DNA of 64,000 nt. Origin: Shewanella japonica (GTDB lineage: Bacteria; Pseudomonadota; Gammaproteobacteria; Enterobacterales; Shewanellaceae). The notes beneath the pieces are model-generated. The model was not told where the DNA came from and searched no databases. It worked only from the letters and a program-made list of their open reading frames with translations. The DNA lies in assembly GCF_002075795.1 (NCBI RefSeq), contig NZ_CP020472.1, positions 2,835,001-2,899,000 of the forward strand, written 5' to 3'. The position numbers and the translations under genes were made by a program. Below are positions 1 through 64,000 of the stretch, one piece after another; the first letter of the stretch is position 1, and each line of letters begins with the position of its first letter.

Positions 1-244
1 TAAGGCCGTTGTAAACTAAGTGTTCAACTTCTTTAATCGTTAACCCTTTGACATTTAAAGAACCTAAAAAAGGGTAATTAATTTTACCGCTATTTGTTAT
101 TTGTGTTTCTAACGTTAATGCTTCTTCACCGTAAACTTGAATAATAATGGTATCGCCAGATCCTAAACGATAACTTTCATTGGCATAAACATTTCCAGTT
201 ATGGCAAATAAAAAAATAGCAAGTGAACAAATTATAGTTTTCAA
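1..244 (-). CDS. Polysaccharide export protein, Wza/GumB-like (partial, N-terminus only)
   Basis: Partial gene running off the left edge; about 81 N-terminal residues are visible. It starts with TTG at 244, preceded by GGAGAG at a good distance. The product begins with MKTIICSLAIFLF, a Sec signal peptide with no lipobox cysteine, then YRLGSGDTIIIQVYG, the hallmark start of the Poly_export domain, followed by the beginning of an SLBB-type segment (GKINYPFLGSLNVKG). Family knowledge: these proteins form the outer-membrane export channel for capsule or exopolysaccharide. It lies 11 bp downstream of the beta-barrel gene, so it belongs to the same operon. A Wzc/Wzz chain-length partner would be expected beyond the edge. 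The lack of a lipid-anchor cysteine makes it more like short export proteins than E. coli Wza. Confidence 0.85.
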   Translation of the reverse strand, partial: MKTIICSLAIFLFAITGNVYANESYRLGSGDTIIIQVYGEEALTLETQITNSGKINYPFLGSLNVKGLTIKEVEHLVYNGL

Positions 245-255
245 CGACCTCTCCT

Positions 256-1455
256 TTACATTGTCATTTCAGCACGGATGAAATAAACATTGCGATCATA
301 ATCGAATCTATCTTCAGTTGAAGAATTTTGATTAAAGTCGACTCCTGGTTTTATCAATAACCAACGAGTAACTGCGTACTCTAATGCAACTCTTACTGAG
401 CTAGTGTCATCTTCTCGAGCAACCCCTGTGTATTCTTCATTTGTGAATGTATACGCAACTGTACTTGCTAAAAAGTCAGACCATTCATGTTTCCATTTTA
501 CCCCATAGTTGGTTTCTTTAACGTAGTCACCAAAGCTATTAGGATCTTTACTATCACGGCCTGTTGTGAAATCAAATTGGCTGTATGTTAATGGTTTCCA
601 CGTTAATTTCGCATCCCATGCAATACCACTAAAATCTTCTCTGTCACTATTATCAAACGATTTATTTTGATAACCAACCTTAACGTGACCTTCTGTCGTT
701 GATGTGGCTTCCCAGCTCATACCAAGTTTGGCATTTTGAGTTTGACTATCGCGATCCCCAGTAGGGTCAAGTTCATCATAACTCGTGTCGATGTTCTTCA
801 ATTCAAGGAAAAAGCTACTTGATGATTGAGTATCATAAAAAAATGTCGCCCCTAAAATGACATCATTATAATTACGGTACTGTGTCACTGACTTAAAGTT
901 GGTATATTGTTTCTCAAAATACTTAGCGTTAAGTTGAACTCGTGCTGGCGTCCCACGAGCACCATATTCGTAGTACCCCCCTACCGAATACAATTCATAT
1001 GTATTAGGCTCATCTTGTACACCACCAGCACCAGCAAAAATCCCCGTACCTCGATCGTCATGACCATTAATATACATAGCATTAAGGTTAAATTTATTAG
1101 ATTGATTTATCTCAACATCGCCATTAGCTTTTAATAAGAAATCAAGATAATTATCATCTGAACTATCAAAGTATTCAGCATACTCTAGACCCGCTTCTAC
1201 TGAATAAGCATTATTACCATCAAGTAATTCGGCTTTAACAGCAGGCGTAACAGTTAGTATCCAACTGTCTTGTTTATTATCATTTGAACTAGCAATGTTA
1301 TCATCGTATTTCAGAGCCGTATTTAAACCTGGTGTGATATCAACGCCAGATTCCGTTCTAATAACACTCGCATTTTCATTCGCAGAAAAAGCAGAATGAC
1401 TCATAAAACTTGTAACAACCAATGCTAATGCTTTTACTTTAAACTTAGGATTCAT
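256..1455 (-). CDS. Outer-membrane beta-barrel protein of the EPS locus (BBP2-like)
   Basis: 399 aa with a signal peptide cleaved near residue 25 (SHSAFSA). The rest is rich in alternating aromatic and polar beta strands (for example YSVEAGLEYAEYF and VRVALEYAVTRWLLIKPGV) and ends in RAEMTM rather than the usual terminal Phe. The family impression is an outer-membrane beta-barrel of the BBP2 type (PF10082-like), often found next to polysaccharide export genes. It sits between the WcaJ-type transferase and the Wza-like export gene, so it probably assists export or anchoring of the polymer. That role is inferred from position. No catalytic motif was recognised. Confidence 0.7.
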   Translation of the reverse strand: MNPKFKVKALALVVTSFMSHSAFSANENASVIRTESGVDITPGLNTALKYDDNIASSNDNKQDSWILTVTPAVKAELLDGNNAYSVEAGLEYAEYFDSSDDNYLDFLLKANGDVEINQSNKFNLNAMYINGHDDRGTGIFAGAGGVQDEPNTYELYSVGGYYEYGARGTPARVQLNAKYFEKQYTNFKSVTQYRNYNDVILGATFFYDTQSSSSFFLELKNIDTSYDELDPTGDRDSQTQNAKLGMSWEATSTTEGHVKVGYQNKSFDNSDREDFSGIAWDAKLTWKPLTYSQFDFTTGRDSKDPNSFGDYVKETNYGVKWKHEWSDFLASTVAYTFTNEEYTGVAREDDTSSVRVALEYAVTRWLLIKPGVDFNQNSSTEDRFDYDRNVYFIRAEMTM

Positions 1456-1496
1456 TTCCTTTGACCTTAATAATTAATCATTAATTAAATAAACTG

Positions 1497-2897
1497 TTAG
1501 TAAGCGTTTTTTCCAACAAAACCTTTAAAAATAGTCATAAATACAATTTTGAAGTCCCACATTAAGGACCAATTTCGTATGTATGCTAAATCGAACTCAA
1601 CTCTTTTTTCCATCTTATCTAGGGTATCTGTTTCACCACGCCAACCATTGATTTGAGCCCATCCTGTAATACCTGGCACGACTTTATGGCGGAGCATATA
1701 ATACGAAACAAGGCTTCTATATTCTTCATTGTGGGCTACAGCATGAGGACGAGGACCAACAACTGACATATCACCAAATAACACATTAAAAAACTGAGGT
1801 AATTCATCCAAAGATGTTCTTCTTAAAAACCTGCCAACACTGGTGATACGAGCATCGCCTTTTGTTGCTTGCGTGACCACTGATGCGTTTTCCACCACAG
1901 TCATGGAACGAAACTTCCATACTTTAATCTTGCGACCATCTAAGCCGTATCTGTCTTGTTTAAATATCACAGCCCCTTTCGAATTCAGCATAATAGCGAT
2001 GCTAATCGCGATTAATAATGGAGAAAGCGCAATAATAGCAACGGCACTGAAAATAATGTCAAACGTACGTTTATAAAAATGTTTCATTCCATTTAGCGGC
2101 GACTCAAATACACTAATAGTATCGATTGAGCCCACACTGCCAATCCTTGCTTGCATCAAGTTTTTAAGCATGAAGTCAGGGATAATGAAAACGTCCACTG
2201 TGGTATCACCGGTTTTTTTGATGATTTCGGCAATTCTTTTTTCAGCCACCATAGGTAAGCAAATATACAACTTTTGAATGCGACCAGCTTTTGCTAGATC
2301 AATCGCTTTATCGATATTTCCTTCTAACAAATTAATTGGCAGACCAGTCATTCTATCCGGCTGTCTGTCATCGTAAAAACCTGCAAAACGAAAACCTAAT
2401 TCAAAGTGCTGCTCGATTTCATCGTAAAGTTGATGCCCACTTTTTGTTAAGCCAATGATGGCAATATCTTGATTGTTCCGACCACTTTTACGTCTGTTAC
2501 TTTTAATAACTTTCGTAACGACTCGCCAACTGATTAATAAAATAAATGCAGAGAAAAACCAACCAACAATAACAACCCTAGAAAATGAATCACCAAGTTT
2601 AAAAATAAAAAGAATTGCCGATAAGCACATAAAAGTAAGCGACACAATACAGCTTAATAACAAAATCATTTTCGAGAACTTACCTACTCGCCAAGAGCGA
2701 TATAATTGCATTGACTCTGACAAGTAAGCGTAAATTAATAGTGTACTTATGATTAAAGTAAAATAGTCTTGCGAAAATTCAATACCATATGATAATGCAG
2801 CTATAACAAATGTTGTAATAATTATAAATATATCTACCAAACGATATAGAAAACTATATCCATCAGTTTCTAATGAGAAAGAGTTATTAGCTAACAT
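1497..2897 (-). CDS. wcaJ: Undecaprenyl-phosphate glucose phosphotransferase (WcaJ/VpsL type)
   Basis: 466 aa. This polyprenyl-phosphate hexose-1-phosphate transferase starts repeat-unit assembly by loading a hexose phosphate onto undecaprenyl phosphate at the inner membrane. Four N-terminal membrane segments (about 15-128) are followed by a CoA-binding-like domain (about 140-250), a fifth hydrophobic segment (about 279-304), and the catalytic bacterial sugar transferase domain. Diagnostic motifs are KFRSM (328-332), DELPQF (364-369), GPRP (381-384) and PGITGWAQINGWRG (408-421). The C-terminus GFVGKNAY is typical of the class. Length matches the usual 460-470 aa. Glucose is the commonest substrate, but the sugar cannot be read from sequence. 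It lies 10 bp after the polymerase gene in the EPS operon. Confidence 0.93.
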   Translation of the reverse strand: MLANNSFSLETDGYSFLYRLVDIFIIITTFVIAALSYGIEFSQDYFTLIISTLLIYAYLSESMQLYRSWRVGKFSKMILLLSCIVSLTFMCLSAILFIFKLGDSFSRVVIVGWFFSAFILLISWRVVTKVIKSNRRKSGRNNQDIAIIGLTKSGHQLYDEIEQHFELGFRFAGFYDDRQPDRMTGLPINLLEGNIDKAIDLAKAGRIQKLYICLPMVAEKRIAEIIKKTGDTTVDVFIIPDFMLKNLMQARIGSVGSIDTISVFESPLNGMKHFYKRTFDIIFSAVAIIALSPLLIAISIAIMLNSKGAVIFKQDRYGLDGRKIKVWKFRSMTVVENASVVTQATKGDARITSVGRFLRRTSLDELPQFFNVLFGDMSVVGPRPHAVAHNEEYRSLVSYYMLRHKVVPGITGWAQINGWRGETDTLDKMEKRVEFDLAYIRNWSLMWDFKIVFMTIFKGFVGKNAY

Positions 2898-2907
2898 TAT
2901 AAAAACC

Positions 2908-4152
2908 TTAATGTTGATTTAGTTGATTACGACTAAATGAGGTATTCGAACTTAAAAATAAAAATATAATGAAAGTAAGCCAAATAAAGCCAACTCCCAT
3001 AAATGCACCACTTTCAGAAAATCCAAAACACAAAATAGTGACAATTCCTGAAGCGGAAAGCACTCTATTTGCTGATGCATAATGACTAAATGGAAACTTG
3101 AATATGTTAGTTAAAACAAGCGATAGAAAGGCAAATAAACCGACAAATCCTATCCCTAGAAAAACATCTAAAAACGAATTATGTGCAGACTTTGCTTCCC
3201 AACCAAAATCCAGTGAAAACTGATGCATAATCTCTGGTCTTGAAAATAGGCCTAGGCCATGACCAAATAAAGGTTTATCCATACCGACATAAAACAGTAT
3301 TTCCCACAACTCCGTTCTGCCAGTTAACGTAGGGTCTTTACCTAAAGCATAGGTAATTTGCTCAAAGTACACTGAAAAAGTGAACGTACTAACAAACACA
3401 ATGACGAGAAATAAATAGTAAAGAATGACTCTGACTTTAGGGTTGGACAAACTTAGAATAAATGTAAAAAAGACAAAACAAATCAATCCTAAACCAAATA
3501 AAACTAAAGATGTTGTAGATTGTGACTTTGCAACACCGATAAAGCTTAAAAAATAAATAAATGCATATAATTTATTATTACTCGCATTTTTTGAAATTAT
3601 ATAATACAAACAAAATAGTGAGGTTAATACGCAAAAGAAGCCAAATACATTTTTATGTAAAAAAAGCCCTCTTAACGCCCCTGCATGATTTGCTGCCATG
3701 ATGCCATATTGTGGAAGAAGCAAAGCATAAATAAAGCTGCAGATTAATACAAAAAAAACAAAAACGGAGAAATTATGTACCATCGCATTTATACCAAATC
3801 GTGCACGGTAAAAACATAACGGCAAAATCACCACAACAAAAGACAATAAATATCTTACCGAAAGCCCTTTGTAATGCGACAGCACAATAGATAAGACTAT
3901 AGCTAGACCAAGCAGCATTAATGAAACTGAGTTAAAACGCAGAGCCTGCAAACATTTAGGGTAAATATAAACATATACAATGATTAGCCCCAAAATTAAC
4001 GCCTGAGCAAGTTTTTGAGGTAGATAACTTGCTGATCCCAATTGAGACTCAACATTTGGATAACCAATGCCGATTCCTGAAGTTCTAAAAAATACCAGGA
4101 AAAGCATCGTACTAAGCAAAATGTATTCTAATCTATCCCTAGTTAATCCCAA
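2908..4152 (-). CDS. O-antigen ligase/polymerase family protein, probable Wzy
   Basis: 414 aa integral membrane protein with about ten to twelve hydrophobic helices. It has the Wzy_C/O-antigen-ligase pattern: a periplasmic loop with TGRTELWEILFYVG (about 280-293) and a later HNSFLDVFLGIGFVG. In the context of a Wzx flippase and a WcaJ initiator, it is most likely the polymerase that joins repeat units in the periplasm; an O-antigen ligase cannot be excluded from sequence alone. The start is TTG at 4152, which overlaps the stop of the upstream lyase-like gene by 10 bases and implies translational coupling. It is followed after 10 bp by wcaJ. Confidence 0.85.
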   Translation of the reverse strand: MGLTRDRLEYILLSTMLFLVFFRTSGIGIGYPNVESQLGSASYLPQKLAQALILGLIIVYVYIYPKCLQALRFNSVSLMLLGLAIVLSIVLSHYKGLSVRYLLSFVVVILPLCFYRARFGINAMVHNFSVFVFFVLICSFIYALLLPQYGIMAANHAGALRGLFLHKNVFGFFCVLTSLFCLYYIISKNASNNKLYAFIYFLSFIGVAKSQSTTSLVLFGLGLICFVFFTFILSLSNPKVRVILYYLFLVIVFVSTFTFSVYFEQITYALGKDPTLTGRTELWEILFYVGMDKPLFGHGLGLFSRPEIMHQFSLDFGWEAKSAHNSFLDVFLGIGFVGLFAFLSLVLTNIFKFPFSHYASANRVLSASGIVTILCFGFSESGAFMGVGFIWLTFIIFLFLSSNTSFSRNQLNQH

Positions 4153-4874
4153 GATATTGCCTCAAATGTGTAATCCGAATATGAATAGTTAAATCGTTCA
4201 CCTAAGCGCCATGAAGTAGGTTTATAGATACCTAATTTAATAAATGGGCCTTTGTTGTCATTAAACGTATTCGGCCCCTTCAAAGAAGCAATTTGCTCAC
4301 CATTAATGTTAACTGTTAGCCATGCTGAATCGGATATTGATAATATTCCTTTTAATTCGAACTCATAGATTTTGTCAGGTTCAATGTCGTAATCAGCAAA
4401 AAATAACCGAGAAGAAATAGTATTTCCAGAGTTTGAACAATGACCAGAATCAGTTATTGATAGCTGACTTTTATCCCAACGATTAAACATACGTAATTGA
4501 CCGTTTAACACTTCTAATGCCATGACAGGGCAACGCCAGTCTTCACCCATTTTTTTATCTGGAAATGAATGTATTTGGAAAATACTGTGCCACTGACTAT
4601 CTGTTTTATTTACGCTGCTCGTTGAGAAACTGAATGAAAGACTAAAAGGTTTATCTAGCACTAAATCTGCCTGATTAGTTATTTCACAACGTTTCTTACT
4701 TCTTTCTCGGTAACCTAAAGACGAGTAAAAATTATCGGTATTTATTTGATGCTCGCTTGAACTGCATTCGCGTCCCCACTCGTTAAAACTCTGCGATGTT
4801 TGCGATTGTGCAGCGCTCATTAAAGTCATTAACAGGCAGCAAGCGAAAAATAGGGCTAGGTATATATTACGCAT
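4143..4874 (-). CDS. Secreted polysaccharide-lyase-like (heparin lyase I fold) protein
   Basis: 243 aa from the ATG at 4874. A longer frame to 4907 is less likely because it would run further into the preceding gene and mask the signal peptide. It begins MRNIYLALFFACCLLM with cleavage near SAAQSQ. The mature part resembles the Polysacc_lyase (PF14099) jelly-roll: QWHSIFQIHSFPDK (about 93-106), then GPFIKLGIYKPTSW near residue 209. The family cleaves uronate-containing glycans by beta-elimination. Embedded tightly in the operon (8-base overlap with wecG, 10-base overlap with the polymerase), it probably trims or releases the polymer, or clears misdirected chains from the periplasm. Catalytic residues were not assigned, so a non-catalytic binding role is possible. 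Confidence 0.6.
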   Translation of the reverse strand: MRNIYLALFFACCLLMTLMSAAQSQTSQSFNEWGRECSSSEHQINTDNFYSSLGYRERSKKRCEITNQADLVLDKPFSLSFSFSTSSVNKTDSQWHSIFQIHSFPDKKMGEDWRCPVMALEVLNGQLRMFNRWDKSQLSITDSGHCSNSGNTISSRLFFADYDIEPDKIYEFELKGILSISDSAWLTVNINGEQIASLKGPNTFNDNKGPFIKLGIYKPTSWRLGERFNYSYSDYTFEAISWD

Positions 4875-5598
4875 GTAAAGTTGAGTATAAAAATTTAACA
4901 TTACCAATTACATAGCGCTTAAACATCCGCTTTGGCTCTATTAGAAGCCTGTAAAGCCACTCAAGCCCCATATTTCTGATAAATGAAGGGGCACGTTTCA
5001 CTTTACCACCAAGAAAATCAACTATTGCCCCACCACATATAATTAATCCTTTATCTAACTCTGTGGTTAACTGCATTGCCACCATTTCTTGTTTTGGCAT
5101 TCCCATCGCAAGCAAATAAATATCAGCTTGCACAGATTTCGACAGTGAAACGTAATCTTCGGCGCTTGCAAAACCATTCTTTACAGCAACAACTTCTAGG
5201 CCTAGTTTTTCAAAAGCGGGTTTAGCAGATTGAAGGATTTCATCGCTAGTACCAAAGATTGCAAGTTTCAGCGGTGTGGAGCTTTGCGATGATTTGTTTG
5301 CCAAATGGCTTAATAATTGAGGAATGAAATCAGTGCCATTTAAATTAAAACCAAAATCCATGTTTAAATTTTTAAATAACAATTTGACCCCTATTCCATC
5401 TCGAAAGACAAAATCACTATTCAAAAGGTGCTGATAAAAATCTTTATTTTGTTTTGCTAAGTTGAAACCGTGAGCATTAGCAAACGCAACAGTCACCGTT
5501 TTTTTGGCTTCTAATGCATTTTGAATGGATTGAATAGCTTGTTCTGGTTGAGAATAAATAGTTAATTTCTCAGCTAAAGTTTTAAAAGTTGAACTCAC
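4867..5598 (-). CDS. WecG/TagA/CpsF family glycosyltransferase (GT26)
   Basis: 243 aa, normal for the family. Motifs include FRDGIGVKLLFK (about 85-96), LKLAIFGTSDE, MGMPKQEMVA and GGAIVDFLGGKVKRAP, followed by the C-terminal segment GLEWLYRLLIEPKRMFKRY, which in this family contacts the membrane. Members transfer a sugar such as N-acetylmannosaminuronate or N-acetylmannosamine onto a lipid-linked acceptor; the donor here is unknown. The ATG overlaps the stop of the upstream glycosyltransferase by 4 bases. It acts at the cytoplasmic face, probably adding the second or a later sugar of the repeat unit. Confidence 0.9.
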   Translation of the reverse strand: MSSTFKTLAEKLTIYSQPEQAIQSIQNALEAKKTVTVAFANAHGFNLAKQNKDFYQHLLNSDFVFRDGIGVKLLFKNLNMDFGFNLNGTDFIPQLLSHLANKSSQSSTPLKLAIFGTSDEILQSAKPAFEKLGLEVVAVKNGFASAEDYVSLSKSVQADIYLLAMGMPKQEMVAMQLTTELDKGLIICGGAIVDFLGGKVKRAPSFIRNMGLEWLYRLLIEPKRMFKRYVIGNVKFLYSTLHA

Positions 5599-6704
5599 GT
5601 AAAAGCCTTTAGTTTTTGAATGACGAAATCAGCGCGGTTATCCCAGCAATTATTTTTCGCAAAATTGATGCGAAAGTGTTTTTTCGCTACTGTGTTTGTC
5701 GTTAATTCATATGAAATTTTTTGAATAAATTCATCTACCGAAGAAGTAACAGACAGGTAACCCTTTGTATTCTCATCTACATCGCAATTGGTACAAACGA
5801 CAGGTAGACCATACGAGAAAAACTCATAAACCTTTAACGGGTTGCGATATGTGTTAAATGTGTCGAAAGAATATGGACAAATGCCAATATCAAAAGTAGA
5901 GATTAACTCGCTTAATTCCTCATAAGGCACATAACCTTTCTCGATAATATTTGAATGGCTATCAATAACCTCTTGCGCCTTAGCATTCGATACCGGACCA
6001 ACAAGCACTATCTGATATTGAGGGTACTGTGTGGCAATTGATTCAAGTATTTCACTGCTAAAACTGTTATCAATTTGACCAATAAATCCAATAGTGACGC
6101 TATCTTTAACCACTATATTATTAGGTACATTCTGGTTAATTAAGCTTCGAGATATTGCATTTGGATAGTAGAAAGAATGACTGCGTTTAACATTTTCCTG
6201 TTGAAGTAACCTATTACTGGTAAATAAGCTTACTAAGCTGGTATTTATACATTGTTCGACAGTCTCATCAAATCGCTCATTCCGGCCGTAAAAATATCCT
6301 TTATCATCTTTATAGTTATCGTATTGTAAATACACTAAATTGTCGGTTGGAAGGTACAAAAATTGATCTGGCTTATATATCCAGTGAAATAATGAGGATT
6401 GTGAAATATCATTCTTCATTCGATATAGCGTTAGCTGACATAAGATTGGCAACTTAACAAATAAAAACAGCAAAAGACTATGCTTAAAAGCGATAGACAG
6501 AGGCAATAATGTATATAACTCTTGTTCAGTTACCTTAGATGAGCTTTTAGCGAGCGCGTTTTTATTGTTACGAGAGCCTAAAAAAAACCTTGGTCGATTA
6601 AAGAACGTACAACCACCATCCAACTTTTCTGAAATTGCCTCGACTTCGCGTTTTCTATGATAACTTGAGAAATCCTCAGAAGTTGAAAAGAAAAATATGT
6701 GCAT
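5595..6704 (-). CDS. Glycosyltransferase (GT-B fold, group 1-like)
   Basis: 369 aa. The N-terminus MHIFFFSTSEDFSSYHRKRE looks like GT-B enzymes of EPS loci. The C-terminal half has the group-1 arrangement: DSVTIGFIGQIDNSFS (about 203-218), QIVLVGPVS, NIIEKGYVPYEELSEL, FDIGICPYSFDTFNTYRNPLKVYEFFSYGLPVV. The NPLKVYEFFSYGLPVV stretch occupies the nucleotide-sugar binding position with the E-x7-E-like glutamate. The N-terminal arrangement recalls GumK-type glucuronosyltransferases, but this is not firm enough to name a substrate. It lies 1 bp after the GT2 gene and overlaps wecG by 4 bases. Confidence 0.8.
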   Translation of the reverse strand: MHIFFFSTSEDFSSYHRKREVEAISEKLDGGCTFFNRPRFFLGSRNNKNALAKSSSKVTEQELYTLLPLSIAFKHSLLLFLFVKLPILCQLTLYRMKNDISQSSLFHWIYKPDQFLYLPTDNLVYLQYDNYKDDKGYFYGRNERFDETVEQCINTSLVSLFTSNRLLQQENVKRSHSFYYPNAISRSLINQNVPNNIVVKDSVTIGFIGQIDNSFSSEILESIATQYPQYQIVLVGPVSNAKAQEVIDSHSNIIEKGYVPYEELSELISTFDIGICPYSFDTFNTYRNPLKVYEFFSYGLPVVCTNCDVDENTKGYLSVTSSVDEFIQKISYELTTNTVAKKHFRINFAKNNCWDNRADFVIQKLKAFT

Positions 6705-6705
6705 T

Positions 6706-7599
6706 TTATCGCCCTGAAGCTATTCCATCATTCACAATCAAGCCGCGATAGAATCCGAGCATCCAATAAATACCGCAAACATACATAAATGGGCTGTAAA
6801 TAAGTAAGTTCGGAACACTAAAGGCATACTTTAATTGACGAACGTTAATACGAGTCACTTTAGCTAACATCAATAATGGCAAGATCATCGCCATCAAAAT
6901 TTTCCATAACACTTTTTCTGAGTGATTACCGTAACGAATGAAATATAGGTTATTACCCGTTATTGAAATCTTTTTAAGTACTTTTTTTAATGGAGAGTCT
7001 TGAATTTGATAGCCAATAACATCAGGAGCTAGATATAACGTTTCACCATTAGAAACCAAACGTTCTGTTAACTCAGTGTCTTGCATTCTAGGTATATCTT
7101 TAAATCCACCGTAATTAAGAAACACTGACTTATCGAAGATCATAAATGCTGAGCTTAAATTACTGCGCTTTTTAACTTTTCGTGTAGATTGAGATTCATG
7201 ATTGAAATAGAAGTGCTCTACGTTAGCTGAAAAGTCATTATTGATATCACGATTTAACTCTAAAGCACCGCCAAAATTATTGAATCCGTTAGTAATATTT
7301 CGGCGTATGTTAGCAATGGCATTTTGCTCCAAAACAACATCAGCATCAATAAATATTAAATGACTGCCTTTACTTGCTTTAGCACCGATATTGCGGCCTT
7401 CACCAGGGTTAAACCGAACCTCTGACTTGATAAAGGTAACAAACTGATATTTTTCACAAATACTTTTAACTTCATCGTGTGGAGAGCAATCAACCACGAT
7501 GACTTCTACATTTTCATCCTTTTGACTATCTATTGATTGCAAGCAAGGATCTAGGTTCTTTTCTGCACAATAAGAAGGAATGACAACTGACAACATCAT
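6706..7599 (-). CDS. Family 2 glycosyltransferase
   Basis: 297 aa. A classic GT-A fold: LSVVIPSYCAEKNLDPCLQS at the N-terminus, EVIVVDCSP (32-40), NPGEGRNIGAKASKG (64-78) and the metal-binding DAD motif in LIFIDADVVL (81-90). An acceptor-region motif, PRMQDTELTERLVSNG, follows near the middle. The C-terminus carries hydrophobic segments (ILMAMILPLLMLAKV and LLIYSPFMYVCGIYWML), so it is probably membrane associated. Substrate not predictable. It starts inside the end of the GT4 gene (4-base overlap). Two adjacent ATGs make the exact start uncertain by one codon. Confidence 0.9.
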   Translation of the reverse strand: MMLSVVIPSYCAEKNLDPCLQSIDSQKDENVEVIVVDCSPHDEVKSICEKYQFVTFIKSEVRFNPGEGRNIGAKASKGSHLIFIDADVVLEQNAIANIRRNITNGFNNFGGALELNRDINNDFSANVEHFYFNHESQSTRKVKKRSNLSSAFMIFDKSVFLNYGGFKDIPRMQDTELTERLVSNGETLYLAPDVIGYQIQDSPLKKVLKKISITGNNLYFIRYGNHSEKVLWKILMAMILPLLMLAKVTRINVRQLKYAFSVPNLLIYSPFMYVCGIYWMLGFYRGLIVNDGIASGR

Positions 7600-8741
7600 G
7601 TTTTTTGTACTCCAATGACTTCGTTATAAATTTTTTCTAACTTTACTATTTGTTTATTAAAGCAATGTCTTGTCTTAACTTGCTCAATCGCTGCAGTACT
7701 AAATGCCTCTCTAATTGATGGGTTATCAATTAAATAAATCAGTTTTTCGGCAAGTAATTGCGTATTTTTGGGTTCGACCACATATCCTGATTGATTATTG
7801 ATAATGGCTTCGGGCATTCCGCCAGAGTCAAAAACAACTGCAGGGATCCCCATAGATTGTGCTTCTACAATGGTGAGAGCCAAGGCTTCTTCATGGCCAT
7901 TTTCAAGTTGGATACTAGGTTGACAATAAAGACTTGCTGTACTTAATTCTTGTTTCACCTCATAGCTTGAAAGACGTCCTTTCAATTTAATTTGAGGAGA
8001 AATGGCATTTGCTTGTTTTTTTAATGAATCATGTAAAATACCATCGCCGATAATGACCAATTCCCAATCAGGGTGATACTTTAATATGATTGCCATAGCA
8101 TCAATCAAATACGATAAACCTTTGTATTCAACATTCCTTGCTACACATAATATTTTTTTCTCTTTATCAGCATTATTATTTGAAAAGTATGCTGTATCTA
8201 TTCCAATATAATTGGTGATAATTTTATGTTCCGGAAATCCCTTTTTGATTAATTTCTTTTTTATAAAATTTGATACTGCAATAAATACATCACCATTATC
8301 AGCAAGTTTACTCATATCCTTATGAAATTTATTTAACAGTTTTCCATGTTTTTGTGAATTAACGTGATCAAGGGAAATATCCAATCCATGAAAAGTTGTA
8401 ATATGCGGAATACTATTTTTTTTTGTTATGCCAATTGAAGCATAACCGTTTTGCCCGAAATGACTATGAACAAGTCTTACATTATTATCTTTAAAAAAGC
8501 GACTAATCGATGGAAGCTTGATACCAAGCTTATAAATAATATCTTTTATTTTTCCGAATAAATTAGTATTTAAAACTAGCTCATTATCACACCTTACCGA
8601 TAATCCATCTGATAATTTTTCACTGACCAATACAACAGCGTTAAATTGCTGTAGGCCCTCGATGTGATTTTTTATAAATGTTTCAGAGTAAGGCAGGTAC
8701 TTATTAGTATTAATAGCCACTGTTAACTTATTTGCTTTCAT
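7596..8741 (-). CDS. Family 4 glycosyltransferase
   Basis: 381 aa GT-B enzyme. The N-terminal domain contains VHSHFGQNGYASIG (91-104), as in WcaL/AmsK-type colanic acid and amylovoran enzymes. The C-terminal Glycos_transf_1 domain contains KEKKILCVARNVEYKGLSYL, ELVIIGDGILHDSL, LSTASLYCQPS and EEALALTIVEAQSMGIPAVV (about 284-303) with the E-x7-E pair. Retaining transfer from a nucleotide sugar at the cytoplasmic face is expected; donor unknown. The first 14 bases overlap the end of the flippase gene. Confidence 0.9.
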   Translation of the reverse strand: MKANKLTVAINTNKYLPYSETFIKNHIEGLQQFNAVVLVSEKLSDGLSVRCDNELVLNTNLFGKIKDIIYKLGIKLPSISRFFKDNNVRLVHSHFGQNGYASIGITKKNSIPHITTFHGLDISLDHVNSQKHGKLLNKFHKDMSKLADNGDVFIAVSNFIKKKLIKKGFPEHKIITNYIGIDTAYFSNNNADKEKKILCVARNVEYKGLSYLIDAMAIILKYHPDWELVIIGDGILHDSLKKQANAISPQIKLKGRLSSYEVKQELSTASLYCQPSIQLENGHEEALALTIVEAQSMGIPAVVFDSGGMPEAIINNQSGYVVEPKNTQLLAEKLIYLIDNPSIREAFSTAAIEQVKTRHCFNKQIVKLEKIYNEVIGVQKT

Positions 8742-10155
8742 TAGAACGCCTTAAAAACGTGGTTAAGAAGCTCTTTTCAAGCAACATAATGAACGAACTA
8801 TAAATCAATACACCTATAGCAATTGATGCCATTAACATGTAGAAATTATTTAGCACAAAGTTATCTTGTGCCACTAACACCAGTAATGACATAAAAAACA
8901 ATGAAATAAACGTTTTAGTATGTATAGTGAACTGTTTTAAAACAGGTATATTTAATCGAACACTCATCTGATAAGTCGTAAATGGTAAATTAAACAAAGA
9001 CCTAAACAAAATTGACATTACAACAGCATATAAACCTAAATATGGAATTAATAAGTAGCACAGTAATAGCGAAATAACGCTTGATAAAATATCAACTTTT
9101 AGCGTTGTTTTTGGTGTTAACAGCGCAGTCAAGACTGTTGGGATATACATCGTCGTTAATGACACAACAGTACAAATAGCTAATCCTATGATGATAGGAA
9201 CTGCATCAATCCATTTTTCGCCAAATATCGTTAAAATTAAAGGTTCAGCAACCAACGCTAAGCCGACAAATAATGGGGCAAAAATTAACATCGACACTTT
9301 TGAAAACTTTATAAAATCAGCAAGTAGACAAGTCGATGTTTTATGTGCAGAAAAAGTTGGTAGTGCATAAGAAATTGCACCACTCATTAATGCAGTCCTT
9401 GGCATGTCCACAATTCGCCATGCAAAAGCAAATACACCAACGGCTCCTGCTCCGAGGGTTGCACCAATTAGTAATGGTAACCCTTTGATATACCCTTCCC
9501 AGCTTAATTTACGCAGTGCTACAGAGACACCTAGATGAGTAATGTTAATAAGCTCTTTGAAGTCCATCCGACCAGACAAAGTAATCTTTTGAGCATTAAT
9601 TAAAAAGATAAGCCCGAAAAACTCTATTAAAATAGCTTGGATTACCATGGACATGGCGCCAAACCCTAACGTCACCCCTATTATACCTAAAGACGCTCCC
9701 AGTAATTTACCAATCAATAAGCGCTGAGATAATGACTTAAATGCATGTCTTCTGCGTAACAGCGCTGTATAAATAGCATTAAGAAACAATATTGGAATAA
9801 GCACAGATGAAGTAAGGGCTAATTGCTGATAATCAACACTCTCTGTCACCCAAAAACTAACAAGAACGAGAAGCAAAGCAGTCAATAAGGATAACGTTAG
9901 TCCTCCGATAAAAACGGTATTAATTGCTTGCTTTTCGAGTTTCTTAACACACACCATTGGATCTTGAAATAAAGTACCAACAACCTGCCCCAAGCCCATA
10001 GATGCGGCTAAGACCATAGTTGCGATACCAATTTCAGTTGGCGTTAGAAAATATGCGTAAATAAAAAACGAGGTCATTGAAATAAATGACGCGCCGAGTT
10101 TTTCCGATATTATCCAAATGATAGAATAGAAACTTTTAGACAACTTAATCTCCAA
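8728..10155 (-). CDS. Wzx-type lipid-linked oligosaccharide flippase (MOP superfamily)
   Basis: 475 aa with about twelve to fourteen hydrophobic helices spread over the whole length and no soluble domain. The start LSKSFYSIIWIISEKLGASFISMTSFFIYAYFL-type pattern (aromatic-rich first helix, then PTEIGIATMVLAASMGLGQ) matches WzxC/polysaccharide transporter family PF13440. It would flip undecaprenyl-linked repeat units to the periplasm for the Wzy polymerase in the same operon. It is placed 5 bp after the pyruvyl transferase gene and overlaps the next glycosyltransferase. Confidence 0.9.
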   Translation of the reverse strand: MEIKLSKSFYSIIWIISEKLGASFISMTSFFIYAYFLTPTEIGIATMVLAASMGLGQVVGTLFQDPMVCVKKLEKQAINTVFIGGLTLSLLTALLLVLVSFWVTESVDYQQLALTSSVLIPILFLNAIYTALLRRRHAFKSLSQRLLIGKLLGASLGIIGVTLGFGAMSMVIQAILIEFFGLIFLINAQKITLSGRMDFKELINITHLGVSVALRKLSWEGYIKGLPLLIGATLGAGAVGVFAFAWRIVDMPRTALMSGAISYALPTFSAHKTSTCLLADFIKFSKVSMLIFAPLFVGLALVAEPLILTIFGEKWIDAVPIIIGLAICTVVSLTTMYIPTVLTALLTPKTTLKVDILSSVISLLLCYLLIPYLGLYAVVMSILFRSLFNLPFTTYQMSVRLNIPVLKQFTIHTKTFISLFFMSLLVLVAQDNFVLNNFYMLMASIAIGVLIYSSFIMLLEKSFLTTFLRRSNESK

Positions 10156-10160
10156 CTATA

Positions 10161-11075
10161 TTAAGCGTACCAACGCTTAATATATCGCTCTAATTTTTTA
10201 TATTTATTATCTAAAGCTTCACAATTCATTTGTAGCAACTGGCTTAAAATCAACCCATGTAATCTATCCGTTTTGATTGTTTTAAATCCAATAAAATAGC
10301 TATAGGCTTTATGTACCAATTTTGTATGTAAATTATTTACAAGAAATCCAGTTAAACCGCGAATATTAAGTCTATTGTTTTTCTTAATGATAAACTTGCT
10401 TATTTCAAATAACCTATTGAGATGCTTTGGAATAATGTCTATCCAGTCAACAGATATTGCAGTTTCTGTATTGGGTGCCGCTTCAACATCTTTTCTTAGA
10501 AAATACAGCTTAGAATCTATAGCGGCTTCTGATGGGTTAAACGTTCCAAAAAGAACAGTCGCGATATCAGGACAAAGTGTTACTTGACTGACATTTTCAG
10601 ACACAAACTGCTCAAAAGAGTGTTCATCTCTGACAAAAATGCTGAAGTTTCTACATGCTCTGTATAAGTCACAATCATCTTTAAACGTATTTAAGTTACT
10701 ATAATGTATAGACTGCGGCATCAAAACAAATTGATTATTAGGGAATTTAGACAGAGCTAAATGTCTAAAATTTTGATGCAAGGAGTAAATATCTCCGAAA
10801 TTACCTCCGCCTTGCAATACGCAAACAACATCTTCCTCAATTTGTAGTTTATCTAATCTCGCTGGTTCATAAGCTGAAATAGAATCAATGACTGTCACAT
10901 TTAATAGTTTGAACAGTTCCAGTGTTCCTAGATATAGCAGGCTATCACCAACATTTAAATTTACAGGAACATCAAGAAACAAGACTTTTTTATTTTCAAG
11001 AAGTGGCTTAAAAACCGTCAGTAACTCTTCTTTTTGCTCTAGCAGCTTACTAACGCTGCAACTCACTTCAATCAC
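10161..11075 (-). CDS. Polysaccharide pyruvyl transferase family protein
   Basis: 304 aa. Motifs of PF04230 are visible: NVGDSLLYLG (41-50), VLQGGGNFGDIY (87-98), FVLMPQSIHYS, ARNFSIFVRDEHSFE and the C-terminal KTDRLHGLILSQLL (about 268-281), which holds the conserved Arg-Leu-His of the phosphoenolpyruvate-binding end. Family knowledge: these enzymes add a ketal-linked pyruvate to a sugar, giving the polymer negative charge. An acidic pyruvylated exopolysaccharide is inferred. It overlaps the upstream GT2 gene by 4 bases. Confidence 0.88.
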   Translation of the reverse strand: MIEVSCSVSKLLEQKEELLTVFKPLLENKKVLFLDVPVNLNVGDSLLYLGTLELFKLLNVTVIDSISAYEPARLDKLQIEEDVVCVLQGGGNFGDIYSLHQNFRHLALSKFPNNQFVLMPQSIHYSNLNTFKDDCDLYRACRNFSIFVRDEHSFEQFVSENVSQVTLCPDIATVLFGTFNPSEAAIDSKLYFLRKDVEAAPNTETAISVDWIDIIPKHLNRLFEISKFIIKKNNRLNIRGLTGFLVNNLHTKLVHKAYSYFIGFKTIKTDRLHGLILSQLLQMNCEALDNKYKKLERYIKRWYA

Positions 11076-12037
11076 TTTATAATTCCCTTAATCCGTCTTA
11101 AAATCCTTGTTGGTACACTGCCATCTGCACCAGGGGTATACTTCCTGTAATACTCTTCTGAATCAGGGTTAAATGCACATTCAGCAAGGTTAAAATAAAA
11201 CTTATTTTTTTGATACATTTTAAAACCAGCATACGTTGCCTTTAATGTATCGATAGGCATCCCTTTTTTTAAGCCATCTATTTGCAACAGAAATGAATGA
11301 AACACGACGCTCAACATTGGAGATTTCAGCTTTAAAGATAAATATGTTTTATTTCTAGCATGATAAGTCCAACGACCCGCATTCCATGCAACCCTGTGCT
11401 CAGCAGAGACCTTGTGACCAACTCCAATATTATGTAGATACTCTATTTCATAACCTAAATTGATGAACCGTCTCGATAAGTCAACTTCTTCATGGAGAAA
11501 AAATAATGAATTATCATAGCCATTAACTTGTTCAAAAGCAGATCTTCTGATTGCGTGACCAGCACCAACAAAACGCGTAGTAAAGAAATCCCTATTGGAC
11601 CAATCCACGCTTGATAAACCATAAGACCAACTTGACTCATCATTACTTTCTGTACCAAACCTTTTTATATTAAAGGCAATAACAGCAGTTTTTGGCCTAG
11701 TATCATACGCTTTTACTACTTTTTCTAATTCAAAAGCCGTTAGAAATTCAGCATCATTATCAAGTGATACAATATAATCCCCGTTACCTAATTCCGAAGC
11801 TTGATTACGCCCTTCTGGTACCCCTGTATTCGTTATATTCTTTTGTAAATGAACATTTGGATATTCATTTACAAGCGTCTCAATATCTTGAACACATTCA
11901 ATCTTGGAACCTTGATCGACTACATAAACATTTAAATCTATATTTTGTTGTTCTACTGCACTAATAATGGCTTTCTTAGTATCTTCTGCACGATCCCAGG
12001 AAAGAATAATCACATCAACTTTTTTATCAATTGTCAT
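11072..12037 (-). CDS. Family 2 glycosyltransferase
   Basis: 321 aa GT-A enzyme: DVIILSWDRAEDTKKAIISA, VYVVDQGS (37-44), NTGVPEGRNQASELG (70-84), the DND metal motif in IVSLDNDAEF (89-98), then FVGAGHAIRRSAFEQVNGYD and LHEEVDLSRRFINLGYEIEY as acceptor-side motifs. This resembles rhamnosyltransferase-type GT2 enzymes, but the sugar is not assignable. It is the second gene of the operon, 23 bp after the acyltransferase and 4 bases overlapping the pyruvyl transferase. Confidence 0.9.
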   Translation of the reverse strand: MTIDKKVDVIILSWDRAEDTKKAIISAVEQQNIDLNVYVVDQGSKIECVQDIETLVNEYPNVHLQKNITNTGVPEGRNQASELGNGDYIVSLDNDAEFLTAFELEKVVKAYDTRPKTAVIAFNIKRFGTESNDESSWSYGLSSVDWSNRDFFTTRFVGAGHAIRRSAFEQVNGYDNSLFFLHEEVDLSRRFINLGYEIEYLHNIGVGHKVSAEHRVAWNAGRWTYHARNKTYLSLKLKSPMLSVVFHSFLLQIDGLKKGMPIDTLKATYAGFKMYQKNKFYFNLAECAFNPDSEEYYRKYTPGADGSVPTRILRRIKGIIK

Positions 12038-12065
12038 TTAAGGGTCCAGCTTATCCAAGTAGAAA

Positions 12066-13061
12066 CTAATTTGAACTTAATTTATTCCCGAAGAAAATAA
12101 AGTCAGAATACTTATTTTTATTAAAAACAAACTCAATAATTATTGGTCCAAGAATACCGGTAAATAAGCTTGTAAAAATGATGAGTGATGTATTTTCTAT
12201 ACCAAGTTTATGGCTAACGATTCTCGTAGCAGCTGTAAAAAAAACATGAAACAGGAAAATGCTATATGAAAAGCGACCTATGGCACTAAATGTTTTTGAT
12301 TTAAAATTAAACACATACAATAGAATACAAACAAGCAGGCTTATAAACACTCTATTCGCTCTTTCTAGCATTTCTGCAAACTCACTAAAAAAAAGATGAG
12401 AAACAATCAGCGAACAAAAACAAGTCAGCGTAATTTTGATTAACAAACTAAAATCAATACGAAAACGAGAGAATAAACAACCTATTAAAAAAAATGGCAA
12501 TAAATAGAAAGCCCCCTCTATCGAAAAGTATTTTATGTTTACGCCTAAAATGTATATAGAAGTCATGATGACTAATAATATAAGCCAGTAGGGTTTCGCA
12601 TTATTACTGATAGAAAAGAATAGCTTTTCAATTAACGCTACAAACAAAAAAATGAGAAATAACGACTCAATGAACCAGTAATGCCCTACTGGTAAAATAT
12701 GGATAAGGAACAAATTTTCTTCACTATTGCTTGCAGGAACCAACCATTGAGTGATCGCAAATAACGTACCGACCGACAACATGGGCAGTAAAAGCCTTCT
12801 TGCCTTTTTAGTGACAAAATTATGATAATTTGCCGAAACAGACCTTAATCCATAAACAAAACCAGCCAACAAACCAAAAAGTGGCATTCTTACATAGATA
12901 AAAATATCATTCAGTTCTCTTAAGAAACCGTTTTCGATTTTTAAACCATACTCTAGTGTTGATCCAATGACGTGATACAAGACCAACATAAAACATGCTA
13001 ACCCTCTTAGACTGTCAATGTTACTTTGAAATCTAGAATTGATTGTAATGGCCGCCGTCAC
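12066..13061 (-). CDS. Acyltransferase 3 family membrane protein
   Basis: About 331 aa with ten or so membrane helices. The N-terminal NIDSLRGLACFMLVLYHVIG is the family signature (Arg-Gly and His of Acyl_transf_3, PF01757). Members O-acetylate or O-succinylate surface glycans. Two in-frame GTG starts are possible, at 13070 and 13061. I chose 13061 because AAGGT lies 7-8 bases upstream of it but only 1 base from the other. This is the first gene of the EPS operon, and the JUMPStart element ends about 26 bp upstream. The polymer is therefore probably acylated as well as pyruvylated. Confidence 0.85.
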   Translation of the reverse strand: MTAAITINSRFQSNIDSLRGLACFMLVLYHVIGSTLEYGLKIENGFLRELNDIFIYVRMPLFGLLAGFVYGLRSVSANYHNFVTKKARRLLLPMLSVGTLFAITQWLVPASNSEENLFLIHILPVGHYWFIESLFLIFLFVALIEKLFFSISNNAKPYWLILLVIMTSIYILGVNIKYFSIEGAFYLLPFFLIGCLFSRFRIDFSLLIKITLTCFCSLIVSHLFFSEFAEMLERANRVFISLLVCILLYVFNFKSKTFSAIGRFSYSIFLFHVFFTAATRIVSHKLGIENTSLIIFTSLFTGILGPIIIEFVFNKNKYSDFIFFGNKLSSN

Positions 13062-13086
13062 TTTACACACCTTGCAGGGTTATTTT

Positions 13087-13127
13087 GCCACGCTACCGCC
13101 CCTGAATTTATAGCTTCCAGTGCGCTA
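13087..13127 (-). promoter_or_regulatory. JUMPStart element with ops site
   Basis: Read on the minus strand, this segment contains GGGGCGGTAGCGTGG, an exact match to the ops core GGCGGTAGCGT (13090-13100). It is preceded by GCGCACTGGAAGCTATAAA, which matches the upstream half of the JUMPStart consensus (GCGCTCTGGTAGCTGTTAA). Established knowledge: ops pauses RNA polymerase and recruits RfaH, which suppresses termination through long polysaccharide operons. Its position, just before the first gene of a 13-gene same-strand operon with a short remaining leader, is textbook. Confidence 0.93.
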
Positions 13128-13356
13128 GGATTTCCAAATTTTGGTTATGCTACTTAAGAACAATCTTCTGATATCGAAAATTCTACTTAGTTAGTCGTTA
13201 CTTAGCATGGCGATAAACTCTGAAAGCCAACGCTAAATCACAACAAAACAGCAACAAAGAAACACTAAAAAAGATCTTGATGTAACACTTTGTCGCATAC
13301 CGTTATATTTTAACGACTTAGCTATAATTTACTTTCTTGGCTTCAAAAAAGCGCTC

Positions 13357-13385
13357 ATTATAGTCAAGTTTTTGACACAGGTGAA
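13357..13385 (-). promoter_or_regulatory. Candidate promoter of the EPS operon
   Basis: On the minus strand there is a perfect TATAAT (13357-13362) with TTCACC (4 of 6 matches to the -35 consensus) 17 bp upstream. Transcription would begin near 13350, giving a leader of about 220 nt before the JUMPStart element. Other -10-like sequences exist in this AT-rich region, so it is only a candidate. Confidence 0.4.
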
Positions 13386-13910
13386 AGGTTATTTTTATTT
13401 TTTTGCCAATTAATCCTGTTTAGCTACAAACGATTATATTTTTTGTTTATTACGACTAGATTAAATTGCACTACAATGAGGCGCCAAAGCACCAATATTT
13501 TCAGCACCCTGTTCCACAAAAATAAAACACTCACCTTTTCAACAAGATAGATAGATCAAAAAACTTTCTATTACTCAAAACCCTGTAAACGGTTATGCAA
13601 TCAATACTTATGCCAACTCGCGAAATTATGGGGTTGAACAAAAAAATTATTATTATTGCTTATTAAATCCCAAAAGTTGGTATCATGCCCGATGACTTTT
13701 GCACATAATTCCGTCAATTTTTCGCCAAATACAAGGCACAACAAACCGCAACATCAGTTGATTTTATGTGATCAAAAATTTCTTTTACGTTATTTAATTA
13801 CATAAAAGCGGCTACTAAAGAGTGGTTTAATTTAACATTTAGATGATAAATTCACCTCGACCAGAGGAAAAAGTGACAGATAACGCGGGGCTAATGTAGC
13901 TGACAGACTT

Positions 13911-13936
13911 AACAACAAGGTAAACACCTTGTTGTT
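13911..13936. other. Perfect 10-bp inverted repeat with 6-nt loop
   Basis: AACAACAAGG and CCTTGTTGTT flank the loop TAAACA. Neither strand has a following T-run, so it is not a standard terminator. It lies 246 bp upstream of lapG and could be an operator or an RNA hairpin in the lapG leader. Confidence 0.6.
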
Positions 13937-14181
13937 AATTCTATGAATTCTGATGGGTTATTTTGATGAGATAGCAATAAAACAGAAATATTTGTAACCA
14001 ATACTAAAGTTTAAAATAACGAGAACTAGCTCAATAAAACAACCAGACACACTTGGCATGGCTGTGTAATATATTGATTCAATTACTATAAGTATGGTTT
14101 TTATTCTAATGCCGTTACGTTATGATTGTTTAGACATTCACTCAGTTAAGCCATCAATGATAAAAGTGGACAATCGAAAAT

Positions 14182-14871
14182 TTGCTAATTAGTCGCAATA
14201 TAAATCAACTTAGGCATTTTATTCAGTTGAAAATCAAAGCGCTTAGTGTTGTAAGTCTTATTAGTTTGACTTGCATGGCTACGGTTGCCGATTACTTTTT
14301 TACCGACAATTTTTATCAAGACATTGAAAACCGTTATGGCATTAACAGTGTTCAAGATTTTAAAGACTGGCAACAATTGATTGAAGATGGTGAGAATTTA
14401 GATGACTTTAGCCGTCTCAATCTGGTAAATCAATTTGCTAATAGAAAGATAAGGTATCGATTAGATATTGATCACTGGGGTAAAAATGATTACTGGGCAA
14501 CACCTATCGAGTCTTTAGGTACCCGAGGTGGGGACTGTGAAGATTATGCCATTTTTAAATTTTTTACTTTAAAGGCAATGGGGGTTGATGAGTCCAAACT
14601 GCGTTTAATGTACGTTAGAGCATTAACGATAAACGAGCCCCATATGGTTTTAGTCTATTTCGAAAACTTGAGAGACATGCCATTAGTATTAGATAACCTT
14701 AAAACTAAAATTTTACCAGCCAATAAAAGAACTGATCTGAAGCCGATATATTCATTTAATGGCCAAGGGCTATGGCTAGCAAAGGCTCAAGGTCTTGGTA
14801 ATGCTAAACCGACTAGTACCGGTAATAAAAATTGGACCGAGTTACTCAAACGAATAGAACAAGGCGATTAA
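14182..14871 (+). CDS. lapG: LapG-like periplasmic cysteine protease (BTLCP family)
   Basis: 229 aa from TTG at 14182; a second in-frame TTG at 14227 would give a neater signal peptide (MKIKALSVVSLISLTCMATV). Transglutaminase-like cysteine proteinase family (PF06035) with the catalytic triad visible: Cys119 in GGDCEDYAIFKFF, His154 in NEPHMVLVY and Asp171 in LVLDNL. Established role: periplasmic LapG cuts an N-terminal di-alanine site of large surface adhesins, releasing them and dispersing biofilm, and is held inactive by LapD when cyclic-di-GMP is high. lapD follows after 10 bp. Unusually, no adhesin or type I secretion gene lies beside it. Confidence 0.9.
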   Translation: MLISRNINQLRHFIQLKIKALSVVSLISLTCMATVADYFFTDNFYQDIENRYGINSVQDFKDWQQLIEDGENLDDFSRLNLVNQFANRKIRYRLDIDHWGKNDYWATPIESLGTRGGDCEDYAIFKFFTLKAMGVDESKLRLMYVRALTINEPHMVLVYFENLRDMPLVLDNLKTKILPANKRTDLKPIYSFNGQGLWLAKAQGLGNAKPTSTGNKNWTELLKRIEQGD

Positions 14872-14881
14872 GAGGTATAAC

Positions 14882-16942
14882 TTGAATTTTTCAAATGGAC
14901 TTTCACTCAGAGCACAACTTTATATCTTGGTTTCAAGTTTATGCATTTTTACCTTGAGCGCGTCTTTATATAATAATGTGTCAAACATGCAAGATTATCT
15001 GAATGATCAGCTGGCCTCTCACGCACAAGGGGCTGCGCATAATCTAGGGTTATCTATTTCACCATACATGGATGAAGAAGGCTTAGTGACAGCAGAGATA
15101 ATGACTAATGCCATTTTCGATTCAGGTTACTATCAATTTATCCGATTCACTGATTTTGATGACAATATTCTATTTGAGCGAACTAACCCAACGTTAGCTC
15201 ACCGAGTACCACAATGGTTTATGAACTGGTTCACATTACAACCTCCTATCATGCAAAGTGAAGTGAGTGACGGTTGGCGATTGGCTGGGATATTAAAAGT
15301 ACAATCTAATGCAGGGACATCCTACACAGCACTTTATGATCATAGTATCAGCGCATTAAAATCGACACTTTTACAGTTATTCATTGCCCTAATCTTTTCA
15401 TACTTCATCTTAAAATCGGTGCTTATCCCGCTGCTTTCTATTGAAAAGCAAGCAAAAGAAGTGACTCAAAAACAATTTAATTTTAACCCTTCGAAGCCTT
15501 TTACAACTGAGTTACGTACTGTTGTCAATGCTATGAATACCATGGTTGCCAATATTCAGCGTTCCTTTTCTGAACAAACAGCACTTGCAGAACAGCTATC
15601 ACAAGAAGTATATGTTGATTCGTTAACTCATCTCCCTAACCGTCGAGCATTGCTAAAAAGATTTGATTCGTTACAAGCTGAAGCCCAGATACAAGGGGAT
15701 CGTTTTTTTGTCAGTTTAGTATCAATGCCCTCACTCCAATCAATTAATAGTAATGAGGGCTATGGCAGCGGTGATAGCTATATTAGTGAAGGATCGGAGC
15801 TGCTTTTATCTCTAAGTCATAATATAGAAGGTATCGATGTATACCGAATTTCAGGTTCTGAATTTGCAATTCTGGCTTATGTCACTGAAGAGATAGCAAA
15901 TGAATTTAGCCAAAATATGCTAGATGCCTTCAACATTGCCAATTCCTCTCGTTTCGAAGAGGGTTTTGCTAACCAAGTTATTACTAAAGTGTCGTTAACC
16001 GATTCTTTTACCGACGTTACAAAGCGTTTAGATACATTACTCACACACGACAATTATTTAGCTTCTCCGATGACGTCCAATATTGCGACTCCCAACGAAG
16101 CACGTTCGCGCTCCGAATGGGTCAATATTATTTCTGAGTTCACTGACTATTATCAAAATGAAATAGCAAATGCGAGTAGTGCTGATTTCAGTATTAAATG
16201 CATCCCATTGGAAAAATTATTTGATCTCACTATGCAACCTGTAGTCGATAAAGATAATAATATTTTATATGTTGAGTCTTTTGTTCGCTTTAAGCATAAC
16301 GGTAAAGAGCTTCCCACTGTTGATGTTTTCGCCATGGCAGAACGCCTTGGATTACTCGATAACTTAGAGCGTGCTGTAGTAAGCTTTATTTTTCTTAAAC
16401 TACAACAAATTAAGCAAACTACTGTTGCCATCAACATCAGTAATACAGCCCTCCATGATGCTAACTTTCATCAATGGTTATTTACTTTATATCGCCAATT
16501 GCAACACCGCTTACCGCCAATTTTATTTGAATTTAATGAAACAGCAGCTATGGTATCGCTAAATTCCACGAAGCAATTTATCTCTCAGGCCAAAAGCGCA
16601 GGTATTGGGATTACGATCGAAAGATTTGGCTCTAGTTTGACCTCTTTCCAATATATAAAGAATATGGACATCGATTTTGTCAAATTAGATGGCAGCTATA
16701 TCCGAGACATAGAGCAGGCAGATACGCAATTTTTCATTCAAACGGTGACACAGATTTGTCACGGCATTGGAATCGATGTTATTGCACCACAAATCGAAAC
16801 AGAACAAGTATCACAGCACTGTTTACACATGAATATTGATGGCCTTCAGGGCAACGGTTTATTCGCTGTAAAGAATTTTAATCATATTGATGGACTAACA
16901 ATCAATACTGCAACCATGCTAGACTTAGCAGACTTTAATTAA
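14882..16942 (+). CDS. lapD: LapD-like inner-membrane cyclic-di-GMP receptor
   Basis: 686 aa. TTG start with AAGAGGT in the correct place. TM1 (about 11-30), a periplasmic LapD_MoxY_N domain, TM2 (about 160-183), HAMP, then GGDEF and EAL domains. The periplasmic motif HRVPQWFMNWF contains Trp112, equivalent in position to the tryptophan that inserts into LapG. The GGDEF site is degenerate (SGSEF, 324-328) and the EAL motif is ESFVR (465-469), both expected for a receptor without enzyme activity. The domain retains VKLDGSYI near 600. Established model: cyclic-di-GMP binding to the EAL domain makes the periplasmic domain sequester LapG. Operon with lapG and the small secreted protein downstream. 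Confidence 0.92.
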   Translation: MNFSNGLSLRAQLYILVSSLCIFTLSASLYNNVSNMQDYLNDQLASHAQGAAHNLGLSISPYMDEEGLVTAEIMTNAIFDSGYYQFIRFTDFDDNILFERTNPTLAHRVPQWFMNWFTLQPPIMQSEVSDGWRLAGILKVQSNAGTSYTALYDHSISALKSTLLQLFIALIFSYFILKSVLIPLLSIEKQAKEVTQKQFNFNPSKPFTTELRTVVNAMNTMVANIQRSFSEQTALAEQLSQEVYVDSLTHLPNRRALLKRFDSLQAEAQIQGDRFFVSLVSMPSLQSINSNEGYGSGDSYISEGSELLLSLSHNIEGIDVYRISGSEFAILAYVTEEIANEFSQNMLDAFNIANSSRFEEGFANQVITKVSLTDSFTDVTKRLDTLLTHDNYLASPMTSNIATPNEARSRSEWVNIISEFTDYYQNEIANASSADFSIKCIPLEKLFDLTMQPVVDKDNNILYVESFVRFKHNGKELPTVDVFAMAERLGLLDNLERAVVSFIFLKLQQIKQTTVAINISNTALHDANFHQWLFTLYRQLQHRLPPILFEFNETAAMVSLNSTKQFISQAKSAGIGITIERFGSSLTSFQYIKNMDIDFVKLDGSYIRDIEQADTQFFIQTVTQICHGIGIDVIAPQIETEQVSQHCLHMNIDGLQGNGLFAVKNFNHIDGLTINTATMLDLADFN

Positions 16943-16963
16943 TCTATTTATCGAGGAACGATA

Positions 16964-17407
16964 ATGTTAAAGCAAAAATTATTAGCATTAGCTATATCTT
17001 CACTATGTATATCTGGAGCATATGCAGAAGTGAACCAAGAAGAATTCACTGCTGGTTTGGTCACTGCCTCTGCTGAAGGGAATTCCCCTGCACAGTACGC
17101 TCTGGCTCAAATGCAAAATAATCCTGCTGATAGTGCCGACATACTTGGTTTTGCTTTAATTGCTGCTGATAGCGATATGGCAATCGTTAAAAGTGTCCTA
17201 GCTGCAGCCCTTGAAAGTGGAATGGATCCAGATGAAATTCTAGCTATCGCGCTAGCCAATGGCATTGACCCTTCTATCGTTTCTGAGGTTATCGAAGAAA
17301 CTCAAACTGCTGCGGGTGCATTTGCACTGGGCGCAGCCCCAACTCCAGGTGCACTAGGACTAGGTGGCGGTTCTGGCGGTGGTGGCGGAACAATTTCGGG
17401 TAACTAA
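16964..17407 (+). CDS. Small secreted Ala/Gly-rich protein of the lapGD operon (unknown function)
   Basis: 147 aa, not recognised as a named family. Signal peptide 1-21 (SGAYA then EV). Residues 25-112 look helical and include two similar units, ALESGMDPDEIL and ALANGIDPSIV. This is followed by QTAAGAFALGAAPTPG (114-129) and a glycine-rich tail GGGSGGGGGTISGN. TAAG (115-118) matches the di-alanine motif cut by LapG in LapA-type adhesins. GAGGAACG precedes the ATG, 21 bp after lapD, and a terminator follows, so it is the third gene of the operon. Inference: a periplasmic or secreted LapG substrate, or a biofilm matrix protein. It has no type I secretion (RTX) features. Confidence 0.75.
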   Translation: MLKQKLLALAISSLCISGAYAEVNQEEFTAGLVTASAEGNSPAQYALAQMQNNPADSADILGFALIAADSDMAIVKSVLAAALESGMDPDEILAIALANGIDPSIVSEVIEETQTAAGAFALGAAPTPGALGLGGGSGGGGGTISGN

Positions 17408-17420
17408 TCGCCTTACACAA

Positions 17421-17446
17421 AAAAACCTGCATTATGCAGGTTTTTT
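17421..17446. terminator. Bidirectional intrinsic terminator
   Basis: ACCTGCA and TGCAGGT form a 7-bp stem with loop TTA. The stem is flanked by an A-run and a T-run, so it can end both the lapG-lapD-small protein operon and the convergent retropepsin-like gene. Confidence 0.9.
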
Positions 17447-17484
17447 GTACCATTTTTAATATATAACTATCAAAACTGAATTAA

Positions 17485-18363
17485 CTACATGTCCACATCG
17501 ACAATGTAATGCCCCTGAAGCCAATTGCGACCAATAAGTAATTTATAGGTCATTTTGCTTCGGTCCCTTAAGTTAACATCAACTTTGAATTCTTGACCTG
17601 GTTCACCAATGGTTAACGTCACCATATATCTAATTTCACTACCCTGAGCATTACGAATAAGTGACGTGCTATGAATTCTTGCAGTAACGTCTACTGTTTC
17701 ATTTTTCTCATTCATGGTTGTAAATGTCACATCTTTACCGACATTGTTTTCCATGTTTTCTTTATCTTCATCTTTAATTCTTAAGTTTGTTGCATGAAGT
17801 GAATTCTCGACCGCACCAGTATCAATACGAGTATCAAACATCAAACCAGACTCAACAATGCTAATGCCCGTTGTTGGACCGATAAATTTCTTTTCTGAAA
17901 CATCAACCACATACTTTCCTTTAAGCCAATTACGACCAATAAGTAGTTTGTAATCCATGGTTGTTCTATCTCGTAAATTAACCTTAACTTTACGAGTGTT
18001 ATCACCAAACTTAATCGGTAACTTTACTGCATAACGTGTTTCTGTACCTTGAGAGTTACTTACCGTAGATGTACCAACAATTTCAGCAGTAACGACTTGC
18101 TTCTCGCCTTTTTCATTAAACGTAGTAAAAGTAACGTCTTTACCCACATTATCTTTCATTTTAGTTGCGCTGCCACCAGCAACAGAAATATCTAATGCAT
18201 GTAATGACGAGTTCACTGCACCGGTATCCATTCTTGCCTCAAACACGATGCCATCAGCACTGACTGACATCATCTCAGTTTGTCCTAAGACTTGTTTGTC
18301 TACAGCAAAACTTGAAAAAGAAACTCCACCTATTAATAGTGCGACAATGACAGATTTAAGCAT
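17485..18363 (-). CDS. Secreted tandem retropepsin-like protein (RimK/LysX protease family, PF05618)
   Basis: 292 aa with a signal peptide (MLKSVIVALLIGGVSFSSFA). It is built of two homologous halves (about 24-155 and 165-292), each with an aspartic protease-like RMDTGA or RIDTGA (Asp46 and Asp181), an NSSLHA/ENSLHA segment, NVGKDVTFTT, NLRDR and YKLLIGRNWL motifs. Most family members have one such domain, about 150-170 aa, and act as dimers; here the dimer appears fused. Family members are retropepsin-like aspartic proteases, older names being 'ATP-dependent zinc protease'. A periplasmic role is inferred from the signal peptide; substrate unknown. It shares the terminator with the lapGD operon. 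Confidence 0.8.
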   Translation of the reverse strand: MLKSVIVALLIGGVSFSSFAVDKQVLGQTEMMSVSADGIVFEARMDTGAVNSSLHALDISVAGGSATKMKDNVGKDVTFTTFNEKGEKQVVTAEIVGTSTVSNSQGTETRYAVKLPIKFGDNTRKVKVNLRDRTTMDYKLLIGRNWLKGKYVVDVSEKKFIGPTTGISIVESGLMFDTRIDTGAVENSLHATNLRIKDEDKENMENNVGKDVTFTTMNEKNETVDVTARIHSTSLIRNAQGSEIRYMVTLTIGEPGQEFKVDVNLRDRSKMTYKLLIGRNWLQGHYIVDVDM

Positions 18364-18403
18364 TTGGATTCCTAATTATGACTTTTAAAAACAAGGTGCG
18401 GGT

Positions 18404-18754
18404 TTATCGTAAAATTTGTTCGATTTCTTTATCAAAAAGGTTTTTGATTAAACCAGAAAACTCTGTAATAAAAACTGATTGCTCTGGCGTGGCATTATGG
18501 CTAGCTACACTTGCTAAAATTTCTTCAAGATCATAGACAATAGCGTCGATTTCTCGAATCACCTTATTACGTTGCGCGAAAGATAAATTAGGGTTTTGAC
18601 CACAAACCATGATGATTTGTGCAGAGAGTTGATCTTCAAATAATTCCATCACCGTTTGATTATTGATGCTGGTATCTTCTGAAGCTTCAAATAAACCAAG
18701 GTGTTCTGTTAAATATTGAATTAAGTGAATATAGCCGTCTTTATCAGTGACCAT
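18404..18754 (-). CDS. DUF3802-like protein
   Basis: 116 aa acidic, helical, cytosolic-looking protein with no signal peptide. The beginning (DGYIHLIQYLTEHL) and end (EFSGLIKNLFDKEI) match my memory of the DUF3802 family (PF12290), small proteins of Shewanella and Vibrio with no known function. It lies between the secreted retropepsin-like gene (40 bp downstream) and yceI (53 bp upstream), all on the same strand. No functional residues are recognised. Confidence 0.6.
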   Translation of the reverse strand: MVTDKDGYIHLIQYLTEHLGLFEASEDTSINNQTVMELFEDQLSAQIIMVCGQNPNLSFAQRNKVIREIDAIVYDLEEILASVASHNATPEQSVFITEFSGLIKNLFDKEIEQILR

Positions 18755-18770
18755 TAAATGCCCTATTAAC

Positions 18771-18798
18771 GTGGCTTAAGCTGTTAACTATAAGCCAC
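18771..18798. other. 8-bp inverted repeat between yceI-like and DUF3802-like genes
   Basis: GTGGCTTA and TAAGCCAC enclose a 12-nt loop just after the end of the yceI-like gene. No T-run follows in either direction, so termination would be weak. It could be an mRNA-stabilising hairpin. Confidence 0.4.
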
Positions 18799-18807
18799 AT
18801 TGTATAA

Positions 18808-19401
18808 TTATTGAGACAGAGTGAGTACAAACGATACGGGAACAGCTAAGCTTATACTGCTTAATCCAGCTATTTCACGTAATTTGTTAACCCCTTCTAC
18901 TAAATCGAAATCATTCGCCTGTACAATTACTGGCGCTAAACTGCTTACTACCATTTTGGTATCAGAAAGCTTTGCCACCAATACATCAAACGACATTTGG
19001 CGGGTTTTACCATGCAAATCAATAGTGCCATCAATTTGTGTCATTAACGTTGAGCCGACACTCAAATCTGCCAGCAATTTCGGGTTAATCACTGAATTTA
19101 ATTTCACTTGTGGGTATTTAGCCACTTCGAATAACATGGTTTGCATTCTTTCATCACGTATTTCAATCCCTGTATCTACACTGACTAATTCAATCGTTAA
19201 ATTGAATGCTCCTTCAGGGGTTAAGCTGCCACTGACCTGTTTAAAGTCATGTACTTCTGCAATATCGCCTTTTTTAACAGAAATAAAACTGACCTTTGAA
19301 TGCCCTTGCTTGACCTGCCAGTCAGCGGCGAACGCCGATGCAGATAATAGCGCTGTTGACACTAATGCCACTGGTAACGCTGTTAGCCATTTTTTCATCA
19401 T
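18808..19401 (-). CDS. YceI family periplasmic protein
   Basis: 197 aa. Signal peptide about 1-25 (LSASAFA then AD). The YceI lipocalin-like barrel (PF04264) is shown by DWQVKQGHSKVSFISVKKG at the start, GIEIRDERMQTMLFEVAKYP in the middle (typical R-x5-L-F-x-YP region) and GTIDLHGKTRQMSFDV. Members bind isoprenoid or other amphipathic ligands; the physiological role of this one is unknown. It follows the general length of 190-200 aa. Possibly co-transcribed with the DUF3802-like gene. Confidence 0.9.
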   Translation of the reverse strand: MMKKWLTALPVALVSTALLSASAFAADWQVKQGHSKVSFISVKKGDIAEVHDFKQVSGSLTPEGAFNLTIELVSVDTGIEIRDERMQTMLFEVAKYPQVKLNSVINPKLLADLSVGSTLMTQIDGTIDLHGKTRQMSFDVLVAKLSDTKMVVSSLAPVIVQANDFDLVEGVNKLREIAGLSSISLAVPVSFVLTLSQ

Positions 19402-19488
19402 TAATCCCTTTTGTGAATAAAAACAGTTAAATTATAGATTAAAATTTATTAACTCGACTGGAATCAACCAAGCTATTATTTTCTGAAC

Positions 19489-19938
19489 TTATAAACGGCT
19501 CAGCCATTTATCTAACGCCTGTGCAAATGCATGTTTATCTGCCTGAGAAAAGCTATTTGGCCCCGTTGTATGGACACCACTGCTGCGAAGCTCTTCCATA
19601 AAATCTCGCATAGTTAATCTTTGTTTTATATTGTCAACAGTGTATATATCACCTCTTGGATTAAACACGACTGCGCCTTTGTCTATCGCATCAGCAGCCA
19701 AAGGAATATCACCAGTGATCACCAAATCACCCGCGTTAAGCTGCTCAACAATGTAGTTGTCTGCTTCATCAAATCCAGAACTCACTCTAACAACAGAAAT
19801 ATTAGGTGAAGCAGGTACTCGAATTAACTGATTAGCAACAAGTACGAGAGGAATCGTTTTACGGTCTGCCGCTCTAAATAACATGTCTTTTACTGGGTTT
19901 GGGCATGCATCTGCATCAACCCATATTTTATGGCTCAT
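19489..19938 (-). CDS. yaiI: YaiI/YqxD family protein (DUF188)
   Basis: 149 aa, normal length. The family start [21 protein letters not shown] is unmistakable, with the conserved D-x-D-A-C-P. Later come [18 protein letters not shown] and [20 protein letters not shown], followed by NPRGDIYT. The fold is PIN-like with conserved acidic residues, so nuclease activity is suspected, but no function is established. Same strand as pdxH, 53 bp downstream of it. Confidence 0.92.
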
Positions 19939-19991
19939 TTTTTCTTCTTTAAAGTAAAGTCTGGCTCATTAATCTGGCTTCCCTAAGAAAA

Positions 19992-20630
19992 TTAAGGCGC
20001 TAATCTATCGATATTCCAACCGGATGGTAACTTTTGATATATAAATCGATCATGTAATCGTTTTTCACCGCCTTGCCAAAACTCGATACTTTGCGGCTTA
20101 ACTCTATAGCCTCCCCAAAACTTGGGAAGTGGCACATCGCCTTTTGCAAACTTGGCTTTCATTTCGTTAAATTTGGTTTCTAATGCTTGGCGTGCACTAA
20201 TTTTACTTGATTGATTTGATACCCATGCAGCAACTTGGCTATCTTTTGGCCTTGTCATAAAGTACTTAGTCACTTCCATCATCGATAATGGCTCGGCTTC
20301 TCCGGTAATAGCCACTTGGCGCTCTAGAGGATGCCATGGGAACAATAAGCTGGTTTTTGCATTATTCGCTAAATGGGTAGCTTTTCGGCTTTCAAGGTTG
20401 GTGAAAAATACAAAACCATCATTATCAAATTTTTTTAATAACACAATGCGCTGAAAGGGTTGACCATCAGCATCCACTGTCGCAACACACATCGCAGTGG
20501 GATCTGTTAACTCAGCATGTTTAGCCTGCTCAATCCACTTTTCAAATAACACAAGTGGGTTTTCAGGTAAGTCTTTGCGGCGTAATCCACCTTGAGTATA
20601 CTCTCGGCGGATATCAGTTAAATCATTCAT
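19992..20630 (-). CDS. pdxH: Pyridoxine/pyridoxamine 5'-phosphate oxidase
   Basis: 212 aa; E. coli PdxH is 218 aa. FMN-dependent oxidation of PNP or PMP to pyridoxal 5'-phosphate, the final step of the vitamin B6 pathway and salvage. Motifs: [20 protein letters not shown] at the N-terminus, [19 protein letters not shown] (FMN site), [31 protein letters not shown] and the C-terminal signature [18 protein letters not shown] with GWNIDRLAP as the exact end. PLP is also the cofactor of SpeA encoded nearby, although the operons appear separate. Confidence 0.96.
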
Positions 20631-20814
20631 TAATATCCCTCTTTTATTCTCATCATTATACTCAAAGATACTGATATATGATCATTACATACTGGATAAA
20701 TTCAGGGAAACATTAAGCTCGACGATTCAAGTCATTTCAAAAGGCTTCACTCTGAATATAGCCACAACACGGCGTCTGCATACGACGCTAAATAAGGTTC
20801 AACCTCTTAAATAT

Positions 20815-20843
20815 AAAAAAGCCAGCAATAATCGCTGGCTTTA
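20815..20843 (-). terminator. Intrinsic terminator of the spe operon
   Basis: GCCAGC and GCTGGC pair (loop AATAATC), extended by AAA/TTT. Read on the minus strand, the stem is followed by a T-run (A-run 20815-20820 on plus). It lies about 22 bp after the speB stop. Confidence 0.85.
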
Positions 20844-20864
20844 ATTTAGCTATAAACCTTGGTG

Positions 20865-21797
20865 CTACTTTTTCACCAAACCTTTACCTTCTGCCCATAC
20901 GTGCAGCATTTCTAGTCCCAGTGTTGCGCCTGCTAGTGCGGTAATATCAGCAGAATCATATGCTGGAGCAACTTCGACTACGTCCATTCCGACTATGTTC
21001 ATGCCACGTAATCCACGAATGATTTTCATTGCTTTATCACTTGTTAGGCCACCACACACTGGTGTACCAGTACCTGGCGCATAAGCAGGGTCTAAACAGT
21101 CAATATCAAATGTGACATACAAAGGCATATCACCTACCCGCTGTTTAATTTGCGTGACGATTTGATCTGCAGTTAACTCATTCGCTTGTGCTGCATCAAT
21201 AACATCAAACAAGTGCTCCGCTTTGTTGTACTCGGTTCTGATCCCCACTTGAATTGAGTTTTCAGGCGCAATCAAGCCTTCATTAGGCGCATGATAAAAC
21301 ATTGTGCCATGATCATACTTACTACCTTGGCTATATGTATCGGTATGAGCATCAAAATGCAGCAATGCCATTTTTCCGTACTTTTTGTGATGAGCACGTA
21401 GCAAAGGCAATGTCACAAAATGGTCACCACCAAAACTTAGCAAGGCTTTGTCACTCTCTAAAATACGCGTTGCAAATGCTTCTAGACGAGTCGTGAAATC
21501 TTCTTGATCGCCACAATCAAAAACTAAGTCACCCGCATCAACGACATTAATGGTTTCACAAATAGAAAAATCCCAAGGCCAGCGAGTCTCCTCCCAAGCA
21601 AGGTTAACAGATGCACGGCGAATGGCTTCAGGTCCCATTCTGCCACCAGAGCGGCCTGTCGTTGCCATATCAAAAGGTAAACCGATGACAACAACATCAG
21701 CATTGGTTTCTGTTGGTTTAAAATTTAATGGCTGACGTAAATATCCAAATGCATTGGAATACAGTGAATAATCTGCTTTTTCAGCAAAAGTGCTCAT
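20865..21797 (-). CDS. speB: Agmatinase
   Basis: 310 aa ureohydrolase (E. coli SpeB 306 aa). Hydrolyses agmatine to putrescine and urea with two Mn ions. Metal-binding motifs are all present: [22 protein letters not shown] and [19 protein letters not shown]. The N-terminal [20 protein letters not shown] loop is typical of agmatinases. It is the last gene of the speE-speA-speD-speB operon, 31 bp after speD, and supplies putrescine for SpeE from the agmatine made by SpeA. Confidence 0.96.
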
Positions 21798-21828
21798 AAA
21801 ACTCTCCGTAAAGGCAATAAGCCAATAA

Positions 21829-22758
21829 CTACAAATATTCTGGGATCAGTACTTCATGACAAAGTTGCTGATAATGACTGAAATCAATGTTGTAACCTTG
21901 TTCGGTTGCCAAAGAGCAACTGCCTAAACAAAGGTGAGCAGGAAATCCTTGGGTATTCTTAGGTGAATTAAACCCAATCACATCCCAACTGCCAGGGTTC
22001 AAAATTGACAGTAAACGAGCATAAATATCGACACTGTGATTGGCTAAATTAACATTGGTTTCAAGGCTCACATAAGAGCTTTTCTCTTGAGGTGTGATAT
22101 GAATAGTAAAATATTCATTGCCTTTAATGCCGTTAATTGAATAACCAAATGGCTCAAATAAAAAGTCATCAACAGCGAAATCAGGAAACAGCTCAGATAA
22201 CGCTAATAAATCCTGTATACCTTGTTTACTCTGATTTACGCCACGTAAATAATCCGCAGCCTTACCGTTAATGTGGTACATCAGTAATTCATTGGTTACG
22301 TCTGAATCACGTGCAATAAATGGCCGCTTAGTACTGAACATATAGTGGTGATGCGAATCTAAGTGGCCAATTCGGTATGCATTTCCTGCAATTGTTTTGC
22401 GTATTTTTTTCAAGTCATCTTGAAAAGAGCTTGATTGTAAGTGAGACAAATATTCATTTTTACGTTGGTAACTGGCAAATGCAATAGACTCTTCACCAAC
22501 ATGTTCGATGAATGACATCACAGCATCAGCCAGTGTTGTAGTGCCGCAGGTTAACATCACAAAACGGTCTTGCCAGACAAATAAACTAGACTCACTGAGT
22601 AAATAAGCATCGCAGTCTTCATTACTGATCGATGACAGAATTTCTGCATTAGCGCAGGCGACAATATCAGCCCAGAATGCTTGTCCAAATTCACGTATAT
22701 TCAAAGATGAGTCAGCAATAATGACTTCAATCTTTTTCTCTGAACCTTCAAAAAACAT
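21829..22758 (-). CDS. speD: S-adenosylmethionine decarboxylase, eukaryotic-type class
   Basis: 309 aa. Makes decarboxylated AdoMet, the aminopropyl donor for SpeE. The sequence follows the eukaryotic family (PF01536), not the E. coli SpeD or the short Bacillus SpeH type. It starts [11 protein letters not shown]. The self-cleavage site is [10 protein letters not shown], with predicted cut between Glu56 and Ser57 and Ser57 becoming the pyruvoyl group. CGTT follows (Cys71, equivalent of human Cys82). GYSINGIKG contains Ser207 and TIHITPQ contains His220, counterparts of the human processing residues Ser229 and His243. All key residues are present, so it should be active. It is embedded in a bacterial polyamine operon between speA and speB. 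Confidence 0.93.
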
Positions 22759-22767
22759 ATTAAAACC

Positions 22768-22798
22768 TACAAAAGCAGAGCCATTTTATCGGCTCTGC
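22768..22798 (-). terminator. Internal hairpin/terminator between speA and speD
   Basis: On the minus strand GCAGAGCC and GGCTCTGC form a perfect 8-bp stem (22775-22798) with loop GATAAAAT. It is followed by TTTTGTAGGTTTT, placed 12 bp after the speA stop and 17-ish bp before the speD start. It looks like a partial terminator or attenuator that could lower speD-speB expression relative to speE-speA. Confidence 0.65.
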
Positions 22799-22809
22799 GG
22801 GTACTCGTA

Positions 22810-24723
22810 TTACGAAAAATCTTCTAAATAGGTATAACCTTTAAGACCTAACTGTAACTCTTCTAGTATTGATGTTCTTTCATCCTCAGCAATATGCTGA
22901 TTGACCAATTCTTCATAAGTTCGCATAAACGCAACGGCGTCTAAATTCACATAGCGAAGTACATCAGCAACTGTATCACCAGCAAGAACAGACTCAATAT
23001 TTGGAATACCGCTTTCTTCAACCCTAACGACAGCAGAGTTGGTATCACCAAATAAATTGTGCATATCACCTAAAATCTCTTGATAAGCACCAACCATGAA
23101 AAAGCCGATCAAATAAGGGCTTTCAGGTGTCCAAGCAGGAACAGGTAACGTAGTCTCAATACCTTGACCGTCTACATATTGATCAACAATACCATCCGAG
23201 TCACAGGTAATATCTAACATCACAGCCCGTCTTTCTGGTGGCTTATCAAGTCCGCTCAATGGCAGAACAGGGAATACTTGATCAATCCCCCATGCATCGG
23301 GAATAGATTGAAATAAAGAGAAGTTAACAAAGAACTTATCCGCTAACTTTTCATTCAACTCATCAATAATGGGTCTGTGATAACGGTTATTATTACTCAA
23401 CAAACTCTTAAGAGCATGACAAACACGCAAGTTAGTTTGCTCAGCCCAAGCACGTTGCATTAATGTCAGTTGCCCGACAGAAAATAACGAGTGCGCTTCA
23501 GCAATATCGCTTTGAGTATCATGATAAATCTCAATAATAGCCCGATTATCAGGACGCTCACTCATATCAGTCCAAGACATCCACATATTATGAAGTAGCT
23601 GCGGCGCATCTTCCTCGGGCGGTTGAATGTCCTCAGGCTTGTATGATTCAGTGCCAATAACGTCAGTGATTAACACCGCGTGATGCGCTGTTAAGTGACG
23701 ACCCGACTCAGAAATAATACGTGGCATTGGCTGCTCATATTCATTACAAATATCAGTTAACACATTGACGATATTATTGGCGTATTCAGTCAAACCATAA
23801 TTCATCGAGTTATTACTTTGACTTCGAGTACCGTCATAATCTACAGCTAAGCCGCCGCCCACATCAAAGGTATCGATAAGTGCGCCCATTTTACGCAACT
23901 CACAGTAAAAGCGGCCAGCTTCACTTACACCTTGGCGAATATCTCTAATATTGGCGATTTGCGAACCCAAGTGGAAATGAATTAATTGCAGCGAACTCAT
24001 CATATTGAGCTCTTCTAATTCATTAAGCACCTTAAGCACTTGCGCTGCAGATAAACCAAACTTTGATTTTTCTCCACCGCTGGCTTGCCACTTACCTTTG
24101 CCTTGAAAAGCAAGTCTAGTGCGGATACCCAGTCTTGGCGTCACCCCCAAATTTTTAGATTCTTCAAGAATCAACTTTAGCTCAGAGATTTTCTCGATGA
24201 CGATGTAAACTTTATGACCAAGCTTTTCACCGATGAGTGCTAAACGCACATACTCTTTATCTTTGTAACCGTTACAAACGATAACTGAGCTGGCTTTTTG
24301 CGCCATAGCAAGTACGGCCATTAACTCAGGCTTACTACCTGCTTCCAGCCCTAGTTGTGGCACTTCCTTTGACTTTTGGCTAGCCAAAATCTCTTCAACA
24401 ACGGTTTGCTGTTGGTTTACTTTAATCGGATACACTAACAAGTAATCATTTTGATACTCGTATTTTTGAATCGCCGCATTAAAGGCATCACATAAGTTTT
24501 CAACTCTGCGATGTAAAATTTGTGGGAAACGCACTAAAACCGGTAAAGCAACCCCAGCTTTAACCATATCTTTAGCCAGCTCATTTAATCCGATAGTGCA
24601 TTCTGGTTTATTCGGATCAGGGGTTACTGTCACCTCGCCACTATCATCAATACCAAAATACTGTTGACTCCAATGTGTCACGTTATAACTTGCACGAGCA
24701 TTTTCGATAGACCAATCTTTCAT
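22810..24723 (-). CDS. speA: Biosynthetic arginine decarboxylase
   Basis: 637 aa from the ATG at 24723 ([20 protein letters not shown]). An ATG three codons upstream is only one base from the GGA, so the second ATG fits the ribosome binding site better. PLP-dependent fold III decarboxylase converting arginine to agmatine and CO2. Motifs: PLP-lysine in [56 protein letters not shown], and [17 protein letters not shown] with the substrate-binding cysteine. It sits 27 bp after speE and directs the operon to the agmatine route. Confidence 0.96.
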
Positions 24724-24750
24724 ATTATCCATTCCGTCTATTCAAGCAGA

Positions 24751-25629
24751 TTATGCAGTTACCGACTGTGCGGACTTCACTGCAGTTTCAACAAAAGCGG
24801 GCAAAGCAAAGCTCGCCATGTGTAGAGCTGGCGTATAATACTGAGTGCTAATATTCGCCTTTTCAAAACGTTGCTTGAGGCTAGTCAAGTCAAGTTCTCT
24901 GGCCGATACATCATCAGTTGCCCAAGCAAACGCCATTGTGCCACCAATATAAGTAGGTACGGCAGCATTGTAAAACCAGCAATCTTTTACATAAGGACTT
25001 AACCGCCTTACAGTGTCTTGTAATTCTTCTGGTTGCATAAATGCAACCCCATTTTGAGCAACAAAAATCCCTTTTTCAGTGAGGCATCTTTTACAGTTTT
25101 CATAAAATGCAGAGCTAAATAATACTTCGCCAGGGCCAATAGGATCGGTGCAATCTGAAATAATTACATCAAATTGCTGCTGACATTGCTCGATAAAATG
25201 CATTCCATCATCAATCACTAACGATACTCGATCGTCATCAAATGCGCCCTGAGAATGTTGTGGGAAATAGGTTTTACACATTTCGACTACGTTAGCATCG
25301 ATTTCTACCATAGTAACCTGCTCAACGTGTTTATGCTTCAGTACTTGGCGCAGCATACCACCATCGCCGCCACCAATAATCAACACCTTTTTAGCATCAC
25401 CATGAGCAATAATAGGCACATGAGTCATCATTTCATGGTAAACAAATTCGTCTTTTTCGGTAGTCTGAATTGCACCGTTTAACGCCATTACACGGCCAAA
25501 GTGTTTATTTTCAAAAATACTTAAATGCCACTGTTCCGTTTTCTGTTCAAAAAGAACGTGTTCAACTTCAAAGTATTGGCCATAAGCCGGATGTAATGTT
25601 TCGTAATAAATATTTGATTTGTTTAGCAT
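24751..25629 (-). CDS. speE: Polyamine aminopropyltransferase (spermidine synthase)
   Basis: 292 aa (E. coli SpeE 288). Transfers the aminopropyl group from decarboxylated AdoMet to putrescine, giving spermidine and methylthioadenosine. Motifs: [37 protein letters not shown] (nucleotide-binding Gly-rich loop), [32 protein letters not shown] and [14 protein letters not shown], the last being the gatekeeping loop with its catalytic Asp. It is the first gene of the operon; the 490 bp upstream carries the promoter. Confidence 0.96.
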
Positions 25630-26118
25630 GTATATTGTCCAACGTTGTCGCTAATATCCAGACATTAACAACGTAGATTTAAGTAAAAATAACAATGTCG
25701 ACTCAATTCAGCCACGGTGGTGATTGAGTCTCTATCCATGAGGTTCGATTCTTTGGTAGCCATAACAGTTAATCCGTCAAGCTAAACCCGACTTTTTCAA
25801 ACTCTAAAACACTCATTGAGCTCAAACAAAAAAGCGGCGCAATTAAACCCTGCAAACCATTATAATGCAAGTAAGAAAAACCTATTTTAGTATAAATTTA
25901 ATTCAATATTTCTATCATCGCTTTGACATATGTTTTTTTTGTTAAAAACCAGTCATTTCGCAATCTTTTTTCTTTATGATCAACTGCATTTATTTAACGA
26001 ATTGCACGCCTGTTACTGATTATATTTGTTTAGTTGGCTAACCCAAGTTACATGCCTTGCATATTGAGTATATAATTAGCGTGTTTTTACATTATCTTTA
26101 AGTCAAATAGAGTCAACA
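25630..26118. other. Divergent intergenic region speE / cvfB-like
   Basis: About 490 bp of AT-rich DNA with no credible ORF. It must contain the promoter for speE on the minus strand. The only signal I can support is the -10/-35 pair before the cvfB-like gene, listed separately. Confidence 0.6.
26047..26076 (+). promoter_or_regulatory. Candidate promoter of the cvfB-like gene
   Basis: A perfect TATAAT (26071-26076) with GTTACA (4 of 6) 18 bp upstream. It gives a leader of about 36 nt to the ATG at 26119. Confidence 0.5.
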
Positions 26119-26952
26119 ATGATACAAATCGGAAAGCGTTATTCTTTAGAAGTCGTTAAGCAAGTTAGTTTTGGTGTATATGTTAATGCCCAAGAGTTAG
26201 GACAAGTATTACTACCAAACAAATTTGTGCCTAAAGACTGTCAAGTCGGCGACATGGTAGATGTCTTTCTGTATCTAGATTCTGAAGACATTGTTATTGC
26301 AACAACCCAGAAACCTTATGCTCAAGTAGGCGAATTTGCTTACCTAGAAGCAATTGCAACAGGACCTTATGGTGCCTTTTTGGATTGGGGACTAGAAAAA
26401 GATTTACTTCTGCCTTTTGGTGAACAGCACCGTAGCATAGAAGAAGGTAAATCTTATTTAGTGTATGTCCATGCCAATCATGTTGATGAACGTATTATGG
26501 CGTCGTCTAAAGTGGATAAGTTTTTAGATAAAACCCCGGCTGAATACACCGTTGGTCAACAAGTCGACCTTATTATTGGTGGCACCACCGATTTAGGTTT
26601 CAAAGCCATCATTAATAACGCTCATTGGGGCGTGTTATTTCAAAATGAAGTATTCCAACGTCTAAGTTTTGGTCAATCTATCAAAGGTTATATCAAACAA
26701 GTACGTGCTGATGGCAAAGTTGATTTAATTTTACAAAAAGCTGATAAGCAAAACCTTGATAGAAATGCTGAAACGATTATTAATAAATTGCATCGCGCAG
26801 GTGGTTTTTTACCGCTCAATGACAAAACCGATTCAGCGATTATTTATGATCAGATGGCTATGAGTAAAAAAGCATTCAAGCGCAGTATCGGCGGTTTATT
26901 TAAAGCAGGCCAAATCAGTATCGAGGATGACGGCATCAGATTGCTCAAATAG
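26119..26952 (+). CDS. CvfB/YitL-like S1 domain RNA-binding protein
   Basis: 277 aa. N-terminal and central S1-like OB domains: MIQIGKRYSLEVVKQVSFGVYV (domain 1), then GEFAYLEAIATGPYGAFLDWGLEKDLLLPFGEQ (domain 2), and GQQVDLIIGGTTDLGFKAII (domain 3). A C-terminal winged helix follows, ending in YDQMAMSKKAFKRSIGGLFKAGQISI. This is the architecture of conserved virulence factor B (CvfB), an RNA-binding protein whose cellular target is poorly known. It is a single gene closed by a terminator before yceH. Confidence 0.9.
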   Translation: MIQIGKRYSLEVVKQVSFGVYVNAQELGQVLLPNKFVPKDCQVGDMVDVFLYLDSEDIVIATTQKPYAQVGEFAYLEAIATGPYGAFLDWGLEKDLLLPFGEQHRSIEEGKSYLVYVHANHVDERIMASSKVDKFLDKTPAEYTVGQQVDLIIGGTTDLGFKAIINNAHWGVLFQNEVFQRLSFGQSIKGYIKQVRADGKVDLILQKADKQNLDRNAETIINKLHRAGGFLPLNDKTDSAIIYDQMAMSKKAFKRSIGGLFKAGQISIEDDGIRLLK

Positions 26953-26978
26953 TCTGCAACACTGCTGAATTATTTGAT

Positions 26979-27016
26979 AAAAAGCATGGTTCTGTTATAA
27001 CAAACCATGCTTTTTT
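26979..27016 (+). terminator. Intrinsic terminator after the cvfB-like gene
   Basis: AAAAAGCATGGTT and AACCATGCTTTTTT pair around a short loop (CTGTTATAACA region). The stem is followed by a T-rich tract. Confidence 0.9.
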
Positions 27017-27030
27017 ATTTGGAGTAATTT

Positions 27031-27690
27031 ATGGAACTTAGCAATCAAGAAGCCCGAGTCATCGGCTGTTTATTAGAAAAAGAAATTACTACCCCAGAAC
27101 AGTACCCGCTTTCAATCAATAGTTTGACCATGGCATGCAATCAAAAAAGTAGCCGTGAACCTGTAATGAGCTTGTCAGAGCAAGAAACTCAAGACATCAT
27201 CGATAGCCTCACTAAAAAACGTCTTATCAGTGAACAAACAGGCTTTGGCAGTAGAGTCGTTAAATATAAGCATCGCTTTTGTAATACTGAATTTAGTGAC
27301 TTACAGTTTTCTGCAGAACAATTAGCTGTCATCATCGTGTTATTGCTACGTGGCCCACAAACGCCAGGGGAGCTCAAAACACGTTGTAATCGACTATTTG
27401 ATTTTGAGAGCCCACAACAAGTTGAAAGCGCCCTTCACTCTTTAGCCTCACGAGATGAGCCTTTAGTTGTGCAACTTCCTCGTGAAGCCAATCGCCGAGA
27501 TAGCCGCTATGCTCAACTCTTCTCTGATAAGCATTATCTAGAGCAAGGGACAACGCAATTTGAAGTCAACACAGCGCCAGCAGCAAAAACGTCTACGAAC
27601 CAAATACTGCAAGAGCGAGTAACCTCTTTAGAAGAACAGGTCGCCGATTTGACAAAGCGCTTATCCGAACTTGAACAACTACTTGATTAA
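27031..27690 (+). CDS. yceH: YceH family protein (DUF480)
   Basis: 219 aa. The start [28 protein letters not shown] is the family signature. Two winged-helix domains follow ([16 protein letters not shown]-like junction, then [22 protein letters not shown]). The C-terminus is a predicted coiled coil ([19 protein letters not shown]). The family is widespread in gammaproteobacteria and of unknown function; the fold suggests DNA binding. GGAG is suitably placed before the ATG, 15 bp after the preceding terminator. Confidence 0.93.
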
Positions 27691-27750
27691 GCTAATGAGT
27701 AAAAAGTACAAAGTAACATTGGCTTAACAATAATTAATCTCTAAAGCATG

Positions 27751-27776
27751 AGCCATAGCGTATGATGGCTTTTCTT
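27751..27776 (+). terminator. Weak hairpin/terminator after yceH
   Basis: AGCCAT and ATGGCT form a 6-bp stem with loop AGCGTATG, followed by TTTCTTTTAT. Short but well placed, 60 bp after yceH. Confidence 0.5.
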
Positions 27777-27803
27777 TTATCTCTTTCTCAAGGAAATGTG
27801 TAA

Positions 27804-28637
27804 ATGGACTCAACACCCAGTTCATCGTCTTTGCGTCAAACCTGGCTAATTGCCAGTTATGAAGTTAGCAAACGATTTACCAATACCAAAGGTATTGCAG
27901 CGCTTATCGCTTTTTCATTACTTTGGACGATAATATTATTATACCCAGTTCAAAGCGCCTCAGTTTATATGCTAGAGCCTGGTTTTAAAGAACTGGTGCA
28001 ACATATTTATGGCCCAGATGCACTTAATCAATTATTTAGTTGGAAAGTCGCTGAGTTTGCTGTGTTTTGGTGTATTGCCTTATATGTCTTTCCAATGTTC
28101 AGTATTTTCATTAGTGCCGATCAATTCAGTTCAGATAAGCAGCGTGGCTCATTCCGTTTTTTAAGTTTACGTGTCAGTCGTGACAGTATCTTCTTTGGCC
28201 GATTTCTTGGACAAATGCTAATCCAAAGCTGTTTGCTATTACTTACCATTCTAGCGACGATAGTATTGGTTCTCAGCCGTGATACAGGCTTATTTATGGA
28301 CGCTTTAGTCAGCGCAGTGTCAGTATTTATCAATGTCTTTATTGCTCTGCTACCCTATACAGCCGTTATGGCCGTTTTGTCTTGGTATGCCAGTAGCGCA
28401 AGACAAGCTAGTATCTACGCTATTATTTTAGGCCTTGTCAGCTTTATTCTGATCGCAATTATTAATAGCCAATTACCAGCCTTGTCTTTCTTAAGCTGGG
28501 CAATCCCAGGCTCTCAGCTATCTCTCATGATTGATACTCAAGGTTTGCAATCATTAATGTACGCACCAATACCTCTTATTCAAGCTGTCGCAATTCTTAT
28601 TGCTGGGCGTATTTACATGCAACGGAGTGCATTATGA
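27804..28637 (+). CDS. ABC-2 type transporter permease
   Basis: 277 aa with six hydrophobic segments and no other domain. Landmarks: a long first extracytoplasmic loop, then SADQFSSDKQRGSFRFLSLRVSRDSIFFGRF (about 109-139), a pattern of ABC-2 permeases of the NosY/CcmB-like group (cytosolic coupling helix before TM3), and a Gly-rich last helix. It overlaps the ATPase gene by 4 bases (ATGA), so the two are translated together. Substrate unknown. Confidence 0.85.
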   Translation: MDSTPSSSSLRQTWLIASYEVSKRFTNTKGIAALIAFSLLWTIILLYPVQSASVYMLEPGFKELVQHIYGPDALNQLFSWKVAEFAVFWCIALYVFPMFSIFISADQFSSDKQRGSFRFLSLRVSRDSIFFGRFLGQMLIQSCLLLLTILATIVLVLSRDTGLFMDALVSAVSVFINVFIALLPYTAVMAVLSWYASSARQASIYAIILGLVSFILIAIINSQLPALSFLSWAIPGSQLSLMIDTQGLQSLMYAPIPLIQAVAILIAGRIYMQRSAL

Positions 28638-29536
28638 AGCTAATTACATGTGAAGGTGTCAGCAAACAATACGGCACGAAAACGGCGCTAAACAAGATTA
28701 ACTTGTCCTTAGACACCGGAGCACCAATTGCGCTAGTCGGCCCGAATGGAGCAGGTAAAACAACGCTATTTAGCTTACTTTGTGGTTACCTTCACCCATC
28801 TGAAGGCAAGATAACGATTTTAGGTGAAAAACCGGGTAGCCCGCAGTTACAAAACCTGGTATCCGCCTTGCCACAAGATGCCGCATTAGACCCGAATTTT
28901 ACCGTCGTATCGCAGCTCACCTTTTTCGCGAAGTTACAGGGATTTACTCGTCAAGACGCCAAGCAAGAAGCGTTGAGAGTCTTAGAGCTTGTTGATTTGT
29001 CATCTGCCGCTTTAATGCTACCAAAAAGCTTAAGCCATGGTATGAGTAAACGTGTGTCAATCGCCCAAGCATTAATTGGCTCCCCGAAGTTAGTTTTACT
29101 GGATGAGCCTACTGCTGGCTTAGATCCCGCTAATGCCAAAAAAATCCGCCAAATCGTTAAGGATTTATCACCTAAAACGACCTTTGTCATCAGTTCTCAT
29201 AACCTTGAAGAACTTGAAAAATTATGTGATCAAGTGTTGTACCTCGAACAAGGAGAGCTTCAACAATCGGTTTCTATGAAAGCGGATGCAGAAACCGCCT
29301 TCTTAACCCTTACGATGCTAAACGCTGACATTGAGCAATTGGCTGATAAGGTCAGAGCGTTACCCAATATTCTTAATGTCAAAATGAATAATGATGAGCA
29401 ACTTATCATTGAGCATCATATTGATACGAGTTTAGGCCTTGAAATTTCACTTTGGGCTCTATTTGTTGACAACAACTGGCAATATAAGGCCATGATGAAA
29501 GGAAGAAGCTTAGAGGAAACCTTATTCTCAAGTTAA
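28634..29536 (+). CDS. ABC transporter ATP-binding protein
   Basis: 300 aa. Walker A GPNGAGKT (36-43), Q-loop near SALPQD (77-82), signature LSHGMSKR (133-140; the canonical LSGG is replaced by LSHG), Walker B LVLLDEPTAG (153-162) and the H-loop ISSHNLEELE. The C-terminal extension resembles DrrA/NosF-type exporter ATPases. It pairs with the preceding permease as an exporter of unknown substrate. A terminator follows at 29603. Confidence 0.93.
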   Translation: MKLITCEGVSKQYGTKTALNKINLSLDTGAPIALVGPNGAGKTTLFSLLCGYLHPSEGKITILGEKPGSPQLQNLVSALPQDAALDPNFTVVSQLTFFAKLQGFTRQDAKQEALRVLELVDLSSAALMLPKSLSHGMSKRVSIAQALIGSPKLVLLDEPTAGLDPANAKKIRQIVKDLSPKTTFVISSHNLEELEKLCDQVLYLEQGELQQSVSMKADAETAFLTLTMLNADIEQLADKVRALPNILNVKMNNDEQLIIEHHIDTSLGLEISLWALFVDNNWQYKAMMKGRSLEETLFSS

Positions 29537-29602
29537 ATTAACTAGTCAGCTTGTTGTTTTAGAGCCAATAAGCACAATGACTGTTTATGACCATTCATAT
29601 TT

Positions 29603-29634
29603 AAAAAGCCTGGTAATCACTACTGGGCTTTTTT
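29603..29634 (+). terminator. Intrinsic terminator of the ABC transporter operon
   Basis: AGCCTGGTA and TACTGGGCT form a 9-bp stem with two G-U pairs (loop ATCAC), flanked by AAAA and a run of six T. Confidence 0.85.
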
Positions 29635-30026
29635 GTGTCACCTACACGGCAACACTGGGTAAACACTAATAACGGCCGAAACGCTAATTCTGAAACGCGA
29701 CTAATAACTGAACTGACAATGATTACAGTACAACAATCAGCAACAAAACTTGCATCATAAGCTCAGCTTTTGGCGGTGTTAGCCAAGTAACATGACCAAA
29801 GGCGTTAGCTAACTTAAATACTGGCCATACAAGGCCACATAGACTCATAAACAATGATGAACGGCGTATAATAGAATGCGATAGCCTGTGTTATATCAAT
29901 GCTGCTAAAGACGGATAGGAAGAGTATTAAGGAGTTTATAACAATGCTTTTAAAGTCATCGATAAATTAATAAAAGGTCTAGCGACAAAAAGCCTGATGA
30001 AGATGACCCGTTATATTTTTTTCAGG
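29635..30026. other. Intergenic region with possible decayed coding sequence
   Basis: About 390 bp without an intact gene. In one plus frame, residues like NNAFKVIDKLIKGLATK (about 29938-29988) follow two in-frame stops. After a one-base shift the frame continues as KKPDEDDPLYFFQAKK (about 29987-30034), reading more like protein than random AT-rich DNA. I cannot name a family. It could be a gene remnant or chance. Confidence 0.25.
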
Positions 30027-30058
30027 CAAAAAAAACTGCAGTCATAGACTACAGTTTT
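30027..30058 (-). terminator. Intrinsic terminator of the cold-shock gene
   Basis: On the minus strand AAAACTGTAGTC and GACTGCAGTTTT form a 12-bp stem (one G-U) with loop TAT. It is followed by a T-run, 31 bp after the stop codon. Confidence 0.9.
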
Positions 30059-30089
30059 ATTTAATTATACTAGCCGAAGCTAGGAATAA

Positions 30090-30296
30090 TTAAACTACAG
30101 TTACGTTCTCAGCTTGTGGGCCTTTTTGACCTTGAGTAACAGTGAACTGAACTTTTTGACCTTCGTCAAGAGTTTTGAAACCGTCTGAGTTGATAGCACG
30201 GAAGTGAACGAATACGTCTGGGCCAGACTCTTGCTCGATAAATCCGAAACCTTTGTCAGAGTTGAACCACTTAACAACACCAGTAACTTGAGACAT
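30090..30296 (-). CDS. Cold-shock domain protein (CspA family)
   Basis: 68 aa from the ATG at 30296. The frame is open further upstream, but the homologous region begins here with [23 protein letters not shown]1 is KGFGFIEQ and RNP2 is DVFVHF, the nucleic-acid-binding motifs of the OB-fold. It binds single-stranded RNA and DNA and acts as an RNA chaperone. AGGA is 10 or so bases before the ATG. The 5' leader is long (about 127 nt from the predicted promoter), as in cold-inducible csp genes. Whether this copy is cold-induced or constitutive (CspD/CspE-like) cannot be decided. Confidence 0.95.
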
Positions 30297-30429
30297 GATA
30301 TAAATCCTGTATATATAAATTAAAGCCTTAACGGCGGTAGAGCTGAAAATGCCGGTTTTACTTATGTTCACAGGACGAAACTGGTCGTATTGAAACACAT
30401 AAACTAAGCCCAACCTTCAAGCCCGATAG

Positions 30430-30457
30430 ATTATGAACCTTTTTGCGGGTATGTCAA
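30430..30457 (-). promoter_or_regulatory. Promoter of the cold-shock gene
   Basis: On the minus strand there is a perfect TTGACA (30452-30457), a 16-bp spacer and CATAAT (5 of 6; 30430-30435). Transcription near 30423 would give an approximately 127-nt 5' untranslated region. Confidence 0.7.
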
Positions 30458-30574
30458 CTAACATCAGCATTTTAATTCAATTAGTTATTACCATGCCCAA
30501 AATTCATGAATTCGATAGCTGTTTCCAACTAAATATCAGATTCAAAAAGTAAAATAGCAAATTTAAATGACAAA

Positions 30575-31393
30575 TCAATTACGTTGATGAATTTCAATAC
30601 TAAAGTCTAACTCACACCTAAGTCCTTGATCTGCAATTTGGGTCTTTTGTTCTTGCGTCAACTTCCAAGCATAAGGGGTCATGTTTAAAAAATGTTCAAT
30701 ATCAACAGTGTCTGATAAATCCAATTGATAGCAAAGCCTTTCGTTATGCAGACAAGTAAAACCTTCAAGCTCAGCTTTTGGCTCATCATGGGGTTTAGGT
30801 TCACTGTAGATGATTTTTTTCATCGCGAAATGGTGCATAGGACCAGGCGAAACCGTAATTAAAATGCCGCCTTTTTTGATCACTCTTTGTAACTCATCCA
30901 GTTTAGAAGGCGCATAAATTCTCATAGCTAAATCAAATAACCCGTCTTCAAAAGGCATTTCATAGGCACTGGCTACACAAAAATGTAAATCAGGGTAGCG
31001 TTTGGCGGCATACTTAATTGCAGACTTAGAAATATCCAGCCCTTGCAGTACACAATCTACTTCCCTTGTGTGCGCCATGGCTTCAAATAGCCGATGACTG
31101 TAGTACCCTTCTCCACAACCTATATCTAATATATTTTCAGCATTAGCTGCGTATTCAATCGCAAGCTCATTTACCCTATCACTTAGTTTTTGGTAGTAGC
31201 CTTTATTTAAAAACTCACGACGGGCAAACATCATCGTTTTATTGTCGCCAGGGTCTTTTGAGTTCTTTTTCTGTACAGGCAATAAATTAACATAACCTTC
31301 TTTTGCACAATCAAATTGATGACGGTTTTCACAAGACCATGATTTGGCATTTAGGGTAAGCACCGTGCGGCACAAAGGACAAATATATTGCAT
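30575..31393 (-). CDS. rlmA: 23S rRNA (guanine(745)-N(1))-methyltransferase
   Basis: 272 aa (E. coli RlmA 269). An N-terminal zinc ribbon is built by CPLC (Cys5, Cys8) and CENRHQFDC (Cys21, His25 region), followed by AKEGYVNLLPVQ. The Rossmann methyltransferase domain has the SAM loop ILDIGCGEGYYSHRL. Characteristic family strings are NSKDPGDNKTMMFARREFL and LKKVIKKGGILITVSPGP-like segments. It methylates G745 in helix 35 of 23S rRNA. Monocistronic and same strand as the unknown 326-aa gene upstream. Confidence 0.93.
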   Translation of the reverse strand: MQYICPLCRTVLTLNAKSWSCENRHQFDCAKEGYVNLLPVQKKNSKDPGDNKTMMFARREFLNKGYYQKLSDRVNELAIEYAANAENILDIGCGEGYYSHRLFEAMAHTREVDCVLQGLDISKSAIKYAAKRYPDLHFCVASAYEMPFEDGLFDLAMRIYAPSKLDELQRVIKKGGILITVSPGPMHHFAMKKIIYSEPKPHDEPKAELEGFTCLHNERLCYQLDLSDTVDIEHFLNMTPYAWKLTQEQKTQIADQGLRCELDFSIEIHQRN

Positions 31394-31491
31394 TTTTTAC
31401 TCAACAAGGAATTGAAATAACGGTTACTCAACAAGAGCAACGTTTAACATGACACTAAAAATGACAATGGTACGCAATGAGCACCCAAAAG

Positions 31492-32472
31492 TCAGTTATC
31501 TTCGGTTAACTTATCAACCATCAAACTCACATCCGCAGGAGCAAGTAACGCAAAACACTCTAATTTACGTTGTAAATCTTCAACATCTTTGGACAATTCA
31601 TTTGCTGCTGATGCGTAATTAGTTCGCTGCTGTGATTGACTATACGTCCGTAACAGCCATTGTTGTTTATGATTAAGTAGATTATCAAGCTTTAACAATT
31701 GCGCTGCGATAATGGCGTGAACTTTATTTCTTTCTTCAGATAAATAGTGGCTAATATCAGCACGTACTTGTTCAATTTCACTAATATTCAAAGCGATAGT
31801 TGCTGGAGGTTCTTCATAATCAAAGTTTCTCGCTAAAATCGCTTTAGCCATGATCAATTCTTTGGGTTCTTGATTAAGGCGTAAATCTTTCTCTAGTGTA
31901 ATCGCTTCACACACCGATTGTTCATATTCAATGACGACTCCTTCATCAGAATGAATAAAAGAAAACGTTAATGTAACGCCTTTTCTTAGCATGGCGGCAG
32001 ATATTCGTGGCGCGATACCGACTCTGGCATACAAGCGGCAACCTTGACCTAATGCTCTTGTAACTTTACCGAGATGTTTACTGACGTGACATTGATGAGA
32101 AATAGTGCCAGAGCTGGGGCTTGTGTCAGGAACAGAATTTAGCGAATAACCTGCTGACGCTGTTGCCTCGCTCGCTTTATTTACTTTCCCTTGATCAAGT
32201 TTCTCTTTATCAAGTCTGTCTTGGCCATGAGTATCTTTGTCATTCAAGCTTTCAACACGACTGACAGTAAAAAAAGGCTGGCAAGTGAGAATGATGCTAG
32301 CTCCCTGCTCATTTGTATGAGAGGGTAACTCACTAATAATAATTTCTGCCAAAGGCTGACTCAGCGCAGGAAGTAACACAAAATCACTGACATCATCAGC
32401 CAAAGAGACCAAAAGAGATTGATTTGGCTTTATTTCATATTGTATTGGTTGGCTGAATAGATGGTTGTACAT
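31492..32472 (-). CDS. Hypothetical protein (326 aa), family not recognised
   Basis: No signal peptide or membrane helix. Residues about 1-75 form a hydrophobic beta-rich segment (SLLVSLADDVSDFVLLPALS). Residues about 76-130 are a polar low-complexity linker rich in Asp, Lys and Ser (KDTHGQDRLDKEKLDQGKV). A second beta-rich region comes after it (GCRLYARVGIAPRISAAML). The C-terminal third is helical and likely coiled coil (IIAAQLLKLDNLLNHKQQWL, LSKDVEDLQRKLECFALL). The linker splits what could be one domain. It lies upstream of rlmA on the same strand and divergent from sbcB. I can propose no function. Confidence 0.7.
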   Translation of the reverse strand: MYNHLFSQPIQYEIKPNQSLLVSLADDVSDFVLLPALSQPLAEIIISELPSHTNEQGASIILTCQPFFTVSRVESLNDKDTHGQDRLDKEKLDQGKVNKASEATASAGYSLNSVPDTSPSSGTISHQCHVSKHLGKVTRALGQGCRLYARVGIAPRISAAMLRKGVTLTFSFIHSDEGVVIEYEQSVCEAITLEKDLRLNQEPKELIMAKAILARNFDYEEPPATIALNISEIEQVRADISHYLSEERNKVHAIIAAQLLKLDNLLNHKQQWLLRTYSQSQQRTNYASAANELSKDVEDLQRKLECFALLAPADVSLMVDKLTEDN

Positions 32473-32622
32473 AAAGACTCCGATGACGTTATATAAATTG
32501 TAACCATCAAACGGACTTACGTCACCTACTTAAAAAGCGTTCAATCACTAACGCCCCCTGTAAACATTAGTAATTAACAGTGTTAAGATATTTGTAATCG
32601 AAAAATAGGATAACTCTATATT

Positions 32623-34034
32623 ATGGCAAGCGCTTTTCAACCTACCCTTTTTGGCACGATTATGAAACATTTGGGGTGAGTCCAGCAAAAGACCGACCGT
32701 CTCAGTTTGCAGGCATTCGAACTGATTTAGATCTCAATATCATTGGTGAGCCAGAAAACTTTTATTGCAAGCAATCAACAGACTACCTGCCCTCACCTGA
32801 AGCGATTCTTGTCACAGGGATAACGCCACAGCTTGCGAATCAAAAAGGCATGGTTGAAACTGAGTTTATGGGGCGCATTAATGCCATTTTCACTCAACCA
32901 AATACCTGTGTTGTTGGGTATAACTCATTACGATTTGATGATGAAGTCAGCCGTTATGGTTTTTATCGCAATTTTATAGACCCTTATGCACGTGAGTGGC
33001 AAAACGGTAACTCACGCTGGGACATTATCGATTTAGTTAGAGCCTGTTATGCATTCCGTCCAGAAGGGATTAATTGGCCGCTTAAAGAAGATGGATCACC
33101 TAGTTTTAAATTAGAGCATTTAACCCAAGCTAATGGATTGAGCCATGAACAAGCTCATGATGCTATGAGCGATGTCTATGCAACGATTGCAATTGCGAAA
33201 CTCATCAAAGAAAAGCAGCCTAAATTATACGATTACTATTTTGAGCTTCGAAATAAGAAAAAAGTCGCAGAATTAATCCAAGGCGACTTCATGCAGCCGC
33301 TAGTTCATGTGAGTTCAAAGATTAGCGCTGCCAATGGTTGCGTCACTTTAATTGCGCCTGTAGCACCTCATCCAACGAACAAGAACGCGATGATTTGCAT
33401 TAATTTGGCAATGGATTTAAGCCCGCTCATTGACTTAACTGTGGCAGAAATCGTCGAACGTATGTATACACCTCGAAATGAATTAGCCCCAGATGAGCTG
33501 CCAATTCCACTAAAGCAAATACATTTAAACAAGTGTCCGTTTATTGGTACTCCTAAACTACTATCAGAAGCCGTAGCACAAAGGCATCAATTTGATATGG
33601 ACTTTGCCCGCAGCCAATATAAATTATTCAAACAACACCCTGAGCTTCGCGATAAAATGCAAGCGGTGTTTGATGTAAATGATCACCCTGCTGTTACCGA
33701 TCCTGATTTAATGCTCTATAGCGGAGGCTTTTTTAGTCACGCCGATAAAGCCAAAATGGAAATGATCCGCAATACCAAAGCCGAAAACCTCGCCGCTCTT
33801 AATCTCGACTTTGACGATCCTAGGCTCAGTCAAATGTTGTTTCGTTATCGAGCCCGTAATTACCCTGAAACATTGAGCCATGATGAATCAATGCAATGGC
33901 GAGAGTTCTGTCAGCAACGCCTTTCTGATGCTGATTATGTGATAAACCTCGAAAACTTATTAGAAGAAACCAGCGAGAATGAACACAAACAAAAGTTATT
34001 AAAAGCCCTATGTTTATATCTGCAATCTCTTTAA
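32623..34034 (+). pseudogene. sbcB: Exonuclease I with a one-base frameshift near the 5' end
   Basis: The bulk (32676-34034) is a normal ExoI: DRPSQFAGIRTD, GYNSLRFDDEVSRYGFYRNF, SRWDIIDLVRACYAFRPEGI, AHDAMSDVYATIA and the C-terminal SH3-like and helical regions. ATG at 32623 is the natural start (MASAFQPT). In the T-run 32648-32652 there are five T; with six T the reading continues LFWHDYETFGVSPAKDRPSQ, matching E. coli FLFHDYETFGTHPALDRPAQ. As given, the frame stops at TGA soon after (32677-32679). The remaining 452-codon ORF from GTG lacks the DxE catalytic pair of Exo motif I. Real mutation or homopolymer sequencing error cannot be distinguished here. Confidence 0.85.
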
Positions 34035-34087
34035 GCTTTTATCATTAACTTACTTTGTACTTATTGTATTAATAAAAGGAATTGGTC

Positions 34088-34978
34088 ATGCAAAATCGTT
34101 TCATTGATAGCATCACCCAACTGCCCAAACCACTGGCAACAGCGCTTATCCCATTACTTAATGATGATTTTTGTGGGCACATCGATGCGAATCAACTGAC
34201 GGAACTTGTCAACATCAGTCAAATGACAGAAGAAGAACTTCTATTAAGTTTACTGCCAATCGCTGCAGCACTTGCCAAACCAAGCATCAGCGAGTTTTAT
34301 GTTGGTGCAATCGCTAAAGCTGAAAGCGGCGACATATACATGGGGGCTAATTTTGAATTATCTTCTGAAGCGCTATTTCACACGGTACATGCCGAACAAA
34401 GTGCAATCAGCCACGCCTGGCTAAACGGCGAACAAAAAATTATTGATATCGTCGTCAACTTCAGTCCTTGTGGCCATTGTCGTCAGTTCATCAATGAATT
34501 AGTCAGCGGTATCGATATTAACATCCACTTACCAGGTCAGCAGCCACAGCAATTAGCACACTACCTACCATATGCATTTGGGCCAAAAGACCTACAAGTC
34601 ACTAAGCCATTGTTATCAAAAAGTCATATCGAATTTAGTTTACAGTCAGACGACCCAATGATCATCGAAGCTGTCGACCAAGCTGGTTTAAGTTATGCCC
34701 CCTATACGCAAAACTACGCAGCGGTGGTTATTGAAACAAAAGACGGTAAAACATACTGCGGCCGGTACGCAGAAAACGCGGCATTTAATCCGTCAATGAT
34801 GCCAATGCAAATGGCGTTATCAAACTTAATTCGCCACAACAGAGACTGCAGCGATATTAATCGAGTGGTATTGATAGAATCATCTGCCGGTAAAATCAGT
34901 TTAGCTAATGCCACTATGGATACACTGCAAGCTGTTGCCGCAATTGAGCTTGAGCATATCGTTGTAGACCCAAGCTAG
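34088..34978 (+). CDS. cdd: Cytidine deaminase (two-domain, E. coli type)
   Basis: 296 aa from the ATG at 34088. A TTG two codons earlier is only 1-2 bases from AAAGGA, whereas the ATG has a 7-base spacing. Zinc-binding and catalytic motifs are HAEQS (His101, Glu103) and SPCGHCRQF (Cys128, Cys131), nearly the same positions as E. coli His102, Glu104, Cys129 and Cys132. The C-terminal half is the degenerate second CDA domain ([18 protein letters not shown]). Converts cytidine and deoxycytidine to uridine and deoxyuridine in pyrimidine salvage. Confidence 0.96.
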
Positions 34979-35020
34979 CCAGCTCATTTTGCTGCACGTT
35001 AATTGAAATTACACTGAATT

Positions 35021-35057
35021 AGCCTTTCTTAGTTTTGATATTAAGAAAGGCTTTTTG
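35021..35057 (+). terminator. Intrinsic terminator after cdd
   Basis: AGCCTTTCTTA and TAAGAAAGGCT form an 11-bp stem, followed by TTTTTGTT. Confidence 0.9.
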
Positions 35058-35175
35058 TTACCAATCATTATTTAGTACCTCGAAGGCACGTATTAACTTT
35101 TTTGTTTGCACAAAACCTGTAAAGCCTTACACTCTTGCTCTTCTCATATAAGAATTGATTTAAGAACTCTAGCCC

Positions 35176-35799
35176 ATGCCTGATTTAGCAATACTTGCTG
35201 TATTTATTCCAACATTCTTTTTTGTTTCTATTACGCCAGGAATGTGTATGACATTAGCAATGACACTCGGCATGAGTATTGGTGTTAGAAGAACACTGTG
35301 GATGATGGCAGGTGAATTAGTGGGTGTTGCTTTAGTTGCTATTGCTGCGGTTATGGGCGTTGCCAGCGTCATGCTCAATTACCCAGATGCCTTTGCCATT
35401 TTAAAATGGCTTGGCGGCGCTTATCTTGCGTATATTGGCGTTAATATGTGGCGTTCGAAAGGCAAAATGGCCATCATTGAGGGGCAGCAAACAGACAAAT
35501 CGATTAGTAATATTGCGCTAGTTTCCCAAGGGTTTGTCACAGCAATAGCCAATCCCAAAGGTTGGGCATTTATGATTTCACTTTTACCTCCCTTCATCAG
35601 TGTTGATAAAGCTGTCGCACCTCAGTTGTTTTGGCTACTTGCGATTATTATGCTGACAGAAAGCGTATCAATGCTCGCTTATGCCAGTGGCGGTAAGAGT
35701 TTAAGAATGTTTTTATCTCGGGGCGATAACATTAAACTGATGAACCGTATTGCCGGCAGTTTAATGATTGGCGTCGGTTTTTGGCTAGCGCTTGGCTAA
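35176..35799 (+). CDS. LysE/RhtB family amino-acid exporter
   Basis: 207 aa, six predicted membrane helices. Family motifs: an N-terminal PTFFFVSITPGMCMTLAMTLGMSIGVRRTL (Pro-Gly-Pro-like segment), GELVGVALVAIAA, LKWLGGAYLAYIGVNMWRSK (the conserved GGAYLxYLG) and the mid-protein FVTAIANPKGWAF (NPK motif). Members export amino acids such as homoserine, threonine, lysine or arginine; the substrate is not readable. Single gene, ATG start after a short AT-rich leader. Confidence 0.92.
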   Translation: MPDLAILAVFIPTFFFVSITPGMCMTLAMTLGMSIGVRRTLWMMAGELVGVALVAIAAVMGVASVMLNYPDAFAILKWLGGAYLAYIGVNMWRSKGKMAIIEGQQTDKSISNIALVSQGFVTAIANPKGWAFMISLLPPFISVDKAVAPQLFWLLAIIMLTESVSMLAYASGGKSLRMFLSRGDNIKLMNRIAGSLMIGVGFWLALG

Positions 35800-35867
35800 A
35801 CGTTAAATACACTGAATATCGCTAAACGAAAGAAGTATAGATAAAAATAAGCCAATAATGTAATTGA

Positions 35868-36956
35868 TTACGCCGCTTTGTCGTAATACGGTTTAACACA
35901 GTTTCTGCCGTTTTCTTTCGCCATATACAGGGCTTTATCCGCTCTCATCAGTAAGTCTTTAAGCTCTTTCGCAGATGCTGTTTTTTCAGCGATACCAAAG
36001 CTCGCTGTGCACTGGAGGTTTTGAGAATCGGTTAACGGAATTTTACACTCAGCAATGTGTTCACGCATTCGCTCGGCCACTTTATTAGCATCATGCAAAT
36101 GGGTATTTGGCGTAGCAATAACAAATTCTTCCCCGCCAATCCGCGCACATAAATCTTGTTCACGGCACAAAGCTTTAATCGTTTTAGTCACTTCAATTAA
36201 ACACTTATCGCCAACGAGATGACCGTGTTTATCGTTAATCGTCTTAAACAAGTCTAAGTCGATTAGCACCAAAGTGAATGGGAGTTGATGCGCCACAGCT
36301 TTATCGAGCAATGATTTACCCTCGGTAAAAAAGGAGTGTCGATTTGCCAATCGTGTCAAAGAGTCAGTACTTGCTTGCAATGTCAGTTGCTTTTCGTTTT
36401 TATCAATCTGTTTAGCAAAAATATATAAGACAACAATCACTTCCAGCATCGTAAAAAATACCACAGATTGATAAAGCATATGGTTAACTTGAGCAGACAG
36501 TTCAATTAATGGCGCTTCGTTTACGGTATTTTCGCAATAGAAAAATAACACCATTGCCAGTGCACTTAATGTCACCTGCTCAAGTCGCTCTCTTAATTCA
36601 AATAACAAAAAAGCCCCAGTTGGCACAAGGAAGTAATAGAGGTGAAAACCACTCGCATTAGTTACATAAACATTGGTACACACAAGTAGATGCAGCATCA
36701 ACACGCTAAAAAACCAAATTTTAGCGATTTTAGGCTGCTGTTTGGCGGTAAGTACATTAGTGACGAAATACGCAAACGTAAATCCAAGGTTGATAAAACC
36801 GACAGAAGGATTATCAAGAAACAAAATATAGTTAAGCGAATATAAAAATGAGATAGCAACCGTAATTAACCCTATGATATTCATAGTTCTTATTCGGTTA
36901 GCTGATGAAAATGACTGTTGATTCGTGCCCAGATTAATAATTGATTTTAAGTTCAT
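35868..36956 (-). CDS. Membrane-bound diguanylate cyclase
   Basis: 362 aa. Residues about 20-185 hold six membrane helices with short loops. Residues 190-362 form a GGDEF domain: STDSLTRLANRHSFF, LIDLDLFKTINDKHGH (substrate metal site), active-site GGEEF (274-278) and the inhibitory-site RxxD as REQD (265-268), exactly five residues before GGEEF. It should synthesise cyclic-di-GMP with product inhibition. There is no recognisable sensor beyond the membrane part. It could feed the LapD receptor encoded 20 kb away, but nothing in the sequence links them. Confidence 0.93.
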   Translation of the reverse strand: MNLKSIINLGTNQQSFSSANRIRTMNIIGLITVAISFLYSLNYILFLDNPSVGFINLGFTFAYFVTNVLTAKQQPKIAKIWFFSVLMLHLLVCTNVYVTNASGFHLYYFLVPTGAFLLFELRERLEQVTLSALAMVLFFYCENTVNEAPLIELSAQVNHMLYQSVVFFTMLEVIVVLYIFAKQIDKNEKQLTLQASTDSLTRLANRHSFFTEGKSLLDKAVAHQLPFTLVLIDLDLFKTINDKHGHLVGDKCLIEVTKTIKALCREQDLCARIGGEEFVIATPNTHLHDANKVAERMREHIAECKIPLTDSQNLQCTASFGIAEKTASAKELKDLLMRADKALYMAKENGRNCVKPYYDKAA

Positions 36957-37100
36957 TGGGGTAACAAATAAGTTAACGACATGTAAACTTTAGCACAATT
37001 TATATTTTTAGTTCTATCCAGATTATTAGTCAACAGAGTACCTAATTCAATTGCCGCTTGTTAAATGAAGATGACTTAACTCCTCTAAGTCGTTGTAATG

Positions 37101-38309
37101 CTATTCTGAATTTTGTTTATACGGAAGTTTTGCGCTCATTTGCGTCATGTACTGCTTAATGTGAAGTTGTTCTTGCTGGCAATAGTGATTAATAGCATGA
37201 CTAAACTCGGCATGTGCGACATTGTGATTCGAATAGGTTTCTATAGGCTCAAAACCTCTAGCAACCTTATGCTCCCCTTGTGCCCCTGCATCAAAAGTCG
37301 TTAATCCATGTTTGATGGCATACTCTATTCCTTGATAATAACAGGCTTCAAAATGCAGACCGTCAACCTCCTGTAAGCAGCCCCAATAACGCCCGTATAA
37401 ATGAGTTTTAGAAACAAAATATAACGCCGAAGCCACCATTGTTTGCTGCGGATCAGAAATGATAAGTAAGCGAATTTGATTACCCATAGTGTCTGCTAGC
37501 TGCTCAAAAAAATCGCTGGATAAATAACCTGTATGACCAGATCGTCTTAAATAGGTTTGCTGATAACATTCAATAAAGTGTTCCCACTGAGCTGAAGATG
37601 CTTGTTCGCCTGTAATAAATTCAAAATGATACTCAGAAACCATACGACGTTCTTTAACAATGGTTTTACGCTTACGTGAGACTAAGTGTCTAAGATAATC
37701 ATCGAAATTCTGATAACCTCGGTTACCCCAATGAAACTGTGTAGCAAGCCTTGCAATAGACTGTTGACTGGCAAAGTTAAAATCATCTTTAGGTAAGAAC
37801 AAACAGTGCCAAGACGAAAAATCCTGTTCTATACTGCGATTAAGGAAGTTGAGAATACAGCTTATAAGATGATGTCTAACTGATTTACTGGCGCCTTCCA
37901 TGATCCCGAAACGCTGCCCTGTTACAGGAGTAAACGGTATAGCCGCGACTAATTTGGGATAGTATTGTAATCCGTTTCTCTCATATGCTTCAGCCCAAGC
38001 CCAATCAAACACATACTCTCCCCACGAATGGGTCTTCTCATAGCAAGGTAAAATAGCCACTACCTTATCGCCTGTCTGAACCACAATATGTTTTGGTGTC
38101 CAACCCGTAAGTGGGCAAACACATTGGCTTTGCTCAAGAGCCAATAAGTAATCAAACTGAGTAAAAGGGTTATCATCACGAAACATCAGCAGCCAATCTT
38201 GCCTACCAATAGCTTCAACTGAATCGTAAAAGCTAATGTGAATATCATCAAGAGCTGTCAGTGCTGAGTCCTCTGCTAATGAATCACTAATTAAGCCAGT
38301 TTCAGACAT
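37101..38309 (-). CDS. FemAB-like/GNAT N-acyltransferase (DUF482 family)
   Basis: 402 aa. The sequence fits PF04339: LTGWTPKHIVVQTGDKVVAILPCYEKTHSWGEYVFDWAWAEAYE-type segments, YYPKLVAAIPFTPVTGQRF, FLPKDDFNF, QFHWGNRGYQNFDDYLRHLVSRKRKTIVKER and the C-terminal FEACYYQGIEYAIKHGL, with FDAGAQGEHKVARGFEP. Family members resemble peptidoglycan-crosslinking FemAB acyltransferases; substrate unknown. It is divergent from ggt, with start codons about 90 bp apart. Confidence 0.88.
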   Translation of the reverse strand: MSETGLISDSLAEDSALTALDDIHISFYDSVEAIGRQDWLLMFRDDNPFTQFDYLLALEQSQCVCPLTGWTPKHIVVQTGDKVVAILPCYEKTHSWGEYVFDWAWAEAYERNGLQYYPKLVAAIPFTPVTGQRFGIMEGASKSVRHHLISCILNFLNRSIEQDFSSWHCLFLPKDDFNFASQQSIARLATQFHWGNRGYQNFDDYLRHLVSRKRKTIVKERRMVSEYHFEFITGEQASSAQWEHFIECYQQTYLRRSGHTGYLSSDFFEQLADTMGNQIRLLIISDPQQTMVASALYFVSKTHLYGRYWGCLQEVDGLHFEACYYQGIEYAIKHGLTTFDAGAQGEHKVARGFEPIETYSNHNVAHAEFSHAINHYCQQEQLHIKQYMTQMSAKLPYKQNSE

Positions 38310-38398
38310 ATTTCCTCAGAATACCGTTTTAGATATTGTGTATTAGATCATACTTATGGCACATTGCAACATATGATTATACTTACAAAGGACTGAAA

Positions 38399-40153
38399 AT
38401 GAGCGTTTTTTCTCAGATAAAGCCTATCGTTGTTTCTACTTCTATTGCGTTACTACTTGGTTTTACTTCACTATCCGCAAGTTCTGTACAAGCTGCCAAC
38501 GAACAGTCTATTTACAGTCGAGCTGCAACAGCACAACCAATTTGGGCCGAGCACGGCATGGTCGCCAGCCAAGAGTCATTAGCCACACGAATTGGCGTAG
38601 ATATTTTGAAACAAGGTGGTAATGCTGTAGATGCCGCAGTTGCTGTGGGTTTTGCTCTTGCAGTCACCCTTCCTCGTGCTGGCAATATTGGCGGAGGCGG
38701 CTTTATGTTAGTCCACCTCGCTGAAACGAATAAAACAATTGCTATCGATTATCGAGAAACCGCGCCTTCAAAAGCGCACAAAGATATATTTCTAGATGAA
38801 AAAGGTAAGCCAAACCCTAAATTAAGCCGAGAACATGGTCTTGCTGTCGGTGTCCCAGGAACGGTGATGGGTTTTGAGTTAGCGCTCGAAAAGTATGGCA
38901 CCATGAAGTTAAGTGAGGTGATTGCGCCAGCCATAAAGTTGGCAAAAGAAGGTATTAGTGTTAATCCAGATCTTGCTAACTCCCTTGATGGACTTAAACG
39001 CCGAATTTATCAATGGCCCAGTTCAGCCAAAATCTTCTATAAAAAGAACGGTGACAGCTTTGCAGTAAACGATACCTTAGTACAAACCGATCTCGCACAT
39101 TCACTGTCTTTAATTGCAACTCACGGCAGTAAAGGATTTTATGAAGGTGAAACTGCAGAAAAAATCGTTGCCTCAATTAAGCAAGCCAACGGTATTATGA
39201 CCTTGGAAGATTTAAAAAACTATCAAGTTGTTGAACGTAAGCCAATTCGCGGAGAATATCGTGGTTACGAGATTGTCTCCATGCCACCTCCTTCCTCTGG
39301 CGGAATCCATATCATTCAAATGCTGAACATGCTTGAGAACTACCCTATCAATGAATTAGGCCACAATACCGCTCAAACATTGCACTTAATGGTTGAAAGT
39401 ATGAAACATGCATATGCCGATAGAAGTGAGTATTTAGGTGATCCTGATTTTAACCCTGTCCCTTTGAAGGCGTTGACGGATCAAAAATATGCTGACTCAC
39501 TGGTCAAAAAAATAGCTTACAACAAAGCCACTCCAAGTGCTGAGATAAAGCCAGGTAATATAGCTCCCTATGAGAGTAACCAAACCACTCATTACTCTGT
39601 TGTTGATAAATGGGGAAATGCAGTGTCGAATACCTACACGTTGAACTTTAGTTATGGTTCTGGACTAGTTGCAGACGGCACTGGGATTTTACTCAATAAT
39701 GAAATGGACGATTTTTCTGCAAAGCCAGGTACGCCAAACGCCTTTGGTTTAATTGGCGGCGAAGCTAATTCGGTTCAAGGAAACAAGCGACCATTGAGTT
39801 CAATGAGCCCAACCATTGTAATGAAAGAAGGCAAACCGTTCTTAGTGACAGGTAGCCCTGGCGGCTCAAGAATCATCACGACGACATTACAACTCATTAT
39901 GAACGTGATTGATCATAAGCTTAATGTCGCAGAAGCGACTGCTGCGCCAAGAATCCATCATCAATGGCTTCCTGATTATATTGGTGTAGAAAGCAGTTTA
40001 AATAAAGATACAATTTCACTGCTTGAAGCTAAAGGCCATACGATCAAGTCCAGCAGTGCCATGGGCAGTACCCAATCAATAGTGGTGACTGAAAAAGGCG
40101 TTTATGGAGCATCAGATCCTAGACGTGCCGGTTCTGAAACCCTAGGTTATTAG
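38399..40153 (+). CDS. ggt: Gamma-glutamyltransferase (glutathione hydrolase)
   Basis: 584 aa from the ATG at 38399, which has AAAGGA upstream and begins a signal peptide (about 1-33, ending SSVQA-AN). The frame is open for 21 codons further upstream, but those residues precede the ribosome binding site. Ntn-hydrolase cleaved autocatalytically before the nucleophile Thr396 in NQTTHYSVVD. Other motifs: ETAPSKAHKD, PRAGNIGGGGFM, PLSSMSPTIV and GSPGGSRIITT (oxyanion region). Periplasmic. Cleaves gamma-glutamyl bonds of glutathione. No obvious terminator follows. Confidence 0.95.
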   Translation: MSVFSQIKPIVVSTSIALLLGFTSLSASSVQAANEQSIYSRAATAQPIWAEHGMVASQESLATRIGVDILKQGGNAVDAAVAVGFALAVTLPRAGNIGGGGFMLVHLAETNKTIAIDYRETAPSKAHKDIFLDEKGKPNPKLSREHGLAVGVPGTVMGFELALEKYGTMKLSEVIAPAIKLAKEGISVNPDLANSLDGLKRRIYQWPSSAKIFYKKNGDSFAVNDTLVQTDLAHSLSLIATHGSKGFYEGETAEKIVASIKQANGIMTLEDLKNYQVVERKPIRGEYRGYEIVSMPPPSSGGIHIIQMLNMLENYPINELGHNTAQTLHLMVESMKHAYADRSEYLGDPDFNPVPLKALTDQKYADSLVKKIAYNKATPSAEIKPGNIAPYESNQTTHYSVVDKWGNAVSNTYTLNFSYGSGLVADGTGILLNNEMDDFSAKPGTPNAFGLIGGEANSVQGNKRPLSSMSPTIVMKEGKPFLVTGSPGGSRIITTTLQLIMNVIDHKLNVAEATAAPRIHHQWLPDYIGVESSLNKDTISLLEAKGHTIKSSSAMGSTQSIVVTEKGVYGASDPRRAGSETLGY

Positions 40154-40787
40154 TAATAACGTAAATAATAACAATGTGCTGTATCGAAAAGCAATGAGTA
40201 GATACAGCTTAAATTTAAACAAGATAAAATAAACACTCACTCCCTTTCCAAAATAAACCTACTCCCTTGCTCATTTTTATTGTTTGGATCCCCTTCTCTA
40301 AATAAGAATAACTATCATTACAACCCGCAAAAATAACAAAACAGCAACATCAAGATTCGATTTTTGTTATTTCAAATTTATTTCAATTAAAGTTTTTTAT
40401 CTTTATGCCGATATTGTTATTGCAGGAACAGACCTGTTATACGGTTATTAATTAAAATTAACAAACACCTAATTGCTGATGCGTTTAATTAACAACGCAG
40501 GTTGTAAGCGACATTTAATCCGCCAGTATTTTGACAAAGACAAAATACTGGCAGCCTAAACAAAATAGAAAGAATTTAATTAATGCCTGAAATGTTAAAA
40601 CTTTTATCAAATAAAATTTATTTCATACAGGCGGCAAGCTTAACTGACTGATATTGATAGATATAACTATTTATGCTCATATGGTTACATCAATTAACTG
40701 AAATAGACTATTTTTTTAGCATAAAATTCATATTATGATGCGCTAAAAATAACTCAATAATATTAAAAAACAGCAGGATTCAACTTG
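40154..40787. other. Intergenic region ggt / MCP
   Basis: 634 bp without a convincing gene. A 22-codon ORF at 40583-40651 lacks a good ribosome binding site. The region contains the strong hairpin at 40522-40552 and a weak Fur-box-like stretch near 40305-40325. Otherwise it is AT-rich, with no RNA gene I can identify. Confidence 0.6.
40522..40552. other. Perfect 12-bp stem-loop in the ggt-MCP gap
   Basis: GCCAGTATTTTG and CAAAATACTGGC flank the 7-nt loop ACAAAGA. It is the longest perfect hairpin in the gap, and there is no T-run after it on either strand. It lies 236 bp upstream of the MCP start, so it may be a dimer-bound operator or leader RNA structure. Confidence 0.6.
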
Positions 40788-42404
40788 ATGAAGTTAAACA
40801 GCTTAAAAATAAAGCACCGGATCGCTTTATTAACAGTCGTTGCAATTTCTTCGTTTGTTATTTCACTTGTAATTAACAATCAAAGCGTGCAACAAAATGC
40901 TGAACGTTTAAATGGACTTCAATCACAACTTTACCCAGTATTAAATTTAGCCACGATTAACGATGGCTTGTTATTGCAATTAAATCAAAATATTCAATCT
41001 GCAGTAACAACCGGTGAAGAAGAATCATTAATCACTGCTGAAAATATGGTTAAACAAATTAATAGTAATCTAAATACTATTAAGGGTTTATTACCTCATG
41101 AAGCTAATGATGCCAATAATATGCAACGCGATTTAGCCACTTATCATGACAATGCCAAAACCTTAGTTGCTGAATTTTTAAAAGATGATGTCGACTTTAA
41201 CAAGATCACAAACCAGGCTTCAGAAAATGCCAAGCGATTTGAATCCCTAACAGCGGTTTTTGCTAAAAAACAGCAAGATTACTCCGATGCTTTCACAACG
41301 AGTATTAGCACGACCTTAGCAAGTTCAGATAATGCGGCATCATTGATGTTGATTATCGGTATTATCGCTTCACTATTTTTGGTGGTCGTTGGCGTACTAG
41401 TGAATCGCTCAATCATTGTCACCATTCAGGACGTCACCCACTCATTACAGAATATATCAGAAGGTGAAGGCGATCTTCGTTCTCGGATTGAATATAACGG
41501 TAAAGATGAAATCGCGACGCTCGTACATTGGTTCAACCAGTTTGTATCGAAATTACAAGTCTCAATTGCTGACACTAAACAAACTACAGACAGTTTAAGT
41601 GCAGTATCTCATACGTTATTAGAAAGCTGTAAAAACAGTGAAAACACCGTTATCGAGCAAAATGAGTCCGTTGAACAAATCTCTAATGCCATGCGTGAAA
41701 TGTTCATCAGTGTTGCGCATATTGCTGAGTATGCCGCTAATGCTGCATCTGAAGCTGACAACGCAAATGATGAAGCTAAACAAGGTCAAGAGGTTGTGTC
41801 TCAAGCCATCACTACCATTAATAAATTAGCAGAAGAAGTACAAACGACTGCTGTTGTAGTAAATCAACTTGAGGCGTTCACCAGTAACGTCAACGATATT
41901 CTCGATACCATTCGTGGTATTGCAGATCAAACCAATTTACTTGCCTTGAATGCTGCAATTGAAGCAGCTCGAGCAGGTGAACAAGGAAGAGGCTTTGCCG
42001 TAGTGGCCGATGAAGTAAGAACCCTTGCCTCTCGAACACAAGCGTCAACGCAAGAAATTCAACAAGTATTGCAAGAGCTTCGCTCTACTTCAACTCAAGC
42101 AGTTGATGCAATGCAACGTGGAATTGAAACCGCTGAAGAAGGTGTCAAAACCACTTCATTAGCCGGAGATGCATTAATCAGTATCACCAATAAAGTGAGT
42201 GCGATTACCGTCGTTAACGAACAGATTGCTGCCGCCACTGAAGAACAACATAACACTTCAGAGCTTATCCAGCAGTATGTCGCTGATATTGAAACCAATG
42301 CCGCTAAAGTAAAAATGACCACGGATGAAATGGGCGGGATCAGTTATGACATTGAAGGTGTTAGTAAACAGCTTCAAAACATAACAGGTCAATTTAAAGT
42401 CTAA
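40788..42404 (+). CDS. Methyl-accepting chemotaxis protein
   Basis: 538 aa from the ATG at 40788, with CAGGA nine bases upstream; a TTG one codon earlier is less likely. TM1 about 10-30, a helical periplasmic sensor of about 150 residues, TM2 about 185-207, HAMP ([20 protein letters not shown]), then the cytoplasmic signalling domain with the conserved hairpin tip [20 protein letters not shown] and [15 protein letters not shown]. The ligand is unknown. It is followed by a porin and a mini PstS-like protein on the same strand. Confidence 0.95.
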
Positions 42405-42472
42405 CAATAATAATATTTTAAGATAAACGAGATTTATCTTGAGTAATGATAAAGATGAACAGGAGTTACACC

Positions 42473-43675
42473 ATGAAATTCAACTTGAAAGCGCTACCTT
42501 TAGCTATTTCTGTTGCAATGCTTCCTGCCTATGTCGCAGCTGAAGAAACAAGTGAAGAGAAAATTGCCAAGCTTGAACAACAAGTGCAATCACTTCAAGC
42601 AAGCCAAAATGCAAGCTTAACAGAACGTTTTAGCTTCAATGGCTTCATGACTGGTGCATATATCAGCTCTGACAATAACACTGGTTATGCAGGTGCGACT
42701 ACCTCTGCTAACTTCGATGACGGCAGTAAGTTTGGCCTTCAAGGTACCTTTGCCATTACAGATCAAACTCAAGCCGTAATGCAGCTTATGATGAAAGGCA
42801 GCAACGATTGGGAAGTAGAAGCTGAGTGGGCTTATATCTCACACCGTTTTGAAAATGGCCTTCAGGCTCGTGCTGGTAAACTTCGTGTACCTTTATTTAT
42901 GTACTCTGATTACTTAGACGTGGGTTACGCACAGCCATTCGTACGTCCACCTTCAGAAGTTTATGATGCGGTTCCTTTCACATCTTACACCGGCGGTGAT
43001 GCAAGTTATGATATTGAGTTTGATGACTCAACATTAACAATTCAAGCTTTTGGTGGTCAGTCTGAAGACTCAGGTATTGATATCGGAAATATTTTCGGCG
43101 CCAATGTTAACTGGACTGATTTAACATGGACTTTGCGGGCGGTTTACGGTCAAGCAACCCTTGATGGCACAGTCACACGACAAATGTCAGTAGACGGTGG
43201 AACAGACCCTTCAACAGGTTTACCAATTTCTATTGACGTTACAGTTGATATTCTAGACATTAATGATGCTACTGGTACATTCGTAGGCCTAGGCGGAAGC
43301 TATGACAACGGCTCTTTCTTAGCCATTGCTGAATGGACTCGTATCGAAACAGATGAAGAGTACCCAGATTCTGACGCAGGTTATGTCACTCTAGGTTACC
43401 GTATCAATGCATTTACACCTTATGTGACTGCATCTTATTACGAAACTAAAGATAATGACGTTCGAACTAATCCTGTTCACGCTGCAATTTTTAACGGCGA
43501 GCGCACAGCATACAGTGCAGGTGTTCGTTGGGATGCAATGGATAACTTAGCCCTTAAGTTTGACGTAACCCATGCCACTGACTTCGGTGACACCTCTGGC
43601 GGTTTTGATACCAACATAGCCCAAGAGTTTGATGACACTACAGTGTACACAGTTCAGTTCGACGTTGTATTTTAA
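42473..43675 (+). CDS. Outer-membrane porin-like protein
   Basis: 400 aa from the ATG at 42473 with AGGAG in the right place. Signal peptide about 1-22 (AYVAA). Then a short coiled-coil stretch (EEKIAKLEQQVQSLQAS), found before many Gammaproteobacteria porin barrels of the DcaP/OprO-like type, followed by an amphipathic beta-barrel ending in VQFDVVF with terminal Phe. Positioned 68 bp after the MCP and 11 bp before a small PstS-like gene. Likely a solute or anion porin, though selectivity is not predictable. Confidence 0.85.
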   Translation: MKFNLKALPLAISVAMLPAYVAAEETSEEKIAKLEQQVQSLQASQNASLTERFSFNGFMTGAYISSDNNTGYAGATTSANFDDGSKFGLQGTFAITDQTQAVMQLMMKGSNDWEVEAEWAYISHRFENGLQARAGKLRVPLFMYSDYLDVGYAQPFVRPPSEVYDAVPFTSYTGGDASYDIEFDDSTLTIQAFGGQSEDSGIDIGNIFGANVNWTDLTWTLRAVYGQATLDGTVTRQMSVDGGTDPSTGLPISIDVTVDILDINDATGTFVGLGGSYDNGSFLAIAEWTRIETDEEYPDSDAGYVTLGYRINAFTPYVTASYYETKDNDVRTNPVHAAIFNGERTAYSAGVRWDAMDNLALKFDVTHATDFGDTSGGFDTNIAQEFDDTTVYTVQFDVVF

Positions 43676-43686
43676 GGAGCGATAAA

Positions 43687-44082
43687 ATGAAAAAAATCCT
43701 ATCTATTTTAGCGCTTAGCGTGTGTTCAGTTATTTCAGCTCAAGCAGCAGTTGTCGTCATTGGTGCACCTGGTGCGGCAGATATTAGCGCATCAGATGCT
43801 AAAAAATTATTTTTAGGTAAAGGCTCAAAATCTGCAGTGGTTTATGAACTTGCTGAAGGTAATGCAACACGTTCAGAGTTTCATGGTGCTGTCACTGGCA
43901 AATCTGATTCACAACTGAAAGCATTCTGGTCAAAGCAGGTATTTACTGGTAAAGGAAACCCACCAGCAACAGTAAATGATGCCGCGGCGATGAAGTCAGC
44001 AGTAGCTTCAAACCCTAATGCGATTGGCTACATTGATGAAGCTGATGTCGATGGCAGCGTAAAAGTGATTTTAAAGCCATAA
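43687..44082 (+). CDS. Mini phosphate-binding (PstS-like) periplasmic protein
   Basis: 131 aa with a signal peptide (MKKILSILALSVCSVISAQA). The mature sequence resembles one lobe of a PBP-like domain: ISASDAKKLFLGKGS, RSEFHGAVTGKSDSQLKAFWSKQVFTGKG and the C-terminal AVASNPNAIGYIDEADVD, which is the SSP/PstS-like IGY motif. Full PstS is about 330 aa, so this is a half-size family member. Directly after the porin (11 bp) and followed by a terminator. Perhaps a binding protein that works with the MCP or the porin; not proved. Confidence 0.8.
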   Translation: MKKILSILALSVCSVISAQAAVVVIGAPGAADISASDAKKLFLGKGSKSAVVYELAEGNATRSEFHGAVTGKSDSQLKAFWSKQVFTGKGNPPATVNDAAAMKSAVASNPNAIGYIDEADVDGSVKVILKP

Positions 44083-44168
44083 AAACGACATAACACCATA
44101 GTCTTAAATTAAGTTTTAGTGATTGTGTTTTAAGCATTTCATACTCCCCCCTTCAATTGAAATGCTAG

Positions 44169-44203
44169 AGGGATCTGATAAACATCAGGTCCCTTTATTT
44201 TTT
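44169..44203 (+). terminator. Intrinsic terminator after the mini-PstS gene
   Basis: AGGGATCTGAT and ATCAGGTCCCT form an 11-bp stem (one G-U) with loop AAAC. A T-rich tract follows. Confidence 0.88.
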
Positions 44204-44345
44204 GTTACAAACTAAAACAAGATTGCGACCAAAACTTGATAAACTAGTCACAAATCATAATGTAATAATGATAAACAGAAGCTTAAACCGACCATTCGAT
44301 TAAAAGCTCATTTTTAACCATTCTTTTGCAAACAGGGAAATAACT

Positions 44346-46526
44346 ATGAAGGGACTAACCCTCAAACCGCTTGTTTCAGCTATGGCACTCACAGTCATGT
44401 TAAGTGCTTGTGCCAATGACAATGTACAAACCAACACGACACAAGCACCAAATGTCGTGGCTAGCAACATCATCGAGCAAAATGCTAACAACCCATTCTT
44501 TAAACCATACGGTACTTTTATGGAAATCCCTGATTTCGATAAAATAAAAGATGAACATTACTTACCGGGCTTTAAGGCAGGTATCGCCGCTCAAAAAGCT
44601 GAAATAGCCGCTATTGTTGCGAATCCAGAAAAACCAACATTTGAAAATACCATCGAAGCAATGGAGTTCTCAGGTGAATTAGTAACAAAAGTTGCTAGTG
44701 TTTTCTATAACCTTACTGGTGCGCATACAAACCCAGCGATTCAAGAAATTTCAAAAGAAGTGTCACCAATGCTATCAGCAGCAAGCGATGACATTTTATT
44801 AAATGATGAGTTGTTTAAGCGTGTTAAAGCCGTTTATTTACAAAAAGACAGCTTAAACCTCAATACAGCTAAAGCTAAATTGCTTGAAGACACCTACAAA
44901 CGTTTTACCCGTGGCGGTGCTAACTTATCAGCTGAAGACAAAGCCACATTACGTTCACTAAACGAGCAAATTGGTAAGCTTAATCTTGAGTTTGGCGATA
45001 ACTTATTAGCTGAAACCAATGCTTTTGAGCTAGTTATTGATAACAAGGCTGATTTAGCAGGTTTACCACAAGATATTATTGATAGTGCTGCTGCGACAGC
45101 CACTAAACGTGGCCATGATGGTAAATGGGTTTTCACAACGCAACGCCCTTCTATCACGCCATTTTTAACCTATGCAGAAAACCGTGAGCTGCGTGAAACA
45201 ATATTTAAAGGTTATATCGAACGCGCTAATAACGACAACGCGAATGACAACAAAAAAACCTTAGCGAAAATTGCTTCATTACGTGCAGAAAAAGCTGAAT
45301 TAATGGGTTACAAAACCCACGCTGATTTTGTACTAGAAGAGCGCACAGCTAAAACACCTGAAAATGTATATGGATTATTAGACAAAGTTTGGCCTGCAGC
45401 GCTTGCTCAAGCAAATGCTGAAGTTGTCGAAATGCAAAAGCTAATTGACTCACAAGGTGGCGACTTCAAATTAGAAGCGTGGGATTGGTGGTATTACTCA
45501 GATCAAATCCGTGTAGCTAAATACAGTTTCAACGAACAACAAACGCGTCCATATTTCTCACTTGAAGCAACCTTAGATGGCGTATTTTATACAGCCAACC
45601 GTCTATTCGGCATCACAGTGAAAGAACGTTCCGATTTACCAAAATATCACCCAGATGTTAGAACATGGGAAGTCTATGATAAAGATGGTTCATTCTTAGC
45701 TGTATTTATGGGTGATTACTACGTACGTGACAGTAAACGTGGTGGCGCTTGGATGAACTCATACCGCCAGCAATACAACATGAATGGCGTTGAATCAAAG
45801 CCTATCATTGTAAACGTACTGAACTACCCTCGCCCAACAGGTGATGAGCCAGCACTGTTGACGTTTGACGAAGCAAGCACATTATTCCACGAGTTCGGCC
45901 ATGCACTACACGGGATTTTGTCTGACGTAGAATATCGCTCACAAGCTGGTACATCAGTACCACGTGACTATGTTGAATTCCCATCACAAGTCATGGAAAA
46001 CTGGATGACCCAACCTGAAGTATTAGCGCAATTTGCTAAGCACTATCAAACAGGCGAAGTTATCCCGCAAGAATTAGTCAAAAAAATCCAAGCAGCAAGT
46101 AAATTTAACCAAGGTTTTGCGACAGTTGAATATATGGCAGCAACAAAACTGGATTTAGATTGGCACACATTAACTGATAACACTGTACGTGATGCAGCAA
46201 AATTTGAAGCTGAATCATTAGCCAATATGGGGCTGATTAAAGAAATTGCTCCACGTTACCGTAGTACGTATTTCTCGCACATTTTCGCGGGCGGCTACTC
46301 AGCGGGTTACTACAGTTACCTTTGGTCAGATATCTTAGGCGCAGATGCATTTGAAGCGTTTAAAGAAAATGGTATTTTCGACCCAGCAACGGCACAAGCC
46401 TTCAGAGATAATATTCTGTCTAAAGGTGGTAGCGCCGATCCTATGCAACTTTACCGTCAATTCCGTGGTAAAGATGCGGGTATTGAGCCATTGTTAAGAA
46501 GCCGTGGCTTATTAGAAGATAAGTAA
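44346..46526 (+). CDS. dcp: M3 family metallopeptidase, lipoprotein (peptidyl-dipeptidase Dcp-like)
   Basis: 726 aa. Lipobox MLSACAND with Cys22, so it should be lipid-anchored in the envelope. The catalytic zinc motif HEFGHALHG starts at His515 (His515, Glu516, His519), with YMAATKLDLDWHTL further on and FAGGYSAGYYSYLWSDILGADAF near the end, all typical of M3 oligopeptidases such as Dcp and OpdA. E. coli Dcp is about 680 aa; the extra length is the lipoprotein leader. It removes dipeptides from the C-terminus of peptides. Single gene with its own terminator. Confidence 0.93.
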   Translation: MKGLTLKPLVSAMALTVMLSACANDNVQTNTTQAPNVVASNIIEQNANNPFFKPYGTFMEIPDFDKIKDEHYLPGFKAGIAAQKAEIAAIVANPEKPTFENTIEAMEFSGELVTKVASVFYNLTGAHTNPAIQEISKEVSPMLSAASDDILLNDELFKRVKAVYLQKDSLNLNTAKAKLLEDTYKRFTRGGANLSAEDKATLRSLNEQIGKLNLEFGDNLLAETNAFELVIDNKADLAGLPQDIIDSAAATATKRGHDGKWVFTTQRPSITPFLTYAENRELRETIFKGYIERANNDNANDNKKTLAKIASLRAEKAELMGYKTHADFVLEERTAKTPENVYGLLDKVWPAALAQANAEVVEMQKLIDSQGGDFKLEAWDWWYYSDQIRVAKYSFNEQQTRPYFSLEATLDGVFYTANRLFGITVKERSDLPKYHPDVRTWEVYDKDGSFLAVFMGDYYVRDSKRGGAWMNSYRQQYNMNGVESKPIIVNVLNYPRPTGDEPALLTFDEASTLFHEFGHALHGILSDVEYRSQAGTSVPRDYVEFPSQVMENWMTQPEVLAQFAKHYQTGEVIPQELVKKIQAASKFNQGFATVEYMAATKLDLDWHTLTDNTVRDAAKFEAESLANMGLIKEIAPRYRSTYFSHIFAGGYSAGYYSYLWSDILGADAFEAFKENGIFDPATAQAFRDNILSKGGSADPMQLYRQFRGKDAGIEPLLRSRGLLEDK

Positions 46527-46541
46527 TTTATCTCAACCTTT

Positions 46542-46566
46542 AAAAGGCGCTTCGGCGCTTTTTTAT
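46542..46566 (+). terminator. Intrinsic terminator after dcp
   Basis: GCGC-TTCG-GCGC tetraloop hairpin extended by A/T pairs and followed by a T-run (TTTTTT). Confidence 0.9.
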
Positions 46567-46817
46567 TGTCTTAAGTATTTTCCTTTTAACCCTGCCAGCA
46601 ACATTAAATCCTGAAATGCTTTAAAAATAAGAGTGATAACCTAATGAAATAGAGGTTTGTTCGTTCAATCGACATAGTTAATTTTATTTTGGCTAAATTA
46701 TCATTCTGTAATTAACTTTGTATATAATTCCTAGCGATTAAAAAGAATACAAAAATGTGATTAATCAACATAATAAGAGCACTAAAGCATGCTCTGGGGT
46801 CAAGTAAGAGAAAAGCT

Positions 46818-48884
46818 ATGTTAAATAAAACCTGTTTAGCCATTGTTATCGCCAGTTCACTAACGCTGGGTGGATGCTACTCATCTGATGAAATTAAATC
46901 AGCTGTAGAAGTCGAATTGCGCATCATGGAAACCAGTGATCTTCATGCCAATATCATGGATTACAATTATTATACGAGCCGAGTCGATAACACCATTGGC
47001 TTAGCAAGAACCGCTTCCCTGATAAAACAAGCACGCCTTGAAGTTAAAAACAGTGTGTTAGTCGATAACGGTGACTTACTCCAAGGCAGCCCTATGGGGG
47101 ATTATATTGCGCATACTTTCCAAGCAAATAATCAACTAATCGATACTCACCCAGCTTATAAAGCCATGAATACTCTCGACTATGCTGTGGGTAATATAGG
47201 TAATCATGAGTTTAACTATGGTTTAGACTTTTTAGATCAAGCAACAGCAGCAGCCAACTTTCCATACATAAGCGCCAATGTTTATTGTGAGATTGATAAT
47301 TGCTTTAGAGACGTCAAAGCTGGTGAACCTTTATTTAAGCCTTACATCATTACAGAACAAGAAGTTATTGATAATCAGGGCGCTAAGCACACCATCAAAA
47401 TAGGCTACATAGGTTTTGTACCACCACAAATTAAAGTATGGGATAAACAAAATTTAGACGGCAAAGTTATCGCTAAAGGCATTGTCGAATCAGCAGAGCG
47501 TTACGTACCTAAAATGAAAGATCAAGGCGCAGACGTCATTATCGCGATTCCACACTCAGGCATTGGCTCATCTGAAAACCCAGCTAACATGAATGCTGAA
47601 AACGCCACTTGGGCATTAACCACGGTTGCAGGCATTGATGCCATCATGTTTGGTCACAGCCACTCTGTTTTCCCAAGTGCACAGTTTTCTGATGTCGCTA
47701 AAGTCAATATTGAAACAGGCACGATTAATGGTGTCGCCGCTGTGATGCCTGGCCGTTGGGGAGATAATTTAGGTATTATCGATTTAACATTACGCCAAGA
47801 GGAAGGTAAATGGCGAGTATCCAACAGCTTGTCACAGGCTCGCCCTATTTTTATAAAAGAGACCGATAAAGTAGCAGGGTTCTCTGTCAATCCAGACAAA
47901 GAGATCCATACAAAGGTTGCTTCAGACCATCAAGCCACACTCGACTATGTTAATGCCCCAATAGGCAAATCATCTGCGGATATGTATAGCTTCCTATCTT
48001 TAGTGCAAGACGATCCTACCGTACAAATTGTGTCGAACGCTCAGATAGATGCAGTCACTAAAGCCGCAGCAAAAATTGATACATTAAAACACCTTCCTGT
48101 TTTATCCGCAGCTGCGCCATTTAAAGCCGGCGGGCGTCATCGTACAAGTTCTGATGCTGACAGTTATGTACAAGTGGCAGCGGGAGAATTGTCATACAAA
48201 AATGCTGCCGACTTATACCTTTATCCCAATACCCTAGTTGCGGTAAAAGTAACAGGTAAACAAGTTAAAGATTGGTTAGAGTGTAGTGCAAATCAGTTCA
48301 ATCAAATTGATCCAAATTCTGCAGCAAGTCAAAGTTTAATTAATTGGGGAACTCATCGAACATATAACTTTGATGTCATTGATGGCGTTAACTACAAAAT
48401 TGATGTGACTCAGCCTAATAAATTTGACGGTGATTGCGCTGTGGTCAATGCTGATGCAAATCGAATTGTTGAGTTAAGTTACACAGATGATTCTGGCACT
48501 ATTTTTAAAGGCGAAGAGTTTGCAAATAAGAGCTTTCTTATCGCGACCAATAACTTTCGAGCATTTGGTAATAAATTTGCCGGTACTGGCGCTGATTATA
48601 TCGCGATGGAATTACCAGATACTAACAGAGAAGCCTTAACTCAATACATTACACAATTGTCAGAGCTCAATGGTGAAGTGGATCCTAGCGCTAATAATAA
48701 CTGGCAATTCAAAACAATTGAATCAAACACTAAGCTTGATATTCGTTTTGAAACGCAGGACTCACCGTTAGCAGATGCATTTATTAAACTGAACCAACAG
48801 CGTCCTATGACCAAACTTGAAGCTGATAATATAGTTTCTGGTTTCGCGATTTATAGTATCGACTTAAGTATCGACTTAAATTAA
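46818..48884 (+). CDS. cpdB: CpdB-like 2',3'-cyclic-nucleotide phosphodiesterase/3'-nucleotidase lipoprotein (copy 1)
   Basis: 688 aa. Lipobox LGGC (Cys20). Metallophosphatase domain: METSDLHANIMDYNYY, NGDLLQGSPMGDYIA, GNIGNHEFNYGLDFLD, IPHSGIG and FGHSHSVFP supply the two-metal site. The second half is the 5_nucleotid_C domain (GGRHRTSSDADSYVQVAAGE-like region; substrate-binding motifs LYLYPNTLVAVKVTG, LECSANQFNQID). Unlike soluble E. coli CpdB, it is predicted to be lipid-anchored. Salvages extracytoplasmic nucleotides. A close paralogue follows on the same strand. Confidence 0.93.
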   Translation: MLNKTCLAIVIASSLTLGGCYSSDEIKSAVEVELRIMETSDLHANIMDYNYYTSRVDNTIGLARTASLIKQARLEVKNSVLVDNGDLLQGSPMGDYIAHTFQANNQLIDTHPAYKAMNTLDYAVGNIGNHEFNYGLDFLDQATAAANFPYISANVYCEIDNCFRDVKAGEPLFKPYIITEQEVIDNQGAKHTIKIGYIGFVPPQIKVWDKQNLDGKVIAKGIVESAERYVPKMKDQGADVIIAIPHSGIGSSENPANMNAENATWALTTVAGIDAIMFGHSHSVFPSAQFSDVAKVNIETGTINGVAAVMPGRWGDNLGIIDLTLRQEEGKWRVSNSLSQARPIFIKETDKVAGFSVNPDKEIHTKVASDHQATLDYVNAPIGKSSADMYSFLSLVQDDPTVQIVSNAQIDAVTKAAAKIDTLKHLPVLSAAAPFKAGGRHRTSSDADSYVQVAAGELSYKNAADLYLYPNTLVAVKVTGKQVKDWLECSANQFNQIDPNSAASQSLINWGTHRTYNFDVIDGVNYKIDVTQPNKFDGDCAVVNADANRIVELSYTDDSGTIFKGEEFANKSFLIATNNFRAFGNKFAGTGADYIAMELPDTNREALTQYITQLSELNGEVDPSANNNWQFKTIESNTKLDIRFETQDSPLADAFIKLNQQRPMTKLEADNIVSGFAIYSIDLSIDLN

Positions 48885-49410
48885 TGCGTCAATAATATGT
48901 CAACAATACTTGATGACATGTTGGCTAAAAACTATAAAAATTTGCTTAGTCAATGGTTTAAGGTCAATATTCATACGAACGACTTTTGAGTGCCTAAGTA
49001 GTATTTAAACAAGGCGCGATAATAAAATTTCCAAGATAAACCCACAGGCTGACGACATGCTCCTATACATCAGGAGCATTGTCATCAACCCTTTTCCATT
49101 ACTTCATCACTCAAACACGCCCTCTTATTTAACACCAATTGCGATTAGCAAGGTAATTAAGTGAACACTCAAGTTTAAAACACTGAAAAAACGCTAAATA
49201 ACTACCACAAACTTCAATCGTTAACGCAACTGCAGCTTAAATAACTTATCTTTACATTATCGTTTCCAGATCACAACACAGTAATTTATTTTGAATACAA
49301 TCTTTATTGATTAATTTACATTTCATCTCTGTAAATTGCTCACAACAATATGGAGCACAAAAAATAATAAGCTCCGGGGTCAGAAAAAAGCGTTTAAAAG
49401 AGAGACTATT
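48885..49410. other. Intergenic region between the two cpdB-like paralogues
   Basis: About 525 bp, AT-rich, with no gene. It holds a hairpin near 49056-49080 (ATGCTCC paired with GGAGCAT, loop TATACATCA) after copy 1 but with no T-run. Near the end there is GCTCCGGGGTCA (49371-49382), a close match to the motif upstream of copy 1. Confidence 0.55.
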
Positions 49411-51480
49411 ATGTTGAACAAAAAGCTTTTAGCAGTTGTTATTGCGGGTGCATTAGGTATTACTGGTTGTAGCTCATCAGATGACGATGTTAAAACCATT
49501 GAAGTTGATTTGCGTATCATGGAAACCAGCGATATCCATGCTAATATCATGGATTATAATTACTATAGTGGTCAAACCGATAAAACTATTGGTTTAGCCC
49601 GCACTGCAGCACTAATTCATGAAGCACGTGCTGAAGTCAGTAATAGTGTGTTAGTCGATAATGGTGATTTACTTCAAGGCAGCCCTATGGGCGATTATAT
49701 TGCTCATGAATTTAAATCGACTAACCAATTAGCCGATACTCACCCAGCTTATAAAGCAATGAATACTTTAAATTATGAAGTGGGTAACATTGGTAATCAT
49801 GAATTTAACTACGGTTTAGATTTTTTAGATCAGGCCACAGCAGAATCAAACTTTCCTTATATCAGTGCCAACGTCTATTGTGAAGTTGATGATTACTTCA
49901 GAGACGTTAAAGCAGGTGAACCATTGTTTGAACCCTTCATCATTAAAGATCAACTTGTCGTTGATAAAAATGGTGACGAACATACGATTCAAATTGGTTA
50001 CATTGGATTCGTTCCGCCACAAATCAAAATTTGGGACAAACAAAACCTTGACGGCAAAGTCATTGCACGCGGCATCGTTGAATCAGCAGAGCGTTACGTA
50101 CCTCAAATGAAGGCCGCTGGAGCAGACGTTATTATCGCGATTCCACATTCAGGTATTGGCTCATCAGAAAACCCAAGTGACATGAATGCAGAAAATGCAA
50201 CGTGGGCATTAACCACTGTTGAGGGTATTGATGCCATCATGTTTGGCCACAGTCACTCTGTATTTCCAAGCTCTCAGTTTGCTGACGTTGAAAATGTTGA
50301 TTTAGACAAAGGTACCATTAATGGAGTTGCAGCGGTCATGCCTGGCCGCTGGGGAGATAATTTAGGTGTAGTCGATTTAACGCTAACCCAAGAAGATGGT
50401 GCTTGGACTGTAGTCAACAGCCAATCTGATGCTCGGCCAATTTTTATAAAAGCGACTGATACCACAGAAGAATTCGCTGTTGAGCCTGATGCAGATATAC
50501 ACGCTATGGTTGAAATTGAACATAACGCCACCCTTGATTATGTGAATGCGCCAATCGGTAAATCATCTACCGACATGTACAGCTTCCTCTCGCTTGTTCA
50601 AGATGATCCAACCGTTCAAATCGTATCAAATGCCCAAATTGACGCTGTAGCTGAAGCGGCCTCAAAGGTTGATGCTCTAAAAGGCATTCCAGTTTTATCA
50701 GCATCTGCGCCATTTAAAGCCGGTGGACGTCACAGTACAACTTCAGATGCTGACAGTTATGTGCAAGTCCCAGCTGGGGATTTAACTTATAAGAATGCTG
50801 CAGATCTTTATCTTTATCCAAATACCATGGTCGCAGTTAAAGTAACAGGCGCTGAAGTTAAAGATTGGCTTGAGTGCAGTGCGAATCAATTTAATCAAAT
50901 TGATCCTACTTCAACTGCAGCTCAAAACTTAATTAATTGGGATACTCATAGAACATATAACTATGATGTTATCGACGGCGTTAACTATAAGATAGATGTG
51001 ACTCAGCCTAATAAATTTGACGGTGATTGCGCAGTAGTCAATGCTGATGCAAGTCGTATTGTTGATTTAAGCTATACAGACGCTGATGGCACGACATTTA
51101 CAGGGGATGAACTAGCAAGTAAAGAATTTATTATTGCTTCGAATAACTACCGAGCATTTGGTGGTAAATTTGCAGGTACGGGTGCTGAATTTGTTGTAAT
51201 GGAGCTACCAGATACTAACCGCGAGGCGTTAGCTCAATATATTTCTGAAGAATCAGAGACTCATGGCGAAGTTGACCCAAGTGCGGATAATAATTGGGAC
51301 TTTGTTACTATCGACTCAGCTACTACACTTGATATTCGCTTTGAAACGCAAGACAGTGCAACCGCCGATAAGTTTGTCGAAGACCATCAAGTGCGCCCAA
51401 TGACAAAACGAACTGACTTAACTGATGAGTTTGGGTTTGCAATTTACAATATTGATTTGCAAACGCCTGTATCTAACTAG
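49411..51480 (+). CDS. cpdB: CpdB-like 2',3'-cyclic-nucleotide phosphodiesterase/3'-nucleotidase lipoprotein (copy 2)
   Basis: 689 aa from the ATG at 49411, which begins the lipoprotein leader MLNKKLLAVVIAGALGITGC (Cys20). The frame is open for 25 codons upstream, but these lack a signal sequence. All metal-site motifs of copy 1 are kept (METSDIHANIMDYNYY, NGDLLQGSPMGDYIA, GNIGNHEFNYGLDFLD, HSGIGSSENPSDMNAENATW, FGHSHSVFP), as is the C-terminal 5_nucleotid_C domain. Divergence is concentrated near the signal peptide and some loops, so both copies are probably functional. A tandem duplicate; a terminator follows. Confidence 0.93.
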   Translation: MLNKKLLAVVIAGALGITGCSSSDDDVKTIEVDLRIMETSDIHANIMDYNYYSGQTDKTIGLARTAALIHEARAEVSNSVLVDNGDLLQGSPMGDYIAHEFKSTNQLADTHPAYKAMNTLNYEVGNIGNHEFNYGLDFLDQATAESNFPYISANVYCEVDDYFRDVKAGEPLFEPFIIKDQLVVDKNGDEHTIQIGYIGFVPPQIKIWDKQNLDGKVIARGIVESAERYVPQMKAAGADVIIAIPHSGIGSSENPSDMNAENATWALTTVEGIDAIMFGHSHSVFPSSQFADVENVDLDKGTINGVAAVMPGRWGDNLGVVDLTLTQEDGAWTVVNSQSDARPIFIKATDTTEEFAVEPDADIHAMVEIEHNATLDYVNAPIGKSSTDMYSFLSLVQDDPTVQIVSNAQIDAVAEAASKVDALKGIPVLSASAPFKAGGRHSTTSDADSYVQVPAGDLTYKNAADLYLYPNTMVAVKVTGAEVKDWLECSANQFNQIDPTSTAAQNLINWDTHRTYNYDVIDGVNYKIDVTQPNKFDGDCAVVNADASRIVDLSYTDADGTTFTGDELASKEFIIASNNYRAFGGKFAGTGAEFVVMELPDTNREALAQYISEESETHGEVDPSADNNWDFVTIDSATTLDIRFETQDSATADKFVEDHQVRPMTKRTDLTDEFGFAIYNIDLQTPVSN

Positions 51481-51535
51481 ATAAGAATCAGTTTATTAAC
51501 GTAATTCTCTGTAAAGTTAATTACTTCTGCTAACT

Positions 51536-51561
51536 AAAAAGGCGCATAATGCGCCTTTTTT
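51536..51561. terminator. Bidirectional intrinsic terminator
   Basis: GGCGCAT and ATGCGCC with a very short loop, flanked by five A and a T-run. It can end both the cpdB-like gene and the convergent P-loop kinase gene. Confidence 0.9.
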
Positions 51562-51572
51562 CTCATTAGAAC

Positions 51573-52031
51573 TTAATCAAGTTCAAACAACCTCGCCATT
51601 GTTTTGATATGGTTCAGTGGCACTTTATGTGTATTTCTTTGAGCACACAAAGCTTGATGCTGACTATCTTTAGGATCACCGATAACTACAACACGAACTT
51701 GATATCCTAGGGCTTTAGCAGCAGCCTCGTAAGCCATATATTCCCATTTTGCCACATTGGTATTATCACATATAACTAATGGTTCATTGCTTGCCAACGC
51801 ATTGATAAATGCCGTTAAATTAGCCTGATGATATTGGCTTAAAAACTTAGGATTAAATAGATACTGACCTTCTTGCTCAAAGTATTTATCCGTTGAAAAA
51901 TATCCATATTGTTTAACATGTAATGCGGTATCAATACCCTGCTTTGTTAAAAATTCATTCACCCAGTATGACTTACCACTACCAGGTAAACCTCGCATGA
52001 TAATGGCTAACTTTATATTGGTTTGATTCAT
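51573..52031 (-). CDS. P-loop kinase-like ATP-binding protein (AAA_33 type)
   Basis: 152 aa. Walker A GLPGSGKS (14-21) after a hydrophobic strand (KLAIIMR). Then YFSTDKYFE and QANLTAFINALASNEPLVICDNTNVAKWEYMAYEAAAKALG, a pattern found in small nucleoside or polynucleotide kinases with the AAA_33 fold. Walker-B-like region is LVICDNTN. ATP-dependent phosphotransfer is inferred, substrate unknown; it is unlikely to be a zeta toxin because no antitoxin partner is adjacent. It is 36 bp downstream of cobB on the same strand. Confidence 0.75.
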   Translation of the reverse strand: MNQTNIKLAIIMRGLPGSGKSYWVNEFLTKQGIDTALHVKQYGYFSTDKYFEQEGQYLFNPKFLSQYHQANLTAFINALASNEPLVICDNTNVAKWEYMAYEAAAKALGYQVRVVVIGDPKDSQHQALCAQRNTHKVPLNHIKTMARLFELD

Positions 52032-52067
52032 TAATTCTTATTTCGAAAGTGACATACGTATAAATAC

Positions 52068-52826
52068 TTAAGCCGATAAAGCATTGGCTAATTGTTCATT
52101 GAATGATGGGTTACCCACAACCTCACCTGCTAAAATAGTTTCTACTAATTGCGGCACAATATCACCTGCTTTTCCAGTCAAATGATATTGAAACTGACTG
52201 TGTCGATCTGGCTTCGCCAGATTAACCTCAACGGTTTGTGCGCCATGATGATTAGCACTATCGACAAAACCTGCTGCAGGATACACAGTACCAGAAGTCC
52301 CTATTGCAATGAATAAATCACAGTTGTCCAGTGCATCATGGATTCTGTCCATGCCAAAAGGCATTTCACCAAACCATACGATGTGAGGACGTAAACGTTT
52401 AGCTGGAATACAACAGGTGCAGCAATTATCTTCACTAAATGGTTCGCGTAACACGAACGTTTGCTGCGATTGAGGGCAACGGCCTTTGTTTAATTCTCCA
52501 TGCATATGTAATAAACGTTTAGAGCCAGCACGCTCATGCAAATCATCCACATTTTGTGTAATAACAAGTAGCTTGCCAGAAAACTCCGCTTCAAGTTTTG
52601 CTAAAGCAACATGGGCTGGATTGACCGTAATTTCATCACTGTTAAGGTTATCCCAACGGCTATTATAAAAGCGTTCCACTAAATCAATATCTCGAGCATA
52701 GCCTTCCGGTGTGGCGACATCTTCAATATGATGTTGTTCCCACAACCCATCTTGATCTCGGAAGGTTTTTATCCCCGACTCAGCTGAAATACCTGCGCCA
52801 GTTAAGACTACAATCTGCCGATACAT
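52068..52826 (-). CDS. cobB: NAD-dependent protein deacylase (sirtuin, class III)
   Basis: 252 aa. NAD-binding GAGISAESGIKTFRDQDGLW, ITQNVDDLHERAG, catalytic His109 in LHMHGELNKG, and NIVWFGEMPF-like PHIVWFGE. The structural cysteine set is CCTCC (135-139) plus Cys117. Tyr54 and Arg57 in FYNSRW are the acyl-binding pair of class III sirtuins (E. coli CobB Tyr92, Arg95), so desuccinylase or demalonylase activity is possible besides deacetylation. Regulates acetyl-CoA synthetase and other enzymes in E. coli. Begins at MYRQIVVL with no N-terminal extension. Confidence 0.93.
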   Translation of the reverse strand: MYRQIVVLTGAGISAESGIKTFRDQDGLWEQHHIEDVATPEGYARDIDLVERFYNSRWDNLNSDEITVNPAHVALAKLEAEFSGKLLVITQNVDDLHERAGSKRLLHMHGELNKGRCPQSQQTFVLREPFSEDNCCTCCIPAKRLRPHIVWFGEMPFGMDRIHDALDNCDLFIAIGTSGTVYPAAGFVDSANHHGAQTVEVNLAKPDRHSQFQYHLTGKAGDIVPQLVETILAGEVVGNPSFNEQLANALSA

Positions 52827-53150
52827 ATTGATTTCCTTATTGTTATAATATGAAGCAACTCAATCACTAGCTTAGCAAAAGATCACTGTAAATTTTATAT
52901 TGCTAATCATGAGTAAAATACTAACCCTATAGTGATATAAATGCTGCAAACTCACAATAATCCCTTAGTATAAGTAAGACTATTGTGTATTTTTTAACTA
53001 AAATGAGCAGCTTATTGAGTAGATCACAGAAAAATCTAGTTATATTGTCGATTAACCTTCAACAAAGGTTCCAGTTTCTGATTTCAACACATATAATAAA
53101 CTTAACTATCCACGGATGAACCTTTAGGTTCTGCAATCAAGAGATTAGCA
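52827..53150. other. Divergent intergenic region cobB / fur
   Basis: 324 bp of AT-rich DNA with promoters for cobB (minus) and fur (plus). The fur start is preceded by AGAGATTAGCA. Autoregulation of fur would need a Fur box here; I could not find one by eye with confidence. Confidence 0.5.
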
Positions 53151-53582
53151 ATGACAGATGGAAATCAAGCACTCAAAAAAGCAGGTTTAAAAATTACTCT
53201 GCCACGAGTTAAAATCCTAGAATTAATGCAAGCCCCTGAAAATCAACATATCAGTGCTGAAGATTTATACAAAAAATTGCTCGATGTTGGTGAAGAAATT
53301 GGCTTAGCAACTGTCTACCGTGTATTAAACCAATTTGACGATGCAGGTATTTTAAACCGTCATCATTTTGAAAGCGGCAAGGCAGTTTTTGAAATGTCGA
53401 CTCAAAAGCATCATGATCACCTTGTTTGCTTAACATGTGACAAAGTTATTGAGTTCTCTGATGAAGTTATTGAGCGTCGTCAGGACGAAATCGCTATGCG
53501 CCACAATATCAAATTGACGCACCATAGTTTATATCTATATGGTCACTGCACAAATGATACCTGTGATCACGCAGACGAATAG
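53151..53582 (+). CDS. fur: Ferric uptake regulator
   Basis: 143 aa (E. coli Fur 148). Winged-helix DNA-binding N-terminus: QALKKAGLKITLPRVKILEL, GLATVYRVLNQFDDAGILNRH. Metal sites in the dimerisation half: HHFESGKAVFE, QKHHDHLVCLTCDKVIEF (with Cys-x2-Cys zinc ligands) and the C-terminal GHCTNDTCDH. Represses iron-uptake genes when loaded with Fe2+. Monocistronic and convergent with the porin-like gene through a shared terminator. Confidence 0.97.
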   Translation: MTDGNQALKKAGLKITLPRVKILELMQAPENQHISAEDLYKKLLDVGEEIGLATVYRVLNQFDDAGILNRHHFESGKAVFEMSTQKHHDHLVCLTCDKVIEFSDEVIERRQDEIAMRHNIKLTHHSLYLYGHCTNDTCDHADE

Positions 53583-53616
53583 CATTTATTGTTTTAGTTA
53601 ATTGACTTTAACAAAT

Positions 53617-53645
53617 AAAAAGCCAGCATTAAGCTGGCTTTTTTT
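53617..53645. terminator. Bidirectional intrinsic terminator
   Basis: AAAAGCCAGC and GCTGGCTTTT with loop ATTAA. Good T-runs on both sides serve fur and the convergent barrel gene. Confidence 0.9.
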
Positions 53646-53663
53646 ATCGCTAAAATGACTAGA

Positions 53664-54533
53664 CTAAAATCGACCATTCACTCCAATACTATAAGAGAAA
53701 CCATCAATATCAGAATCCAGCTCTTTTGCTGCGGTAAACACCGCTGCCATTGTGTCAGTTATAGGTAAATAATAATCGGTGCTTAATAACCAGCTGTCAT
53801 ACTCACTTTCATCAAAATCATAAAAATATGAAGCACCTACAGACCAAGAATTAGTGACATACCAATCCGCTTCCACTAAAGCGGTAGAATTACTATCGCT
53901 ATAGGAACCACCACTATCACTAATGTCAGGGTCGTTAAACACTGAATCTACAGTGTAATCACTGTAAGTATATCGACCACTTAAATACAAACCTTCAGTC
54001 CAATCAAATTGAACGTAAGTATCAGCACCTAAAGTAATACTATCTTGCTCAGTATCAGACTTTCTAAAAGATGATGATTCACTGATATCATAGCCCCCTG
54101 AACTACGAATATACTCAATATAAAAAGAACTAGATGGATTGAAATAGTGCCCAAGCGTTACACCATAATTATCATTTTCGAAACTAGAGTCAGCTTCAAA
54201 ATTAGAATATTGTGCTTTGATAAACCATTTTGAATCAAACACATATTCACCAGAAATATTGTATTGGTCAAAATCATTCCCAATTCCTGAGTAAAACCCG
54301 CCTATATTTGACACCTGACCAAGATAGCCTGATAGCAAATAAGGGATTTTATTGTCATTTATCGACGAGAAATAATAGCGGTAATCGAGTTTAAAGGTTC
54401 CGTCTGAACTTGATTCTGTTTGATCAAAATATGTCACAGTGCCGTCATGTTGGTAATCATCATCTGCCATCACTAGTGTAGATAAAGAAGAAAATGCGGT
54501 GAGAATGGCTAAATATAAACCTTTTTGAATCAT
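53664..54533 (-). CDS. Putative outer-membrane porin/beta-barrel protein
   Basis: 289 aa from the ATG at 54533, preceded by AAGGA; an in-frame start 24 codons earlier is not plausible, since it delays the signal peptide. Signal peptide about 1-24 (LVMA-DD). Mature part is rich in Asp, Ser and Tyr, with about twelve amphipathic beta strands (DGTFKLDYRYYFSS, YNISGEYVFDSKWFIKAQYS, LYLSGRYTYSDYTVD). It ends in VGVNGRF-like SIGVNGRF with terminal Phe for outer-membrane assembly. The transported substance is unknown. Confidence 0.8.
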   Translation of the reverse strand: MIQKGLYLAILTAFSSLSTLVMADDDYQHDGTVTYFDQTESSSDGTFKLDYRYYFSSINDNKIPYLLSGYLGQVSNIGGFYSGIGNDFDQYNISGEYVFDSKWFIKAQYSNFEADSSFENDNYGVTLGHYFNPSSSFYIEYIRSSGGYDISESSSFRKSDTEQDSITLGADTYVQFDWTEGLYLSGRYTYSDYTVDSVFNDPDISDSGGSYSDSNSTALVEADWYVTNSWSVGASYFYDFDESEYDSWLLSTDYYLPITDTMAAVFTAAKELDSDIDGFSYSIGVNGRF

Positions 54534-54742
54534 ATTTGTTCCTTGTTTAAATAACAAGAAAGAGCCATAGAAGATAATATCCATATCTTTATTCCTACAT
54601 CGCAATGTTGCGATCGACTCTTTCCTTAGAGTTTTTTGGGGATACTTCTAAGGCAAAGATAGAAATAACAATATCTACCTTTACTTAGAAGAATCTAAAC
54701 TAGCGAAGTATAAATTAAATTGCAATCAGATAGGTTAATAAT

Positions 54743-55273
54743 TTATAACATTCTTTGATATACCTGTACCTTATGACCTTTGTACATGTTTTGTTCATAC
54801 AACGACATGCCATTGTTTACTGCAACTTTTTCAGAGCCTACATTTCCATGTAAGATGAGCGCAATAACTTCATCAATATCAAACATTGGCTTAAGTGTAT
54901 CCATTACCGCTTTTGCTGCTTCTGTACCTATTCCCTGCCCCCAATATTCTGGAAGAAAGCGATAACCCAGTTCCACTTTATCGTATTCGGGAATGTATTT
55001 AGGCCCACAAAAACCAATCACTTTTTTATCTTCTTTATGGTACACCGCCCAGCGTCCAAAACCTTTATCGTTATAGTCTGCTTGTATCACTTCTTTGAAA
55101 ACTTGTTCAGCCTCTAATAGGCTTTTTAAGGGCGATTGTGGGATGTAAGTCAGCACATCAGGGTTACTATTCATTAATAAAATAGCTTCTATATCGTGCT
55201 GATTAAATGGACGAATGAGTAGACGATCTGTTTCTGCAATCACAGCGGGGATCACGGGCGTTATATGAGACAC
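54743..55273 (-). CDS. GNAT family N-acetyltransferase (RimJ/RimL-like)
   Basis: 176 aa. ETDRLLIRPFNQHDIEAILLMNSNPDV is the typical start of ribosomal-protein-type acetyltransferases. The acetyl-CoA loop is seen in ELGYRFLPEYWGQGIGTEAAKAVMD, followed by LHGNVGSEKVAVNNGMSLYEQN. Substrate unknown; may modify a protein N-terminus, an antibiotic or a small amine. It lies between the barrel gene and sucD, same strand as both. Confidence 0.9.
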   Translation of the reverse strand: MSHITPVIPAVIAETDRLLIRPFNQHDIEAILLMNSNPDVLTYIPQSPLKSLLEAEQVFKEVIQADYNDKGFGRWAVYHKEDKKVIGFCGPKYIPEYDKVELGYRFLPEYWGQGIGTEAAKAVMDTLKPMFDIDEVIALILHGNVGSEKVAVNNGMSLYEQNMYKGHKVQVYQRML

Positions 55274-55421
55274 GATTATCCTTAACCTTTATTATTCTGA
55301 ATTGTTGTGGGCTAACTACATGTTTAACTTTAGTAAAATAACCTTATCAAGATTTGACGATTTATCAATAACCACATGATAAAATGAATAATATTTCACC
55401 ATCAACCGTTTGTTGCCCAAC

Positions 55422-55445
55422 AAAAAAGGCGCCGAAGCGCCTTTT
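55422..55445 (-). terminator. Intrinsic terminator of the sdh-suc cluster
   Basis: AAAAGGCGC and GCGCCTTTT with tetraloop CGAA (or TTCG on the minus strand). The minus-strand tail is rich in T and lies 18 bp after the sucD stop. Confidence 0.92.
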
Positions 55446-55462
55446 ATATCACTTGCTAGTAT

Positions 55463-56335
55463 TTACCAGCCAGTTTTAGTACGTAACGCTTTACCGATAT
55501 CAGCTAAAGAGCGAACTGTGCTTACGCCAGCAGCTTCTAGTGCAGCAAATTTATCTTCTGCAGTACCTTTACCACCAGCGATAATTGCGCCAGCATGACC
55601 CATACGCTTACCTTCTGGTGCAGTCACACCAGCAATGTAAGAAACAACAGGTTTAGTAACGTTAGCTTTGATGTATTCAGCCGCTTCTTCTTCAGCAGTA
55701 CCACCAATTTCACCAATCATTACGATTGCTTCAGTTTGTGGATCGTTTTGGAACATTTCCAATACGTCGATGAAGTTAGTACCAGGAATTGGGTCACCAC
55801 CAATACCAACACAAGTTGATTGGCCGAAACCTTCGTCAGTAGTTTGCTTAACCGCTTCGTACGTTAATGTACCAGAACGTGAAACAATCCCGACTTTACC
55901 AGGCTTGTGGATGTGACCAGGCATGATACCAATCTTACATTCACCAGGAGTGATAACACCTGGACAGTTAGGACCGATCATGCGAACGCCAGTTTCTTCA
56001 AGCTTAACTTTAACTTGAAGCATATCTAACGTAGGGATACCTTCTGTGATACAAACGATTAGCTCGATGCCACCGTCAATTGCTTCAAAGATAGCATCTT
56101 TACAGAAAGGAGCTGGTACATAGATTACAGTAGCAGTCGCGCCTGTTTCAGCTACAGCATCTTTAACAGTGTTAAAGACTGGCAGACCTAAATGAACTTG
56201 ACCGCCTTTACCAGGAGATACACCACCAACCATTTTAGTACCGTAAGCAATTGCTTGCTCAGAATGGAAAGTACCTTGACCGCCAGTGAAACCTTGACAG
56301 ATAACTTTAGTATCTTTGTTAATTAATACAGACAT
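55463..56335 (-). CDS. sucD: Succinyl-CoA synthetase alpha subunit
   Basis: 290 aa (E. coli 289). CoA-binding Rossmann start [21 protein letters not shown], followed by [24 protein letters not shown] and the phosphohistidine motif RMGHAGAII with active His247. With SucC it converts succinyl-CoA, ADP or GDP and phosphate to succinate, ATP or GTP and CoA. The ATG shares one base with the sucC stop, so the subunits are translationally coupled. Confidence 0.98.
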
Positions 56336-57501
56336 TATTTGCCCTCCGCAGCTTTAACAACTTGCTCAGCTGCGTCAGTTAAACTGGTAGCTGCAATGAT
56401 ATCAAGATCTGAGTTAGCTAAAACTTCACGACCTAATTCAGCGTTAGTACCTTCAAGACGAACAACAACTGGTACTTCAACACCCACTTCTTTAACAGCG
56501 CCGATAATACCTTCTGCGATCATGTCACAACGAACGATACCACCAAAGATGTTCACTAGAACGGCTTTAACATTTGAATCAGAAAGAATGATTTTAAATG
56601 CTTCAGCAACACGTCCTTTGGTTGCCCCACCGCCCACGCCTAAGAAGTTAGCTGGCTTGCCGCCATGTAAGTTTACGATGTCCATAGTACCCATTGCTAG
56701 GCCTGCACCGTTAACCATACAACCAACATTACCATCTAGTGCAACGTAGTTAAGTTCAAACTTAGCTGCGTGTGCTTCACGAGCATCATCTTGTGATGGA
56801 TCGTGCATTTCACGGATTTTAGGTTGACGGAACAATGCATTACCATCGATACCAATTTTGCCATCAAGACAGTGAATGTTGCCTTCGTCAGTGATAACAA
56901 GTGGGTTGATTTCAAGTAAAGCGAAATCATGGTCTTCGAACATTTTAGCTAAGCCCATGAACACTTTAGTGAACTGCTTCATTTGAGTTGGGTTTAAACC
57001 TAACTTGAAGCCAAGATCACGTGCTTGGTAAGGTTGTGGGCCCGCTAGTGGATCGATGATTGCTTTGTGAATTAACTCAGGCGTTTCTTCAGCAACAGTT
57101 TCAATCTCAACACCACCTTCAGTTGATGCCATGAAAACAACACGACGTGTTGCACGGTCAACTACAGCACCAAGGTATAATTCGTTTGCGATATCAGTAC
57201 AGCTTTCTACTAAGATTTTAGCAACCGGCTGACCTTTTTCGTCAGTTTGGTAAGTGACTAAGTTCTTACCTAACCAGTTTTCAGCAAATGCTCTGATTTC
57301 TTCTTTATCGCCGGTAACTTTAACGCCACCTGCTTTACCACGGCCGCCAGCGTGTACTTGACACTTAACAACCCACATATCACCGCCAATGTGACCAGCA
57401 GCTTCTACCGCTTCTTGGGCTGTATCGCAAGCGAAGCCTTCAGAAACTGGTAAACCATATTCGGCAAATAAGGATTTTGCCTGATACTCATGCAAATTCA
57501 T
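56335..57501 (-). CDS. sucC: Succinyl-CoA synthetase beta subunit (ADP-forming)
   Basis: 388 aa, same as E. coli. Start [25 protein letters not shown]-grasp domain [49 protein letters not shown] and the CoA-ligase domain [18 protein letters not shown]. Nucleotide specificity is by family name only. Located 78 bp after sucB, partner of sucD. Confidence 0.98.
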
Positions 57502-57579
57502 GATGATCTATCCATATACTTCTTAAAAAATCCTACTAGCCCTTATGAGCCAGCTACGAGGGTATTGTCTAGTTGACTC

Positions 57580-58767
57580 TTAAAGGTCAAGCAATAGACG
57601 AGTTGGGTCTTCAAGGAAGTCTTTAATAGCAACCAAGAATCCAACTGACTCACGTCCATCAACAATACGATGGTCGTAAGATAGTGCTAGGTACATCATA
57701 GGTTGAATAACAACCTCACCGTTCACTGCCATTGGGCGATCTTTAATAGCATGCATGCCTAAGATTGCACTTTGTGGAAGGTTTAGAATAGGTGTTGACA
57801 TTAGTGAACCGAAAACACCGCCATTAGTCACTGTAAAGTTACCGCCAGTCATATCATCAACAGATAATTTACCGTCACGGCCTTTAAGCGCTAATTCGCG
57901 AACATTCTTTTCGATTTCAGCAAGGCTCATAGTGTCAGTGTCACGTAATACTGGTGTAACCAAACCACGTGGAGTTGATACTGCAATGCTCACATCAAAG
58001 TAGTTGTGGTAAACAATTTCGTCACCATCGATAGAAGCATTGACTTCTGGGAAACGTTTCAGCGCTTCAGTTACAGCCTTCACATAGAAAGACATAAAAC
58101 CTAAACGGATTCCGTGGCGCTTTTCAAAGATTTCTTGATATTGCTTACGAATGTCCATAATTGGCTGCATGTTAACTTCGTTAAACGTTGTTAGCATTGC
58201 CGTTGAATTTTTCGCTTCAAGCAGACGGTTAGCAATTGTTTTACGTAAACGTGTCATAGGTACACGTTTTTGACTGCGACCTTCAAGCGGCGCAACAGGT
58301 GCTGATGCAGCTGCAGGTTTCGCTGCTGGAGCAGACTTAACAAATGCTTCAACGTCTTCTTTAGTAATACGTCCGCCAACACCAGAACCTTTCAATTGGC
58401 TAGCATCAACATTGTGCTCAGCAATTAGACGGCGCACTGACGGGCTTAGTACATCGTTTGATTCATCAGATTCAACAGCAGGAGATGCTGCTTCCGCTTC
58501 AGCTTTAGTCACTTCTTGACCAGAAACTGCACCAGCAACAAAGTTAGCAATAACTTGTTCGCCAAGGACAGTATCGCCCTCTTGGAATAATAATTCGCTA
58601 ATAGAACCATCTTCTGGCGCAACAACTTCAAGTACGACTTTATCAGTTTCAATATCAACTAGATTTTGGTCACGAGAAACCTGTTCTCCAGGCTGCACAT
58701 GCCATGTCGCGATAGTTGCATCAGCAACTGATTCTGGCAAAACGGGTACCTTAATTTCGATACTCAT
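57580..58767 (-). CDS. sucB: Dihydrolipoamide succinyltransferase (E2 of 2-oxoglutarate dehydrogenase)
   Basis: 395 aa (E. coli 404). Lipoyl domain with lipoyl Lys43 in [11 protein letters not shown]; subunit-binding domain [20 protein letters not shown] (about 106-125); catalytic domain with [12 protein letters not shown], where His366 and Asp370 are the acetyl/succinyl-transfer residues. Forms the core of the OGDH complex with SucA and the shared E3. Follows sucA by 27 bp. Confidence 0.97.
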
Positions 58768-58794
58768 GGAAAGCTTTCCTTTTTATAAATTTTA

Positions 58795-61617
58795 TTACGA
58801 CAGTTTTAATGCGCTATTGATTAATTCTTCTTGCTGGCGAGCATGAAGCGCTGGATAACCACAAGCTGGTGCAGCAGATGCTTCACGGCCCGCATAAGTT
58901 AATTGAGCTCCAGCTGGAATCGCTGCCCAGAAATGATGTTGGCTACAATACCAAGCACCTTGGTTCTGAGGTTCTTCCTGACACCATACAAAATCTTTAA
59001 CATGCTGATAATCAGCAAGTGCTGCTTGCATTTCTTCTTGTGGGAACGGGTACAGTTGTTCCACACGTAAAATAGCAATATTGGTAATTTCTTGCTTACG
59101 ACGCTTGTCGAGTAACTCGAAATACACTTTACCGCTACAGAAGACAACGCGTTCTACTTTGCTTGCATCTAATGCATCAAGTTCACCAATGACACTTTGG
59201 AAACTTCCGTTAGCTAATTCATCTAAAGTTGAAACAGCTAATGGGTGACGCAATAATGATTTAGGCGACATAACAACAAGTGGACGACGCATAGGACGTA
59301 CAACTTGACGACGCAACATGTGATAAACCTGTGCAGGCGTAGAAGGAACACACACTTGCATATTATGGTTTGCACAAAGTTGTAAGAAACGTTCTAGACG
59401 TGCCGATGAATGCTCAGGACCTTGCCCTTCATAACCATGAGGTAGCAACATAGTTAGACCACATAAACGGCCCCACTTTTGCTCACCAGATGATAAGAAC
59501 TGATCGATGACCACTTGGGCACAGTTAACAAAGTCACCAAACTGGGCTTCCCAAATAGTCAGACCACCTGGCTCAGCTGTTGCGTAACCGTATTCAAATG
59601 CCAGTACTGATGCTTCTGATAATACTGAGTCAGTAATATCAATTTCACCTTGCTCATCAGCCACATTACGTAATGGCAAATAAGTGGTACCGTCATTTTG
59701 ATTATGAAGGACCGCATGACGATGGAAGAAAGTACCACGGCCAGAATCTTGACCTGTAATACGAACACGTTTTTTATCTTCCAAGATTGACGCATAAGCC
59801 AAGGTTTCAGCAAAACCCCAATCAACTGGTTTTTCACCATCGGCCATAGATACGCGGTCTTTGTAAATCTTAGCGACACGAGACTGTAATTTGTGGCTTT
59901 CAGGGATATCAACGATCTTTTGCGCTAAATTATTTAAACGCTCAAGTTCCATTGACGCTTGGTAGCTTTCGTCCCACTCACGGTTAAGGTATGGCGTCCA
60001 GTCAACAGTATGTAACGTCATTGGTCGCCATTCTTTAACAACACAATCACCGGCATCTAATGAGTCACGGTAAGTATTAACTAAACCAGTAACATCATCA
60101 GCAGAGATGCTGCTTTCTTCGATTAATCGATCGGCATATATCTTACGTGGCGTAGGATGTTTTTTGATTTTTGCATACATCAACGGCTGCGTTGCACTTG
60201 GTTCATCAGCTTCGTTGTGACCATGTCGACGGTAACAAACTAAATCAATGACGACGTCACGTTTAAATTCATTACGGTAATCCACTGCTAACTGAGAAAT
60301 AAAGGCAACAGCCTCTGGATCGTCAGCATTAACGTGGAAAATGGGTGCCTGCACCATTTTAGCGATGTCAGTACAGTACTCTGTAGAACGCACATCTTCA
60401 TGGTTAGAAGTGGTAAAGCCAACTTGGTTGTTAATAACAATACGAATCGAACCGCCAACCTTAAAGCCACGAGCTTGAGACATGTTGAATGTCTCTTGAA
60501 CAATACCTTGGCCTGTTATTGCTGAATCACCATGGATAGTAATTGGCATAACTTGTAAGCCATCTTTACAACCACGTCTGTCTTGACGAGCACGAACAGA
60601 GCCAATAACAACAGGATTAACAATCTCAAGGTGAGATGGGTTAAACGCTAAGGCTAAATGAACATTACCACCTGGTGTTTCAAAATCTGATGAGAAACCT
60701 TGGTGATACTTAACGTCACCAGAGCCTTGAACTTCATCGTGTTTACCAGCGAATTCATCAAATAGTTCTGCAGGACGTTTACCCAGTACATTAACAAGTA
60801 CGTTTAAACGACCACGGTGAGCCATACCAACTACGATTTCTTTCGTTCCAGCTTCACCTGCGCGGTATAAAATTTCGCGCATCATTGGTACTAATGCATC
60901 GCCACCTTCAAGAGAAAAACGTTTTGCGCCTGGAAATTTTGCGCCAAGGTATTTTTCCATACCTTCAGCAGCATTTAGGCCTTCTAAGATACGTTTTTTG
61001 GTGCTGATGTCGTAATTAGCTTTACCTAAAGATGGTTCAAGACGTTGTTGAATCCAACGCTTTTCATCCGTATCAGTAATATGCATGTACTCAGCACCAA
61101 TTGAGCCACAGTAAGTGCTCTTAAGTGCTTTAACGATGTCGGCTAATTTCAATGTGTCGCTACCGTATGCAAACGAACCTGTATTGAATTCACGTTGCAT
61201 ATCTTCAGCATCTAGACCATGAAACGCTGGGTCTAATTCAGATACTGACTCACGCTGCCATAACCCTAATGGATCGAGATTGGCATTTTGGTGACCACGA
61301 AAACGGTGAGCATTGATTAACTGGAGAACTTTAACTTGTTTAGCATCTAATTCAGGATCGGTTACACGGCTGGCGCCTTTGGCTCGACCTTCTAATGCTA
61401 AACTGCGGAAATAATCACGTACTTTAGAGTGTGCAGTTTCAGGTATATCTTGAGAAGTACCATTTACCGCAGGGAGATTATCAAAAACAACTTGCCAGTC
61501 TTCAGAAACTGAACTTGGATCTTCTTGATAGGCTTCATACATCTCTTCTACGTAGGTCGAATTAGAGCCACTTAAATGTGACGATTCGAGCCAAGCTTTC
61601 ATGATGCCTTGGTGCAT
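58795..61617 (-). CDS. sucA: 2-oxoglutarate dehydrogenase E1 component
   Basis: 940 aa (E. coli 933). Start MHQGIMKAWLESSHLSGSNS. ThDP-dependent E1 motifs: VGMAHRGRLNVLVNVLGK, HQGFSSDFETPGGNVHLALAFNPSHLEIV, GDSAITGQGIVQE, VCYRRHGHNEADEPS, and the C-terminal transketolase half with YLPLRNVADEQ and LLPHGYEGQGPEHSSARLER. Decarboxylates 2-oxoglutarate and reductively succinylates the SucB lipoyl group. A 210-bp gap and a hairpin separate it from sdhB upstream. Confidence 0.98.
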   Translation of the reverse strand: MHQGIMKAWLESSHLSGSNSTYVEEMYEAYQEDPSSVSEDWQVVFDNLPAVNGTSQDIPETAHSKVRDYFRSLALEGRAKGASRVTDPELDAKQVKVLQLINAHRFRGHQNANLDPLGLWQRESVSELDPAFHGLDAEDMQREFNTGSFAYGSDTLKLADIVKALKSTYCGSIGAEYMHITDTDEKRWIQQRLEPSLGKANYDISTKKRILEGLNAAEGMEKYLGAKFPGAKRFSLEGGDALVPMMREILYRAGEAGTKEIVVGMAHRGRLNVLVNVLGKRPAELFDEFAGKHDEVQGSGDVKYHQGFSSDFETPGGNVHLALAFNPSHLEIVNPVVIGSVRARQDRRGCKDGLQVMPITIHGDSAITGQGIVQETFNMSQARGFKVGGSIRIVINNQVGFTTSNHEDVRSTEYCTDIAKMVQAPIFHVNADDPEAVAFISQLAVDYRNEFKRDVVIDLVCYRRHGHNEADEPSATQPLMYAKIKKHPTPRKIYADRLIEESSISADDVTGLVNTYRDSLDAGDCVVKEWRPMTLHTVDWTPYLNREWDESYQASMELERLNNLAQKIVDIPESHKLQSRVAKIYKDRVSMADGEKPVDWGFAETLAYASILEDKKRVRITGQDSGRGTFFHRHAVLHNQNDGTTYLPLRNVADEQGEIDITDSVLSEASVLAFEYGYATAEPGGLTIWEAQFGDFVNCAQVVIDQFLSSGEQKWGRLCGLTMLLPHGYEGQGPEHSSARLERFLQLCANHNMQVCVPSTPAQVYHMLRRQVVRPMRRPLVVMSPKSLLRHPLAVSTLDELANGSFQSVIGELDALDASKVERVVFCSGKVYFELLDKRRKQEITNIAILRVEQLYPFPQEEMQAALADYQHVKDFVWCQEEPQNQGAWYCSQHHFWAAIPAGAQLTYAGREASAAPACGYPALHARQQEELINSALKLS

Positions 61618-61752
61618 TACTTTTCCTTACAAAACTTGATACACGTGCTTCGACATAATCATAATTACGATACCTATTGCACCGCAATCGAATCGTATCT
61701 AACTATATAATTTTAATCAGTTAAATACAAAGGACTTCCTAATACACACAAT

Positions 61753-61782
61753 AGAGTCATCTCCAAAGATGAAGATGACTCT
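61753..61782. other. 10-bp inverted repeat between sdhB and sucA
   Basis: AGAGTCATCT and AGATGACTCT flank the loop CCAAAGATGA. No T-run on either side, so readthrough from sdhB to sucA is likely. It could act as a processing or mRNA-stability element, as is known for the E. coli sdh-suc transcript. Confidence 0.5.
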
Positions 61783-61827
61783 CAATGAGAGCTAATTAAA
61801 CTGTAAACCTAGCTCTAAACTGTGCAT

Positions 61828-62535
61828 TTATACTGCTCGCTTCAATAGCATTGACTTAATATGGCCAATTGCTTTAGTTGGGTTTAATCCTTTAGGACAA
61901 ACATCAACACAGTTCATGATGCCATGACAACGGAACACACTGTAAGCATCATCTAAACCAGCTAGACGTTCTTCAGTTGCCGTATCACGACTATCAATCA
62001 AGAAGCGGTAAGCATGCAATAAACCACTTGGACCGATAAATTTATCCGGATTCCACCAGAACGATGGACAAGCAGTAGAACAACAAGCACACATGATACA
62101 TTCGTACAAACCATCTAAATGAGCGCGCTCTTCAGGTGATTGTAAATGTTCACGAGCCGGGGTTTTCTCATCATTGATAAGAAACGGCTTAATTTTTTCG
62201 TACTGAGTGTAGAACTGAGTCAGGTCAACAATTAAATCACGCACTACAGGCATGCCTGGTAAAGGACGGATTTCAATTTTCTTACCCTTAAAAGTAGAAA
62301 CAGGCGTAATACACGCTAGACCATTTTTACCATTCATGTTCACGCCATCACTACCACAAACGCCTTCACGGCATGAGCGTCTAAATGATAACTCAGGGTC
62401 TGACTCTTTCAGCTTCATCAGTGCATCCAGTACCATCATATCGGTACCTTCTTCCACTTCTAAGCTGTAATCTTTCATATAAGGCTTAGTATCTACATCA
62501 GGATTGTAGCGATAAACTGCAAATTCCAATTTCAT
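61828..62535 (-). CDS. sdhB: Succinate dehydrogenase iron-sulfur subunit
   Basis: 235 aa (E. coli 238). [2Fe-2S] motif CREGVCGSDGVNMNGKNGLAC; [4Fe-4S] and [3Fe-4S] motifs CIMCACCSTACPSFWW and CHGIMNCVDVCPKGLNP. Begins MKLEFAVYRYNPDVDTKPYM. Transfers electrons from SdhA to ubiquinone through SdhCD. Only 11 bp after sdhA, co-transcribed. Confidence 0.98.
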   Translation of the reverse strand: MKLEFAVYRYNPDVDTKPYMKDYSLEVEEGTDMMVLDALMKLKESDPELSFRRSCREGVCGSDGVNMNGKNGLACITPVSTFKGKKIEIRPLPGMPVVRDLIVDLTQFYTQYEKIKPFLINDEKTPAREHLQSPEERAHLDGLYECIMCACCSTACPSFWWNPDKFIGPSGLLHAYRFLIDSRDTATEERLAGLDDAYSVFRCHGIMNCVDVCPKGLNPTKAIGHIKSMLLKRAV

Positions 62536-62546
62536 CGTGGCTTCTC

Positions 62547-64000
62547 CTAGTAAGTACGCTTGATAGGCGGGAATGCATCACGAAGCTTAGGCTCCATGTT
62601 GACTTCACGCTTAGTCATTTGTTCAGTGACAGGATCAAAGACACTGTGACATAACCAATTATCGTCATCACGGTCTAAGAAATCTTCACGAGAATGCGCA
62701 CCACGGCTTTCTGTACGGAAGTTAGCAGCATAAGCAGTTGCAATAGCTGTAGCCATTAAGTTATCTAACTCTAAACACTCAATACGTTGAGTATTAAATT
62801 CTGAAGAATTATCAGATAACTTGGCGTTAGCTAAACGTTCACGGATCTTCTTAAGCTCTTTAAGGCCTTCAGCCATTGCATCGCCACTTCTAAATACAGA
62901 GAAGTTAAGCTGCATACATAACTGTAAGTCTTTACGGATTACTGCAGGATCTTCACCTTCTTTATTGCTTTCCCAGCGATTAAGACGATCAAGTGAAGCA
63001 GCAATTTGCTCTTCTGAAGGTGCTTTAGGATCAGCAGTCTCATCTAACGCTTTACCTAAATGCTGACCTGCAGCACGACCAAATACCACTAAATCAAGCA
63101 GTGAGTTACCACCTAAGCGGTTTGCACCATGTACTGATACACAAGCAATCTCACCAACTGCAAATAAGCCTACGATATCTTGCTCTGAACCATCTTCGTT
63201 TTGGCGAACAACTTGGCCACTAACTTTAGCGGGTAGACCACCCATCATGTAGTGACATGTTGGCAATACAGGGATTGGGCCATCTGCTGGATCAATATGC
63301 GCAAACGTACGAGAAAGTTCACAAACACCAGGAAGACGCGCTTCTAATGTTTCTTTACCTAAGTGATCAAGTTTAAGTAAACAGTGCGGGCCTAATGGAC
63401 CATCTAATCCACGACCTTCACGGATCTCAGTCATCATTGAACGAGCAACGACGTCACGAGAAGCCAAATCTTTTGCGTTAGGAGCGTAACGCTCCATGAA
63501 GCGTTCGCCATCTTTATTTAAAAGATAACCACCTTCACCACGACAACCTTCAGTTACAAGCACACCTGCGCCAGCAATACCCGTTGGGTGGAATTGCCAC
63601 ATTTCCATGTCTTGCATCTGAACACCAGCACGCATTGCCATACCAACACCGTCACCAGTGTTAATGTGAGCATTGGTAGTAGAAGCGTAAATACGCCCTG
63701 CACCACCTGTTGCTAAAATTGTTGCCTTCGACTTAAAGTAAACAATTTCGCCAGTTTCGATTTCAATTGCAGTACAACCCACAATTGCGCCGTCATCGTT
63801 TTTAACTAAATCTAATGCATACCATTCAGAAAACACTTCAGTTTTGTGTTTAACGTTTTGTTGGTATAAGCAATGAAGCAAAGCATGACCTGTACGGTCA
63901 GCTGCTGCTGCAGTACGTGCCGCTTGTTCGCCACCAAAGTTCTTTGATTGGCCACCAAATGGACGCTGGTAAATAGTGCCGTTTTCGAAACGTGAGAATG
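62547..64000 (-). CDS. sdhA: Succinate dehydrogenase flavoprotein subunit (partial, N-terminus beyond edge)
   Basis: About 484 residues visible, frame open to the right edge. The first in-window codons read [20 protein letters not shown], matching the FAD-domain region of SdhA about 100 residues from its N-terminus; E. coli SdhA is 588 aa. Substrate-site motifs: [108 protein letters not shown]. Oxidises succinate to fumarate. Upstream sdhC and sdhD are expected just outside the window. Confidence 0.98.

Follow-up and report, generated by a model that had tools for sequence, protein, structure and literature searches.

A porin and a one-lobe PstS-like protein as a candidate cross-envelope sensory front end encoded with a chemoreceptor in Shewanella japonica

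Introduction

In binding-protein-dependent sensing a periplasmic protein docks on a membrane transducer, as in Tar-MBP, Trg-RbsB, LuxP-LuxQ, TorT-TorS and NspS-MbaA, and the outputs known for such systems include MCPs, kinases and c-di-GMP. Those that we know of use two-lobe binding proteins and, to our knowledge, have no dedicated porin in the gene cassette. In YfiBNR, YfiR belongs to a different protein family, and the place of a porin is taken by YfiB, an OmpA-like lipoprotein. The closest described case with a PstS-type protein comes from Pseudomonas aeruginosa, where Pi-loaded PstS is reported to bind the sensor domain of CtpL and to mediate low-Pi chemotaxis (PMC4926252).

The locus described here lies in a stretch of 64,000 nucleotides of Shewanella japonica (NZ_CP020472.1, positions 2,835,001 to 2,899,000), which we call the window and to which all positions below refer. 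The host genome is a 4.98-Mb single contig. A preliminary description of the locus had proposed that a chemoreceptor (MCP), a porin and a half-size PstS-like protein (below, mini-PstS) act as one functional unit.

Results

Three plus-strand genes form an operon-like run at 40788-44082 in the order MCP, porin, mini-PstS. The MCP gene (40788-42404) begins with ATG at 40788, and the longest open reading frame opens just upstream with TTG at 40785. For the porin gene (42473-43675), whose listed reading frame begins at 42446, we prefer the ATG at 42473 because an AGGAG ribosome-binding site and the signal peptide fit this start. The mini-PstS gene (43687-44082) encodes 131 amino acids including a signal peptide. 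The gaps are 68 bases between MCP and porin and 11 bases between porin and mini-PstS, so that the same-strand layout with small gaps given in the preliminary description is borne out by the reading frames. According to Pfam, the trio is flanked by a gamma-glutamyltransferase (GGT) gene upstream and by M3 peptidase and 5'-nucleotidase genes downstream; neither ABC transporter nor pst genes are found among these six genes, and the cassette itself has no inner-membrane transporter by Pfam. An Rfam search of 40150-44400 at E 1 gave no match.

The chemoreceptor has a transmembrane segment, a periplasmic sensor region of about 155 amino acids containing an AVTTGE motif, a further transmembrane segment, a HAMP domain and an MCP signalling domain, the transmembrane segments being placed by inspection. 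Both Pfam matches are above the cut-off (HAMP 3.1e-8, 34.2 bits; MCPsignal 2.6e-41, 141.8 bits). In a profile search of the N-terminal part against the PDB, the 11 matches had E values of 0.096 or worse and were taken as unrelated proteins. Alignment A3 comprises 32 MCPs. The plus-strand stretch that encodes the sensor region (40860-41370), used as a search query, has 30 close homologues in the genus.

The second gene encodes an outer-membrane porin-like protein with a signal peptide and a short coiled-coil-like prefix, the latter having been noticed already in the preliminary description. The window porin matches no Pfam family. Within alignment A4, which comprises the window porin and 37 of 78 porins (every second one from L107 on), Porin_4 is matched by 14 of 38 proteins and Porin_O_P, weakly, by 2 of 38, the window copy being in neither group. 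At least 48 residues precede the first barrel motif in 22 of the 38 aligned porins and fewer in 16. A profile search of the porins against the PDB at E 1 returned no match.

A sigma-28 (FliA)-like promoter, TAAAGTTT-N11-GCCGATAT, is located at 40388-40414 on the plus strand, with 373 bases from its end to the MCP start codon. Scored against what we take to be the FliA consensus, it has 1 mismatch of 16, and an equally good site occurred in 0 of 100 shuffles of the window. The GCCGA of this site is kept in 7 of 7 aligned rows (6 distinct genomes) and the surrounding intergenic DNA has diverged; in several relatives (loci L108, L109 and L115) the site is weak or absent. When spacers of 10-12 are allowed and some genomes are counted twice owing to overlapping locus sets, sites with not more than 3 mismatches lie in front of 27% of the 82 modules that begin with the MCP, 7.5% of the 40 that begin with the porin and 6.7% of the 15 that begin with the mini-PstS, as compared to 0.8% of 1136 other genes. 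Apparent retention of the site in the four Shewanella loci without MCP was discarded, as it falls to 1 of 4 with the spacer fixed at 11. Judged from the DNA, the sigma-28-like promoter predicts co-expression of the cassette with flagella in this lineage. Downstream of the mini-PstS gene there is an intrinsic-terminator-like stem-loop with a T run (44166-44197, plus strand; 14 pairs, 5 of them G-C, T-rich tail). The terminator scan finds 4 such sites in the window and 3.6 in shuffles, a total that is no proof alone.

The half-size PstS-like nature of the 131-residue protein is confirmed by profile matches and by a one-lobe model. A 32-member mini-PstS profile matches the PstS structures 4q8r (3.2e-9) and 4gd5 (4e-9), the matched part of 4q8r being lobe II (residues 76-142 and 156-185). 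An AlphaFold2 model built from an 81-row alignment has pLDDT 89.9 and pTM 0.79; a single-sequence model (pLDDT 39.5) was set aside. In a Foldseek search with the former model the first 13 rows are all phosphate-binding proteins, and 12 of these have an E value not above 0.001. VIA-align superimposes the model on residues 102-219 of Vibrio cholerae 1twy_F (Z 13.5, rmsd 1.9, 100 residues) and on E. coli PstS (1pbp; Z 9.4), where only residues 75-209 are involved. On this predicted structure, the mini-PstS is a secreted, free-standing lobe II of a PstS-type protein. The two-lobe cleft of PstS-type proteins is absent, as 131 residues leave no lobe I. PBP_like_2 (PF12849) is matched by 27 of 81 mini-PstS members, the window copy not among them, and TIGR02136 matches weakly in 40 of 81 (18.8 bits as compared to the NCBIfam cut-off of 206.6).

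Across the 81 mini-PstS sequences F65, W81, F86 and G88 are invariant, Q76 changes once and P93 is likewise almost constant. The columns corresponding to the Arg and to the Ser-Gly-Thr loop, which we take to be the lobe II phosphate contacts of PstS, are occupied differently, their register being taken from the profile match to PstS structures. More specifically, the Arg column holds L in 51 sequences, Q in 21 and R in 1; the Ser column holds N in 34 and S in 23, the Gly column A in 37 and P in 23, and the Thr column T in 22 and L in 16. Since only one lobe is present and the Arg and Ser-Gly contacts are not kept, phosphate binding by the PstS mechanism appears unlikely from these sequences; the protein may take a different ligand.

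The genus survey covered 129 genomes, and mini-PstS matches at E 1e-3 were found in 97 of them; the closest matches occupy 34 places in 32 genomes. Porin matches lie within 1.5 kb of a same-strand mini-PstS in 121 of 125 cases, and the four exceptions all come from one genome. Seen from the other side, a porin adjoins 115 of 149 mini-PstS matches when weak ones are included and 66 of 70 at E <1e-12. A search with the MCP sensor region gave 44 places in 39 genomes, 30 strong and 14 weak. Strong matches have a mini-PstS within 3 kb in 29 of 30 cases, the remaining one being situated at a contig edge; for the weak matches this holds in only 7 of 14. Porin and mini-PstS occur without a linked MCP in 4 of the 32 genomes with a close mini-PstS. 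In many Shewanella the trio has the GGT gene on one side and an M3 peptidase or 5'-nucleotidase gene on the other, and other neighbours are found at other loci and in other genera and families. The gene-neighbourhood comparison that had been suggested with the preliminary description thus refutes independent distribution in the genus for porin and mini-PstS and for the close MCP-sensor homologues.

Mini-PstS matches were found in 109 of 295 genomes of the order and, with the profile at E 1e-8, in 64 of 398 sampled genomes of the phylum. The best 80 of 586 confirmed matches in GTDB genomes gave 79 loci, referred to as named loci, and these lean to close relatives. The closest relatives in this set belong to Shewanella; Marinobacter, Moritella, Photobacterium, Vibrio, Gilvimarinus, Alteromonas, Pseudoalteromonas, Janthinobacterium, Burkholderia and others are also represented. 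Among these loci from the best 80 of 586 matches, with genes classed by home-made profiles, the commonest order is MCP-porin-mini, with porin-mini-MCP, mini-porin-MCP and tandem repeats as variants; Moritella carries tandem porin-mini repeats behind one MCP. Within the same best 80 of 586, six-frame domain matches to such home-made profiles place a porin not more than 800 bases from the mini-PstS in 75 of 79 named loci and an MCP not more than 2.6 kb away in 56 of 79, and only 2 MCP signalling domains lie more than 3.5 kb away in 724,281 bases. Two of the 56 (L172, L173) have the MCP on the opposite strand and give no match to the trio-type sensor. With 19 MCP domains over the cut-off in the host genome, and an MCP nearby in 56 of 79 loci against 2 in the distant flanks, the arrangement is far beyond chance.

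Outside the order, 20 regions from 16 genomes were picked by hand from the phylum-sample matches. By home-made profiles, some of them made from one to three seeds, a porin is present in 19 of these 20 regions, an MCP in 8, a GGDEF/EAL protein in 6 and a kinase in 2. In five of them (L223, L225, L226, L227 and L228) the transducer reading frame overlaps or abuts that of the mini-PstS. Two loci with long open frames (L212 and L213) suggested a porin/mini-PstS fusion, which was rejected as the mini protein has its own start and signal peptide; the porin match lies within 800 bases of it.

MCP and mini-PstS matches were also found on three P. aeruginosa plasmids of 437-518 kb. On two of these megaplasmids (L229 and L233) MCP, porin and mini-PstS are three consecutive genes, and on the third MCP and mini-PstS are at matching positions. 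Identity to the window proteins is 30%, 31% and, over 89 residues, 45% for the copies on pPA272. A link to McpT, the chemoreceptor of plasmid pGRT1, proved unsupported: the available part of its description puts mcpT-2 on a transposon and names no porin. In plasmid records the mini-PstS is entered either as a hypothetical protein or as a phosphate ABC transporter substrate-binding protein.

Transducers other than MCPs were identified by Pfam in a subset of 26 distinct neighbour or partner proteins. A HAMP-PAS-GGDEF protein is the neighbour in L093, L227 and L228, a PAS-GGDEF protein in L094 and a GGDEF-EAL protein in L096 (where the mini-PstS is very divergent), L156, L224 and L225; on a Caballeronia plasmid (L230) an EAL protein adjoins porin and mini-PstS. 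Hybrid histidine kinases with Hpt are found in L223 and L226, in the latter directly 3' of the mini-PstS, and L226 is also one of the six GGDEF/EAL-class distant regions. A kinase neighbours the pair in L222 according to a home-made profile, a divergently transcribed hybrid kinase in L095, and a class III nucleotidyl cyclase in L154, L181 and, by home-made profile, L178. Within the limits used, 21 of 99 loci have no recognised transducer (17 of the 79 named loci from the best 80 of 586 matches and 4 of the 20 distant regions), and two of the 21 also lack a porin; pairs without a signalling neighbour include that of L143, which adjoins an EngA-type GTPase, and that of L164, which adjoins a hydrolase. 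The MCP sensor profile gave no match to the sensor regions of nine other transducer proteins (best E 0.06), and sharing of the MCP sensor domain was not found among them.

In a mini-PstS tree of 146 rows and 137 columns, with 56 of 143 inner branches unresolved, the partner labels require 30 changes and shuffled labels 55.3 on average, and a value as low occurred in 0 of 200 shuffles. The two Shewanella copies with a DGC partner (L093 and L094) fall into one group with copies from other families that are linked to a DGC or an HK (SH-aLRT 94). It is important to note that near-copies aid this clustering of labels and that the DGC/HK group is long-branched. In these sequences the kind of mini-PstS thus tends to go with the kind of transducer.

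Discussion

Taken as gene content, the core of the cassette is porin plus mini-PstS, and its transducer is mostly an MCP and elsewhere another signalling protein, because a linked MCP is absent from 4 of 32 genus genomes with a close mini-PstS and other transducers take its place elsewhere. The proposal of one functional unit stands for the trio: its order is kept on plasmids and at chromosomal locations that are not related to each other, and a promoter of the flagellar type precedes it. The unit is better seen as a porin and a one-lobe candidate adaptor with exchangeable outputs. As judged from sequence comparison, a single functional unit in the window is well supported.

We consider it somewhat probable that porin and mini-PstS make up a conserved cross-envelope sensory front end and that the adjoining gene supplies the output, here chemotaxis. 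Support comes from the linkage counts, the plasmid copies, the variety of transducers, the clustering in the tree and the sigma-28 site. A small solute would enter the periplasm through the porin, and the mini-PstS, a lobe II freed from lobe I, may dock on the MCP sensor domain as a dedicated adaptor. By analogy with CtpL and PstS, the docked protein would alter MCP signalling in the presence of the solute or of the loaded porin. The cassette appears to be transcribed with the flagellar regulon from the sigma-28-type promoter and to end at the terminator. Several results count against the front end. A two-lobe protein closes on its ligand, a movement not open to a lone lobe, and since the sensor regions of other transducers are unmatched to the MCP sensor profile, one docking mode would have to fit several folds. 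Genomes without a linked MCP, loci without a transducer, weak mini-PstS matches without a porin and weak sensor matches that are not linked point in the same direction, as do the weak or absent sigma-28-like site in relatives and the near-copies and unresolved forks in the tree. A split binding site is rather unlikely: here the one-lobe protein would complete its pocket against the periplasmic face of the porin or against the sensor domain of the transducer, forming a trans-envelope sensor whose output part, be it an MCP, a c-di-GMP enzyme, a kinase or a cyclase, is exchangeable.

The core occurs without a linked MCP in the four genus genomes, 21 of 99 loci lack a recognised transducer, and Moritella has tandem repeats behind one MCP; this would also suit an uptake or capture pair. 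In such a pair the mini-PstS would retain a solute beneath the pore or act as its plug, and the transducers would only be co-regulated or would sense the solute themselves. We regard this as unlikely, as the cassette has no inner-membrane transporter, Pfam assigns one neighbour after another to signal output and the mini-PstS type tends to follow that of the transducer. If the mini-PstS bound no ligand at all, it might regulate the transducer by reporting the state of the porin or envelope, like YfiR acting on the cyclase YfiN with the outer-membrane YfiB. The touching genes of the DGC-linked loci, in the order porin, small periplasmic protein, HAMP-PAS-GGDEF, do resemble YfiBNR, and the lobe has not retained its anion site; the fold, however, is that of PstS lobe II, and we think this role quite unlikely.

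Phosphate had been put forward as a candidate ligand, and a sensor that binds phosphate or a similar anion and presents it to the MCP would agree with the PstS fold, with the weak TIGR02136 matches in 40 of 81 members, with the plasmid annotation as phosphate ABC transporter substrate-binding protein and with the weak matches of 2 of 38 porins to Porin_O_P, a phosphate porin family. Against this, 80 of 81 sequences have a residue other than Arg in the contact column, and in most of them the SGT loop has lost its Ser-Gly. The remainder of the site is missing along with lobe I, and pst genes are not among the six genes examined; phosphate in this role is very improbable. That the genes are chance neighbours without shared function is hardly credible, being contradicted by the linkage counts and by the occurrence of the block on plasmids.

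If porin and mini-PstS are indeed a sensory front end, they would open a genetic route to the signals of many orphan chemoreceptors and c-di-GMP enzymes, and binding-protein-based sensing could operate with a single lobe and a dedicated pore. Given the plasmid annotations and the absence of a Pfam match for the window porin, such a sensory cassette is taken for three genes that have nothing to do with each other. Our search of titles and abstract openings in the open-licence PMC literature found no named system of this composition.

As compared to known families and systems, the mini-PstS is like PstS and PBP_like_2 (PF12849, TIGR02136) in its lobe II profile and fold and unlike them in the missing lobe I and the lost contacts. 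The DGC-linked cassettes are similar to YfiBNR in combining an outer-membrane protein, a small periplasmic protein and an inner-membrane cyclase in one operon. With CtpL-PstS (PMC4926252) the locus would share a chemoreceptor signalled by a PstS-type periplasmic protein. In that system PstS is of full size, is part of the Pst transporter and is encoded beside pstABC. In contrast, the mini-PstS has one lobe, is not accompanied by transporter genes and is encoded with a porin and a receptor.

Porin and mini-PstS (the 131-aa secreted one-lobe PstS-like protein) genes occur in tandem at some loci, where a single MCP gene is followed by repeated porin–mini-PstS units. This arrangement is seen at L075 and L099, both from the same order as Shewanella japonica, and in Moritella (L130). 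At L075 the number of mini-PstS genes in the array reaches four. In Alkalimonas (L160, 6387-9393) the flagellar gene flgT is followed immediately downstream by the porin and mini-PstS genes. At L043, from a close relative, two successive 5'-nucleotidase-like genes (9133 and 11669) lie downstream of the M3 peptidase gene.

In the genus set, all four porin-family matches without a neighbouring mini-PstS match (552373, 561060, 2675674 and 4055036 on G095:C1) come from a single genome, G095.

Plasmid-borne copies are also found. On Alteromonas macleodii plasmid pKD01 (L231, 4381-9279) the mini-PstS gene is followed by a gene for a hypothetical protein where the porin would be expected; the locus has no MCP gene and is adjoined by a type IV CRISPR csf operon. 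Large P. aeruginosa plasmids (L229, L233) bear the MCP–porin–mini-PstS trio, and on the P. aeruginosa plasmid pPA272 TetR and RND efflux genes adjoin it.
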